In this document: piece after piece, positions 1 to 64,000 of the stretch | Layout of the letters: every line of letters starts with the position of its first letter | Numbering within the stretch: position 1 is the stretch's first letter | NCBI RefSeq assembly: GCF_000971765.1 | Contig: NZ_CP010907.1 | Location: 372,001 to 436,000, forward strand | Direction of reading: 5' to 3' | Origin: Candidatus Pantoea carbekii | GTDB taxonomy: Bacteria; Pseudomonadota; Gammaproteobacteria; Enterobacterales; Enterobacteriaceae | Length of the DNA: 64,000 nt | Position numbers and translations under genes: made by a program | The notes under the pieces: model-generated | The model's database searches: none | What the model saw: only the letters and a program-made list of their open reading frames with translations | What the model was told of the DNA's origin: nothing

Positions 1-923
1 AGGATCTTTGGCCATCTAGAGAAGAAATTTCAGAAGTTTTAGAAAAAATCACTAGTGATATGTTTAAAAAACAATATGCTAAAATATTTCTCGGTACCTC
101 TAGTTGGCAAAAAATTCAAGTTAGTGATTTCGAAACATATAATTGGAATAAAGCTTCAACTTATATTCAACCGTCTCCTTTTTTTGAAAAAATGGAAAAA
201 ACATTTCATACAGAAAAAAAAATTAAAGGAGCACGTATTTTAGCAATATATGGTGATTCAGTAACAACCGATCATATTTCACCAGCTGGAAGTATTAAGG
301 CAAACAGTCCAGCAGGACGATATTTATTAGAAAATGGAATTGAGGAGAATGATTTTAATTCTTATGGTTCACGACGTGGTAATTATGAAGTAATGATACG
401 CGGTACATTTGCTAATACTCGTATTCGTAATGAGATGATATCAGGTATTGAGGGTGGATATACTAGACATTTTCCTAGCAATGAAATTCTTTCTATTTAT
501 GATGCAGCTATGAGATATAAAACAGAAGGAATATCACTTGTTATTATTGCTGGAAAAGAATACGGTTCAGGTTCAAGCCGTGATTGGGCAGCAAAAGGAC
601 CACGTTTACAAGGTGTTTGTATAATTATTGCAGAATCTTTTGAACGTATTCATCGTTCAAATCTAATTGGTATGGGAATTTTACCATTAGAATTTTTACC
701 GGGTATAACACGTAAAACATTATGCATAGAAGGTGATGAAAGCATAGAGTTATGTGAATTTTCTCAAATTAAACCTAACTGTAAGATAAAAATAATATTA
801 AAACGTATTAATGGTAAATGCGAAACGCTAGAAACACAGTGCCGTATTGATACTAAATCCGAATTGATGTATTACCAAAACGGAGGCATTTTACAGTATA
901 TGATTCGTAACATGCTTAAATAA
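1..923 (+). CDS. acnA: Aconitate hydratase A, 3' part (gene starts before window)
   Basis: Only the last ~306 codons are present; the open frame runs in from the left edge (first full codon at base 3), so an internal ATG is not the start. Aconitase converts citrate to isocitrate in the TCA cycle using a [4Fe-4S] cluster. The segment covers the swivel domain 4: it has the GDSVTTDHISPAGSI block, the GSRRGN block and the GKEYGSGSSRDWAAKGP block with the conserved serine and arginine that bind substrate, and ends IRNMLK as in E. coli AcnA. The cluster-binding cysteines lie outside the window. It faces ribA tail to tail with only 17 bases between stop codons. Identification is very secure. Confidence 0.96.
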   Translation, partial: DLWPSREEISEVLEKITSDMFKKQYAKIFLGTSSWQKIQVSDFETYNWNKASTYIQPSPFFEKMEKTFHTEKKIKGARILAIYGDSVTTDHISPAGSIKANSPAGRYLLENGIEENDFNSYGSRRGNYEVMIRGTFANTRIRNEMISGIEGGYTRHFPSNEILSIYDAAMRYKTEGISLVIIAGKEYGSGSSRDWAAKGPRLQGVCIIIAESFERIHRSNLIGMGILPLEFLPGITRKTLCIEGDESIELCEFSQIKPNCKIKIILKRINGKCETLETQCRIDTKSELMYYQNGGILQYMIRNMLK

Positions 924-940
924 AAAATGCATACTTTCTA

Positions 941-1531
941 TTAACGAAGTAGGTGACCCATTTTTTTTTCTTTAGTATCAAGGTAGTATGCATTTTTAGC
1001 ATTACGTCCCACAATTAAAGGAACACGCTGGATAATATTAATTCCGCATTTAGTGAGTATCTCAACTTTATGCGGATTGTTAGTTAATAGCAATACTTTT
1101 TTAATTAATAAAAGTTTTAACATATCAGCACATAAGGTAAAATCTCGTTCATCATCAGCAAAACCAAGTTGATGGTTTGCTTCTACCGTATCGTAACCTT
1201 TATCTTGTAATGCATAGGCACGAATTTTATTAAGAAGCCCAATATTACGACCTTCTTGTCGATGATACAACAATACACCACAGCCTTTGTCAGCAATGGC
1301 TGTTAATGCAGCTTGTAATTGAAATCCACAATCACAACGTAAACTGAACAATGCATCACCTGTTAAACATTCAGAGTGTATGCGTACTAGTATAGGCTTA
1401 TGATAATTGTGAATATCGCCATAAACTAATGCAATATGATTATGAGCAGTTGACATTTCTTCAAAACCAACTAATAGAAAATCGCCCCATGGTGTTGGTA
1501 ATGTAGCTTCTGTTACTCGTTTAAGCTGCAT
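941..1531 (-). CDS. ribA: GTP cyclohydrolase II (riboflavin synthesis)
   Basis: Catalyses the first step of riboflavin synthesis, opening GTP to a diaminopyrimidine phosphate with release of formate and pyrophosphate. The zinc ligands are visible as Cys55, Cys66 and Cys68 ([17 protein letters not shown]), followed by the catalytic [11 protein letters not shown] block. The open frame extends 31 codons further upstream, but I choose the ATG at 1531: it gives 196 residues, the E. coli length, begins MQLKRV like E. coli RibA, and has GGAGAG a few bases before it. With ribE in the same window this supports riboflavin production, a common service of insect symbionts. It is divergent from pgpB. Confidence 0.96.
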
Positions 1532-1747
1532 GTGACTCTCCAGAAACTTATAGGATACAGGACTATTATTTATGATGGATGATAGATCTGTAAAGATTGC
1601 TGTTGTGCCATAATCGAAGCTCAAGTAGTCAATTGATATTTAATAAATAAAATAACGAATATTATTAGAATAAAAATTAATAATTTAATATTTTGAATAT
1701 ATATTATTTTTGACAGAAACAGCATTAAAAAATATAATGGGTAAAAA

Positions 1748-2476
1748 ATGTTACAAATTATACAACGTACGACAATTAGTTTATTTCTTTTGTTATTAAT
1801 GCCTATAAGTGTATCGTTATCTGGATGGACATGGCAACCAGGAAAATCAAACAAAATACTACATTTAATGTTTTGGATTACGCAAACTATCTCTTTTCCT
1901 TGGGGTATGTTAACTAGTTTATTATTGAGTGCTTGGATTTTATGGTTATTGCGTTTTAATTTATTACATACTTTTTTTTTAATTATTATTATGAATAGTA
2001 CAATTTTAATTGGGCAATTGAGTCAAATTTATATAAAAAAATACATAAATTTACCGCGTCCTTATGTTATGTGGCTGCAAAATAAATATGGAATTAAAAA
2101 AGATCGATTCTATCACCTCAATCGACAAGAACGTAGTCGAATGGTATGTACATTACTAAATAACACTTTTGAAATATCACCATGGTTAAAAAAACATTGG
2201 GCTTTAGAAACTGATTGTTCATTTCCTTCAGGTCATACAATTTTTGCTACTACATGGACAATGTTAATTGTTAGTTTAAGGTGGCTACGTCGACATATTA
2301 GAATAATGATAGTAATGCTATTTATTTGGACAATAATGGTGATGAGTAGTCGGTTGTTATTAGGTATGCACTGGCCATGTGATTTGATAGCAGCAATACT
2401 AATGTCTTGGCTGTTAGTGAATATAGTGTTATGTTTAGTTAATCATTTTTATAAATTTTTAACTATTGCTAATTGA
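1748..2476 (+). CDS. pgpB: Phosphatidylglycerophosphatase B / undecaprenyl-PP phosphatase, PAP2 family
   Basis: Inner-membrane lipid phosphatase of 242 residues (E. coli 254) that dephosphorylates phosphatidylglycerophosphate and undecaprenyl pyrophosphate. The three PAP2 motifs are in order: the KYINLPRPYV motif near residue 100, PSGHT near 160 with the catalytic histidine, and SRLLLGMHWPCD near 200. Several hydrophobic membrane spans surround them. GGGT precedes the ATG. In E. coli pgpB is followed by lapA-lapB before pyrF; here those genes are absent and a 612-base spacer remains. Function is inferred from family and synteny with ribA. Confidence 0.92.
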   Translation: MLQIIQRTTISLFLLLLMPISVSLSGWTWQPGKSNKILHLMFWITQTISFPWGMLTSLLLSAWILWLLRFNLLHTFFLIIIMNSTILIGQLSQIYIKKYINLPRPYVMWLQNKYGIKKDRFYHLNRQERSRMVCTLLNNTFEISPWLKKHWALETDCSFPSGHTIFATTWTMLIVSLRWLRRHIRIMIVMLFIWTIMVMSSRLLLGMHWPCDLIAAILMSWLLVNIVLCLVNHFYKFLTIAN

Positions 2477-3088
2477 GAAAAAATAATTAGCAGATTACAT
2501 CTCTAACCAAATTTTTATTTTAAAACAGACAATTCAACAACATATAAACAAAATTTTTTGCTAACTATTTAATAATTCGAATATATAATGATCACGGCTC
2601 TTATTTTAACTTTTTAATATATAAATAAAAAATTTCAAATTTTGACTTTAGTCATTTTATGTTTATCACTCGATTAATCATAGCATAAGACATTTACTTT
2701 CTATAATGTAGAAATACTGTTTCTTTTGTTTGTATTCAATGAAAAATTAAATATTTACACAAATAGAGAAAGAAGATCTTTTTCTAATAGTTTATTTTAT
2801 GGCATTTGATTTTAATCTATTATATAGATAATCATATAAAACATCCTTATCAAATCATTTATAATGATATGATATTAAATAAATTAAAAACCAAATTTTG
2901 TTCCTAATAAAACAATATCATTTTATGTATTTTATGAACTTTTCTTTTTTTGATCTTAATATACAAGTCAAGCTGATTTTTATCTCAATTTAATATATAG
3001 GGAAATATTTTTTATAAATAATTCATACCTACTAAAGTAATTAATTTCAATATTAGATACATCATTAAAATAATGATAAGGAAGCTTT
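2477..3088. other. Gene-free spacer, site of lost lapA-lapB
   Basis: A 612-base AT-rich stretch between pgpB and pyrF. In E. coli this position holds lapA and lapB (yciS, yciM). I see no open frame or recognisable relic of either, so this looks like eroded DNA. The pyrF promoter must lie at its right end; AAGGAAG precedes the pyrF start. Confidence 0.6.
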
Positions 3089-3796
3089 ATGGTTAGTATT
3101 ACCTCTCCTGTTGTGGTAGCACTGGATTATAATAGTCTTAATGAAGCACTGCAATTTGTTGATCGCATTGATCCAACACAATGTCGTTTAAAAGTAGGGA
3201 AAGAAATGTTTACATTGTTTGGCCCATCGCTCATTAAAATGCTACACGATCGTCATTTTCAAGTTTTTCTTGATCTTAAATTCTATGATATTCCAAATAC
3301 TACAGCTCGATCTATATCTGCAGCAGCAAATTTGGGAGTATGGATGTTAAGTACTCATGCTAGTGGCGGGGCAAGGATGTTAGATGCAGCATGTGAAGCA
3401 TTAGTACCATTCGGAAACGATGCTCCCTTACTTATAGGCGTGACTGTGCTTACTAGTATAAATGTAGAAGATCTGCAAAGAATAGGTATCAAACTAACAC
3501 CTATGCAACAAGCTGAACGCCTAGCGTGTTTGGCATATGAATGTGGGTTAGATGGTATTGTCTGTTCTGCAAACGAAGCAGCGCATTTTAAGAAACAAAT
3601 TAGCCAAAATTTCTTACTAGTAACACCAGGTATTAGGTTATGTACTAACAATATTCAAGATCAACGTCGTATTATGACGCCCTATCAAGCCAAACTAGCT
3701 GGTGTAGATTACATGGTCATTGGACGACCTATCACACAATCCTCTAACCCCGTTGCTATGCTAGAGTATATTCTACACTCATTAACACAATGTTAA
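3089..3796 (+). CDS. pyrF: Orotidine 5'-phosphate decarboxylase
   Basis: Cytosolic enzyme for the last step of UMP synthesis, decarboxylating OMP. It has 235 residues (E. coli 245). The catalytic DxKxxD array is seen at Asp62-Lys64-Asp67 ([11 protein letters not shown]), and the phosphate-binding C-terminal block VTPGIR ... VIGRPIT is present. AAGGAAG lies before the ATG. The usual partner yciH is missing downstream; rnb faces it from the other strand. Retention suggests de novo pyrimidine synthesis is still active. Confidence 0.96.
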
Positions 3797-3967
3797 TTGA
3801 TCTTTGCAAGAAAAAGGGTTTAAAAAATAAAAGTACAATATTCCACTATTGTAATATATCAATATTTAATTACTCAATAATATTAGAATTAATAATTATT
3901 TATATTGAAAAAATTTTAATGCATATTAATCAACTTTTTTTAAAGAAATAACAGTATATGTCATGAT

Positions 3968-5917
3968 TCAAGTAACTAAATTTGCAATTACACTACGTGT
4001 TTCCATATTCACTTTAACAATAGTGACATTTATAACATCTGTAACGCGATACATAATTTTCCCTTTAATTTGACAAGTTCCATTTTCCTGTGAACAAATT
4101 AATTCATCCCGAAATGAATGAATAAAACTACTAGGAATGAAAGCAATAGCTCCATTTTTTTGTAAACGTATACGCATACCCGCTCGTAAAATATCAATAA
4201 TTTCAGCACTGAAATACTGCTTGTTGACACCTGCAAAATGAACTAAAAAACTTGCGTAAAGCCAATCGTTTACATCACGTTCAGCCATACGGTTTAATCG
4301 CCGACGTTCTTTCATGATTTTAGTCAATTTATCATCGGGACACATGATAGTTTTTCCACGCAAAATTGCTTTTAGTAAACGATGATTAATCATATCTCCA
4401 AATTTACGAATCGGTGAAGTCCAAGTTGCATAAACGTCCAAACCGAGTCCAAAATGTGGTCCAGGTCTAGTACTAATTTCTGTAAAAGATTGAAAACGAC
4501 GAATACAACTATTAAGATACTGGGTAGGTTGTGCATCAAGTTGACGACGCAATTGACAAAAACCATCTAGCGTTGTAATTTTTTTAGGATCAACAACAAT
4601 ACCGTGACTGGAAAGAATGTTAGATATTTGTTCAGCATTTATTAAATCAAAACCAGTATGTACATTATAAATACCAAAACCAAGTTTATCTCTAAGTATT
4701 TTAGCAGCACATATATTAGCTAAAATCATTGCTTCTTCTACTATGCGATTAGCAATACGACGTGGTTCAGCAACAATATCTAGTACTTCGCTTTTTTGGC
4801 CAAAAATAAAACGGTAATCTGGACGTTCTTGAAACACTAGTGCATGGGTTTTACGCCATTTCCATCTTGCCAAACATAAACGGCGTAATAGATTAATCTG
4901 TTGTATAATTACTTCATTTTCTGGTTTCCAGCAGTCGTCTTTAACTTCTTCAATCCAATCCGAAACTTGATCATACACTAATTTAGCTTTAGATTTAATC
5001 CAAGCAGTAAAAAAATCAATATCATCTTTTACACTACCGTCTTTAAGCACAGATACACGACATACTAATGCTGGACGGCTCACATTTGGACGTAATGAAC
5101 ATAGATGATCAGATAGTTTGCGTGGTAGCATTGGAATATTAAAACCTGGCAAGTAATTGGTAAATGCACGTTGAGCAGCTTGCTTATCCAATTCACTACC
5201 TTCTGAAATATAAGCTGTTGGATCAGCAATAGCTATAGTTAAACAAAAATCACCTTTTAAATTTTCAGTAACATATAATGCATCATCCATATCTTCAGTA
5301 CTAGCATTATCAATTGTGATAAAATCTAAAGCAGTAAGATCGTGACGTTGCGAGTGCTCTTCACTAAGCATGTTACTAAAATTTATTTCCTCAGGCGCCT
5401 CACGTTCCAAATTATAACGTGATAATGTAACCCACCATGGTGCAAGATCATCGTTTGCTGTGGTAATAAATTCAGTTAATTCAGCATAAAATCCGAGATC
5501 ACCCTTTAAAGGGTGATCTCGCAATTGAGCAACAGCCCAATCACCAGTTTGAAACTCATGATGTAGATTATTGATAGGACGGCACTGTATAGCATCTTTT
5601 AAAAGCGGATGATCAGGAATGATCGATAGATAGCTCTCTTTTTTTTGAACACGTCCTACAAAACGAGTTAAAAATGGTTCAACAAGCGACTCTGGTTCGG
5701 CACTTTCTCTATTTTTATCAATACGGATTAACGCTATAATTCGATCACCATGCATTACTTTTTTCATATGTATCGGTGGGATAAAATAACTTTTCTGGGT
5801 ATCGATTTCAAGAAAACCAAAACTTTTTTCTGTTTTTTTTACAATACCTTCAACGCGTGGAATTTGTGCATGAAGTGTTTTTTTAAGCTGAGCTAGGAGT
5901 ATATTATCTTGGAACAT
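3968..5917 (-). CDS. rnb: Exoribonuclease II (RNase II)
   Basis: Processive 3'-5' exoribonuclease, 649 residues (E. coli 644). Domains in order: N-terminal cold-shock domains, a central RNB catalytic domain, and a C-terminal S1 domain. The metal-binding aspartates are seen in the block STEDMDDAL (around residue 205), and the [25 protein letters not shown] block of the catalytic domain contains the conserved arginine near residue 500. The start MFQDN matches E. coli, although no strong ribosome site is visible before it. Flanked by a convergent pyrF and by ydeP on the same strand. Contains a 26-base perfect palindrome at 5495-5520. Confidence 0.96.
5495..5520. repeat. 26-bp perfect palindrome inside rnb
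   Basis: Bases 5495-5507 and 5508-5520 are exact reverse complements with no spacer (half-site GAGATCACCCTTT). It encodes the conserved residues around HPLKGD in the N-terminal part of RNase II, so the protein sequence fixes part of it, but the perfect symmetry depends on codon choice. Confidence 0.85.
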
Positions 5918-6018
5918 TATTCGTATACTTTACATAGTCTAAAATAGTTGATGATTTTACGTTAATTACTGGCAATATTTATGCAGCAAGATTTAATATA
6001 ACTTTTTAAGTATAAAAT

Positions 6019-8340
6019 TTAAATCATATTTACTTTTAAAGTAGAATTATTTGAAAAAACACTCAATGTTAGTTTCACCGGGATCGATTTTGAAGTGGGA
6101 GTATGACTTTGATCACCGTAGCTAGAGAGAGGAACTAAAGGATTAGTTTCTGGATAATAAGCTGCGAGGTTACCGCGCGGAATATTATATTTAACCAACT
6201 TGAATCCAGTAACACGACGTGTAATACCATCATTCCATAACGTTTCAATGTCTACTAATGCCCCTTCAGTCAAACCAAGAAATTTTATATCTCTTGGATT
6301 AATAAGTACTACTTCACGCTGTCCGTAAATACCACGATAACGGTCATCAAGACCATAAATTGTAGTATTATATTGGTCATGTGATCGTAACGTTTGTAAT
6401 AAAAAAGAAATTTGTTTGCTGTCCTCAAAGGTCGGAAATAGTGAATTTGGTAATGCAGTAGCGCTAAATTCAGCTCGACCGGAATATGTTTTAAAATTCA
6501 ACTTGGCCGCTGAATTACCTAAATAAAATCCTTTAGACATATTACATCTTGTATTGAAATTAGCAAAACCAGGGATTATAGCAGCGATCTGATCACGGAT
6601 CAAGTTGTAGTTACCTGCCAATGTTAACCAATCTACTTTATTGTTACCAAGAGTATTATAAGCAATGCCAGCAATGATTGCTATTTCTGAACGTTGAGTA
6701 TGAGTCAACGGAAGTCCAATACCTTCTGAAGCATGTACCATGCTAAAAGAATCTTCGACAGTAATATATTGATTACCGCTTTTTTGTTGATCACGTTCAG
6801 TACGTCCTAATGCTGGTAAAATTAAAGACTCTTTTCCTGGTACTAAATGACTGCGATTTAGTTTAGTACTAATATGTACGGTCAAACCACATTGCTTTAA
6901 AGCTTTTTCTGTTAGTAAGGAATCAGGTGCTGCTGAAGCTAAATTTCCTCCTAACGCAATGAATACTTTGACTTTATTATTTAACATTTCTTGTAAAGCT
7001 GTTACAGTACAATGACCCGGCTCCTCTGAAGGATTAAATGAAAAATAAGAGCCCAGTGCATTGAGAAAAGATTTTTGAGGTCTTTCATTTATACCCATTG
7101 TGCGATTACCTTGCACATTACTATGACCGCGAACTGGGCAAATACCGGCACCTTTCTTACCTAGCTGTCCAAATAATAGCTGTAAATTCACAATTTCGCG
7201 TATAGTATGTACTGAGTGTTTATGCTGAGTAATACCCATAGCCCAAGTAATAATAACACGATTGGACTTTTGATAAATCTGCGCTGCTTCACGAATTTGC
7301 AGTTCTTTCAAACCAGACTGACTAATAATATCATGCCATGATGTATTGTCTACAGCCTCAATGTAAGCATGTATACCTTTTGTATTTTGATCAATAAAAT
7401 ATTGATCAAAAATACCTTTTCCTTTCGCTTTTAATTGAATACGATGCATTTCTAATAATACTTTGACTATACCACGAATTGCAGCCATATCACCACCAAG
7501 ATTTGGTTGATAATAAGCAAAACTGACTTTTTTGGAAAGAGATGTGATTAGTTCCAGTGGTTTCTGAGGGTTAGAAAAACGTTCTAGTGCTCTTTCACGA
7601 AGTGTATTGAAAGTGATAATTTTTGCGCCATTATTAGCTGCATGACGCAAACTATGCAACATACGTGGATGATTAGTTCCAGGGTTTTGTCCAAAAATAA
7701 AGATCGCATCGGCATGATTAAAATCGTCTAGGCGAATGGTTCCTTTACCTACACCTATGCTCTCTTGTAGTGCAATACTACTTGCCTCATGACACATGTT
7801 AGAACAGTCAGGAAAATTATTAGTACCAATTAAACGACCAAAAAGTTGATAAAGCCAAGCAGCTTCATTGCTAGTACGACCTGAAGTGTATAGCTCAAGT
7901 TGATTTGGGTGATCCATAGCTTTTAAATGTTTTGAAATCACAGTAAAAGCATTATCCCAACTAATAGATTCGTAGTGATCAGTTTTATTATTGTAATACA
8001 TAGGATGTGTTAGACGACCTTGATATTCAAGGAAATAATTACTTTTTTGGTAAAGTTTAGCAACACTATATTGAGAAAAAAAACTCGGTCCCACAATACG
8101 ACGTGTTGCTTCCCAAGCTACTGCTTTAGCCCCATTTTCACAAAAACTTAAAGTGCTAGTATTATTATCACCCCATGCACAACCTGGACAATCAAACCCA
8201 TGTATTTTATTCATACGAAGTAAATTACGTATATTTTTTAGTACCAATTTACTATCGAAAACAAACCGAGTAGTTGATTTTAATGAATCCCAACCACCAG
8301 CAGCAGCATCATAGGGTTTAATATCAGATTTAAATTTCAT
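6019..8340 (-). CDS. ydeP: FdhF/YdeP-family molybdopterin oxidoreductase
   Basis: 773-residue relative of E. coli YdeP (759), a formate-dehydrogenase-like bis-MGD molybdoenzyme of uncertain substrate, linked to acid resistance in E. coli. The N-terminal GFDCPGCAWGD motif (near residue 55), the TSGRTSNEAAWLYQLF and NNFPDCSNMCHE blocks, GMGITQHKHSVH, the PVRGHSNVQGNRT block and a C-terminal molybdopterin dinucleotide-binding domain (RSHDQYNTTIYGLDDRYRG) are all intact. It has no neighbour of related function; it sits between rnb and fabI, where E. coli has other genes. No strong Shine-Dalgarno. Its upkeep implies that molybdenum cofactor synthesis exists elsewhere. Substrate is unknown. Confidence 0.9.
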   Translation of the reverse strand: MKFKSDIKPYDAAAGGWDSLKSTTRFVFDSKLVLKNIRNLLRMNKIHGFDCPGCAWGDNNTSTLSFCENGAKAVAWEATRRIVGPSFFSQYSVAKLYQKSNYFLEYQGRLTHPMYYNNKTDHYESISWDNAFTVISKHLKAMDHPNQLELYTSGRTSNEAAWLYQLFGRLIGTNNFPDCSNMCHEASSIALQESIGVGKGTIRLDDFNHADAIFIFGQNPGTNHPRMLHSLRHAANNGAKIITFNTLRERALERFSNPQKPLELITSLSKKVSFAYYQPNLGGDMAAIRGIVKVLLEMHRIQLKAKGKGIFDQYFIDQNTKGIHAYIEAVDNTSWHDIISQSGLKELQIREAAQIYQKSNRVIITWAMGITQHKHSVHTIREIVNLQLLFGQLGKKGAGICPVRGHSNVQGNRTMGINERPQKSFLNALGSYFSFNPSEEPGHCTVTALQEMLNNKVKVFIALGGNLASAAPDSLLTEKALKQCGLTVHISTKLNRSHLVPGKESLILPALGRTERDQQKSGNQYITVEDSFSMVHASEGIGLPLTHTQRSEIAIIAGIAYNTLGNNKVDWLTLAGNYNLIRDQIAAIIPGFANFNTRCNMSKGFYLGNSAAKLNFKTYSGRAEFSATALPNSLFPTFEDSKQISFLLQTLRSHDQYNTTIYGLDDRYRGIYGQREVVLINPRDIKFLGLTEGALVDIETLWNDGITRRVTGFKLVKYNIPRGNLAAYYPETNPLVPLSSYGDQSHTPTSKSIPVKLTLSVFSNNSTLKVNMI

Positions 8341-8774
8341 AGTCTACACAGATTCATTATTAATTTAACCAATAATATTCATTCATAGATAACTATTAAA
8401 ATAGTATCAAATAAATTTAATATTGTAATAAATCTATTACAATATTTGTCATTATACGTATTTAGCTAACATATTACTTAAATAAAGACATACTAAATGA
8501 AAATATAGCATATTTAAAATGTATTGAATTAACATACACTACAAATTGGATAGTATAACGAGCTATGTTAATTACAAATTATAAGTAAAAATATTTATAT
8601 TAATTAGTTCAATGTATCTGAGTTAAAAATTAATATAATATTGCTATAAATCATACTAATATATCGCAACTAAGATCTATTTATTTTCTAAATAAAATTT
8701 TTTTGTAAATTTTTATAAATAAAGTCAATACTTATTAAGATTATTATTAAGATTAAATCAGTATTTCAAAAAAC
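8341..8774. other. Spacer between fabI and ydeP
   Basis: 434 bases of AT-rich DNA with no coding frame. It holds the ydeP promoter region and one clear dyad (8419-8446), listed separately. Nothing else was recognised. Confidence 0.6.
8419..8446. promoter_or_regulatory. 12-bp inverted repeat upstream of ydeP
   Basis: Arms AATATTGTAATA (8419-8430) and TATTACAATATT (8435-8446) are exact reverse complements around AATC. The centre lies ~90 bases before the ydeP start. It could be an operator or a weak hairpin; the AT content makes chance symmetry more likely than usual. Confidence 0.4.
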
Positions 8775-9560
8775 TTATTTAAAATCTGGTTTCATTGCCA
8801 TAATATTAAATCCACAGTCAACATATATTACATCACCAGTAATACCGTTAGCTAAATTTGAAGACAAAAAAGCTGCAACATTACCTATATCCTCAATGGT
8901 TACTGTACGACGCATTGGAGAAAAATTTTCACAATAAACTAACATTTGACGGAAATTCTTAATACCAGATGCTGCTAAAGTACGAATTGGACCTGCAGAT
9001 ATAGCGTTTACTCTAATACCCTCTGGACCCATAGAGTTTGCCATATAACGAACATTAGCTTCTAGAGATGCCTTGGCAACACCCATGACATTGTAGTGTG
9101 GAATAACACGTTCTGCTCCTAAATAAGAAAGAGTCAATAATGAAGAATTTCTATTTAACATTGAACGACAATATTTTGCCATAGCTACAAAGCTATATGC
9201 ACTAATATCGTGAGTCGTTTGGAAAGCTTGGCGTGTTACTGTATTGACATAATCACCATCTAGTTGATCACTGGGTGCAAAAGCAATGGAATGAATTAAA
9301 CCATCAAAAGTTGGAAAAAATTTTTTTAATTCATTAAAAAGCGCAATAATACTTTTATCTTCTGATACATCACACGGTAGAACAATATCCGAATCGAGTT
9401 CTTTAGCAAATTTTTTTATGCGGTTTTTCAATCTATCATGTTGGTAAGTAAGTGCTAATTCTGCACCTTGTTTATGCATTGCTTGTGCAATACCGTAAGC
9501 AATCGATAGTTTACTTGCTATACCAGTAATTAAAATTCGCTTACCGGAAAGGAAGCACAT
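8775..9560 (-). CDS. fabI: Enoyl-[acyl-carrier-protein] reductase (NADH), FabI
   Basis: Catalyses the last reduction of each fatty-acid elongation cycle. 261 residues (E. coli 262). The N-terminal Rossmann block [16 protein letters not shown], the catalytic tyrosine region [21 protein letters not shown] with Tyr146/Tyr156/Lys163, and the [15 protein letters not shown] block are intact. Residue 93, glycine in E. coli, is alanine (HSIAFAP). AAGGA precedes the ATG at 9560. In E. coli sapABCDF follows on this side; here there is only decayed DNA. Confidence 0.97.
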
Positions 9561-10655
9561 ATATTGTAATCCTTTTAGTTAATTAATTCGATGAATTATC
9601 GTAATTTTTATTTACTTTAAATTCAGTTAGTTAAACTATCTTAGTTTTTAATGTACGAATATAGAAAACTTAAAAAAAATGATCAAATATTTATGTTCAG
9701 TCATTAAATTTTAATTCTTTATCATAGATATAATCAATTAATTTTTTTTTGGAAAACAATTAATAATATCATTGAGATAAAGACAACTTAGCAAGTTAAA
9801 TAAATTAAAATACATGAAGTTATGAAACTTTTAAAAAATCAAAACAGATTTTTACTTAAAAACATTATGTTTACTTTTTAAATATAGTTGATGTTGCATA
9901 TTACTTTTTTTTGTTATTAATTTTTTATTGTTTATATAATGAAAGTATTATATTCATCTAGTCTTATCAGAGCAATTCAATTAATATTTGAGATCAGAAT
10001 TAGCAATAACTACACTAGAATACTTAAAATAAAAGACTCTTTATTATTATTTATAATAATATGACTTAATTAAAATTTTTATAACTTAAAGTAATGCTGT
10101 GCAAAAAGTAAATCAACAAATTATATATGATATAATATCATTATATAGTTAGTATATTTTTTATTACTAAACTGAAAATTTAGCTATTTTGAATACTTTT
10201 AGCAAGTACATAATTGAGGATACTAATTTATCTTTAAAAATATTTCAATGTATTTAAAATGTGTTAATAAATTGTTCATTTCATATCAATTTTTAAAGAC
10301 ATTAAATATATATAACTACTAATTTTAACATTATTTTATTTCTAATAAGTCATTAAAATGAATGTATTGAACAAATATATCAATTGATATTTATAATTGT
10401 ATATCTTGTTTCTCTATAAAATTTCTTTTTCTTTATAGAAAGAATTTTATGCAATTAAAAATTATTTAATTAATTTTTAAAAGAGGTACAAATTAAGTTT
10501 GTATACTTAAATAATGAATTATTATATTAATCATATTAAGTTAAAATAATTATCCAAAAATGGATACACATTATTTTTATGTAAAACCTTAAAATAATGA
10601 GATGTTTTTACAATTTATTAAAAAGGAAATGTTTATAAAAAATAGAGAAAAGAAT
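9561..10655. other. Long gene-free spacer between fabI and the pntA relic
   Basis: About 1.1 kb of very AT-rich DNA with stops in all frames. I could not match any part of it to a known protein. It probably contains genes eroded beyond recognition. The fabI promoter lies at the left end and remnants of the pntA leader (AGAGAAAAGA) at the right end. Confidence 0.6.
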
Positions 10656-12174
10656 ATGTTAATCGAAATACCTAAAAACATTTATCTAACGAATCACGTG
10701 TCGCTGCTATTCAGAAGAATGTCAAAATATTAATCAATATGGGATTTAATTAATGTAAGTATTAAATAAAATACAGCAGTAAAATTTTATTACCAAGATG
10801 AAAATTTCATCACTACATGGGCTACTATTAATAATATCAACATGACATTGAAAGATATTATCTTAAAACTTAATTTACCGAATAATCAAAAAAATAGAAC
10901 TAATACGTACAATTGGTATTTTAATATGCTTCCTTTTGGCCGCATGTTAATGAAGAATTATTAGAAATATTAGCTAAATTTAAAATTACTATTATACCTA
11001 CAGATCGTGTCTGGACATTTTTATCCCGGTTAATATTTGCATATACGTAAGTGCAATGTGTAGTATTCCTGGTTATTGAGTGATTATTGAAGCTGCATAT
11101 AAATCTATCGGTTTTTTAACAATTAAATTATCGTCTTAAGTGAAATTTCTGCTGCTAAAATTTATTGTTACAGGTACCGCAGTAGTCTTTAGATGAGCTG
11201 CAACTCGGTACTACTAGAAGTCTAGGTAAAATTGTACGTATTTTAAATACTTACCTTAATGTAATGAAAAATCAATTCACAGCACAGGAGCTGAATTTTT
11301 AGAATGAACCATTCAAGAAGACAAAAAACTATGATCAATATCAATGATTATGAAAAGATACACTAAAAAGATTTATCAAATCGCAAACAGAGGTGGTTTC
11401 TTATCAAACGAACAATGTAGATGTTGTTACCTCTACTTTACTTCATTATTTTTAGAAAACTAGACACCTAAATTAATTACTGTTGAAATATTATCAAAGC
11501 ATAGTGTAATTCTTGATTTAGCAGAAAAAGTAGGCAGAAACTGTGCATTCACTGTAGCTAGCCAAGTTGTATTAACTAATAATAAAGTAAAGATTATGGA
11601 CTATATGTTTTAATCTGCTTGTTTATTTATGCCAGTATGTCAATGTGATTTTAATACCATATTGAATTTAATAGAATTTCTTTTTTATAAAGCAAACCGT
11701 AAAATTATCATTTAGTTAAATGATTTTCTGATAAAGAGTATCAGCGTAATTTATTAAGCCAGCATGACCTAGCCACTATTAGTAAAATAAATATTTTAGT
11801 TATCAAAATTAATATTACAACCTTGTATTACAACAACTAAAAAAACAATACATTTTTTTTAAATATACCTCAAATATATAATATTTATTACATTTATAGT
11901 GATTTTCATTTATCTTGCTAATATTTTTATTAAAATTAGTAATACACCTTTAAAATATTTATGCTTTCTTGCATTGAAGGCTATACGCAGCCATTTTCCA
12001 CGTATATTTTAATTTCTAATATGAATGTTAATTTTATTATTATAATAGTAATATTACACATTGGTTATAGTTATTGAATTATATTGAGCATTTAGCGGCA
12101 TATTAATTATGAGTTTCAATATCTTTGGCAGTTTTGTTGTTATGCAGATGTTAAAAATGTTTCGTAAAGATTAA
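10656..12174 (+). pseudogene. pntA: Relic of NAD(P) transhydrogenase subunit alpha
   Basis: The line of pntA can be followed through all three frames. Recognisable pieces in the right order are: start MLIEIPKN (E. coli MRIGIPRE), NESRVAA at 10688-10708, KDIILKLNLP, a VIIEAAYKSIG block after an in-frame stop, LAAIGTTRSLGKIVRILN (nucleotide fold), STGAEFLE ending in a stop, DLAEKVGRNCAFTVASQVV, and the C-terminal NIFGSFVVMQMLKMFRKD with its own stop at 12172-12174. Many frameshifts and stop codons exclude a full product. PntA with PntB makes NADPH from NADH using the proton gradient. Identification rests on ordered short matches recalled from E. coli PntA. Confidence 0.88.
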
Positions 12175-12189
12175 GAGGTCACAACATCA

Positions 12190-13482
12190 TATTCGGTATT
12201 TTAATAAATAACTTTTTGTTTTAAAAAATTTTTTATTTTAATTTTATCAGTCTTTCTAAATATGAAACCTAAAAAGAAGCAATGTTTACGGTATTATTGG
12301 AATGTATATTACGCTGTTTACAAGTATTTTTAGTTAAAATAAAATTATTTAATTTGAATTATATTATCAGTAGTAATCGGCGACTCGATTGGTATATACA
12401 TAGTAAACAGTTACAATAACTAAAATTTCAGAATTAATTGCTATTTTACATAATGTTGTTGAATTATAGCTGTACTAGTAAGTTTCAACATTTATTACTA
12501 AAAAATGTTGCATTGTTTGATTCTAATACGGAAGATTTATTTAATAGAAATTTTTTGATATATTTGTAGGTGCTTTTCTTTGTAGGAATTCAGTAGTAAC
12601 ATTTCGTGAATTATCTAATCACACTTCTTGATGCGTATTAATATTATAATATAGAGATATAACCAATTCAATTACTTTGTTTTTTCTTTTCCATTATTAC
12701 TATAATTTTGATGGAATGACAACAGTAATGATAATCAAATTATTTTATAGTTATTAGTAATTTTAGTAGTGTGATTTTTGGCTAGTATTTTTTAGCAGTA
12801 TCAACGATGGATGGCATCAAAGATGCCAGTCATAATTGCAATGTTTAATTTTTAATTATTATAGATATCAGGAATAGTAGCATTCATTATTAATAATCAT
12901 CTATCAATCATGGTGGGTTACTTAGTTAATTCTTCAGATACTAGTTTTATTTATGTAATTTAGAATGCAATTAAATCAACTGTTGTTTAATTTCGGTTGT
13001 TCTTGGAAGATATGGTTCTAACATTACTATCAGTAAAACTACAATTAGTGTTCCATATGAGATTTCCGAACAAAACATACCGCAATTTTTTTAAAATCTT
13101 CTAAATTAGTTATCATGATACTCTATTATGGTATAGTTGACACCAGACTACAAACGCAAATATTTAATTGTAAAAATTACTCAAGATTTTTGTATAGTTA
13201 CAATGTTACATTGCATTTGGTATTCACCTTGTTGGGGGGGCATTTACTAAATCATATGTATGTATTGTTCGGACAATCTAAAATAGTTTACGATTTTGTA
13301 TTAGAATGAAATGAAAATAATGATCATGGCATTCATATTGATACTGCACAGTTTATGATGAGTAGGCGAAAATGATATCGTTAACCAAGTGGTGCAAGAA
13401 GATTCTCTGAGCTCAATTGCTGGTATGCCGGTATTAGAAAAGTAAGCAAAAAACACAAAGAAATAGTTGTAAATGCTGAATA
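12190..13482 (+). pseudogene. pntB: Relic of NAD(P) transhydrogenase subunit beta
   Basis: Follows the pntA relic after a decayed GAGGT ribosome site, as in the intact pntAB operon; ends are approximate. Ordered matches to E. coli PntB: ASKMPVIIAMFN (VVVSMLN region, near 12820), INNHLSIMVGYLVNSS (near 12900), EISEQNIPQFF and SKLVIMILYYGIVDTRLQ (the NADP-domain start, near 13060-13155), LVFTLLGGHLLNHMYVLFGQSKIVYDFVLE in pieces (near 13215-13306), and IAGMPVLEK before a stop (near 13420-13450). The 64-codon open frame at 13115-13309 is the largest surviving fragment of this gene, not a separate gene. Stops and frameshifts elsewhere rule out function. Confidence 0.87.
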
Positions 13483-13713
13483 AAAACTCGATATCTACCT
13501 TAAATAATGTCTTACTATTGCAAGATTTTCAAATATTATTTTATGATACAAAAACAATTATAAGAGTTATTCTGCGTTTTCTATAAATTTTAAAATATAA
13601 ATATAATTCTAATATAAGAAGAAAATTTCTCTATTTTGACTTTTCTTTTAAAAAACGCAGCTAGCGTAAGTTATCAGTATAATTTAAAATGTTTAAATTA
13701 ATATAATAACATT

Positions 13714-14973
13714 TTACGTTCGTTTTTTTAAACATAGACCAATAAATAAGGCTAGTATCAATAACATACTAATAAATATACTAACACCATACCAGCCTGA
13801 ATTATACCAACATATTCCACCTAAAGTACCGGAAACACTAGAACCTATATAATAACTAAATAAATATAATGAAGAAGCTTGGCCTTTCGCACGACGAGCT
13901 CGCAAACCAACCCAACTACTTGTCACAGAATGTGATGCAAAAAAACCAATAGTAAACAAGATCATGCCTAGAAAAATAATATATAAAGATTGAAATAGCA
14001 TAAAAATTAAACCACAAAACATCATTACTATTCCACCTATTATGACTTCGCTACGACCAAAACGATTAATCATAATACCAGCTTTTGGCGAACTCCAAGA
14101 ACCAGTCAAATAAACCATTGAAATTAAACCTACTAATGTTTGACTGAGAAACCATGGTGCACTCAATAAACGATAACCAATATAATTAAATAAAGTAACA
14201 AATGCACCCATTAGTAAAAATCCTTCACTAAACAAAAATGGTAGAGCTTTATCACGCCATTGTAAGCAAAAATTGATTAACAATTTACGTAAACACAGAG
14301 ACACTGGACGAAAATGACGAGATGTAGGTAAAAGTTTCCATACTATTAATGCACTTAAAAAAGAAAAACAACTGATAACACTAACTGCTGTAGTCCAGGA
14401 GAAATAATCAGTAAGTATACTAACAAACAAACGTCCACTCATACCACCAATCGAATTACCGCTTATATATAGTCCTATAGAAAATGAAAGCGCATAAGGA
14501 TGAATTTCCTCACTTAGATACGTCATACCAACAGCTGCTACACCACTTAAAGCAAGTCCAGTGAAAGCACGCATTATAAGAATTCCATGCCAACTAGTTA
14601 CGATAGTACATAATAATGTAAAAATTGAAGCTAGTATCAATGATATTAACATAATTGATTTACGTCCCACTATATCTGATAATGGTCCTGTAAACAGTGA
14701 ACCTAATGCCATAAATACTGTTGATAATGAAAGAGCAATGCTACTTTCAGCTGGTGAAATACCAAACTGTTTTGAAAAAATAGGTAAAATAGGTTGTACA
14801 TAATATAATAGAGCAAAAGTAGCAAGACCAGCTGAAAATAATGCAAAAGTAACACGTAGAAACTGTGGTGATCCCCGTTCAATCCACTTTGATGGTGCAG
14901 TAGATGGAGAGGCTAATTTAAAAGACACGTTATCCTTATTTGATGAAGATATGCGTCTGCGAAAATAACACAT
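13714..14973 (-). CDS. ynfM: MFS exporter, YnfM-like
   Basis: 419-residue, 12-span inner-membrane transporter of the major facilitator superfamily; E. coli YnfM has 417 residues and is implicated in efflux (arabinose/drug-like substrates, poorly defined). Matches run the whole length: PQFLRVTFALFSAGLATFALLYYVQPILP near the start, GPLSDIVGRKSIM (MFS loop 2-3 signature), SWHGILIMRAFTGLALSGVAAVGMTYLSEEIHP, and RAKGQASSLYLFSYYIGSS near the end. In E. coli ynfM lies near pntAB, as here, although the pair is inverted relative to fumC. Retention of an exporter in an otherwise eroded zone argues that it is used. Substrate unknown. Confidence 0.9.
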   Translation of the reverse strand: MCYFRRRISSSNKDNVSFKLASPSTAPSKWIERGSPQFLRVTFALFSAGLATFALLYYVQPILPIFSKQFGISPAESSIALSLSTVFMALGSLFTGPLSDIVGRKSIMLISLILASIFTLLCTIVTSWHGILIMRAFTGLALSGVAAVGMTYLSEEIHPYALSFSIGLYISGNSIGGMSGRLFVSILTDYFSWTTAVSVISCFSFLSALIVWKLLPTSRHFRPVSLCLRKLLINFCLQWRDKALPFLFSEGFLLMGAFVTLFNYIGYRLLSAPWFLSQTLVGLISMVYLTGSWSSPKAGIMINRFGRSEVIIGGIVMMFCGLIFMLFQSLYIIFLGMILFTIGFFASHSVTSSWVGLRARRAKGQASSLYLFSYYIGSSVSGTLGGICWYNSGWYGVSIFISMLLILALFIGLCLKKRT

Positions 14974-16758
14974 TTGAAATTCTCAAGTATTGAAGAATAT
15001 TTTATTGTAAAAATAATATCACTAAATGGTATAGTGTATATATTATATGATTTGATTTTTAAATATAAATATTGTATTCTATCACTTACATTTCTTTATT
15101 TCACTGACTGAAGCAACGATTTTTTGTTTTTGCTTCAATTAAGGGTAAATTTTTTAAAACAATTATTAATCATGTTATTAAAATTTAAAATAAATAATTA
15201 ATGTAAAATTGTTTTTACATTAATTAAAATTTACAACTAACAATTTTAGATAAATATTTTTTTAAATGATACCTATATTTAGTGGAAGTTTAGTACACAC
15301 TAAATTCAATACAAAACATACAGGGTATTTTAGCAAGAAGAATTACGAATTGAATGACATTGCGTTTATTTTAGATTACATTGATATAAAATATGGTTTT
15401 TACTGCTAGCATAATTCATCATATTTTATATTAATATTCAATGGAATAATATAAGGAAATGGCACTAACTTTTACATATACTACGTTTATGATAAGTAAA
15501 ATTTTAACATCAAACAACTTACAATATTATCTATTTTTTTAAAAATGCTTATATAGTAATATGTTGTATCGATTGATTAACTAAATTTAATGAGATAACT
15601 ATTAATAACTTGCTAATAGACATTACATTGTGTTATGTCTATGGGTTCCCAAATCGTTATAGAAACAGAATTTTTCTACTCATTGCAACAAAAAAATCAA
15701 TGTATTTATGAGATGGTAAGTAATCAAAGTCATTACTATTTCTGTTTTAATATTGACTAATGTAGGTCTGGAAAATTTAAAAAACTATAATGCAATAAAA
15801 ATTGTTTTAAATTTAGTAACGTTTAAAATTTTAATTTGATAATTGTTAATCTTTTTCTTAAAAAATTCAAAATTATCAATCTGTCAATGTAGTGATCACA
15901 TCATACAAAATATTAACGATATCGTTATGACTGATTAAATATTCTCATTATAGAGAAATTAAAATTTACTCACGCAATTATATAATTGTTTTTTATCAAA
16001 AAAATACAATTTCCTTTCAAGATAATTTTAAAAAAACGATCGCTAGTTTATAGCAGTATGTATTCTCGTAGAGAACCTTTTATTTACAAAATAAAAAACA
16101 TATTAATTTAATTAATATAAATAAAAATACAAAATATTACATTAACAATTCACAGTTTAATAATTAAATTACAAAAACCACATGAACATTAGATAACTAT
16201 TACTATAGTTTTAAAGAATTATTTATTTCATCTTTAAAATAAAAATATTTAGAATAAATTTCGTATACAGCATATGAGCATATGCTGTATAACATCAAGG
16301 TAAGAAATAAAATGAATGATTTGATCTTATTGCAAAAGTAGATGCAATCCATTCTATTGAGCAAGAATAAGATCTTAATAAAAAATAATTATTTACCGTT
16401 AACCTCTTTAATATATCTACTATTTTCAGAATAAGTGATAAACTTAATTTTTCCATCAAGATATGCATAGGAAAACACTTAAATTAGTAATTAAAGATGA
16501 TTTGATATAAAAATTAAATACACTGCACTCTATTGTGTGTTATAGTAAAATCAAGAGACCAGTTAAAATATGACGAATTTTATGTATATGGAAAATGATG
16601 CAAATACAACTTAAGCTTAGCTGCTATTTTACTATCGTGAGTATCTTATATAGAATCTATATAATTTTTTATGAGATCACTTATTGCCATAAGTTACTAA
16701 GTGAGTAATCATATTCTATTATGCTTTCAACATATTTAATTAGTATCATTAAATATAT
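14974..16758. other. 1.8 kb gene-free spacer between ynfM and fumC
   Basis: The longest empty stretch in the window, AT-rich, with stops in all frames. E. coli genes of this area (ydgH, folM, rstAB, tus, fumA) are candidates for what was lost, but I could not match any fragment. It holds a strong dyad at 16264-16291 and, just after it, a weaker pair of arms GATCTTATT/AATAAGATC at 16323-16331 and 16366-16374. Confidence 0.55.
16264..16291. repeat. 13-bp perfect inverted repeat with 2-nt centre
   Basis: Arms TATACAGCATATG (16264-16276) and CATATGCTGTATA (16279-16291) are exact reverse complements separated by AG. It lies ~470 bases past the fumC stop, too far to be its normal terminator, and no T-run follows. 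It may be an operator or a remnant of the control region of a lost gene. Confidence 0.7.
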
Positions 16759-18159
16759 TTATTCTTCTATGAGTCCAATCATTTTTTTCGGACATACCCA
16801 ATGATCAAACTGTTCTTCAGTCAAATAACCTAATTTTAATGCTGAAGATTTTAGAGTTAGATTTTCCGTATGAGCTTTCATAGCGATTGATGCCGCTTTA
16901 TCATAACCAATATGATCACTCAAGGCTGTTACTAGCATTAATGATTTATTCAACAATTGGTTAATACGAGTATAATTTGGTTGAATTCCTATTGCACAGT
17001 GATGATTAAAGCTATTCATACCGTCTGAAAGCAAACGAATAGATTTCAAAAAATCATATATCACTAATGGACGACTCACGTTTAATTCAAAATTACCTGA
17101 TGCACCAGCAATATTAATTGCTACATCGTGTCCGATTACTTGACAACAAATCATGTTCAGTGCTTCGCATTGAGTAGGGTTTACTTTTCCAGGCATAATT
17201 GAACTGCCGGGTTCATTTTCAGGAATTATAATTTCACCGATACCACAGCGAGGTCCGGAAGATAACCAACGTATATCATTTGAAATTTTCATTAAAGATA
17301 CAGCTAAACCTTTTAATTTACCGTGAGCATGTACTAATGCATCACAAGTCGCTAAGGCTTCAAATTTATTCGGTGCTGTGATAAAGGGTTGATTTATTAA
17401 TTTAGCTAATAACTTTACTACTCGTTCTGAATATTCAGGATGTGTATTTAAACCAGTACCTACTGCAGTTGCGCCAATCGCTAATTCACTTAAGTGTGGA
17501 ATACTGTCTTTAAGATGTTCAAAATTATGTTCCAACATTGATACCCAACCAGAAATTTCCTGTCCGAGCGTCAATGGTATAGCATCTTGAAGATGAGTAC
17601 GACCAATTTTAACTATGTTTTTAAACTGTCTAGATTTGTCGGTTAAGGTTTTTTTTAACCCAACAAGTTGTGGCAGCAATTGATTTTTTAAAGCAATGAC
17701 AGCAGCTACATGCATAGCTGTTGGAAATACATCATTAGAACTTTGACATTTATTTACATGATCATTAGGATGTACTAAGCGAGAAAGACCTCGTTTTCCG
17801 CCTAGAATTTCACTAGCACGATTCGCTAATACTTCATTCATGTTCATATTAGTTTGTGTTCCAGAACCTGTTTGCCAAATCATTAATGGAAATTCTTGGT
17901 CATGCTTATTAGTAAGAATTTCATCACTAGCTTTAATAATCGCATTAGCAAATTTTTTCGGCAAAAGCCCAAGATCACAATTAACCTGTGCAATAGCACG
18001 TTTTATTGTAGCTAAAGCATGTATTAATGAAATAGGCATTTTTTCTGTGGAGATATGAAAATATTTAAGTGAACGTTGTGTTTGAGCTCCCCACAATTTA
18101 TCTGTTGGTACTTCGATTGTGCCTATTGAGTCTTTTTCAATTCTATTGGCTGTTGTCAT
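16759..18159 (-). CDS. fumC: Fumarate hydratase class II
   Basis: Iron-independent fumarase of the TCA cycle (fumarate to malate), 466 residues (E. coli 467). The superfamily signature [15 protein letters not shown] is intact, as are [16 protein letters not shown], with the catalytic histidine, and the N-terminal [14 protein letters not shown] substrate site. GGAG lies before the ATG (18159). fumA, next to fumC in E. coli, is absent, leaving FumC as the only fumarase visible; as a cluster-free enzyme it is a robust choice. Confidence 0.97.
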
Positions 18160-19026
18160 TGCCAGTCTCCACCAATTTAATTTTTTTTAAATATTATTTA
18201 AAAGTGACAAAATAACAATGAGTAATTATTCTCTTTATAAAAACTTATAAAAAATACTTTTTTAGGTTTCTTCAGAAAAAAATGAAAGTAAATTTTATTA
18301 AATTGATATCGTTATATTCAAACGTTATGACTTAATAATACTTTTAAATATAATCTTTTTTTAAAAACATCTGTTTTAAATCAGAACATGTATTTCAATT
18401 TATATTTTATACTTTATATGTAATGTATAATTAGAAATACAATATCTGATTGTTAAGTAAAAATAATTATAATACTTCAATTTATATTGATATTTATCAT
18501 ATATTAGATTTCAGATTATGCTAAAAGTATGTTCAGTTTTAGTTTTAAATTATTAAATAATCGATAACATCATACAATGAAAATAGAAATTATTATTTTT
18601 TTTAACTTAAAGAAAAATCTGTTTAAAGAAATCATCTTATAATCAAATCTAATTTTAATAAAATGCTTAATTGATAATCTTGAATTTTACTACAATAGTA
18701 GTTGTATAATTATTATAGATTTAAATTATCTAATCAATTAATAATATCACTGCTTATCTTAATTTAATCAAACAGTTAAAACTTATTAACTACCGATAGC
18801 ATATAAATAATAAATTCATCAAAATAATATTTGATCACAATCTTAAAAATATAAAACTATAAATATTTGAAAATACTTTTGCTGTAATCTAATTATTCAA
18901 TTAACTATTAGTAGAGATAAAACTGAAATAAATAATGTAAAAATTAATATTTTCAATAAAAAATAAATAATAAGTTATGTCAATTAACAAATGTTTGATT
19001 ATCTGATTATAGTTAATACTAATATT
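18160..19026. other. Gene-free spacer between fumC and nth
   Basis: 867 bases, AT-rich, no open frame and no recognisable relic. Contains the fumC promoter region next to 18160. It coincides with one end of the rsx-nth block that is inverted relative to E. coli. Confidence 0.55.
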
Positions 19027-19653
19027 TTAGTTTTTTTCATATTCGCATAGATCTTGTATGACACAATTATGACAATGTGGTTTTCGTGCTATACAAGTAT
19101 AGCGGCCATGTAAAATTAGCCAACTATGACAATATATCTGAAATCTTCTAGGGACTACTTTTAACAGTTTTTCTTCTACTTCTTTTACATTTTTACCTAA
19201 TGCAAAACCAGTACGATTACTAACTCTAAAAATGTGGGTATCAACAGCAATAGTTCGCCATCCAAAAGCTATGTTAAGCACAACATTAGCAGTTTTACGT
19301 CCTACACCTGGTAAAGCTTGTAATGCTGTACGATCTTCCGGAACGTTGCCAGCGTACTTTTCAAGCAAAATATAGCATAATTTGGTTATATTTTCTGATT
19401 TTCTATTAAATAGACCTAAACTTTTAATATATTTTTTCAGTTCTTCAGTTCCAAGAGCTAATATTGTTTCAGGTGTATTGGCCACTCGATAGAGTTTGTC
19501 TGTGGCTTTATTAACTCTTGCATCTGTAGATTTGGCTGATAATAATACAGCAATTAAAAGTTCAAACGGCGATTGAAAATTCAATTCAATAACGGGATGA
19601 TTATGCTTGTTTTGTAATCGCATCAAAATTTGTATTCGTTTATTTTTATTCAC
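19027..19653 (-). CDS. nth: Endonuclease III, base-excision repair
   Basis: Bifunctional DNA glycosylase and AP lyase that removes oxidised pyrimidines. 208 residues (E. coli 211). The helix-hairpin-helix LPGVGRKTANVV contains catalytic Lys120 and VDTHIFRV contains Asp138, both at E. coli positions. The C-terminal cluster motif Cys-x6-Cys-x2-Cys-x5-Cys for [4Fe-4S] is complete. It is the last gene of the rsx operon, 9 bases after rsxE, as in E. coli. Confidence 0.97.
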   Translation of the reverse strand: MNKNKRIQILMRLQNKHNHPVIELNFQSPFELLIAVLLSAKSTDARVNKATDKLYRVANTPETILALGTEELKKYIKSLGLFNRKSENITKLCYILLEKYAGNVPEDRTALQALPGVGRKTANVVLNIAFGWRTIAVDTHIFRVSNRTGFALGKNVKEVEEKLLKVVPRRFQIYCHSWLILHGRYTCIARKPHCHNCVIQDLCEYEKN

Positions 19654-19662
19654 TTCACGGGT

Positions 19663-20322
19663 TTAACTTTCTTGTTTAATTTTTAGATTTATTTTATAGT
19701 TAATAAAATACTTGAGAGTTAATAATACACCTAAACCAATAAAACCTCCTGGAGGCAGTAAAGCTAATAACATTGGTGATTTAAAATGCACTATTTCAAT
19801 ACGAAATATTTTTGCCCAAGACCCTAACAATTTATCTGCTTCGTTAAATATTGTTCCGTTTCCGATTAATTCTCGTATTGCACCAAGTATGAACATAAAA
19901 CATGTAGCACTGATTCCAATAGCAAACCCATCTAATACAAAAAGTAAAATACCATATTTAGAAGCTACTATTTCTGTACGACCTACTATAATAGTACAGT
20001 TAGTAATAATAAGAGGACTAAAAATCTCCAATAATTGATACAAATTGTACGCATAAGCATTAATGAACATTTGAACGCAGCTAACAATACAAGAAATAAT
20101 CATAATATAGATCGGAATACGGATTTCAAATGGTATGTAACGATGACATGTGGCAATAACAAGATTAGTTAATGTTAAAACAAAAGTAGTTACTAAACCA
20201 ACACCAAAAGCACTTGCTGCACTAGATATAAGTGCTAATATTGGACATAGAACTAATATTTGCACTAACATAAAATTATTTTTCCAGAAACTATCCAAGA
20301 ATAAATTTTCAGTTCTACTCAT
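19663..20322 (-). CDS. rsxE: Electron transport complex subunit RsxE
   Basis: Membrane subunit (219 residues, about six spans) of the Rsx complex, related to Rnf and Na+-NQR, which moves electrons from NADH or a ferredoxin across the inner membrane; in E. coli it keeps the SoxR sensor reduced. The family block [25 protein letters not shown] and the C-terminal [11 protein letters not shown] are intact. Fifth gene after rsxABCDG, 4 bases after the rsxG stop. Confidence 0.95.
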
Positions 20323-20326
20323 TTAA

Positions 20327-20950
20327 TTATCCACATTTAGGAAGAGAACTTAATTTGTCTGGTAGAGTTTTAATTAATAAGGTTGTTCGTTTAGTAGCAT
20401 TTACTACAGCACGAGGCGTAATAGTTGCACCTGTAAACTGATCAAATCGACCACCATCTTTTTTTATTGCAAAATCTTTATCATTAGCATCGTGTACTAC
20501 TTGACCATTAAAACTATTAATCCAATTCGAAACGCGTAATTCCACTTTATCACCGAATCCTGGAGTCTCATGATATTCAGTCACACGCACACCTAATATT
20601 TTACCTTCAAAAGTAGCCCCTACTAACATTTGAATAGGACCAGCATACCCATCAGGAGCGACGGTTTCAATTGCTGCTGCAACAGGCGTATTGCCTTTAC
20701 GAGCTAAATAAAGATGATGAAATTTATTATTACCAAGAGCAACTTTATCTTTTATAAGATAACATTCCTGTTGTATTTGATTATCATAAAGCTCTGTAGG
20801 TATAACTTGATCAAGTAATTTTTTTTGCTGAAATAAAATTTGATTTTTTGCAACACATTCAGTTATATAGTGAATAACAGCTATCAACCCGGTAGTAATT
20901 GCTGCAAAAATAGCTAATGTTAAAGCATTTTTACGTATGATTTTGATCAT
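20327..20950 (-). CDS. rsxG: Electron transport complex subunit RsxG (flavoprotein)
   Basis: 207 residues; one N-terminal membrane span and a periplasmic FMN-binding domain. FMN is attached covalently through phosphate to the threonine of the motif GATIT, seen here as FTGATITPRAVV near residue 174. HETPGFGDK, the other family hallmark, is intact. Its ATG overlaps the rsxD stop by 4 bases (translational coupling). Confidence 0.95.
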   Translation of the reverse strand: MIKIIRKNALTLAIFAAITTGLIAVIHYITECVAKNQILFQQKKLLDQVIPTELYDNQIQQECYLIKDKVALGNNKFHHLYLARKGNTPVAAAIETVAPDGYAGPIQMLVGATFEGKILGVRVTEYHETPGFGDKVELRVSNWINSFNGQVVHDANDKDFAIKKDGGRFDQFTGATITPRAVVNATKRTTLLIKTLPDKLSSLPKCG

Positions 20951-22017
20951 TGATTTTCCTTACAAGAACCGTAAATACGAGGTTGAGTATAATAATCTAT
21001 TGATGTGACGCACATATTTGCCAATAATACAGAAAAAGCTAATCCATCTGGATAATCACCAAAGCTGCGGATTAACCAAGTGAACATCCCGATTAATCCA
21101 CCATAAATCAGACGTCCAACATTCGTTGTTGCAGCCGTGACTGGATCAGTAGCTATGAAAAATGCTCCTAACATAGTTGATCCGTAAAAAAGATGTACGA
21201 TTGGTACATTGAGCGTTTCCGGTGAAAATAGCCAACCCAATACAGTAAACATTGACAATGAAATTAGGAAACTTATTGGAATGTGCCAACGGATTACATT
21301 TTTTATTAATAGCATACTACCGCCTATTAGGTAACCAATATTTACCCACTGCCATGCAAGATGAGTTAAGATATTTTTGTATGTAGAGATTGGCCAATAA
21401 AGTTGTTGATGATTAGCTCCTATACGATGCCTATTTTTCAAGATATTCAACGGTGTTGCCTGACTAATACCGTCTACTCCTAAGTGTTGTAATTGCAAAA
21501 TAGCGCCATCTACTGACGCATGTCCAGTGAAAATAATGTTAACTACATCCATAAATTCAAATTTAGTTTCTTGTAAAGCAGTAGGTGATGTCCAGTGCGT
21601 CATCTGTAATGGAAAAGAAATTAACAAAACTGCGTAACCTACCATTGCAGGATTGAATAGATTTTGACCTAAACCACCATATAGTTGCTTACCTATTACA
21701 ATAGCAAAGATTGTACCTAAAACTACTAACCACCAAGGGGATAAAGGTGGTAAACTAAGACCAAGCAATAATGCTGTTAGTGTTGCAGAATTATCACTTA
21801 ATGTTTTTAGAATGGTTAAGTTACGTAACCATAAAATTAAACCCTCTGTAATCCATGCAGTAATTATTGCTAGTAATATTTGAATTAAAGAGCCAATACC
21901 AAAAAAATACCATTGAGCTGATATACCTGGTAGAGTTGCTAATATTACCAGTAACATAGTATTACTAATAGTACTACTATGATGGGTGTAAGGAGAATTT
22001 GAAATTTGAAAAACCAT
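20947..22017 (-). CDS. rsxD: Electron transport complex subunit RsxD
   Basis: 356-residue integral membrane subunit with a covalent FMN; the attachment site is the motif SQATPL near residue 186, matching E. coli Thr187. The QLYGGLGQNLFNPAMVGYAVLL block and the C-terminal IATDPVTAATT ... RSFGDYPDGLAFSVLLANM are intact. Starts directly after the rsxC stop. Confidence 0.95.
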   Translation of the reverse strand: MVFQISNSPYTHHSSTISNTMLLVILATLPGISAQWYFFGIGSLIQILLAIITAWITEGLILWLRNLTILKTLSDNSATLTALLLGLSLPPLSPWWLVVLGTIFAIVIGKQLYGGLGQNLFNPAMVGYAVLLISFPLQMTHWTSPTALQETKFEFMDVVNIIFTGHASVDGAILQLQHLGVDGISQATPLNILKNRHRIGANHQQLYWPISTYKNILTHLAWQWVNIGYLIGGSMLLIKNVIRWHIPISFLISLSMFTVLGWLFSPETLNVPIVHLFYGSTMLGAFFIATDPVTAATTNVGRLIYGGLIGMFTWLIRSFGDYPDGLAFSVLLANMCVTSIDYYTQPRIYGSCKENQ

Positions 22018-23604
22018 TTATGCCTCAATTTTTTTTGAAAGATGCATTTTTTTACGTGCTTTAACACGGGAAATTGCTTTTTCTATTATTTCTTTGCGTG
22101 AATCATTTGTATCATCTATTGTATGATTTAAAGTTTGAAAATTCTTTGTATTGAATATATTGTGAAGGAGTTGACGTTTTTTTCTATCATCTTGTAGGCG
22201 TATTTGACGTGCTTCAAAGCGCGCTTTAGATTCAGCCATGCGTTTTTTTTGAAAGTCAATACATTGTAATTCAAACTTTTCTTGGCGATAATACTGTACT
22301 AATGGAATATGACTTGGACAAACATAAGCGCAAGCACCGCATTCTATGCAATCTTCAATATGATATACACGTGTGCTATCGTGATCTTTAGTCTTGCTAT
22401 ACCAGTATAATTGTTGCGGTAATAACCGTATCGGACATACTTCAGCACATGCACTACAACGAATACACGGTTTTTCTTCAAACCTAGGTGCTATTTCATT
22501 GATAGAAGGTGCTAAAATACAATTAGTCATTTTTACTGTTGGTATCTCAGTTGATGTCACAGTAAAACCCATCATCGGACCGCCAATTATCAATATCTGA
22601 GATGCGCTAGGGGTAAAGCCAACGTGATCTAATAAATGACTTAATGATGTGCCAATCCGACTCCATGCATTACAGGGATTAGAAATGGATTTACCGGTCA
22701 GAGTAATTACGCGTTCAGTAATGGGTTCACCATTAATAATGGCACGTTTTATTGCCCACACAGTAGCTACATTGTGCATTAATATACCAATATCAAGAGA
22801 ATGACCGTTACATGGCACTTCTAAACCAGTAAGAATTTTCGTTAATTGTTTAGCACTACCAGAAGGATATTTAGTTGGTATAACACATAACTGTAAATCA
22901 TTGTTGTCACCTAAAGCTTGCCTTATTGCCTGAATTGCTTGAGGCTTATTATCCTCAATACCTATTAGTACGTGATTCGCTTGTAAGATCCACGCAAGGA
23001 TGCGGCAACCTTCCAATACTTCCAACGTATAGTCCTGTATTAATCGATCATCAGCAGTAATATAGGGCTCACATTCAACCGCATTGATAATTAATGTTTT
23101 TACACGTTTTTGTAAACCTATACTTAATTTAGCAGCGGCAGGAAAACCAGCCCCACCAAGCCCAGCTATACCTGCATTATAAATACGTTTTATAATCTCC
23201 TTGCGTGACAAGCTTCGATAATTTGGTTGAGGATCGAGTTTAATCCAACGATCTTGACCATCAGCTCGAAGAAAAACACAGAGTTCCTCTCGTTTTTTAG
23301 AAATAGGATACGGTGCAATTGCCTCTACAGTACCAGAAGTAGGTGCATGTACCGGCAACATCATATATCCAGAACCAACAGTTAATGGCTGGCCGCGTAA
23401 TACATGATCACCTTTTTTAACACAAATTTCACCTTGATAACCAATATGTTGTTTTAAAAAAACTATAAATCGATTAGGTAAGGGAAGATGACTAATTGCT
23501 ATACAATTTGACTGTATTTTCATTTCAAGAGGGTAAATTCCTCCTTTGAAATTCCAAAATTTTTTTTTGCGAAAAAATTTTTTTATATGATTATGTAAAA
23601 TCAT
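22018..23604 (-). CDS. rsxC: Electron transport complex subunit RsxC, shortened tail
   Basis: NADH- and FMN-binding peripheral subunit with two [4Fe-4S] clusters. Visible: [13 protein letters not shown] nucleotide site, [12 protein letters not shown], then [12 protein letters not shown] and [12 protein letters not shown] cluster motifs near residues 376 and 415. It has 528 residues, against 740 in E. coli, because the long C-terminal run of alanine-rich repeats is reduced to a single copy ([16 protein letters not shown]). All catalytic parts are kept. Ends one base before rsxD and starts just after rsxB. Confidence 0.95.
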
Positions 23605-23609
23605 GTTAT

Positions 23610-24185
23610 TTAACTTACCTGAAAAATAATAGGTCTAGAATCCGTTTGATAGTTACTTTTTTGATCAACAGTACTTTGTATTGCTATGCAATCTGTTGGA
23701 CAATGAGGAACACATAAATTACAACCAGTGCACAAATCTTGTAATACAGTATGCATTGTTCGTGGAGCGCCTATAATTGCATCAACCGGACAAACTTGAA
23801 TACATTTATTACAACCAATACAATTAACTTCATCAATTTGCACTACTGTACGTAATGGTATAGGTAAAGATGTTATTGGTGTAATGCCATCTTCTATAAA
23901 AAAAGAGGGATTCATATTAAGTAATGCAGCAAGCTTAAGCATCGTCTGTTTTCCACCTGGGATACATTTATTAACAACTTCTTTTTTTTTAACTATTGCT
24001 TCTGCATATAAACGACAACCCATATAACCACATTGAGCACATTGATTTTGAGGTAAAACAGCATTAATTTGTTCAATAATACAATCTTCTTCCATCTGAA
24101 AATAATATGAAGCGTAGCCTAGTATAGCTCCAAAAATTAGGCTTAATATGCTTAGTACAACGATAGAAATCCAAATTGTAGTCAT
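23610..24185 (-). CDS. rsxB: Electron transport complex ferredoxin subunit RsxB
   Basis: 191-residue membrane-anchored ferredoxin. An N-terminal hydrophobic anchor is followed by the cluster motif [15 protein letters not shown] with a further cysteine, then two ferredoxin motifs [12 protein letters not shown] and [12 protein letters not shown]. All cluster cysteines are present. One base separates it from the rsxA stop. Confidence 0.96.
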
Positions 24186-24186
24186 A

Positions 24187-24768
24187 TTAAATCTTCACCA
24201 AACCATTAAAACCCATAAATGTCATTGCCATCAAACCAGCTGTAATCAGCGTAATAGATTCACCTTTGAATGGCCTTGGTACATTGGCTAGCATTATACG
24301 TTCATGCATGCTAGAAAATAAAAACATTACTACTGTAAAACTTAATGCCGAACTACAACTATAGAATATACTTTGTAAAAAAGTATGATTTGCATTAAAA
24401 TGCAATAATAGTATACTTAAAAGTGTACAATTGGTAATGATTAAAGGTAGGAAAATGCCGATAAATCGGTAAAGTAAGAGATTAATTTTACGCAATACTA
24501 TTTCAATGAACTGTATTAGAGTTGCAATTACTAAAATATAATCCGTAGTACGTAAATATGCTAGATTAAGCGGAATTAGAATTAGGTGATCAATCAACCA
24601 TACACATATACATGTCAATGTAATTACAAAAGAAGTTACAATTCCCATACCTATAGCCGTTTCTAATTTTTTAGATACATCTAAAAACGGACATAGACTT
24701 GCGAATTTCTTAAATATAAAATTATTGATTACAATAGTACTAATAAATAATACAAAATATTGAGTCAT
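24187..24768 (-). CDS. rsxA: Electron transport complex subunit RsxA
   Basis: First gene of the rsxABCDGE-nth operon: 193 residues, six membrane spans, homologous to RnfA and NqrE. The conserved NNFIFKKFASLCPFLDVSK and NCTLLSILLL segments, including the cysteines that hold the intramembrane iron centre of the family, are present, and it ends PRPFKGESITLITAGLMAMTFMGFNGLVKI as in E. coli. AGGTAA precedes the ATG. Confidence 0.96.
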   Translation of the reverse strand: MTQYFVLFISTIVINNFIFKKFASLCPFLDVSKKLETAIGMGIVTSFVITLTCICVWLIDHLILIPLNLAYLRTTDYILVIATLIQFIEIVLRKINLLLYRFIGIFLPLIITNCTLLSILLLHFNANHTFLQSIFYSCSSALSFTVVMFLFSSMHERIMLANVPRPFKGESITLITAGLMAMTFMGFNGLVKI

Positions 24769-25296
24769 ATTATTTACCTAAAAATTGCAGTTAAACTTTT
24801 ATTATTTAATCGATCACAAATAATTAAAAAAATTATTACATATATATAATATAATAATAAACATTACTTCTATAAATACCTATCAAATAGTAACAGTAAA
24901 ACTTACGATCATAAATGAGTATATTAAATCATGCTAACTACGATCACACGAAAATATATTTCATTTAAAATTTTCAACCGAAAATTTTAAATGAATCATT
25001 GAAAATAATTTATTTCAAGATTACACGTGAGTCAAAACTGTAATTATTATACAATGCATGCCATTCTTAATTTATAATTAATTATTTTTAATATGGCACT
25101 TATATTAAATGAAAAATAAATTTTTTTCTTTAAATTTAAATACACAAGATACTTCTTTTGTAATATTATTAATAAGCAACATACCAATAAATTAACTCAT
25201 ATAAGATAATCTTAGCTACTATTTGTAGTTTGATTTATATCGATTCTCTCTAATACAATACAAAAATTAAAATTTAACATAATGAATCTGTAAATT
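24769..25296. other. Spacer between tyrS and the rsx operon
   Basis: 528 bases, no coding frame. It carries the rsx promoter region and the long hairpin at 24960-24995. E. coli has dtpA, gstA and pdxY between these genes; no trace of them was recognised. Confidence 0.55.
24960..24995. repeat. 16-bp perfect hairpin upstream of rsxA
   Basis: Arms 24960-24975 (TTCATTTAAAATTTTC) and 24980-24995 are exact reverse complements around AACC. It lies ~190 bases before rsxA and ~300 bases past tyrS. No clean T-run follows on either strand, so a plain terminator is uncertain; an operator or mRNA-end stabiliser is possible. Confidence 0.65.
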
Positions 25297-26571
25297 TCAA
25301 TTCCAGCTAATTAAACAATAATATTTTTTACCGCGACGTAATAAAGTAAAACGATTAAACAGTTTATCTTTTTTGCTAAAATGGTACTCAGGATTGAGCT
25401 CTCTTTCTCCGTTGATATATATGGCTCTCGATGTAACCATAGTACGTGCTTGAGTACGTGAAGTTACTAGCCTTGCAGTTACTAATGCACTTAGTAGGTC
25501 GTTTGTTTGATATAATACAATACTGGGAACACCATCTTGAAGCAATTGTTCAAAATCATTTTCAGTCATTTCATTAACATTGTCAGAAAAAAGACATTTT
25601 GTAATACGTTTTGCTGCAAGTAAACCATTTTCTCCATGTACAAGACGAGTAACGTTTTCTGCTAATATATATTGTGCTTTTAGAAAAGTATCATTATTGT
25701 TATTTTTTTCTAATTTTTTAATTTCTTGAATGTTAATAAAGGTAAAAAATTTAAGAAATCGGTATACATCAGCGTCTGATGTATTGATCCAAAATTGATA
25801 AAATGCATACGGACTGGTTTTTTTACCATCAAGCCAAATTGTACCTTTTTCAGTTTTTCCAAACTTAGTACCATCGGATTTAGTAATTAATGGGACAGTC
25901 AATCCCCAAACTTGTTGTTTTTGTAGACGACGTGTTAAATCAACTCCCGAAATGATATTACCCCACTGATCGGATCCGCCTATCTGAAGTACCACGTTAT
26001 AATGTTCGTTTAATTTGACAAAATCATAACTTTGCAATAAACAATAAGAAAATTCAGTAAAGGAAATCCCTTGATCATCACGATTTAAGCGTTGTTTAAT
26101 TGCTTCACGTTTAATCATTTGATTGACTGAGAAATGTTTACCAAGATCGCGCAAGAAAGTTAATACGTTCATCTTAGTAAACCAATCATAGTTATTAACC
26201 GAAATGGCACTATTATAACCGCACTCAAAGTTAAGAAAAAGTGTTATTTGATTTTGAATTTTTTTTATCCACTTATTGACAGTTTTAATTTTATTCAATG
26301 TACGTTCTGTTTTTTTAAAGCTAGGATCACCAATTAAGCCTGTAGCACCCCCTATGAGTACAATAGGTGTATGTCCAGAATTTTGAAAACGTTTTAAACA
26401 AAGCAACAATACTAAATGTCCTAAATGCAAACTATCAGCTGTAGGATCAAAACCACAATAAAGAGCTATAGGCCCTTTCTGTAATCTTTTGACTAAAGCA
26501 ACTTCATCTGTTATTTTTGCTATTAAGCCTCTTTCTTGCAGTTGTGCTATTACGTTACTATCAGTTGTCAT
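25297..26571 (-). CDS. tyrS: Tyrosyl-tRNA synthetase
   Basis: Class I synthetase charging tRNA-Tyr. I choose the ATG at 26571, not the longer frame to 26607: it gives 424 residues, the E. coli length, matches the E. coli N terminus and has GGAG five bases upstream. The HIGH motif reads HLGH in ADSLHLGHL, the KMSKS motif reads KFGKT, and the S4-type C-terminal tRNA-binding domain ends [13 protein letters not shown]. pdxH follows upstream on the same strand, as in E. coli. Confidence 0.97.
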
Positions 26572-26622
26572 TACGGACTCCAAAAAATGGCATAATATAT
26601 TAAGCAATACTACATAATAATT

Positions 26623-27279
26623 CTACGGTGATAATCGGTCAATTGTCCAAGAATTACCATTTCGTGTATAGAGAAAACGATCATGTAAACGATGTTTGCC
26701 ACCTTGCCAAAATTCTATAGTATGAAATTTAACACAAAATCCACCCCAAAAACTCGGCAAAGGAATTTTATTTTGTTTGAATTTCTTTTTGAATTCAAAA
26801 AACTTACATTCCAATATATTACGGCTCGAAATACAACGCGATTGTTTTGAAACCCAAGCAGCAATTTGACTGTCACGAGGACGACTGTAAAAATACTTTA
26901 ATACCTCTAGTGGCGATAATTTTTCTGCTTTCCCTAAGATCATCACCTGACGATCTAAAAAATACCAAGGAAAATGTAACGAAATAGCGGCATTGTTTGA
27001 TAAATGTAGTGCTTTACGACTGAATAAATTAGTGTAAAATATCATTCCTTTTTCGTCGTAATGTTTTAGAAGAACAGTTCGCTGATAAGGCTGACCGTTG
27101 CTGTCAACTGTCGCTACCGTCATTGCTGTAGGATCAGGTAACTGTACTGAACAAACTTGATGAAGCCAATTTTCAAATAATACTAAAGGGTTATCAGGCA
27201 AATCTTCACGACGTAGTCCACTGTAAGTGTATTCACGACGCAAATAAGCAATGTATTGTAAGCTATTACTATCATTCAT
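26623..27279 (-). CDS. pdxH: Pyridoxine/pyridoxamine 5'-phosphate oxidase
   Basis: FMN enzyme forming pyridoxal phosphate, the final step of vitamin B6 synthesis and salvage. 218 residues, the E. coli length. Conserved pieces: [18 protein letters not shown] at the N terminus, [18 protein letters not shown] (FMN and substrate site), [17 protein letters not shown], and [15 protein letters not shown] near the C terminus. It precedes tyrS in the same direction, probably one transcript. Confidence 0.96.
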
Positions 27280-27674
27280 ACTGATCTCGTTTTTATTGAA
27301 TATTAGGATGAAAAAGCAAGAGATACATGTTTTATAACTGATAATTACTGTTTAATTTAATTTAAATGAGAACGAGGTTACTACATAAATATAATCTATG
27401 GTTTTAGCAATTTTGTATAAAATTAATGATAGCGATGCATAATTTGAATAAATATCTTTGATAATCAATTAACAAATTTTATTTAAAATACTGAAAGGTA
27501 TTATAATGAACTTTACACTATAAAGATAAAAATATACTAAATTGAAAATTATTAATTATTAATAACGTGTTATTAGATAAAAATCATAAGTTAACTAATT
27601 TAGTTATATTAAATTCTACTTAATTGTAATTTTTGGCATAATATATTATGCTCAATAATTGCTATGGGATACTA
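27280..27674. other. Spacer between divergent pdxH and rnt
   Basis: 395 bases with no gene; it should hold the two divergent promoters. Nothing further recognised. Confidence 0.5.
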
Positions 27675-28349
27675 ATGTCTGAATTCAACGATTTCAATGC
27701 TCTTTATCAACGTTTTCGTGGTTTCTATCCCGTTGTAGTTGATGTGGAAACTGCTGGGTTTAACGCTCACACTGACGCGCTTTTAGAAATTGCTGCCACA
27801 ACATTAAAAATGGATGAAAATGGTTGGCTACATAATAATGAAACTTTACATTTTCATGTAAAACCATTTAAAGGTGCATTATTAAATCCACAAGCACTCG
27901 CTTTCACTGGTATTGATCCTACTAATCCGTTACGTAGTGCAGTAAGCGAATATCAAGCATTAAATCAAATCTTTCAAATGGTCAGTGAAGGTACTAAAAA
28001 AAGCAATTGTAATCGTGCGATTATTGTAGCTCACAACGCTAATTTTGATCATAATTTTTTAATGGCCGCATGTGAACGTTTAAATATGAAACGTAATCCA
28101 TTTCACCCGTTTGCAACCTTTGATACAGCAGCACTTAGTGGACTAGTCTTAGGACAAACGGTATTAGCCAAGGCGTGTAAAACTGCCGGTATAGATTTCG
28201 ATAGCACTCAGGCACATTCAGCTCTATATGATGCTGAGCACACGGCACAACTATTCTGTGAATTAGTAAATCGCTGGAAACGACTCGGCGGTTGGCCAGT
28301 ACAATTAGATAAGATAGACACTAAAAGTACAAATGCTATATCTGCGTAA
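27675..28349 (+). CDS. rnt: Ribonuclease T
   Basis: 3'-5' exoribonuclease of the DEDD family that trims tRNA and other stable RNA ends. Start set at the second ATG (27675), which matches E. coli MSDN..., with GGGATA upstream; this gives 224 residues (E. coli 215). The acidic residues sit in [16 protein letters not shown] and the ALYDAEHTA block. Head-to-tail with convergent grxD, as in E. coli. Confidence 0.95.
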
Positions 28350-28387
28350 ATAATAAAAAGAAAAATAGAAAATATTTTATTTAGAAA

Positions 28388-28720
28388 TCATTTTGATTTT
28401 TTGTATTTCTCAGCAGTTTTTTTTATTAATATTTGTAACTCGCCTTGTTGAAACAGCTCAACGATAATGTCACAACCGCCTATTAGTTCACTATCAACCC
28501 ATAATTGTGGAAAAGTTGGCCAGTTAGCATATTTTGGCAATTCAGTACGAATATCATGGTGTTGTAAAATATCTACATATGCGAAATGTTCACCACATGC
28601 AGAAAGCGCCTTTACAGCCTGTGCTGAAAAACCACAGCTAGGCATGTTCGGTGAACCTTTCATATATAGTAATATAGGATTTTCTGAAATCTGATGCTGA
28701 ATTTTTTTAACTGTACTCAT
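28388..28720 (-). CDS. grxD: Monothiol glutaredoxin 4
   Basis: Binds and transfers [2Fe-2S] clusters, linking Suf-made clusters to target proteins. The single-cysteine active site CGFS is at Cys29, followed by WPTFPQLWVDSELIGGCDI, which binds glutathione. Start placed at the ATG at 28720 (110 residues; E. coli 115) because it aligns with E. coli MSTTIEKIQ and has AGGAAA upstream; the frame itself extends 14 codons further. Confidence 0.95.
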   Translation of the reverse strand: MSTVKKIQHQISENPILLYMKGSPNMPSCGFSAQAVKALSACGEHFAYVDILQHHDIRTELPKYANWPTFPQLWVDSELIGGCDIIVELFQQGELQILIKKTAEKYKKSK

Positions 28721-30189
28721 TGTTTTTCCTTTTAGTGATGCTAATTTTATTGTTTTTTTCATTAATGAATTAAAACTTTTGAATATTAACTTTGTATTTT
28801 ATAAACATAAACATATACAAAAATTCTTTTTTTACAAAAAATAGACCTTGTTTCTAAATTATTAAAGTACTTTGATTAAGATTTACTTTTTGCATAAAAA
28901 ATCACTCGCCTATACTTTATTTTATTTTAGTATCAAATACTTTCGTTTAATATTTAAAATTAAATTTTATACATAATTATAGATTTATTAGATATTTCTA
29001 TTATTATAGATTTGTAACGTGTTCTAAATACAATTTTTTTCTATGAGGATTAAAATTAAAAAGGTAACATGCGTACATTTAATTAAATATGCGTTAAAGC
29101 AAGCAATTTCAAAGTAATTAGCTATTTGATTTCGTATTTTTATATATTAATTTCAAAGATATAACTTCTGACATATAAAAATAAAATTTTAAAAAATTAA
29201 AATGTCAAAGATACATTTTGATATGTTAACTTATTTCTTAAATGTATTTAAATTGAAATTATCATATTATTATTACAAAATGTTTAGTAATCCAGCTATT
29301 AATTGGTAACTAATTTAGTTATATTTATATTTTATGCTTAAGATTTAATCTTTTTACTTATACAAAACACTGAAAATCTATAACATAAAGTAATACGATA
29401 ATATTCTAAGTTTTTATTTTATTAAAATAACTTACTGTTAAATATTGACTGTTTGCTAATACAGGCATAATACAATATATGCAGCAAAGTATAACACTAA
29501 ATATATTAATATTATACTTTATTATAAAAAAATAGATTAGTAAAAGTTTTTAATATTAAAATAATATCTCAACATCAGAGATATCATAAAGTAACTAGTG
29601 TAAAGCGTTTTAATTACGGATCTTTAAAAATCTAGATCTTAAAAAACTAGAAAATTTAATTTTTAATTAAAAATCGTAATCCTTATTATAAAAATTATTT
29701 AATTGATAAACTGAAATATTATTAGCATATACAAATGAATAATATACTAATTTATCAGTCAATAACACATATTTTTCTAAAATAATTAACTAAGAATGTT
29801 TTAAAAAAAACTAAATTATAATATATTTCATTTAGTTAAAATAATGAGCTTTTATAAAAATATAAAATTGATTGTTAAATATTATGGCAAATAATATTCT
29901 ATATATAAACGTTTCTTTGAAAATTATTTATATTAATCAATACATACAAATAATAAATATTCAAATGTATATTTACTGATTCTACTGCAACTTGACTTAT
30001 GCAGGAAAATTTAGTATACGTAGCAGTTTAATGATAAGGCATACGAATGAAGTCATGCTATAACCGTTACTGTGATACTAAAGTAGGTTATTTTTTTTGG
30101 ATATTAAGTAAATTATGAATAATTTGGTGATATATAATGTATTGATTAAATGGTTATTTTTGATTACTAAGATTAATTTTATTTAAATT
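28721..30189. other. 1.5 kb gene-free spacer between grxD and ribE
   Basis: No open frame of note. In E. coli this interval holds mepH, sodB, purR and cfa among others; none was recognised, so they appear lost. The right end carries a possible FMN-riboswitch relic (29981-30087), the most structured part of the spacer. Confidence 0.55.
29981..30087 (+). promoter_or_regulatory. Possible decayed FMN riboswitch (RFN element)
   Basis: Several RFN features appear in order: a closing P1-like stem TCTACT (29981-29986) with AGTAGG (30082-30087); a P2-like stem TATGC (29998-30002) with GCATA (30039-30043); GCAGG then TTTAATGATAAGGC resembling the RFN core; and CCGTTACTGTGATACTAAAG near the 3' end resembling the conserved GGTTACAGT...GATGAAAG. 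The P3 arms are not paired and an insertion follows P1, so it looks degenerate. No gene follows on this strand; ribE faces it from the other strand and cannot be its target. Confidence 0.35.
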
Positions 30190-30816
30190 CTATTTTACTA
30201 CTGATATTTTAGATTGTGTGAGTACTCGTTCAACAGTGTCGACGATTGCTTGTGTACGAAAATCAACTTCAACATTGACTTTATCTCCTACTTTCTTAGT
30301 AGCTAAAATAGTACGTGATAATGTCTCTGGTATTAGATATACACAAAATTTATTGTTCGTGATATTTGCAATTGTTAAACTAATACCGTCAAGGCCAATA
30401 AAACCTTTACATAAAATGTATTTCATGTATATTGAGTCTTTTAATTTACACCATAATTCATAGTTGTTTTTTATTTTTACAATTTTATAGATTACTGCTG
30501 TAGTGATAATATGCCCGCTCATTACATGACCACCAATTTCATCACTGAATTTTGCTGCACGTTCAACGTTTACTAAATCTCCAACTTGTAGTTCTAGTAA
30601 ATTAGTAATACGCAGTGTTTCCTTTATGAGATCAAACTTGGCAAGATCACCTTGTAAATGTGTAACACTAAGACAGCAACCGTTATGAGCTATTGATGCT
30701 CCTAATACTAAATCAGGTAGTAATTTTTTTGGTAATTTAACTAGATGAGTTCGAAGTAATTTGTTTTCTTCAACTGCGACAATTTTTGCTATTCCTTGTA
30801 CAATTCCTGTAAACAT
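30190..30816 (-). CDS. ribE: Riboflavin synthase, alpha chain
   Basis: Dismutates two lumazine molecules to form riboflavin (gene also called ribC in E. coli). Start put at the ATG at 30816, which begins MFTGIVQG as the whole family does and has AGGAA upstream; 208 residues (E. coli 213). The two tandem lumazine-binding repeats are clear: HNGCCLSVT and LIKETLRITNL in the first, GFIGLDGISLTIAN and LIPETLSRTIL in the second. Divergent from mdtK, as in E. coli. With RibA it marks a live riboflavin pathway. Confidence 0.96.
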   Translation of the reverse strand: MFTGIVQGIAKIVAVEENKLLRTHLVKLPKKLLPDLVLGASIAHNGCCLSVTHLQGDLAKFDLIKETLRITNLLELQVGDLVNVERAAKFSDEIGGHVMSGHIITTAVIYKIVKIKNNYELWCKLKDSIYMKYILCKGFIGLDGISLTIANITNNKFCVYLIPETLSRTILATKKVGDKVNVEVDFRTQAIVDTVERVLTQSKISVVK

Positions 30817-30981
30817 AATATTAATTCCTATGAAATTTCTATTTTTTACCATAGCTTTTTAGTTGCTTATATAGCATAGTAAAATACAGTTTAGCGAGCA
30901 TTAGCATAATTATAGTTACGCTATGCTCTAATATTTTAGAAAATTCATTTTCATATCTTCTTACATTTTAAAGAGGTTTGG

Positions 30982-32361
30982 GTGCAGAAGTATTTAATAG
31001 AAGCTCGTCAATTATTAATTCTCGCCATTCCAGTTACTTTGGCTCAGGTAAGTCAAACTGCAATGGGTTTTGTAGATACAATTATGTCTGGTGCAGTGAG
31101 CGCTATGGATATGGCAGCTGTTGCTATTGGCACATCTATATGGTTGCCAGCTATTTTATTTGGACATGGATTATTATTATCTTTAACACCTATTATTGCA
31201 CAACTTGACGGCTCAGGTAGACGTGAGTTTATCGGGCAACATATATTACAAGGTTACTGGCTCGCACTAGGTGTGGCATTATTTATTATGGTAGTGTTGT
31301 GGAAGGCGAGCTCTTTCATCCATATTATAAGTCATATCGATCAGCAATTGGCACTAAAGGCAAAAAATTATTTGCATGCTCTTCTATGGGGCACGCCAGG
31401 ATATTTATTCTTTCAAGTTGCACGTAACCAATGTGAGGGTTTGTCAAAAACCAAGCCCGCAATGCTGCTTGGTTTTCTTGGCCTTTTGTTAAATATTCCT
31501 TTTAATTATATATTTATTTATGGTTATTTTGGTATGCCTGCAATGGGTAGTATGGGTTGTGGTGTAGCAACAGCTTCAGTGTACTGGATGATGTTTATAA
31601 TCATGCGTTTCTGGGTAGGAAATATGACAGATATGCATGATGTTAATATGAAAATTTTATTTTTTAAAGCTATCCCATCACGAGTAATATTATCTAGACT
31701 ATGTACCGTGGGTCTACCAATAGCATTATCTCTATTTTTTGAAGTGACTCTCTTTGCCGTAGTTGCACTATTAGTTTCCCCTCTCGGTATTGTAAAAGTA
31801 GCAGGGCACCAAATTGCGCTTAATTTCAGCTCATTAGTATTCGTACTACCATTATCATTAGGTGTTGCTACAACTATCCGGGTAGGTTATTGCCTAGGAC
31901 AAGGTTCTGTCGAAAAAGCGCGTATCGTATCTTGGACAGGACAAACTGTTGGAATTACTCTGGCGAGTATAACAGCATTTTGTACTGTTGTTTTCCGATA
32001 TAAAATAGCTGCTTTGTATACTATGAATCCAGAGGTAGTAATGTTATCTTCTCAACTCATGCTATTAGCTGCAATCTACCAGCTTTCAGATTCTATTCAA
32101 GTAATTGGTAGCGGTATTTTACGTGGGTATAAAGATACACGTTCGATATTTTTTATTACATTTATTGCCTATTGGTTATTAGGTTTACCTATTGGTTATG
32201 TTTTAGCACTTACTAACTGGGTTATTCCAAAATTAGGTCCAACAGGATTTTGGTACGGCTTTATTATTGCTTTAACGTCTGCAGCGGTGATGATATTATG
32301 GCGTATTAGATATGTACAACGATTGCCTGATCAGCTCATATTATTGCTTGCATCTCGCTAA
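30982..32361 (+). CDS. mdtK: MATE-family multidrug efflux pump MdtK (NorM)
   Basis: Twelve-span inner-membrane antiporter exporting cationic drugs in exchange for Na+ or H+. 459 residues (E. coli 457), conserved end to end: [14 protein letters not shown] in helix 1-2, [35 protein letters not shown] and [19 protein letters not shown]. The start codon is GTG, with AGAGG before it; the protein start MQKY matches E. coli. Confidence 0.95.
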
Positions 32362-32483
32362 TATATTAAATAGAATGTTAAATGTATAAGTCAAGATTTT
32401 AAAAACAACAAATTTTTTCTTGACTGACTATTAGTATAATTTATTGTTAATATAATTTTTATTTTTTTTAGTAATAGTATACT

Positions 32484-32557
32484 GCGTTCTTAGCTCAGTT
32501 GGTTAGAGCATCACCTTGACATGGTGGGGGTCGATGGTTCAAATCCATTAGAACGCA
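32484..32557 (+). tRNA. valV/valW-like: tRNA-Val, anticodon GAC
   Basis: Cloverleaf: acceptor GCGTTCT (32484-32490) pairs with AGAACGC (32550-32556), D arm GCTC/GAGC, anticodon stem TCACC/GGTGG around loop TTGACAT (anticodon GAC), T arm GATGG/CCATT with loop TTCAAAT, discriminator A at 32557. The next bases are TTA, so the CCA end is not encoded, unlike in E. coli, and must be added by tRNA nucleotidyltransferase. It sits between mdtK and pykF in E. coli order. Confidence 0.96.
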
Positions 32558-32809
32558 TTACTTTCTTAACAAAATTTTATTACATAATTTAACAAAATAT
32601 TTAATTTATGCTTAATGATCGAATTAATTATTATTTATCTTTAAACCTAGCAAGGTTGCATGCTAATGTATCTAATCTGATAATCTAAATAATTTTTTAA
32701 GTGTTCCTTGAGTTATTTTATTTGCTTATGTTTGGATTTTTAATACAATTAATTACTGCTATTATAATAAATACTAAATATTATTGATTGCAATTTACAG
32801 AAAATTCAC

Positions 32810-34222
32810 ATGAAAAAAACCAAAATTGTTTGTACTATCGGTCCTAAAACTGAATCACAAGTGATGCTTAGTCAATTGCTTGAGGCTGGTATGAATGTTA
32901 TCCGACTCAATTTTTCTCATGGCGACTATATCGAACATAGTCGGCGTATTATTAATATGCGCCATGTCATGAAAAAAACTGGACGTCAAGCTGCAATTCT
33001 TTTAGATACTAAAGGTCCAGAAATTCGAACTATGAAATTAGAAGGTGGATGTGATGTATCATTAAAAGCAGGGCAAACATTTATTTTTACAACAGATCAA
33101 TCGATTATTGGTAACAATTTTCGCGTTGCAGTAAGTTATGTAGGCTTGACCAAAGATCTACAACTTGGTAATACTATTTTAGTAGATGACGGCCTTCTTA
33201 GTATGAAAGTAATAGAAGTAACAACAGAAAGTGTAATATGTAAAGTATTAAATAATGGTAACTTAGGTGAAAATAAAGGAATAAATTTACCAGGCATTTC
33301 TGTACGCTTACCGGCTCTGGCAGAAAAAGATAAACGTGATTTAATGTTTGGATGTCAACAAGGAGTGAATTTTATTGCAGCATCCTTTATTCGTAAGGGT
33401 TCAGATGTTTTAGAAATTCGTGAATACTTAAAAACATGCGGCGGTGAGCACATTCAAATTATTTCTAAAATTGAAAATCAAGAGGGATTAAACAATTTTG
33501 ATGAAATTCTTGAAGCTTCAGATGGTATTATGGTCGCGCGTGGTGATCTAGGAGTTGAAATTCCAGTTGAAGAAGTAATTTTTGCACAAAAAATGATGAT
33601 TAAAAAATGCAACAAAGCTTGTAAAGTTGTTATTACAGCGACACAAATGCTTGATTCTATGATACAAAATCCAAGACCAACACGTGCAGAAGCAGGAGAT
33701 GTTGCTAATGCTATACTGGATGGTACAGATGCTGTCATGCTATCTGGAGAAAGTGCAAAAGGAGAATATCCTTTAGAAGCAGTTTCTATCATGGCCGCAA
33801 TTTGCGAACGTACTGATAGAGTAATGAAATCACGTATTGAATTATTAGAAACTACTCGTAAATTGAGTATTACTGAAGCAGTGTGTCGTGGAGCTGTTGA
33901 GACTGCGGAAAAACTAGCAGCACCACTTATTGTGGTAGCAACAAAAGGCGGAAAATCTGCAAAATCAATACGTAAATATTTTCCTCGTTCAATAATTTTA
34001 GCTTTAACTACTAATAAAACTACCGCACAACAACTAATTTTGAGCAAAGGTATTGAAACACATCTAGTCTCTAAAATTGCTTCAACGGATGACTTTTACT
34101 GCATTGGTAAACAGGTAGCCTTAGAAAGTAAATATGCACAGAAAGGAGATTTAGTAGTGATGGTTTCAGGTGCATTAGTGCCGAGCGGGACCACTAATAC
34201 TGCTTCAGTGCATATACTATAA
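32810..34222 (+). CDS. pykF: Pyruvate kinase I
   Basis: Last step of glycolysis, making pyruvate and ATP; type I is activated by fructose 1,6-bisphosphate. 470 residues, exactly the E. coli length. Visible: [12 protein letters not shown] near the N terminus, [11 protein letters not shown], the catalytic lysine and metal-site block [11 protein letters not shown] ... [14 protein letters not shown], and [19 protein letters not shown]. The C-terminal allosteric domain is full length. No strong ribosome site before the ATG. Confidence 0.97.
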
Positions 34223-34382
34223 ATATAATTAGAAATAATTGCTTTGGTAGTAATAATATTTACATTCTATTTATAATAAATATTGCATTATGAATGTTAA
34301 TCTAATCGTTTTTGAACTTAAAAACTTCTATAATAAATATTGTACTCAAATAAGAATTCATTTAATCTAGGAAGTAGACATC

Positions 34383-34592
34383 ATGAATAACACTAATTTG
34401 CTAATTATAGCAATTTTAAGTTCGATACTTCTTACCAGTTGTTCGAATAATTCTAAAATTGATCGGCTATCTTCAGAACTTCAAATACTTAATTCTAGAG
34501 TTGAACAATTAAGTCATGATCTTAATAAAATTCGCACTGACGTTCATACTGTTCAAGATGATTCTGCTCGTACCAATAAACATCTTGTATAG
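34383..34592 (+). CDS. lpp: Major outer-membrane (Braun) lipoprotein, C-terminally truncated
   Basis: 69-residue relative of Lpp (78 in E. coli). Signal peptide with lipobox LLTSC, so Cys20 would be lipidated; serine at +2 directs it to the outer membrane. A heptad coiled-coil region follows (KIDRLSSELQILNSRVEQLSHDL...). A TAG stop at 34590-34592 replaces the codon for the asparagine in the E. coli ending LDNMATKYRK. The downstream codon ATG then aligns with the Met of that ending, but the rest does not match. Thus the C-terminal lysine that links Lpp to peptidoglycan is missing. Follows pykF as in E. coli. AGGAAGTAGACATC precedes the ATG. Confidence 0.92.
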   Translation: MNNTNLLIIAILSSILLTSCSNNSKIDRLSSELQILNSRVEQLSHDLNKIRTDVHTVQDDSARTNKHLV

Positions 34593-34670
34593 ATGAGAAA
34601 GAGGAAAAAACGAAGAATAGATTACTTTTTATAAATAAGCAGTACAGTAGCTTAATGATGTAATTTAGAT

Positions 34671-34746
34671 CCGTCCAGTTCTGCAGAAACTAAATATTCT
34701 TAAATTTAAGCAGAGCGGATATGTGTAGTAGAACGGGCGGGTTTTT
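34671..34746 (+). terminator. GC-rich structured element with T-tail after lpp
   Basis: CCGTCC-A-GTTC (34671-34681) pairs with GAAC-GGGCGG (34731-34740) with one bulged A and one G-U pair, and TGC (34682-34684) continues the helix with GCA (34710-34712) across an internal loop. GTTTTTA follows at once. The region is clearly richer in G+C than its surroundings. Read as a Rho-independent terminator of lpp with a large structured loop, or as a small 3' RNA. Confidence 0.5.
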
Positions 34747-34871
34747 AGAAAGTTATCTTTTAGTAAAATTGAATGCGATAAAGTAACATAAGCTGAAAAA
34801 ATATTTTCACTATCTAATATTTATTGTTAAATTTGTTTAATGATATTAAATTTCAATAGTATTTACGTAAA

Positions 34872-35291
34872 TTATAAGAAAGCGCGTGCATTACGCTGGA
34901 TTGTATAAATCATTGCTTCAAGACCTTGTGAACGTAAAGGAGTCAGGTGTTTTGTTAATTCAAGTTTTTGCAGAGATTCTTGAATTTTTAGCTTAATAAT
35001 TTCTTGAACTGTTAGACCTTCATAAAAACTAAAAATTACAGCAATTAACCCTTTAACAATAGCTGCATCGCTATCACCTTCAAAGGTAATAGTTCCATCT
35101 GCTTTATAAGTCATATGAATCCAAACTTGACTCTGGCATCCAAAAATTACGTATTCTGGTTTTCTAAACTCTTCATTAAAAGATCTCGATAATTTTTCAC
35201 CTAATTCAATTAGATAAAGATATTTTTGCTCCCAATTAATACAACGATTAAAATTGTATAGCAATTTATTTTTATCTGGCAAATTAGCCAT
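34872..35291 (-). CDS. sufE: Cysteine desulfurase activator SufE
   Basis: Accepts persulfide sulfur from SufS and delivers it to SufBCD. 139 residues (E. coli 138). Acceptor Cys51 lies in VIFGCQSQVW. Last gene of the sufABCDSE operon, 17 bases after sufS, with AAGGAAT upstream. Confidence 0.96.
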   Translation of the reverse strand: MANLPDKNKLLYNFNRCINWEQKYLYLIELGEKLSRSFNEEFRKPEYVIFGCQSQVWIHMTYKADGTITFEGDSDAAIVKGLIAVIFSFYEGLTVQEIIKLKIQESLQKLELTKHLTPLRSQGLEAMIYTIQRNARAFL

Positions 35292-35308
35292 TTATTATTC
35301 CTTCTTGA

Positions 35309-36535
35309 TTAACCACTTAATAAGTGATAGATGCGTTTCAAACTGAATGCTAATCGATCAATTTCTTCTTTTGTATTATAAAACGCAAACGATGCTCGAC
35401 ACATTGCCGGTACTCCATAATATTGCATTAATGGCATAGCACAATGATGACCGGTACGAATTGCAATACCATATTGATCAAGAAAACTGCCTATATCAAA
35501 CGCATGATATTTACCTAAGTTGAAAGACACAATACTACTACGCTTTTCTAAAGGACCATAAATTACTAACTCAGGTACTAATGCTAATTTATTTAATGCG
35601 TAATTCGTTAACATCGCTTCTCGATCATAAATTAAATTAAAACTTAGCTGTTTAAACCACGTTAAAGCAGCCCCAAGACCAATGATACCGGCACTATTTG
35701 GTGTACCTGCTTCAAAACAAAAGGGTACATTATTCCATGTAGTACCCATGGGTAATGTAACTTGAGAAATCATCGATCCTCCACCTTGCCATGGAGGCAT
35801 AGCATCAAGTAATATTTTTCGTCCATATAGCACACCAATACCTGTAGGACCGTATATTTTATGCCCTGAAAAAACGTAAAAATCACAGTTAATATCTTGT
35901 ACATCAACAGCATGATGCATTATTGCCTGTGCTCCATCTATCAGAGTTACTAATCCATGTGATTTTGCATATGCAACCAGTTCTTTTACAGGGTTTATAG
36001 TACCAAGCACATTAGAAATGTGAGTTATAGCCAAAAGCCGAGAATGTTTATCAATAAGTTTATGCAACATTCCCTGTACTAATTCTCCTTTTTCATTACA
36101 TGGCAGAATGCGAATTTGCGCACCAGTAGATTGAGCAACCATTTGCCATGGTACAATATTTGCGTGGTGCTCCATTTCGCTAATGATGATATTATCACCC
36201 GAATTTATTTGATTTCTACCCCAGCTATTAGCAACTAAGTTAATACCTTCTGTAGTTCCTTTAACAAAAATGATTTCCTCTGATGCAGACGCATTGAGAA
36301 AACAAGCAACCTGATGGCGAACTTTTTCTATTTTTTCTGTGGCTTGTACGCTCAGAGAATGAATTCCTCGATGTACAGCTGAATAATGGTACTTATAAAA
36401 ATCACTTTCCGCATTGATAACAGCTAATGGACGCTGAGCACTAGCAGCATTATCAAAATAAGCAATCGGATATCCATTTATCTTACGATTAAGAATCGGA
36501 AATTCTAATCTAATTCTTTGAATATCTAACGTCAT
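35309..36535 (-). CDS. sufS: Cysteine desulfurase SufS
   Basis: PLP enzyme taking sulfur from cysteine. 408 residues (E. coli 406). The PLP lysine is in [14 protein letters not shown] and the persulfide cysteine in [14 protein letters not shown] (near 364). [13 protein letters not shown] is typical. Its ATG overlaps the sufD stop by 4 bases, so translation is likely coupled. Confidence 0.97.
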
Positions 36536-37812
36536 AATTTAATTCCTAAAAAACGTTTATTGATAGATGCTATCACTATTTTACGAATCATTTCATCATC
36601 CAAAATATCGGTAATATCGGTAGAAAAAGCATGAATGATCATTTTTTTTGCTGCATGTTCAGCAATACCACGTGAACGAAGATAGAAAATCTGTTCATTA
36701 TCAATGCAACCTACTGTTGCACCGTGACTACACTTAACATCATCAGCATAAATTTCTAGCTGTGGTTTAGTATTTACTTCAGACAAATGACCTAATAATA
36801 GGTTATTATTAATCATCTGACTGTCAGTTTTAAGTGCATATTGTCCTACTTTAATATGACCATTGAAGACTGAATGAGCTTGATGGCATGAGATAGTTTT
36901 ATGTACCTGTCTACTTTGACAGTAGCCTTTATTGTGTTCTAAATAAGTACGAATATCTGCTAATTCTGAATTAATAGGTAATGCGAAGCTATTTAATGAA
37001 AGTTGAGTATTTTCACCGTTAAGTTGAACACTTGTATTGTGACGTAAGAAAGCAGAACCAAGAAAAAAACAACTACTATTAACCTTAGCATTACAACTAA
37101 CCACCACATCGTTATGTGCAAAGTGATAACTATTACTTTCTTGAAATGTTAGTTTAATATGATTAAGGCATGCATGATCTGCTACTTTGAATGTAAATCG
37201 TGCACCAGTAAAATGTGATTTAGTATTCAGTGTAACATAATGTTCAATTACGTTAGCGTTAGTATTTTCTTCTAATTCAATATGATGCCGATAATGCACT
37301 GTATTTATTGCATCTGTTTGACCACTGCTAATATGCAGTAAATATAGAGGACGCATTGCTATACTATCACGTTTTAAACGAATATGTATGATCTTTTCAG
37401 CTAAGCTTTCAGTAAGATGTAAAAATGCTTCTGGCTGTATAGGTTCAGGTAAAAAAGAATAGTCAGCATTAACATTATGTTCAATGACAAATAAATCAGT
37501 GTCTGACGTACTTAATTTTAACTCAAAATGTCCGTCAATAAATACTAATCGAATTGCATCTATAGATAAGGCATATTTTGAAATTTCGTCTTGAGAAAGT
37601 TTTGGTATTTGTATTGGCAGTACAAATTTTTGTGATAATAAAATGTCTAAAAAGGTATATTTCCAACTTGCATACTGACAGGTTGGTAAACCGAGATCTA
37701 CAAATTTCTTCCAGTGCTGTTGTGCATATAAGGAACGCATTTTATCTTGTGATTTAAACAATTTAAACCACTGATGTATGATATTCTCACGCTTTGTCAA
37801 TAAGCCAGCCAT
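36532..37812 (-). CDS. sufD: Fe-S scaffold subunit SufD
   Basis: Part of the SufBC2D scaffold on which clusters are assembled. 426 residues (E. coli 423). Conserved [29 protein letters not shown], and the C-terminal [15 protein letters not shown] block with the histidine used for cluster assembly. Begins inside the 3' end of sufC (26-base overlap). Confidence 0.96.
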
Positions 37813-38533
37813 AGCCTAGCTCCTCCAACTGCCTTACCAGTCTAGAGTCACCTGATTTGGCAATTTTGCCATTATAGAGAACATGTACAAAATCTGGTTT
37901 AATATAATTAAAAATGCGCTGATAATGTGTTACGATAATAAATGCACGTTTTTTATCGCGTAAACTATTTATACCTTCTGCTACAATTTTTAATGCATCA
38001 ATATCTAATCCTGAGTCAGTTTCATCTAAAATACAAAGTTCAGGTTCTAATGCAGCCATCTGTAAGATATCATTTCTTTTTTTTTCTCCTCCTGAAAAAC
38101 CTACATTGACAGAACGAGTTAATAAATCTTTAGACATTTTGAGTAATTGAATTTTTTCTTCGATAAAATCTTGAAAATCGAAGTGATCTAACTCTTCTTG
38201 TTGACGATATTTACGTACCGAATTAACTGATGTTTGCAGAAAAAGTTGGTTGCTAACACCTGGGATTTCAACAGGATACTGAAAAGCCATAAAAACGCCT
38301 TCTCCCGCACGTTCTTCTGGTCTTAAAGCTAATAAATTTTTACCCTTAAAAGTGATAGTACCTTGAGTAATATCATAATTTTTATGGCCAGCTAACGTTA
38401 CAGATAATGTGCTTTTTCCAGATCCATTGGGTCCCATAATAGCATGTACTTCACCTGGTTTTATTTCAAGGTTTAGTCCGCTTAAAATTTTTTTCTTTTT
38501 AATGCTTACTTGTAAATCTTTAATGCATAACAT
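37787..38533 (-). CDS. sufC: Suf ATPase SufC
   Basis: ABC-type ATPase driving shape changes of the SufBCD scaffold. 248 residues, as in E. coli. Walker A GPNGSGKST, signature FSGGEKKR, Walker B CILDETDSGLD and the switch histidine in IIVTHYQR are all intact. AAAGGAAA precedes the start. Confidence 0.98.
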   Translation of the reverse strand: MLCIKDLQVSIKKKKILSGLNLEIKPGEVHAIMGPNGSGKSTLSVTLAGHKNYDITQGTITFKGKNLLALRPEERAGEGVFMAFQYPVEIPGVSNQLFLQTSVNSVRKYRQQEELDHFDFQDFIEEKIQLLKMSKDLLTRSVNVGFSGGEKKRNDILQMAALEPELCILDETDSGLDIDALKIVAEGINSLRDKKRAFIIVTHYQRIFNYIKPDFVHVLYNGKIAKSGDSRLVRQLEELGYGWLIDKA

Positions 38534-38574
38534 ACAGTTTCCTTTATTTTGCTTCTACCAGTACATACTTAATA

Positions 38575-40032
38575 CTAGCCTACACTATGCTCAAGACTAA
38601 TAGCTAATAATTTTTGTGCTTCTACAGCAAATTCTAGAGGTAGTTCAGAGAAAACATTTTTACAAAAACCATTAATAATTATAGAGATAGCATCTTCTTC
38701 TCTAAAACCTCGCTGTAAACAGTAGAAGAGTTGGTCTTCGCTGATACGAGATGTAGTTGCTTCGTGTTCTAATTGAGTAGTGTTATTGCGTATCTCTACA
38801 TGAGGGAATGTATGTGCGCCACAGTTTGTACCAATCAACATAGAATCACACTGTGTAAAGTTACGTGCATTAGTTGCGCTTGGCATTACCTTGACTAAAC
38901 CGCGGTAAGTATTCTGACTCTTACCTGCAGAAATACCTTTCGATATAATAGTTGAACGAGTATTTTTACCAATGTGAATCATTTTAGTACCAGTGTCTGC
39001 CTGTTGGTATCCGTTTGTTAATGCAACTGAATAAAATTCTCCAATAGAATAATCGCCTTTTAAAACACAGCTCGGATACTTCCAAGTTATTGCTGAACCA
39101 GTTTCCGATTGTGTCCAAGACATTCTACTATATTCACCTTCACATAGTGCACGTTTAGTTACAAAATTAAAGATACCTCCTTTTCCTTTAGTACCAGGAA
39201 ACCAATTCTGTACAGTAGAATATTTTACCTGAGCATTTTTTTTAATAATCACTTCTACTACCGCAGCATGTAATTGATAAGTATCACGGACAGGTGCAGA
39301 ACAACCTTCGATGTAACTAACATAACTATCTTCATCAGCTATAAGAATAGTGCGTTCAAATTGTCCTGTTCTTGCTGAATTTATTCGAAAATAAGTCGAT
39401 AAGTCCATAGGACAACGCACACCTTTAGGGATATATACTACTGTACCATCAGAAGCAACAGCAGCATTCAATGCAGCAAAAAAATTATCATTATAAGGAA
39501 CTACACTACCAAGATATTTTTGAATTAGTTGTGGATATTTTTGAATCGCTTCACTAAAGGAGCAAAAAATAATGCCCTGCTCTGCTAGCTTACGTTGATA
39601 AGTAGTAGCTACCGAGACAGAATCAAAAATTGCATCGACTGCTATCTCTTTATCTTCATGTACAGGTATGCCCAATTGTTCGAAGGTTTTTTCTACTTCC
39701 TCAGTAAGATACTCATTACTTAATATATTATTAGATGACTGTACAGTAGCAGATTTGTCTGTATAATTGTTATTACAACTATTACAAGAAGGAGCAGAAT
39801 AATAGCTATAAGATTGATAATCTAATTTTTTGTAATGCGCTTTTAACCAGTGTGGTTCTTCCATTTTTTTCCAAGCTTGAAAAGCTTTCAAACGAAATTG
39901 CAGCATCCAATTCGGTTCGTTACGTTTATACGAGATGGTATTTATTATATCTTCGTTAATACCATATGCTAATTCATCTGTTTGCAACTTAGTAAAGAAG
40001 CCTTCTTTATAGTTTGCATTGTTGTCCCACAT
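38575..40032 (-). CDS. sufB: Fe-S scaffold subunit SufB
   Basis: Main cluster scaffold, receiving sulfur from SufE. 485 residues (E. coli 495); about ten N-terminal residues are absent and no upstream start in frame was seen. All functional parts remain, including [26 protein letters not shown] and [15 protein letters not shown], containing the assembly cysteine (Cys405 in E. coli). Confidence 0.96.
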
Positions 40033-40087
40033 TTTTATACCATCAATTATTTTATTATGTTATAGATGCAATTTTACTGAATTGACA

Positions 40088-40462
40088 CTAAATACTGAAA
40101 CTTTCACCGCACCCACATGTATTTTGAACTTTAGGATTATTAAATTTAAAAATTTGATTTAAACCTTCACGAACGTAATCTATTGTTGTACCATCAATAA
40201 AAGGCATTGCATTGAGCGATACAAAAAATTTTGCACCGAATTGAATGAATTCTAAATCACTGTCATTAGGTTTTTTTATTAAATTAATCACATATGAAAA
40301 TCCAGCACAGCCTGATTTTTTAACACTAATTTTTAATCCTTGAATGTTTGAATTCTGTTTTACTAAGTGTAAAATTTGTTTTGCAGCTGATTCAGTAATA
40401 GTCACGCCTTTCCAAAGAAAATCCTTAGATGAAAAAGAAGTTGTATTTTTTAATGACATCAT
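40088..40462 (-). CDS. sufA: A-type Fe-S carrier SufA
   Basis: Carries finished clusters from the Suf scaffold to apoproteins. The three cluster cysteines are present: GCAGFSYV and the C-terminal NTCGCGESF pair. Start set at 40462 because AAAGGAG lies 5 bases before it; this gives 124 residues (E. coli 122). The open frame begins 6 codons earlier but those codons include the ribosome site. First gene of the operon. No clear Fur or IscR site was recognised upstream. Confidence 0.95.
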   Translation of the reverse strand: MMSLKNTTSFSSKDFLWKGVTITESAAKQILHLVKQNSNIQGLKISVKKSGCAGFSYVINLIKKPNDSDLEFIQFGAKFFVSLNAMPFIDGTTIDYVREGLNQIFKFNNPKVQNTCGCGESFSI

Positions 40463-40889
40463 GCTAGCTCCTTTATTCAAATCTTTAGGTTATCTATTTA
40501 TATAAATGATGTTAAATCATATTAATATAGTAGTTCCAAAATATGTTTTTTAAAATTTTAAAAATTAATGTTTAATAAAAAATATTTATTTTATATTAAT
40601 TTGAAATTATTTTTTATAATTTAAATATTAATCAATAATCCAAAATTTTTTATTTATTATATTTTACTTTTTAATAAAATATAACGTACATATAAACTTA
40701 AAAAAGCCTGACAATTTATTATAGCTAACCATAAAAAAGTAGAGAAATAGTAAAATATTACAGAAATTTTGATAACATTTCCATTATTATTAAAGATAAT
40801 ATATATTACGTATACATTGAGCATGATATTTATATGTATTTTAATAATACATATAAACAATCAATATTTATTAGTCTAATATATTAGAC
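40463..40889. other. Spacer between ydiJ and the suf operon
   Basis: 427 bases, very AT-rich. Must contain the suf promoter close to 40463. A 67-codon open frame on the minus strand (40657-40860) is low-complexity (Ile, Asn, Phe) and has no ribosome site, so I do not count it as a gene. Confidence 0.55.
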
Positions 40890-43800
40890 TTATTTCATTA
40901 AATTTACAAGAACTTGAATTGGATGATGAATTATTTTTCCATGAATCCTTTTTATTTGATTACGACATGAGAATCCAGTTGCTAAACAGTATTCGATAGG
41001 AAGGTCTTGCAATTTAGAGGACCATGATAATTCATAAATTCCTAAAGAATTCTTTAAATTTTTTTTTTCATGACCATAGGTACCTGCCATACCACAGCAA
41101 CCAATGTTAACACTCTCAAGCTTTAATCCAAAATAAGCAAAAATGTTCTTCCAACGCATTGAAGAATCAGGTGATATTGCACTTTCAGTACAATGGGAAA
41201 AAAGATACCAAGTTTTTTTTATGCGATGTTTTGTCGTATCCCTATCTCTGTTAATTATCTGAGATAACCATTCATCTACCATCAATACATTAAAATTTCC
41301 GCGATTACTTTTTAATATACTATGATATTCATCACGATAACATAAGACCATAGCAGGGTCTATTCCTACCATAGCTATATCGAGCTCAGCTATAGAATTT
41401 AAAAATTCAGCAGTGTTTTTAGCGGTATCCATAAAACGCTTTAGAAACCCTTTAACGTGCTCCGTTTTTCCATTAGCCAAGAACGGCAAAATTACAGCAC
41501 GATATCCAAGTTTTTGGATTAAAATAATAAAATCATATACTAATGAAGCTTCATAGTAACTCGTAAAAACATCCTGTACTATTAAAATATATGAATTATA
41601 CTGAGTTTTTTGTATTGATTGTATTTGTTTTAATGTTAAAAATATGTTTTTATGATTACGTAATTGCTGTTTTAAGGTTGGATACGATAAGATAGGAAGA
41701 TCTACCATACCAATATATCGTTGGCTTACATTACGTACCAATGATCTATTTAGAAAAAAATTAAACAATCTCGGAACATTAGCGACTATAGGTATATAAT
41801 ATTCTAAGTTTGCTACTAAATAATCACTAATTGGTCGTAAGTAACGCATGTAATAAAGTTGTAAAAAACGTGAACGAAAATTAGATATATCAATTTTCAC
41901 TGGACACTGAGTAGAGCAAGCTTTGCACGCAAGACAGCTAAACATGGCCTCTTTTATTTCGTGTGAAAAATCATATTGACCTAAACTTGCAAATAATGAA
42001 TTTCTCATTTTTTTAATGAAAATCAATAATTTAATCGATTTCTTATCAAAATGTTTTTCTAATTTACTAAGATTTATGTTTTTATTCGATAATAAACGTA
42101 ACCACTCTCTGATTAGAGTTGCACGCCCTTTAGGGGATAAAACACGATTTCGAGTAATTTTCATTGAAGGACACATTATAGTATGTACATCGAGATTGAA
42201 ACATAGACCGTTACCATTGCATTCTAAGATTTTATGCCATTCATTACGAATAAAAATCGGAATCTGACGATCGTAGGTACCGCGCTTTTCTGCATCTACC
42301 TGTATTATCGCTTTGTTATTGCCTAATGGAGTGCAAATTTTACCCGGATTCATACGGTTATAAGGATCAAAGGCTGATTTTATGCGACGTAATTCTTTAA
42401 ATAATGTTGCTCCAAAAAATATTGGACTGTATTGAGAACGAAATCCTTTACCGTGTTCTCCCCATAATAATCCACCATAATTAGAAGTAAGTTTTACAAC
42501 TTCATCAGAGATTTTTTTGACTAACTGTTCTTGTGTAGGATCGCATATGTCGAGCTCAGGACGCACATGCAAAACACCAACATCTACATGACCAAACATT
42601 CCATAATTCAAACCGTAAGTATCAAGTAGTTTACGAAAATCAGCGATATAATCAGCTAACCGCTCCGGCGGAACGACGGTATCTTCTACAAATGGAATGG
42701 GTTTACTATCTCCTTGAATATTTCCTAATAAACCAACTGCTTTTTTACGCATATTGTAGATATGTTCAATAATGTTTGTGTCATTACATAACTGATAAGC
42801 AATAATTCCATGTTGTTGTATTGCTATTAATTTGTCTAAATGATTACATAATGTATTAACTTTTTTTTCAATTTTTTTAGCATTATTACCAGTAAATTCA
42901 ACTATATTCAATGCTGACATGTCTTTATCACATACTTGCTGAATGATATTTTTTAGCGAATACCAGCAAATATCTGCACTTGCTAAACTAAGTATTTTTG
43001 AATCAATAGTTTCTATCGATGAAGCTTTAGTACTTAATATTAATGACGTATTTCGCAATGCAGAATCAAAACAATTATATTTAATATTTACTAAACGACG
43101 TACTCTGGGAATAGGTATAATATTCAGTTTTGCTTCAGTAATAAATGCTAAAGTTCCTTCTGAACCGCATAAAAGACGTGTCATGTCAAATGTTTGCATA
43201 TCATTACTGAATACATGTTCTAAATCGTAACCAGTAAGAAACCGTTTCAATTTAGGAAAATTTTTGAGAATTAATGTGCGATTTGAACGACAAATTTTTA
43301 AAACTTGTTGATAAATTCGCCCTTCATCATTCGGTATACTTCCTATTTTTTCGGCCAATATGGAAGGCATAGCATACGTCTCCATAATATGGCCGCTTAA
43401 TAATACTATTTGGAGCGCTTTAACATGATCTGAAGTTTTTCCATATATAAGCGATCCCTGTCCAGAAGCATCTGTATTGATCATACCACCTAACGTAGCT
43501 CGATTACTTGTAGAAAGTTCAGGACAAAAAAATAGTCCATAGGGTTTAAGCCATATATTAAGTTGATCTTTAACAACTCCTGTTTCAACACGTACCCAAC
43601 GTTCTTCTACATTAATTTTTAATATATGATTCATATAACGTGAGGTATCAATAATAATACCTCGATTTAGTGATTGACCATTAGTGCCAGTTCCTCCGCC
43701 TCGTGCGGTAAAAACTAAGCTAGAAAATTTTGAATCATTTGCTAATTTTGCCACTAGTACTATATCAGCAGTTGAACGAGGGAATAATATTGCATCAGGC

Positions 43801-43952
43801 AACAGTTGATAGATACTATTATCAGTAGAAAGTGCCAGGCGATCAGCATAACCTATACTGATATCACCACTGAATCCTTTTTTTTTTAACAATTGTAGAA
43901 ATGTTATCGCTATTTTAACAATGTTTGGTATATGAGAAATTCTTGGGATCAT
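40890..43952 (-). CDS. ydiJ: YdiJ, FAD/Fe-S D-2-hydroxyglutarate dehydrogenase-like
   Basis: 1020 residues (E. coli 1018). Three parts in order: an FAD-binding PCMH domain with ARGGGTGTNGQSLNRGI near residue 85 and NRATLGGMINTDASGQG; a C-terminal FAD-oxidase domain with YGMFGHVDVGVLHVRP and GLLWGEHGKGFR; and a ferredoxin-like/CCG part with CLACKACSTQCP and a late CCGMAGTYGHE. E. coli YdiJ is reported to oxidise D-2-hydroxyglutarate. Remarkable for its size in a shrinking genome. Divergent from ydiK, as in E. coli. Confidence 0.93.
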   Translation of the reverse strand: MIPRISHIPNIVKIAITFLQLLKKKGFSGDISIGYADRLALSTDNSIYQLLPDAILFPRSTADIVLVAKLANDSKFSSLVFTARGGGTGTNGQSLNRGIIIDTSRYMNHILKINVEERWVRVETGVVKDQLNIWLKPYGLFFCPELSTSNRATLGGMINTDASGQGSLIYGKTSDHVKALQIVLLSGHIMETYAMPSILAEKIGSIPNDEGRIYQQVLKICRSNRTLILKNFPKLKRFLTGYDLEHVFSNDMQTFDMTRLLCGSEGTLAFITEAKLNIIPIPRVRRLVNIKYNCFDSALRNTSLILSTKASSIETIDSKILSLASADICWYSLKNIIQQVCDKDMSALNIVEFTGNNAKKIEKKVNTLCNHLDKLIAIQQHGIIAYQLCNDTNIIEHIYNMRKKAVGLLGNIQGDSKPIPFVEDTVVPPERLADYIADFRKLLDTYGLNYGMFGHVDVGVLHVRPELDICDPTQEQLVKKISDEVVKLTSNYGGLLWGEHGKGFRSQYSPIFFGATLFKELRRIKSAFDPYNRMNPGKICTPLGNNKAIIQVDAEKRGTYDRQIPIFIRNEWHKILECNGNGLCFNLDVHTIMCPSMKITRNRVLSPKGRATLIREWLRLLSNKNINLSKLEKHFDKKSIKLLIFIKKMRNSLFASLGQYDFSHEIKEAMFSCLACKACSTQCPVKIDISNFRSRFLQLYYMRYLRPISDYLVANLEYYIPIVANVPRLFNFFLNRSLVRNVSQRYIGMVDLPILSYPTLKQQLRNHKNIFLTLKQIQSIQKTQYNSYILIVQDVFTSYYEASLVYDFIILIQKLGYRAVILPFLANGKTEHVKGFLKRFMDTAKNTAEFLNSIAELDIAMVGIDPAMVLCYRDEYHSILKSNRGNFNVLMVDEWLSQIINRDRDTTKHRIKKTWYLFSHCTESAISPDSSMRWKNIFAYFGLKLESVNIGCCGMAGTYGHEKKNLKNSLGIYELSWSSKLQDLPIEYCLATGFSCRNQIKRIHGKIIHHPIQVLVNLMK

Positions 43953-44100
43953 AGCTAAGCAACCGAAAATATTAAATTTTTTGATTATTTTAAAATAGCC
44001 AATCTATCATATTTTTTATATCCCAGATAGTTTTTCAAGAAATCAGTAACTCATTCTATGATTTATATTTCATTTTTAATAATTAGAAGTAAATAATCTT

Positions 44101-44128
44101 TAATTAAGCAAATGAATTTGCTTAATTA
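44101..44128. promoter_or_regulatory. 13-bp perfect inverted repeat before ydiK
   Basis: Arms TAATTAAGCAAAT (44101-44113) and ATTTGCTTAATTA (44116-44128) are exact reverse complements around GA. It ends 33 bases before the ydiK ATG, between divergent ydiJ and ydiK, a natural position for an operator or a 5'-leader hairpin. Confidence 0.55.
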
Positions 44129-44161
44129 CGAAAGATTTCTTACTGAGGTTAAACTGATTTT

Positions 44162-45259
44162 ATGAAAAGTTTACAACGCTCTATGGATTTACCGCAACTA
44201 TTATTTTCTATAATGTTTATATTAATTATGGTAATTGCCTGTTTCTGGGTGGTGAAGCCATTTATACTTGGTTTTACATGGGCTAGTATGGTTGTAATTG
44301 CTACATGGCCACTTATGATTCGCTTACAATATCTCTTGTGGGGTAGACGCTTATTAGCGATAATAGTAATGACGATTCTATTATTGCTTTTGTTTATTAT
44401 TCCAATTGCTGTTCTAGTAAATAGCTTGATTGATAACAGTACACTAGTAATTAACTGGATTAGCCAGGGGCATCTATCTTTACCGCAACTGAATTGGCTT
44501 AGTGATATTCCAATGATTGGACAAAAACTTCATTTCAGTTATCATAGACTGCTTAATGGCGGTAGTATAGCAATAATACAACATTTGCAACCTTATTTAG
44601 GACGTACAACTAGATTTTTCTTTGCACAAGCCGGGAATTTTAGCAGATTTATGATACATCTTGCGCTAATGCTACTATTCAGTGTACTACTTTATTGGCG
44701 GGGAGAACATGTCGGATACGGAATTCGCCATTTTGCGTATCGTATGGGTGGAAATCGGGCTGATGCGACTGTATTGCTAGCTAGCCAAGCAATTCGTGCT
44801 GTAGCCCTAGGTGTAGTTGTAACGGCATTAGTGCAAGGTATTTTAGGAGGCATTGGTTTAGCTATCTCCGGCATTCCGTATTCTACTTTGTTAACTGTAT
44901 TGATGATACTAACTTGTTTAGTGCAATTAGGCCCGCTTGTTATGTTAATCCCGGCCATTATATGGTTATACTGGATTGGTGATACAACTTGGGGTACAGT
45001 ATTAATGATATGGAGCTGTATAGTAGGGATGTTGGATAACATATTACGACCTATATTAATTCGAATGGGAGCTGATTTACCAACCATCTTAATTCTTTCT
45101 GGCGTTATTGGTGGTTTAGTTGAATTTGGTATGATAGGATTATTTATTGGACCAGTAGTATTGGCTGTTTCTTATAGGCTACTATCAGTATGGATACATG
45201 AGGTATCTGCACCTAATGAAGATATAGATACAACTATTGAAACTTTAACTGATAATTAA
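44162..45259 (+). CDS. ydiK: AI-2E family inner-membrane transporter YdiK
   Basis: 365 residues (E. coli 370), around seven or eight hydrophobic spans. Family hallmarks in the C-terminal half: ALVQGILGGIGLAISGIPYSTLLTVLM, LGPLVMLIPAIIWLYW and the DNILRPILIRMGADLPTILILSGVIGGL block. The substrate is not known; members have been linked to autoinducer or Na+/H+ export. TGAGG before the ATG. It is followed at once by a shared terminator with ihfA. Confidence 0.92.
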   Translation: MKSLQRSMDLPQLLFSIMFILIMVIACFWVVKPFILGFTWASMVVIATWPLMIRLQYLLWGRRLLAIIVMTILLLLLFIIPIAVLVNSLIDNSTLVINWISQGHLSLPQLNWLSDIPMIGQKLHFSYHRLLNGGSIAIIQHLQPYLGRTTRFFFAQAGNFSRFMIHLALMLLFSVLLYWRGEHVGYGIRHFAYRMGGNRADATVLLASQAIRAVALGVVVTALVQGILGGIGLAISGIPYSTLLTVLMILTCLVQLGPLVMLIPAIIWLYWIGDTTWGTVLMIWSCIVGMLDNILRPILIRMGADLPTILILSGVIGGLVEFGMIGLFIGPVVLAVSYRLLSVWIHEVSAPNEDIDTTIETLTDN

Positions 45260-45316
45260 CAATTATTTTACTATATTAGTAAAACCTATTAGTAAACTTG
45301 CTTATATAAAATAATA

Positions 45317-45339
45317 AAAAGGTCGCTAGGCGACCTTTT
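45317..45339. terminator. Bidirectional terminator between ydiK and ihfA
   Basis: Perfect 10-bp stem AAAAGGTCGC (45317-45326) / GCGACCTTTT (45330-45339) with a TAG loop, an A-run on one side and T-run on the other, so it can end both ydiK (plus) and the thrS-ihfA operon (minus). Confidence 0.9.
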
Positions 45340-45343
45340 AAAA

Positions 45344-45649
45344 TTAATTAGCTTTTTTATTAGATGGTTTATTATCAACGCGACTTTTCAATTTTTGCCC
45401 TGGTCGGAATGTTACCACCCGGCGAGCAGTTATTGGAATATCTTCTCCTGTCTTTGGATTACGACCTGGACGTTGGTTTTTATCACGTAATTCAAAATTA
45501 CCAAATCCAGACAATTTTACTTGTTCTCCGTTTTCCAATGCGCGGCGAACCTCTTCAAAAAAAAGTTCTACCAACTCTTTGGCATCGCGTTTGCTCAACC
45601 CGAGTTTTTCAAACAGGTACTCTGACATTTCAGCTTTAGTAAGCGCCAT
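45344..45649 (-). CDS. ihfA: Integration host factor subunit alpha
   Basis: DNA-bending nucleoid protein, heterodimer with IhfB. 101 residues (E. coli 99). [28 protein letters not shown] at the N terminus and the beta-arm block [26 protein letters not shown] with the intercalating proline are conserved. Starts 4 bases after the pheT stop; last gene of the thrS operon. Confidence 0.97.
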
Positions 45650-45653
45650 AAGT

Positions 45654-48047
45654 TTAATCCCTCAAGGTTGCCTGGAGTCGTTCTTTTAATACCGCAATAC
45701 ATTTATTGACATTTGCGGCAATTTCCTTTTCTTTTAGTGTCTTATTGATATTTTGTAAAATTAAACTAATCGCGAGGCTTTTTTTGCCTTTTTCTATACC
45801 TTTACCGCGATATACATCAAACAAATTTATTCCAATCAGTTGATTTCCTAAAGTTTTCTTACATTCCATAATAACATCTTCTGCGGGTACGTTTTCAGAC
45901 ACAACGATAGAAATATCACGACGATTTGAAGGAAAGCGTGAAATTTCAAATATATTAGGTAACCTACGATCTGCTATCTTACTCCAAAATAATTCAAACA
46001 CTAAAGTTGGTCTATTGAGTTCTAGCTTATCTTCTAAATTTGGGTGAATAGCTCCAATAAATCCTATACACTCTTTATGTAAATAAATGGCTGCACTCTG
46101 TCCAGGATGTAGTGCAGGATGTATTTGTGCACGGAAAGAAATATCTCGTAATTTACCAGTTAAATCTAACATTGATTCTAAATCACCTTTTAAGTCATAA
46201 AAATCGGCAATTTTATAGTCCATATCCCAATGTTCTCCACAGCGAGTACCACTGAATACAGCCGCCAGCATAAGATCCTGGCTAACGCCAAGATCAGCAT
46301 GTATATCGGGTACAAAACGTAATCCACTTTCAAATAAACACACTCGTTGTTGCTGACGTTTATTATTGTATGCCACAACACCTAATAAACCAGTCCATAG
46401 TGATAAACGCATAGCTGACATATCACTAGAAATTGGATTTGGTAAAATTAATGCTTTTTGATTTGGATGCAGTAATTGCTGTATTTTGGGATCAACAAAA
46501 CTATAAGTAATGGCTTCTTGATAACCTTTATCTACTAACAAGTCTTTAACACGTTTTAGTGATAAATCGGCTTCCCGATTCTGTATCATCACTAAGTTGG
46601 TTTTGATAGGCACATCTGGAATATTGTTGTAGCCATAAATACGTACTATTTCCTCTATTAAATCTTCTTCAATCGCTATATCGAAACGCCAACTTGGCAC
46701 TATAACTTTCCAGTCACTTCCTATTATATAGACTTTACAACCAAGATAAGTTAAAATTTGCGTTATTGTATCATCGAAAATTAGATGTCCGATAAGACGA
46801 TTTAGCGTTTTTCGATATAACATAATTGTAGCGCATTTTGGCAGTTCACTATATTCAATATAATCTACTAACGGACCAACTTTTCCCCCGCAAATATCTA
46901 ATAATAGCTGAGTTGCTCGTTCCATCGCCTTAGGTTGTAACGCAGGATCTACTCCGCGCTCATAGCGGTATGATGCATCAGTACATAAACCATAACGACG
47001 TGCACGACCATGAATTACCATTGGATTGAAAAATGCACATTCTAAAAGAACATTCTGAGTCTCTTGCTTTATGGACGAATGTTCACTGCCTAAAATACCT
47101 GCTATTGCTAATATTTGATATTCATCAGCAATTACTAATGTATCGTTATTCAGTTTCAGTTCATCATCATGAAGCAACTTGATTGTTTCCTGTTCTTTAG
47201 CCATTCGTACTGTAATAGGATCATGTAATTGATCGAGGTCAAAAGCATGCATCGGTTGACCGAGTTCTAGCATAACATAGTTGGTGATATCTACTACTGG
47301 ATTGACGGAACGAAAACCACAACGACGCAGTTTTTCATACATCCAAACTGGCGTAACAGATTGAATATCTATATCTTTTATGATTCTACTAACATATCTT
47401 GGGCATGCGGTTTTTTCATTAACATTAATTGGAAAAATATCATCAATAGTAGGTTCTACAGTCTTAATTTTTGGTGTTATCAATTTCAAACTATTTAATG
47501 CTGCTAAATCACGAGCCATACCAATGATACTCAAACAGTCTGAACGATTTGGCATAATATTAATATCAATTATATGATCATCTATTTGAACGTATTGGCA
47601 AATATCAGTTCCTATAACAGCATGCACTGGTAATTCAATAATATCTGTACCTGTGTGATTATTGAAAATTCCCAATTCACAGGATGAACATAATCTTCCT
47701 TCCGAACGCTGACCATACAGCTGGGTAACTTGAACTTTAAAATTCCTTGGTAATAACGCACCAACAGTTGCTACTGCAACTTTTAATCCTTGACGACAAT
47801 TTTTAGCACTGCAGAGTATATCTAATAAATGCTTTTTACCAATATCAATTTTGGTTATTTTTAAATGAAGATCATTAGAATACCGAATACATTCAACAAT
47901 TTCACCAACTATTACTCCGCTATATACCTCTGTCACTGGAGTAATATTATTAACTTCTAAACCGGCCATAGTAAGTTGCTCTGCTAAAGCAGTACCATCT
48001 AAGTCTAGGTTAACCCATTCGCGTAACCAAAATTCACTGAATTTCAT
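45654..48047 (-). CDS. pheT: Phenylalanyl-tRNA synthetase beta subunit
   Basis: 797 residues (E. coli 795). Domains in order: N-terminal tRNA-binding fold (residues ~40-150), B3/B4 editing domain (~205-400, including [15 protein letters not shown]), B5 DNA-binding-like fold, catalytic-like core, and C-terminal anticodon-binding domain ([14 protein letters not shown] near 710). Works as a heterotetramer with PheS. 16 bases after pheS. Confidence 0.97.
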
Positions 48048-48063
48048 CGCAAAACTGCTCTAT

Positions 48064-49047
48064 TTAGATAAATTGTTTTAAAAAACGCAAGTCATTTTCA
48101 AAAAAAGAACGTAAATCACTTACTCCATAGCGTAACATGCTAAGGCGTTCTATACCCATGCCAAATGCAAAACCAGAATAAACTTTTGAATCGATACCAA
48201 CATTGTACAACACTCGTGGATGAATCATCCCACACCCTAATACTTCTATCCATTTACCGTTTTTATCCATTATATCTATTTCAGCAGAAGGCTCAGTAAA
48301 CGGAAAGTAAGAAGCACGAAACCGTACTTGAAGATTGTTTTCAAAAAAAATAGTAATAAAATTGTTTAGTGTTCCTTTTAGGTTAGTAAAATTGATATCT
48401 TTATCAACTATTAAACCTTCCATCTGATGGAACATAGGCGTATGCATTGAATCATAATCATGGCGATATACACGACCTGGTGCAATAATGCGAATCGGCG
48501 GCTTCTGATCTTTCAAACTACGAATCTGGACACTAGAGGTTTGCGTACGTAATAAACGATTTGAATCTAGCCAAAAAGTGTCATGTTCGTTTCGTACTGA
48601 ATGATGACTGGGAATATTTAACGCATTGAAATTATGATAATCATCCTCAATTTCTGGACCAGTAACGACTGTAAAACCTAATTGACAAAAAAAGAATTCG
48701 ATACGATCGATTGTACGGGTTACTGGATGCAAATTAGCACTTTCAATACGTCGACCTGGTAAAGAAACATCGATTTTTTCCACAGCAAGACGTTTATTAA
48801 GTTCTATATTCTTTAGAATATGTTTACGTGTAATGATATAATCTTGTACCTGTTTTTTAGCTTTATTTATTAATAAACCAACAACAGGACGTTCTTTAGG
48901 TGTTAATTTATGTAATGCTCTTATTTGTAATGTAAAATACCCTTTTTTACCTAAAAAATCGGCATGCAAAACCTCCAATGTTTTAATATCTGATGCCTGG
49001 TCAATAGCATTGATAGCACGTGTTACCAGGGATGCGATTTGCGACAT
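48064..49047 (-). CDS. pheS: Phenylalanyl-tRNA synthetase alpha subunit
   Basis: Catalytic subunit, 327 residues as in E. coli. Class II motifs: motif 2 [15 protein letters not shown] and motif 3 [16 protein letters not shown]; the phenylalanine pocket block [10 protein letters not shown] is present. A coiled-coil arm forms the first ~85 residues. Expression is likely set by the pheM attenuator just upstream. Confidence 0.97.
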
Positions 49048-49116
49048 AATCTGCTCGTTTCCTCTGCTTTATATAGCAACTAAATTATTTTATTAAAATA
49101 TGTTAAAAAAAATAAA

Positions 49117-49139
49117 AAAGCCCCCTTCATGGAGGCTTT
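49117..49139 (-). terminator. pheST attenuator (phenylalanine-controlled terminator)
   Basis: On the minus strand AAAGCCTCC and GGGGGCTTT form a 9-bp stem (one G-U pair) with loop ATGAA, followed by TTTATTTTTT. A competing antiterminator is available: AGGTTTT just after the pheM stop (49176-49182) can pair with AAAGCCT (49133-49139). This is the arrangement of the classical E. coli pheST attenuator. Confidence 0.88.
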
Positions 49140-49190
49140 AGTAGCGCGATTCAGATTTCTTTTTTCTTACGCATAAAAACCTTAATAAAT

Positions 49191-49229
49191 TCATTTTAAA
49201 ATAAAAAAGAAATGAAAAGAGCAATACAT
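49191..49229 (-). CDS. pheM: pheST leader peptide PheM
   Basis: 12-codon open frame reading MYCSFHFFFILK, with four phenylalanine codons, three of them consecutive, just ahead of the attenuator. E. coli PheM ([14 protein letters not shown]) has the same run FFF. Stalling at Phe codons when charged tRNA-Phe is scarce would favour the antiterminator. GAGG lies upstream at a rather long distance (~12 bases). A possible -10 TATGAT is at 49262-49267. Confidence 0.82.
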   Translation of the reverse strand: MYCSFHFFFILK

Positions 49230-49363
49230 ATACTTGAATAACCTCATGTTGCATAGAAACTATCATAGTTAAAATATAAAACTATTAAAATAGAAATTTT
49301 CCTTGTAAGATATCTTTATAGATAATAAAAAAGAAACCATTCTTCCTTAATTATTTAATTAAA

Positions 49364-49720
49364 TTAGTTTAGAACTGATTTTGCCTTTTCAATTAACGCA
49401 GTAAACGCAACTTTATCAAATACAGCAATGTCAGCTAAAATTTTTCGATCGATTTCAATAGACAGTTTTTTTAACGCATTAATAAAATTGCCATAAGACA
49501 TACCATTTTGCCGCGCGGCAGCATTGATACGTGTGATCCATAGCTGACGGAACTGACGTTTCCGTTGACGGCGATCGCGGTAAGCATATTGCCCAGCTTT
49601 AATAACAGCTTGGATGGCAACCCGGTATACACGTGAACGTGCGCCATAATAACCTTTAGCTCGTTTTAAGATTTTTTTGTGACGTGCACGAGCAATTACA
49701 CCACGTTTTATGCGAACCAT
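49364..49720 (-). CDS. rplT: Ribosomal protein bL20
   Basis: Large-subunit assembly protein of 118 residues, the E. coli length; also a translational repressor of rpmI-rplT in E. coli. The N-terminal basic tail [21 protein letters not shown] and [20 protein letters not shown] are conserved. GGAGAG upstream. Confidence 0.98.
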
Positions 49721-49830
49721 GTAAACTTCTCTCCTACTATCATATTATTTTATAGTACTCATATTTCGATACAGATTTTTAATCTGTTAAATTTTTTTAA
49801 ATAAATATTTAAACAGAGATCTATAAAAAT

Positions 49831-50031
49831 CTAATTTGCATATGGTAAGCAGGCAATAACAAAATCACGATCACTTTTAGATACTATACCTTTCGTATGT
49901 AGATGACGTTTTCGTTTAGTCGTTTTTTTAGTCAAAATATGACGTAGGTTTGCATGCTTGCGTTTAAATTTCTTAGAAGCGATTTTCTTAAAACGTTTAG
50001 CAGCACCACGTATAGTCTTAATCTTTGGCAT
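49831..50031 (-). CDS. rpmI: Ribosomal protein bL35
   Basis: 66 residues (E. coli 65), highly basic: [20 protein letters not shown], then [27 protein letters not shown] lies before the start. A 110-base spacer separates it from rplT, longer than in E. coli. Confidence 0.97.
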
Positions 50032-50150
50032 ATTTTAAAATATCCACTTCCTTTACGTTTTAATTAATTTATTTATCCTATATTTATAATATACAGCTTC
50101 TTGAAATGTAAAAATAGAAATACTTCTACACATTATTTCACCTTGAAATT

Positions 50151-50693
50151 TCATTGTTTCTTCTTTGGTGCAAGCACCATAATCATCTGACGTCCTTCAA
50201 TTTTTGTAGGAAAAGATTCTACTATTGCAAATTCATTTAAATCTCTTTTTACACGATGAAGCAGTTCTATTCCTATCTGTTGATGGACCATTTCACGACC
50301 ACGGAAGCGCAATGTAATTTTAGTTTTATCGCCTTCCTCTAAAAAACGGATCAAACTACGCAGCTTCACTTGATAGTCACTTTCGTCAGTACCAGGACGG
50401 AATTTAATTTCTTTTACTTGGATAAGTTTTTGTTTTTTCTTTTGTTCCCTGGAAGATTTATTTTTCTCATAAAGGAACTTGCCATAATCCATAATTCGGC
50501 AAACTGGTGGTTCAGCATTTGGACTAATTTCTACTAAATCTACACCAGCCTCTTCCGCTTTTTGAATAGCTTCAGCCAACAAAACAATTCCTATCTGTTC
50601 ACCATCAATATTAGTTAAACGTACTTCAGCAGCACGGATTTCACCGTTAATGCGATTAGGACGTGCTAGTTGTACTCGTTTTACGCCTTTAAT
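50151..50693 (-). CDS. infC: Translation initiation factor IF-3, AUU start
   Basis: 180 residues, exactly the E. coli length, when the start is taken at the ATT codon at 50693-50691. The frame from there reads [26 protein letters not shown], matching E. coli [20 protein letters not shown]; the first internal ATG (50582) would remove 37 conserved residues. GGAGG, inside the end of thrS, is the ribosome site. The rare AUU start is how IF-3 represses its own synthesis in E. coli. N and C domains both intact, ending VLAPKKKQ. Three bases separate it from thrS. Confidence 0.96.
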
Positions 50694-50696
50694 ACC

Positions 50697-52619
50697 TTAT
50701 TCCTCCCACTGATAAAAATGTCGACCGCGGATTTCCTTTTGTAATTTCTTAATAAATAATTCAATATCCATATTATGAATATTTTTACCGCGGTAAGTAC
50801 GTACAGTAATTTTACCTACTTTTAATTCTTTTTGTCCGCAAATCAACATATAAGGAACGTGACGCAATGTATGTTCACGAATTTTTAATCCTATTTTTTC
50901 ATTTCTCAAGTCAGTTTTAACGCGAATGTTTAAATTTTGCAATTTTTTTGTCAATTCATTAACGTATTCTATTTGATGACAAGTAATATTCATCACAACA
51001 ACTTGTACTGGAGCAAGCCAAGTTGGCAACAAACCAGCAAATTCTTCAATAACTATTCCAATAAAACGTTCTATAGAACCTAACAGCGCACGATGAATCA
51101 TCACTGGTGTTTGACGTTCATTTTTTTGATTTATATAAGTAGCATTTAAACATTTAGTTATAGAAAAATCTAATTGAATTGTACCACATTGCCACGATCG
51201 ATTAAGGCAATCATACAGAATAAATTCAATTTTTGGACCATAGAATGCTCCTTCTTCTTTTTGATATTCAAATGCAATACCATTATCTTGTAGTGCTTTA
51301 GCTAAATCTGCTTCTGCATTATCCCAAATTTCTTCTGAACCTATGCGCTTTATTGGACGAGTCGATAGCTTAACTGTAATTTTTTTAAATCCAAAAGTGC
51401 TGTATATATCATAAGCCATACTGATACAGCTTTTTACTTCTTCGCATATTTGGTAGGACATGCAAAAAATATGCGCATCATCTTGAGTAAAGCTACGTAA
51501 ACGCATTAGACCATGTAATGAACCTGATGGTTCATTACGATGACAAGTACCGAATTCTGCTATACGCAATGGTAAATCACGGTAAGATTTCAATCCTTGG
51601 CTAAAAATCTGAACATGTGCAGGACAATTCATAGGTTTTATACAATATTCACGATTATCGGAAGAAGTAATAAACATTGCATCATGATAGTTTTCCCAAT
51701 GACCTGTAGTTTCCCATAAATGACGATCCATCATACATGGAGTCCTAACTTCTTGGTATTCATACTCCTGTAATTTTGAACGGACGAAAGATTCCAATTC
51801 ACGAAAAATAATCCATCCGTTATGATGCCAAAACACCATACCTGGTGCTTCTTCCTGCATATGATATAAATCAAGTTGTCGACTGATTTTACGATGATCT
51901 CTGTTTGCTACTTCTTCAACATGTTGTAAATAGTCATCTAATTGTTTTTTGCTTGTCCATATAACACCATAAATACGCTGTAATGTTTTATTATTACTAT
52001 CGTTAAAAATATCAGAAACTGTCTGTAATTTAAAATAACGGCAAAACTTTATATTAGGAATATGAGGGCGAGAACATATATCAATATATTCTTTCTGACA
52101 ATGTAATGTAACAAAATTATCACGTTTTATTTTTTCATCAAGAAGATGTATTTTGTATTTTTCTCTACGTGATGTAAATAAATTATATGCTTCCTGCCAA
52201 GTTACTTTTTTCTTTACAATGTCATAACCATTTTTTACCAATTCATGCATGCGATTTTCTATTTTAAGAAGATCTTCAAATGTAAATTTATATTTCAAAT
52301 CAATATCATAATAAAATCCATTGTCAAGTGCGTTATTGATCATCATTTGTGCATTTGGCCAAAGCTGTTTAACTGCTCGACCCAGTAGATGTCCACAAGA
52401 ATGTCGGATAATTTCTAGACCTATTTCATCTGTTTCAGTAATAATTTTAACACAAGCATCTTCAGTAATCAGATCAACTGTATCTACCAATTTATTATTT
52501 ACACATCCAGCAATACAAATTTTGGCTAAGTGAGGACTGATATTTAAAGCAATATCCATTACACTAACAGAACATTCAAAAATACGCTGGCTGCCATCAG
52601 GAAGAGTAATTAGTGGCAT
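50697..52619 (-). CDS. thrS: Threonyl-tRNA synthetase, altered editing domain
   Basis: 640 residues (E. coli 642). Domains: TGS (1-62), editing domain (63-225), class II catalytic core (240-535), anticodon-binding (536-640). Editing residues His73, His77, Cys182 and His186 remain, but the E. coli CRGPH is CSRPH and the AGAYWRGD segment near 205 is reduced to SDIFND, two residues shorter. In the core, the zinc ligand Cys332 is in NCPAH (E. coli NCPGH). Motif 2 [25 protein letters not shown] is conserved. First gene of the operon; AAGGAT before the ATG. Confidence 0.96.
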
Positions 52620-53237
52620 TTTTTATCCTTAGAATTGCAGTCAGTTATTATATACAATATTAGTAAAAATATAGCCATCTATTTTATATTTATATCATAT
52701 ATTAAATTATGAAATCTTGCATTATATTGAGTGGATCTTTTTTTAAAGATATTTATCTTAAATTAAATTCATGATTGCTAATCTTACCTTTTTTAAAAGT
52801 ATTTAATAGCATGCATTATATTTCATTTTAGATTAAAGAAATATGTTTATTCAATAGTGCATTTTTAATTAGTCTAAAATAGTAAACTTTTCTTGAATCA
52901 CTACTATTATTAATAAAAATAATTAATTTAAGTTTAATCTCATCGACTCAATACATTTACTGTTAGTAATAACACATATCATACAGAAATACAAAAGTTT
53001 ATCTTATCCGTTGATATCAAGATATTAATACTAACAATAGATTTTTAATTCAAAATGTTTTATAGTTTAAATTTCATAAATATACTTTGAATTTTCATTT
53101 TTACAAAAAAATTTTTTTGATATACCTAATAATACTTATTAAAAAACTACTTGATTTTTTTATGATTACCATATGAATTTATTATAGATGTTTTAAAAAT
53201 TAATGTAGTGAAATTAATTAAGTATTAAGGAAAATTG
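52620..53237. other. Spacer between divergent thrS and nadE
   Basis: 618 bases, AT-rich, no gene. Must contain the thrS promoter and any ThrRS operator just past 52620; I could not recognise the tRNA-like operator. Sits next to the nadE block where gene order still follows E. coli at a distance. Confidence 0.5.
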
Positions 53238-54065
53238 ATGTCAATACAAAAAAAAATTATTCAAGTACTAGGTGTAAAACCTTTTATTAATCCTTATGAA
53301 GAAATTCGTATCAGCATAAATTTCTTAAAGTCTTATTTAAAAGTTAATACACTGTTACAAACCTTAGTGCTGGGAATTAGCGGTGGCCAAGATTCTACTC
53401 TTACAGGCATATTATCACAGATAGCAATACGCGAATTACGAAAAGAAACTAACCGAAAAGAATATTCATTTATTGCAGTGCGATTGCCATATGGTGTACA
53501 AACAGATGAGCAAGATTGTCAAGAAGCTCTATCATTTATTCAACCTGACCGCATAATAGTGGTAAATATTAAAGATGCTGTACTAACAAGTGAGCGTTCC
53601 CTTAAAAATGCTGGTATTATTCTATCAGATCTTATAAGAGGCAACGAAAAAGCACGAGAACGTATGAAAGTGCAATATAGCATAGCAGGTATGACCAAAG
53701 GATTAGTTGTGGGTACAGATCATGCTGCTGAAGCAGTAACGGGATTTTATACTAAATACGGTGATGGCGGTAGCGATATTAATCCTATTTTTCGTCTAAA
53801 CAAAAGACAAGGTAAAAAATTATTAAAAACACTTGGTTGTCCTGAACGACTTTATATGAAAAATCCTACAGCCGATCTAGAAGATGAACGACCGGCATTA
53901 AATGATGAAGCTATCTTAAAGGTTACTTACGAACAAATTGATGATTATTTAGAAGGTCATATAATTGATAGATTAGCTAGTAATCTTATTGAAAATTGGT
54001 ATTTGAACAGTGAACATAAGCGTCATTTACCAATCACAGTATTTGATGAATTTTGGAAAAAATAA
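53238..54065 (+). CDS. nadE: NH3-dependent NAD+ synthetase
   Basis: Final step of NAD synthesis, amidating nicotinate adenine dinucleotide with ammonia. 275 residues as in E. coli when started at the ATG at 53238, with AAGG upstream; a TTG immediately before it is not needed. The PP-loop [11 protein letters not shown] (near residue 45) binds ATP, and the [21 protein letters not shown] block and [15 protein letters not shown] are conserved. Confidence 0.97.
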
Positions 54066-54801
54066 ATTTTTATTTTTATTTAAAATTTTTTAAATAAATT
54101 TAAACTAATAATTATAGAATAATATAAATCAACAATTAATGTTAGTTAAATTTTTTCTTATTCTATATTATTATAATCTGTGTAGTTTTTTAAAAAAATA
54201 ATAATGAGAAGAAACTTTCATTCAATATTCAGTAAAAATAATTAGCTAGGTTTAATATTCAGAATGTTACAATTTATTATTCTTGTCTTAAAAGACAAGA
54301 AATTGATGTAAATAACTTTAGTTGATTCATTAATAAAGGCAGTGTAACTATAAACGCGTAAGGATTTTATATAAATCTATTGTAAATCTTGAAGATATTA
54401 AAAAATTTTAACTAGTTGAATTGCGAAGTAAGATATTTTACTTGTCTTTAATTAAAAAGACACGCATTTTACAGTTAAATACATAGTTGATTTGATAATT
54501 TTTAAAATTCTTTTACTAAAGTACATATGATAGATATCATAGATTATGATAAACACTTTAATATAGAAGAATTGTTTGAATTAGTTTTTAGAAAAAATAT
54601 TCTATTAAATATAAAATTACAATTTATACAGTGGTAGAATATTTAATTAATTTTTTCAAATAAAATCTAAAAATTAACATTTTTTTATAAAATGTTAATT
54701 ATCTAATTTTTAACATCATAAAAAATAAACAGGTATGGTTACTTCTAGTTGTCAAAGGATCTAATAATAGAGTTCTTCAGACTTTAAGGACAACATTAAT
54801 C
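54066..54801. other. Spacer between nadE and treA (rearrangement junction)
   Basis: 736 bases with no gene. It joins nadE to treA, which are far apart in E. coli, so an ancient rearrangement point lies here. Contains the hairpin 54280-54301, possibly the nadE terminator displaced by erosion, and the treA promoter region. Confidence 0.5.
54280..54301. repeat. 10-bp inverted repeat downstream of nadE
   Basis: Arms TTCTTGTCTT (54280-54289) and AAGACAAGAA (54292-54301) around AA, 215 bases past the nadE stop. No T-run directly follows. A related TTGTCTTT...AAAGACA pair occurs again near 54440. Confidence 0.5.
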
Positions 54802-56493
54802 ATGATGAAAAACTTCAAATGTATTGTAAAGAATTTTGCTTTCTGTTTTTTAAGTGCTATTGTTTCTCTAAGTTCTTTCTTTCCTTGTGTATATTCTCAA
54901 ACTAATAATTGTAGTCTTGCTGTAACAGAACAGCCATTAGATATACAGTTAGGCGCTTTATTTAAGGAAGTACAAAAATCCAATTTTTATTCTGATCAAA
55001 AAACTTTTGCTGATGCAATACCAAAATATGACCCTTTATCAATTTTAGCTGAATGGAACATACAAAAAACTCAACATGACTTTGATTTAAAAAAATTTAT
55101 CGAAAATAATTTTGTTATACCCAAAGAATATAAAATGTACAGTAAATTACCTGTACGAAACAGTTTGCGCGAGCATATTAATAGTCTTTGGCCTATACTA
55201 ACACGTAACGCTCGAAGAACTAATCAATATGATTCATTACTATCACTTCCAAAGTCCTATATAGTCCCTGGTGGTCGTTTTCGTGAAATTTATTATTGGG
55301 ATAGCTATTTTACAATGCTTGGTCTTGCAGAAAGCAATAACTGGAATCACGTACAGAACATGATAGATAATTTTGCTTATGAGCTTAATAAATACGGTTG
55401 CATTCCCAACGGGAATCGCAATTACTATCTTAGCAGATCTCAACCACCCTTTTTTAGCTTAATGGTAGATCTATTAGCGACATATAAAGGTGATGATATT
55501 TACCGTAAATATTTGCCACAGTTAGAAAAAGAATATAATTATTGGATGCAAGGAAGTGATAAAGTAGTTGCAGGTCAATCTTACAAACGTGTCATTAAGC
55601 TGATAGACGGTACATTACTAAATCGCTATTGGGATGATCGTGATGTACCACGGACTGAATCGTGGCTTGATGATGTTAACACTGCAAAACAAGCACCTTT
55701 GAGAAATAAGCGAACAATATACCGTGATTTGCGGGCTGCTGCTGCTTCAGGATGGGATTTTAGTTCACGTTGGTTTGCCGATGAATATAATTTAGCATCA
55801 ATTCAAACAACAAAATTAGTGCCTGTCGATTTAAATAGTCTGCTATTTCACTTAGAAAAAACAATTGCTAAGGCATCGATTTTATCGAAACAAAAGAAAA
55901 AAGCAGCAAAATTTATTCAGTTTTCTAAAAACCGTCAAGCCGCCATTAATCACTATTTATGGAATGAAAAAAAAGGTTGCTATTGTGATTACAATTGGAA
56001 AAAACAAAAAATTCACAATCAGCTCACTGCTGCTGCCCTGTTTCCACTCTATGTGAAACTTACTGACTATACAAAGGCAAAACGCACGGCATTAATAGTA
56101 GAGAAGAAGCTATTAAAATCCGGTGGACTAGTAACTACCACTGTAAATAGTGGACAGCAATGGGATTCTCCGAATGGTTGGGCTCCATTACAATGGATAG
56201 CAGTTCAAGGTCTTGAACACTATAAACAATCTAAACTGGCTGATCAAATTGGAAAACGATTTTTGCAAAATGTACAAAAAACTTACGATCAAAAACACAA
56301 ATTAGTTGAAAAATATATAGTAGAAGGTTATGATCTAGGTGGTGGTGGTGGTGGCGAATATCCACTACAAGATGGATTCGGATGGACCAATGGTGTTACA
56401 TTAATGTTACTGGATAAATATTGCAAGAAAAATCAAACTTGTAATAATGCTTATGCTATTTCTAATACGCCCGTACTTAACTTCGTAAAATAA
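54802..56493 (+). CDS. treA: Periplasmic trehalase
   Basis: Glycoside hydrolase family 37; splits trehalose into two glucoses in the periplasm. 563 residues (E. coli TreA 565). Signal peptide: basic MMKNFKCIVK, hydrophobic stretch, likely cut after VYS-Q near residue 33. Both family signatures are present: PGGRFREIYYWDSYF near 155 and QWDSPNGWAPLQ near 450. Catalytic acid Asp is in DLRAAAASGWDFSSRW, and the base Glu in GGGGEYPLQDGFGWTNG. AAGGACA before the start. Insect blood is rich in trehalose, so this enzyme would give the symbiont host sugar. Confidence 0.96.
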   Translation: MMKNFKCIVKNFAFCFLSAIVSLSSFFPCVYSQTNNCSLAVTEQPLDIQLGALFKEVQKSNFYSDQKTFADAIPKYDPLSILAEWNIQKTQHDFDLKKFIENNFVIPKEYKMYSKLPVRNSLREHINSLWPILTRNARRTNQYDSLLSLPKSYIVPGGRFREIYYWDSYFTMLGLAESNNWNHVQNMIDNFAYELNKYGCIPNGNRNYYLSRSQPPFFSLMVDLLATYKGDDIYRKYLPQLEKEYNYWMQGSDKVVAGQSYKRVIKLIDGTLLNRYWDDRDVPRTESWLDDVNTAKQAPLRNKRTIYRDLRAAAASGWDFSSRWFADEYNLASIQTTKLVPVDLNSLLFHLEKTIAKASILSKQKKKAAKFIQFSKNRQAAINHYLWNEKKGCYCDYNWKKQKIHNQLTAAALFPLYVKLTDYTKAKRTALIVEKKLLKSGGLVTTTVNSGQQWDSPNGWAPLQWIAVQGLEHYKQSKLADQIGKRFLQNVQKTYDQKHKLVEKYIVEGYDLGGGGGGEYPLQDGFGWTNGVTLMLLDKYCKKNQTCNNAYAISNTPVLNFVK

Positions 56494-56504
56494 AATTTTT
56501 TTGT

Positions 56505-56532
56505 AAAACCGAGTTTAAAACAACTCGGTTTT
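56505..56532 (+). terminator. treA Rho-independent terminator
   Basis: 11-bp stem AAAACCGAGTT (56505-56515) / AACTCGGTTTT (56522-56532) with loop TAAAAC, 11 bases after the treA stop, running into a T-run. Confidence 0.88.
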
Positions 56533-56819
56533 TAATCTTGTTTGCTTATAACTTCAAATTAATTGAATAAATAGTATCATATTGAATGATAAAATTTTAT
56601 TGTACAGAAAGGTTTATCTGATAACCTACAATTCAGTCGTATAATTTAGTTATTAACAATGCTGAAATAGATTGAAAAATATTTAAAAATGAAATAGAAA
56701 GCAATACACAATCAAATAAAATAATGATATATATTTCGTATCACGTTATATATATAAACTAAATTATATAGTTAAAATATCTACTCTCAATACGTTTTAA
56801 GATATAGTAAACACTAAAA
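56533..56819. other. Short spacer between convergent treA and icd
   Basis: 287 bases past the treA terminator, AT-rich, nothing recognised; no clear terminator for icd was seen. Confidence 0.45.
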
Positions 56820-58073
56820 TTACATGTTTGAAATAATCACCTCACCGAATTTAGAACATGATAGCAAGAGAGCTCCGTTCATAAAACGTTTAAGATCGTA
56901 CGTAACAGTTTGATTAGCAATACTGGCTTCCATTCCTTTTATAATTAAATCAGCAGCTTCATTCCATTTCATATAGCGTAACATCATTTCAGCCGATAGA
57001 ATTAAAGAACTTGGATTCACTTTATCCTGACCGGCATATCTGGGTGCACTACCATGTGTAGCTTCGAATAATGCACATTTTTTACCTATGTTTGCACCTG
57101 GTGAAATTCCAATACCACCAACTTGCGCCGCCAAAGCATCTGAAATATAATCTCCGTTTAGATTCATACAGGCTATTACATCATATTCTGCTGGATATAA
57201 TAAAATTTGTTGTAAAAAAGCATCTGCAATTACATCTTTAACAATAATTTTTTTTCCAGTATTTGGATTTATAAAACTCATCCATGGTCCATTATTAATT
57301 AATGTACTATGAAATTCATCTTGTATCAATTGATAACCCCAATCTCTGAATGAACCTTCGGTAAATTTCATAATATTACCTTTATGCACTAGAGTAAGTG
57401 AGGTGCGATTGTGAGTGATGATATACTCGACAGCATCGCGAACCAAGCGTTTACTACCTTCTTCAGAACATGTTTTAATGCCCACTCCACATTGCTGAGG
57501 GAAACGAATGTTGTTAACAGCCATATCTTTTTGCAAAAATTCAATTACTTTGTTGGCTTGAATAGATCCCGCTTTCCACTCAATACCTGCATAGATATCT
57601 TCAGAGTTTTCGCGAAAAATTACCATATCAATATTTTCTGGACGTTTAACTGGACTAGGTGCACCTTTATAATAACGAATAGGTCGTAAACACACATACA
57701 AATCTAACTTTTGGCGTAGAGCAACATTCAAAGAACGAATGCCACTTGCAACAGGAGTAGTTAATGGACCTTTAATGGCTATACAATACTCTTCGATTAA
57801 ATTAAGAGTTTCTTGAGGAAGCCATACATCTTTTCCATAAAGTTTTACTGATTTTTCGCCAACGTAAATTTCCATCCAATGAATTTTTCTTTCTTTTCCA
57901 TAAGCCTTTTTAACAGCAGCATCAACTACTCTTAGCATTACTGGCGAAATATCAATGCCTATACCATCTCCTTCAATATAAGGAATTATAGGATAATCAG
58001 GGATATTCAATTTTTTTTTATTAAAGGTTATTTTTTGACCTTTTGACGGAACGCATACTTTGCTTATTATCAT
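56820..58073 (-). CDS. icd: Isocitrate dehydrogenase (NADP+)
   Basis: TCA-cycle enzyme forming 2-oxoglutarate and NADPH. 417 residues (E. coli 416). The regulatory/substrate serine (Ser113 in E. coli) lies in [11 protein letters not shown] and the NADP-binding tail includes [17 protein letters not shown]. Active-site block [14 protein letters not shown] intact. With pntAB dead, Icd is a likely main source of NADPH. Divergent from mnmA across 744 bases. Confidence 0.97.
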
Positions 58074-58817
58074 TTATGTTTTACCCTAATTAATTTTCGA
58101 CAAAATAAAATTTTTAATAAGTAGAGGTTAATATTATATAAAATTTTTTATCTATTGATTGTTCTAAAAAAATAGAATAATTTTTTAAAAATTTAAAATA
58201 TAAAGTTTGTCATTAGATATAGAAATATTTTTATATTGTATTTAATGCGATATTCTATAATTAAAGTTTATCCTAGTTAGGATAAATAATTTAGCATTAT
58301 TAATGTAATTAAATTCCATTTTTATGTGCTTATAAAATCAAATAATACTATGCATAATAAAATGAATATACATAGTTATACGAAAATTGTTACAATATAG
58401 AAATAGTTTATTTATGTAACTAAATTTTTACTAATGGGAATTAGGTTTTTAATTATTTTAGCTTATTAATACATTATATATCTAGTATAATATTTCTCTA
58501 ATCTAATTATAAAAATTTTTATTTATCAAATAATTAATTTTCATCAAAAAATTTTTATATTATTTAACAAAAACTCATATATAGATATGATATCTTAATT
58601 ATCTATAATAATACGTTTTGTAATACAAAATATATTGTTAGTGATAACACTTTTCTATAGTTAGACTGAAATGAGAAACTGAATTTTCTGCTAAAATAAT
58701 CTAATCGTATTACGATTATTTATAAGCAGTTGTAGTCGCTAATCTCTTTTAAGAAAATCTTTTGTCACTTTAGATAGTAGTTAATATAGTTTTTATGAAT
58801 CTAATTGAGAGCAGATT
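58074..58817. other. Spacer between divergent icd and mnmA
   Basis: 744 bases, very AT-rich, without a gene. Holds both promoters. A 9-bp dyad TTTATCCTA/TAGGATAAA with GT centre is at 58267-58286. Confidence 0.5.
58267..58286. promoter_or_regulatory. 9-bp inverted repeat upstream of icd
   Basis: TTTATCCTA (58267-58275) and TAGGATAAA (58278-58286) are exact reverse complements around GT, ~195 bases before icd. A similar but shorter ATCCTA-T-TAGGAT is found at 60067-60079 just before purB. May be an operator or chance. Confidence 0.3.
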
Positions 58818-59930
58818 ATGCAAGACAACGGCAGCAAAAAAAAAGTCATTGTGGCCATGTCCGGTGGAGTTGATTCTTCAGTTGCAGCTTGGCTTATGCA
58901 AGAGCAGGGTTATCAAGTTGAAGGGTTATTTATGAAAAATTGGGAGGAAGAAGACAATGATGCATATTGTACTTCCGCCCGAGACTTAGAAGATGCACAA
59001 CAAGTATGTGATCAACTTGCTATAAAGCTGCATAAAATTAATTTTTCGGCCGAATATTGGGATAATGTTTTTAAATATTTTCTTGAAGAACATAAAGCAG
59101 GTCGTACACCAAATCCAGACATTTTATGTAATAAAGAAATCAAATTTAAACATTTTCTTGAATTTGCTAGGCATGATCTTAGTGCAGATCTGATTGCTAC
59201 AGGTCATCATGTGCGCCGTCGGGATATAAATGGTAAAAAATTTTTGCTACGTGGACGCGATGATAATAAAGATCAAAGTTATTTTCTTTATACTTTAAGT
59301 TATGAGCAAATTGCACAAAGTCTTTTCCCCATCGGTGAATTTACAAAAACAGAAGTGCGTAAGATTGCTGAGAATCTTAATTTGGTCACTGCAAAGAAAA
59401 AAGATTCTACCGGCATTTGTTTTATTGGTAAAAGAAAATTCCGTAAATTTCTTGCTTTGTATTTTCCTATTCAACCAGGTATTATTGAAGACGTTAATGG
59501 AAAAATCGTCGGTGAACATCAAGGCCTAATGTTTTATACGTTAGGTCAACGTAAGGGATTAGGTATTGGAGGAAAAAGAGAAAGCAATCAGTATCCGTGG
59601 TATGTGGTTGATAAAAATTTAAAAAAAAATTGTCTCATTGTAGCACAAGGCATCAATCATCCTGGCCTAATGTCAATAGGTCTCATTGCACGAAAAATTC
59701 ATTGGATGAATCGTGAATTTATTAAAATACCTCAATGTTGCACAATAAAAACACGATACCGTCAGACTGATATTCCATGTAAAATTATGCTATTAAAAGA
59801 TAGTATTACAGTGCATTTTGATAATCCTATTGCAGCGGTTACACCAGGACAATCTGCTGTTTTTTACCTTAATGAAGTTTGTTTGGGTGGTGGCATTATC
59901 GAAAAACGCCTACCTTTATTAAAAAATTAA
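58818..59930 (+). CDS. mnmA: tRNA 2-thiouridylase MnmA
   Basis: Adds sulfur to U34 of tRNA for Glu, Gln and Lys. 370 residues (E. coli 368). PP-loop [11 protein letters not shown] near residue 15; the two catalytic cysteines are in [12 protein letters not shown] (near 100) and [10 protein letters not shown] (near 198). GAGAGCAG before the ATG. hflD, next in E. coli, is missing; purB follows after 158 bases. Retention suggests tRNA thiolation and its sulfur relay are kept. Confidence 0.97.
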
Positions 59931-60085
59931 AATTAATAAACAATAAGTTATTGTTAAAAATTGTATAATTGCATACTAAACATTGCACCTTTAAAGTTTA
60001 TTAAGGAATAAATATTTTATCTAATAGTATATTAGACATGGTATGGTATATCTTTATAACGATATAATCCTATTAGGATATATAA

Positions 60086-61459
<1,374 letters not shown>

Positions 61460-61476
61460 CTTATGTTTTTTATAAT

Positions 61477-61504
61477 TACATGTAACTCATTCAAGTTACA
61501 TGTA
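61477..61504 (+). terminator. Hairpin after purB
   Basis: 11-bp stem TACATGTAACT (61477-61487) / AGTTACATGTA (61494-61504), loop CATTCA, 17 bases past the purB stop. It lacks a good T-run, so termination is only probable. Confidence 0.55.
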
Positions 61505-61639
61505 TGAGATTTCTTTCAAAAGAATATTATATTCTCGTAATTATTTTATAACTTCATAAACAAGGTATTGAAAGACTGTATTTTAATAAGTCGAAATTCA
61601 CATGATGCCGTTTGAGATAAACTGCATACCGTAAAAATA

Positions 61640-61676
61640 GCGTTGTTAATATAAATTTCATTTATATTAACAACGC
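61640..61676 (-). terminator. 17-bp perfect hairpin, terminator-like on the minus strand
   Basis: Arms 61640-61656 (GCGTTGTTAATATAAAT) and 61660-61676 are exact reverse complements with loop TTC. Read on the minus strand it is followed by TATTTTTA, like a Rho-independent terminator, yet no minus-strand gene lies upstream of it now. In E. coli pepT would be transcribed in that direction here, so it may be the surviving end of lost pepT. Confidence 0.55.
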
Positions 61677-62547
61677 CAATCAACGTAATTAGCGAAAGTT
61701 CAAATATTAATATGAAAATTGATGCTTATATTGTAAAACTATTCTGAAAATTTTATATAAATACATCATAATTTTTTGATTTTTAATCAAAGCTTCTTGT
61801 AAGTAAAAGTGCTTTTCGAATTTCCATAAATGACTTATATCAATTTTTATAGTGCGAAGGGTGTGAGATAATTAATTATAATACTACATTTGATGCATTT
61901 ATTATGCTATAAACATGTACAATTTACTATTATAAATTAATTTATTGACATAAACATGTTATTAAATAATTTCATTTATATTTATTTCATAAATAAATAT
62001 AAATTGCTTTTTTGATTTTTTATTGCATAACTAATAGTCGCAGAACAGTTAATTTTAAAAAATACAAAAATGTGATCTGAATTAAATTTTTTACAAAATA
62101 TCATCTGTTTATGATATACTTAATTGTAAGTAAGAGTAAATTTTAAAAATAAAATTTAAATTTTTTTACTAGACTTTAAATATAAATTTTCATATAACTG
62201 AGATTTGATTGATTAATTTATATTATATATTACATTATATACTTTTAATAAATTTTTTATGTTATTGAACAACTGAACAAATATTAAAAAATGTACTCTG
62301 TAACATGTACTCTTCTATAATAATCAATGATTTTTGTCGTATAGTAGCGTACAACACCTATCATAGATAGTTAATAAATTTTGAACTGTCTAGTAGTTCT
62401 TCAAATTAAAAGAGACAAGAATTATTACTTGTATCACGCCATATCACTGTTCTACTCTGTAGATAATATCTTACTATCATAACTCGTATTAGATTGCATA
62501 GATAGAACATTATACTGTACTTTCAATTAGACTGAATAATTAAAATA

Positions 62548-63660
62548 ATGCAAAAATGTAAGCAAAAAACATTGATGAGTCTTTCTGGCATTCATAAAGC
62601 TTTTGATGGTAAAGCTATTATTTCTGCTTTCGATCTCATCATTTATGACGGCGAATTCATTACTCTACTCGGTCCATCTGGTTGTGGTAAAACCACTATT
62701 TTACGTCTTATTGCTGGTCTAGAAAAGGTAGATAATGGTTATATTATGCTTGATAATAATAATATTACCGATATACCGGCTGAGTACCGTCATATTAATA
62801 CTGTATTTCAGAGCTATGCTTTATTTCCGCACATGTCAGTTTTTGAAAATATAGCATTTGGTCTACAAATGAAAAAAACGCCAGCTTTAGAAATTTCTAA
62901 GCGTGTACAAGAAGTTTTAACAATAGTAAAGCTAGAAAATTTTACTAATCGACGTCCACATCAACTATCAGGCGGTCAACAACAACGAGTTGCTATTGCT
63001 CGAGCCATAGTGAATCGCCCTAAAGTCCTTTTATTAGATGAACCATTATCAGCGTTAGATTATAAATTACGACAGCAAATGCAGAATGAATTAAAAGCAC
63101 TGCAACGTAAACTCGGTATTACCTTTATTTTAGTTACTCATGATCAAGAAGAAGCGCTGACTATGTCGGACCGTATTGTTGTAATAAATAATGGACGTAT
63201 TGAGCAAGATGGAACACCACGTGAAATTTATGAAGAACCAGCAAATCTTTTTGTAGCACGCTTTATTGGAGAAATTAATGTATTAAATGCAGAGGTGCTG
63301 AGCAACGACAATGCACCTAATGTACGTGCATATGTTGAAGGTTATGAATGTAATCTTTACTGTCCATTTTCAGTTCAAACGGGAGATAAATTACATGTTT
63401 TATTACGTCCTGAAGATTTACGCGTAAAAGAAATTGATGATATTAACGTTAATGAAAATTTAATGGGGTACGTACGCGAACGAAACTATAAAGGTATGAC
63501 ATTAGAATCTACCGTTGAATTAGAAAATGGCAAATTAATAACGGTTAGTGAATTTTTTAATGAAGACGATCCGGATTTTGATCATTCACTAAATCAAAAA
63601 ATGTCTGTAAGCTGGGTTCCTAATTGGGAGGTAATACTGCCATATGAAGCTGATACATAA
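62548..63660 (+). CDS. potA: Spermidine/putrescine ABC transporter ATPase PotA
   Basis: Energises polyamine uptake. 370 residues (E. coli 378). Walker [10 protein letters not shown] near 40, Q-loop [12 protein letters not shown], signature LSGGQQQR, Walker [13 protein letters not shown] and switch His in VTHDQEE, then a C-terminal TOBE regulatory domain ([12 protein letters not shown]). It overlaps potB by 17 bases. No strong ribosome site is seen before the ATG. Confidence 0.96.
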
Positions 63661-64000
63661 TCATCTTCAGAAAATCATTATTTTTTTTATTATTAGTTGG
63701 CTAATGCTATTTGTATTTTTGCCAAACGTGACAATTTTAGCTACTAGTTTTTTAACACATAATGATCTTCATTTTGTTAGCATTATATTTACATTCAAGA
63801 ACTATAGTAGACTTGTTGATGCTTTATATGTTCAAGTACTACTCCATTCGCTCAATATGGCATTTATTGCAACACTATGCTGTTTATTATTAGGTTATCC
63901 ATTTGCTTGGTATGTTACAAAACTACCTCAAAATACACGTTCCTTAATGTTATTTTTACTTATCATCCCCTTTTGGACTAATTCACTGCTGCGTATTTAT
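63644..64000 (+). CDS. potB: Spermidine/putrescine permease PotB, 5' part (runs past window)
   Basis: 119 codons from ATG 63644 to the window end, all open. The translation MKLIHNHLQ ... [38 protein letters not shown] and [14 protein letters not shown] matches E. coli PotB along its length (first two to three membrane spans). GGGAGG some bases before the ATG, inside potA. The overlap with potA supports the standard potABCD operon order. Confidence 0.95.

What the first reader, a model, noticed from the sequence alone, without database searches (positions are those of the whole stretch)
34383..34620. Braun lipoprotein without its murein-linking lysine
The lpp frame ends in TAG nine to ten codons early. 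The downstream ATG still lines up with the Met of the E. coli ending NMATKYRK, so the stop is a late event in an otherwise well-kept gene (lipobox and coiled coil intact). The product could trimerise and sit in the outer membrane but could not be attached to peptidoglycan, which would loosen the envelope and promote vesicles. This would fit a host-enclosed symbiont.
Basis: partly seen in the sequence, partly recalled or inferred. Interest (0 to 1): 0.6.

Follow-up and report, generated by a model that had tools for sequence, protein, structure and literature searches.

The report
Braun lipoprotein lacking its wall anchor
A shrunken-genome relative of E. [quoted passage not shown] related reduced genomes show the same kind of paired loss.

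Summary
The window carries one lpp gene (34383-34592, +), 69 aa, ending in TAG eight codons before the family's usual end. Signal peptide, lipobox (LTSC) and coiled coil are present; the Tyr-x-Lys tail is absent. It is the only lpp in the 1.2 Mb genome. The "aligned ATG" is chance: nothing after the TAG resembles the lost tail better than shuffles do, so this is neither a fresh nonsense mutation nor a one-base error. More important, the genome has no L,D-transpeptidase (YkuD) at all. In the sister lineage (G013) ldtB is intact and Lpp ends YRK; here the syntenic spot has lost ldtB. Across reduced relatives, 15 of 15 genera with an intact transpeptidase keep Y[RKH]K, while 4 of 7 with Lpp but no working transpeptidase have lost that motif; six of these seven still end in Lys, this genome does not. 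The likely order is linker enzyme first, tail later. Lpp here must be free-form. OmpA is intact and could still tether the outer membrane; no Pal was found. Penicillin-binding proteins and LspA remain. A loose envelope and vesicles are untested.

The parts
34383..34592 (+). lpp, truncated Braun lipoprotein, 69 aa, TAG stop at 34590-34592
   Evidence: single copy in the genome
34431..34442 (+). lipobox L-T-S-C; Cys-20 is the predicted lipidated first residue of the mature protein
   Evidence: translation; alignment with relatives
34440..34589 (+). mature coiled-coil part (50 residues), aligning to E. coli Lpp mature residues 1-49 plus Val
   Evidence: alignments
34593..34637 (+). sequence downstream of the stop; no recognisable remnant of the Y-x-K tail in any frame
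34668..34743 (+). possible long stem-loop before a T run, candidate lpp terminator
   Evidence: fold of 34590-34750: -31.8 kcal/mol, z -1.87, weak; not picked up by the simple scan
34593..34871 (.). lpp-sufE gap where E. coli carries ldtE; no L,D-transpeptidase sequence here
   Evidence: E. coli order pykF-lpp-ldtE-sufE; no YkuD match in the whole genome
32810..34222 (+). pykF, upstream neighbour (synteny)
34872..35291 (-). sufE, downstream neighbour (synteny)

Best explanation
This is a genuine Braun lipoprotein that can exist only in the free form. The lineage lost every L,D-transpeptidase, the enzymes that join the C-terminal lysine of Lpp to peptidoglycan. With no enzyme to recognise it, the Y-x-K tail came under no selection and decayed to an early stop, while the signal peptide, lipobox and coiled coil remained. 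The product should still be cut by LspA, lipidated, exported and able to form the coiled coil, as an unlinked outer-membrane lipoprotein. Retained OmpA would be the remaining non-covalent link to peptidoglycan. Shown: truncation, single copy, no YkuD domain, ldtB absent from its syntenic site, OmpA, LspA and penicillin-binding proteins present, no Pal-type protein found. Inferred: order of events, expression, localisation, trimerisation and any phenotype.
For: Single truncated lpp. No PF03734 match in the genome at 99.98% completeness, with stops read through. The sister lineage G013 (ThrS tree, support 99/97) has ldtB between a DedA-type gene and ybhL and an Lpp ending HLYRK; here the DedA-type gene is followed by a small ORF and moaE, with ldtB and ybhL gone. 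Comparative pattern: 15 of 15 genera of reduced genomes with an intact LdtA/B/C/E-type enzyme keep Y[RKH]K; of 7 with Lpp but no working enzyme, G000, G029 (QDDKK), G147 (QHHKK) and G279 (ENVASSK repeats) have lost the motif and G079, G141, G158 keep it; Fisher p = 0.005 by genus. Six of the seven still end in Lys, so the enzyme can go before the tail; the opposite order was not seen. G198 (enzyme, YHK) and G279 (no enzyme, no motif) are in one genus. The mature body stays 61% identical to G013 in nucleotides, against 6 of 30 ungapped matches in the tail (p 4e-5), with pN below pS in all pairs. Literature: a C-terminal Lys is necessary for linkage, and loss of K58 in Dickeya Lpp cut linkage about 50-fold (PMC12274547); LdtA/B/C make the link in E. 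coli (PMC8263019).
Against: The association is not significant under a strict phylogenetic count: 3 concordant and 0 discordant independent pairs at most (sign test p 0.25). The order of loss cannot be read from G000 itself, since both changes lie on its own branch. Present-day constraint on the body is not proven: dS is near saturation. No reads, transcript or protein data.
Confidence: 0.8

Rival explanations
1. lpp here is simply a pseudogene in slow decay; the intact 69 codons are a leftover and no Lpp function is retained.
For: Of reduced relatives without a transpeptidase, 18 of those examined have no Lpp match at all and G113 has a broken remnant, so Lpp often goes after the enzyme. The G000 tail is already gone.
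Against: Signal peptide, lipobox and coil have no internal stop or frameshift; pN is below pS against every relative and close to values between intact symbiont Lpps; the tail has diverged more than the body.
Confidence: 0.25
2. Sequencing or assembly error at the stop; the real protein is full length.
For: No reads are available to check.
Against: Reading through the TAG gives MRKRKKRRIDYFL, and neither other frame gives a Y-x-K ending, so no single-base error accounts for it. The genome independently lacks all linking enzymes.
Confidence: 0.03
3. The stop came first as a nonsense or frameshift event, making the linking enzymes useless, after which they were lost (the order implied by the first reader).
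For: Both changes lie on the G000 branch after the split from G013, so the order there is not directly observed.
Against: No genome examined has an intact LdtA/B/C/E-type enzyme and an Lpp without the tail, while six have no working enzyme and an Lpp still ending in Lys.
Confidence: 0.15
4. The tail is lost because the bacterium has no peptidoglycan to attach to.
For: Some symbionts with very small genomes lack a cell wall (general knowledge, not tested).
Against: Three uninterrupted PF00905 penicillin-binding transpeptidases and an OmpA with its peptidoglycan-binding domain.
Confidence: 0.04

Closest known systems
E. coli / Enterobacteriaceae Lpp (murein lipoprotein, PF04728, PRK15396)
   Same: Synteny pykF-lpp-(ldtE)-sufE, signal peptide, lipobox, coiled coil; 52% identity to an enterobacterial Lpp
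   Different: Eight C-terminal residues including Tyr-x-Lys absent; no linking enzyme in the genome
Laboratory Lpp without its C-terminal Lys, or E. coli lacking LdtA/B/C
   Same: Predicted outcome: an unlinked, free-form Lpp
   Different: Here it is a natural state, with both the residue and the enzymes missing and the deletion longer than one residue
Lpp of reduced relatives without a working transpeptidase (G029, G147, G279)
   Same: Lpp retained, no working YkuD enzyme, Y-x-K motif altered
   Different: Those still end in Lys; G000 is the only clear loss of the terminal lysine among those read

Membership tests
Lpp / Braun lipoprotein (PF04728) | Sequence match to the LPP coiled-coil family above the curated cut-off | tested here: met
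   41.5 bits against 29.1; matches 1eq7 and other Lpp chains
Lpp / Braun lipoprotein (PF04728) | Lipoprotein signal peptide with lipobox and Cys | tested here: met
   LTSC at residues 17-20; LspA is encoded
Lpp / Braun lipoprotein (PF04728) | Conserved genomic place between pykF and sufE | tested here: met
Lpp / Braun lipoprotein (PF04728) | Trimeric coiled coil in the outer membrane | not tested
   Inferred from the alignment only; no structure prediction was run
Murein-linked (bound-form) Lpp | C-terminal lysine in a Y-x-K tail | tested here: not met
Murein-linked (bound-form) Lpp | A genome-encoded Lpp-linking L,D-transpeptidase | tested here: not met
   No PF03734 match; ldtB absent at the syntenic site; no ldtE beside lpp
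Murein-linked (bound-form) Lpp | Covalent attachment shown biochemically | not testable with these tools
   Needs muropeptide or proteomic analysis

The most novel reading that the evidence does not exclude
Free-form Lpp has a function of its own that is selected for without wall linkage: after losing all L,D-transpeptidases, several symbiont lineages keep the lipobox and coiled coil while the linking tail decays.
Probability: 0.3. Interest if true: 0.6.

Novelty: new variant of a known kind. Interest (0 to 1): 0.42.

Why it matters
Only about one third of Lpp in E. coli is wall-bound (PMC8263019); what the rest, the free form, does is less understood (PMC4595779 abstract). Natural lineages that kept Lpp but lost the linking enzymes, and here the lysine too, are ready-made material for that question. 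The pattern also suggests an order for dismantling the covalent outer membrane-wall link in reduced genomes: enzyme first, tail next, the rest of Lpp last.

Tried and rejected
Aligned ATG as evidence of a recent stop: rejected, tail alignments are no better than shuffles under several scoring schemes. A frame-shifted remnant resembling G013's HLYR: a short resemblance, not significant. Second lpp copy: none. No-peptidoglycan explanation: rejected. The search for related loci with the window Lpp gave only one weak match in a Gram-positive record, not used. Literature searches turned up no paper whose title or abstract describes Lpp tail loss in symbionts; only the open-licence library was searched. 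yafK/dpaA was not retrieved as an E. coli yardstick (the stretch does not contain it); PF03734 should detect YkuD-domain proteins in general.

Full report
What is there. The window is bases 372001-436000 of contig 1 of a 1.197 Mb, 5-contig genome rated 99.98% complete, the only species of its genus held. Window GC is 30.5%. The lpp ORF at 34383-34592 encodes 69 aa ending in TAG. It matches Pfam LPP above cut-off, is closest to PRK15396 in NCBIfam though below that model's cut-off, and aligns to solved E. coli Lpp up to mature residue 49. Neighbours are pykF and sufE, as in E. coli, where ldtE lies between lpp and sufE; here that gap holds no transpeptidase. The gene is single-copy.

How much is missing. 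Relatives end ...NQRLDN-x-x-x-Y-[RKH]-K; the window ends ...NKHLV. Eight codons are missing. Reading through the stop or shifting frame does not yield a Y-x-K ending, so a single-base error is not a viable explanation. By contrast the mature body is 61% identical in nucleotides to the sister lineage, with pN below pS in all comparisons.

Linking machinery. A six-frame search with PF03734 (YkuD), reading through stops, finds nothing in this genome, while it rings in E. coli among the controls. A tree of ThrS places G013 (1.1 Mb) as sister with support 99/97. G013 has an intact LdtB-type gene (best match E. coli LdtB, 61%) between a DedA-type gene and ybhL (flank names from memory of these families), and its Lpp ends HLYRK. 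The matching region of this genome keeps the DedA-type gene and then goes to a small ORF resembling YbhQ (named from memory) and moaE; ldtB and ybhL are gone. LspA is present; OmpA is present and uninterrupted; no second PF00691 protein, and so no Pal, was found; three penicillin-binding proteins remain.

Comparison across the family. A profile search over 392 genomes of the family and targeted searches of reduced genomes gave the following. Lpp with an intact enzyme of the LdtA/B/C/E type: G005, G013, G015, G071, G073, G075, G090, G104, G124, G234, G146, G249, G152, G155, G172, G198, G214 (15 genera), all ending Y[RKH]K. Lpp with no or broken enzyme: G000 (truncated), G029 (QDDKK; enzyme a pseudogene with 7 stops), G147 (QHHKK), G279 (ENVASSK repeats), and G079, G158, G141 (Y[RK]K kept; G141 enzyme interrupted by a stop). 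By genus, Fisher p = 0.005. On the tree, parsimony needs at least 6 changes of enzyme state and 4 of motif state, but at most 3 independent contrasts show the motif difference, so the phylogenetically strict test is not significant (p 0.25). G154 and G254 were left out because their enzyme gene is split. The reduced-genome set was picked by hand from those listed, with an informal size cut; 72 genomes without Lpp were not shown individually; the set includes G075 (87% complete, 2.2 Mb) and G214 (2.1 Mb).

Reading. The simplest account is that loss of the linking enzymes made the Lpp tail dispensable, and it then decayed; the coil and lipid anchor persisted. Whether persistence reflects function or slow decay is open: many reduced genomes without the enzyme have no Lpp either.

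Place among known things. It is an Lpp by sequence, synteny and lipobox, but fails the two testable defining features of the wall-bound form. It works, most likely, like free-form Lpp, or like laboratory Lpp lacking K58 (in Dickeya, about 50-fold less linkage, PMC12274547). I rate it a new variant of a known kind.

Noticed in passing
L122 (G154) 1052-2001 and L123 (G254) 1056-2007: In two species of one genus the LdtB-type gene is split into two overlapping frames at the same place (near residue 145 of E. coli LdtB); Lpp there still ends SYRK / SYHK. Shared frameshift, slippage or a two-piece gene.
   Followed up: no
L100 (G279) and L103 (G198): Lpp in this genus carries internal tandem repeats: a lengthened coil ending YHK in G198 and repeated ENVASSK units in place of the usual tail in G279.
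   Followed up: partly
L040 (G029): LdtA/B-like pseudogene with seven in-frame stops, reading HGG where the catalytic HGC is expected; Lpp in the same genome ends QDDKK.
   Followed up: partly
L109 (G061): A reduced genome with only an LdtD-type enzyme and no Lpp match, unlike the LdtA/B/C/E types kept alongside Lpp.
   Followed up: no
window 34668-34743: Possible long stem-loop before a T run downstream of lpp; the compact GC-rich hairpin that follows lpp in several relatives was not seen here.
   Followed up: partly
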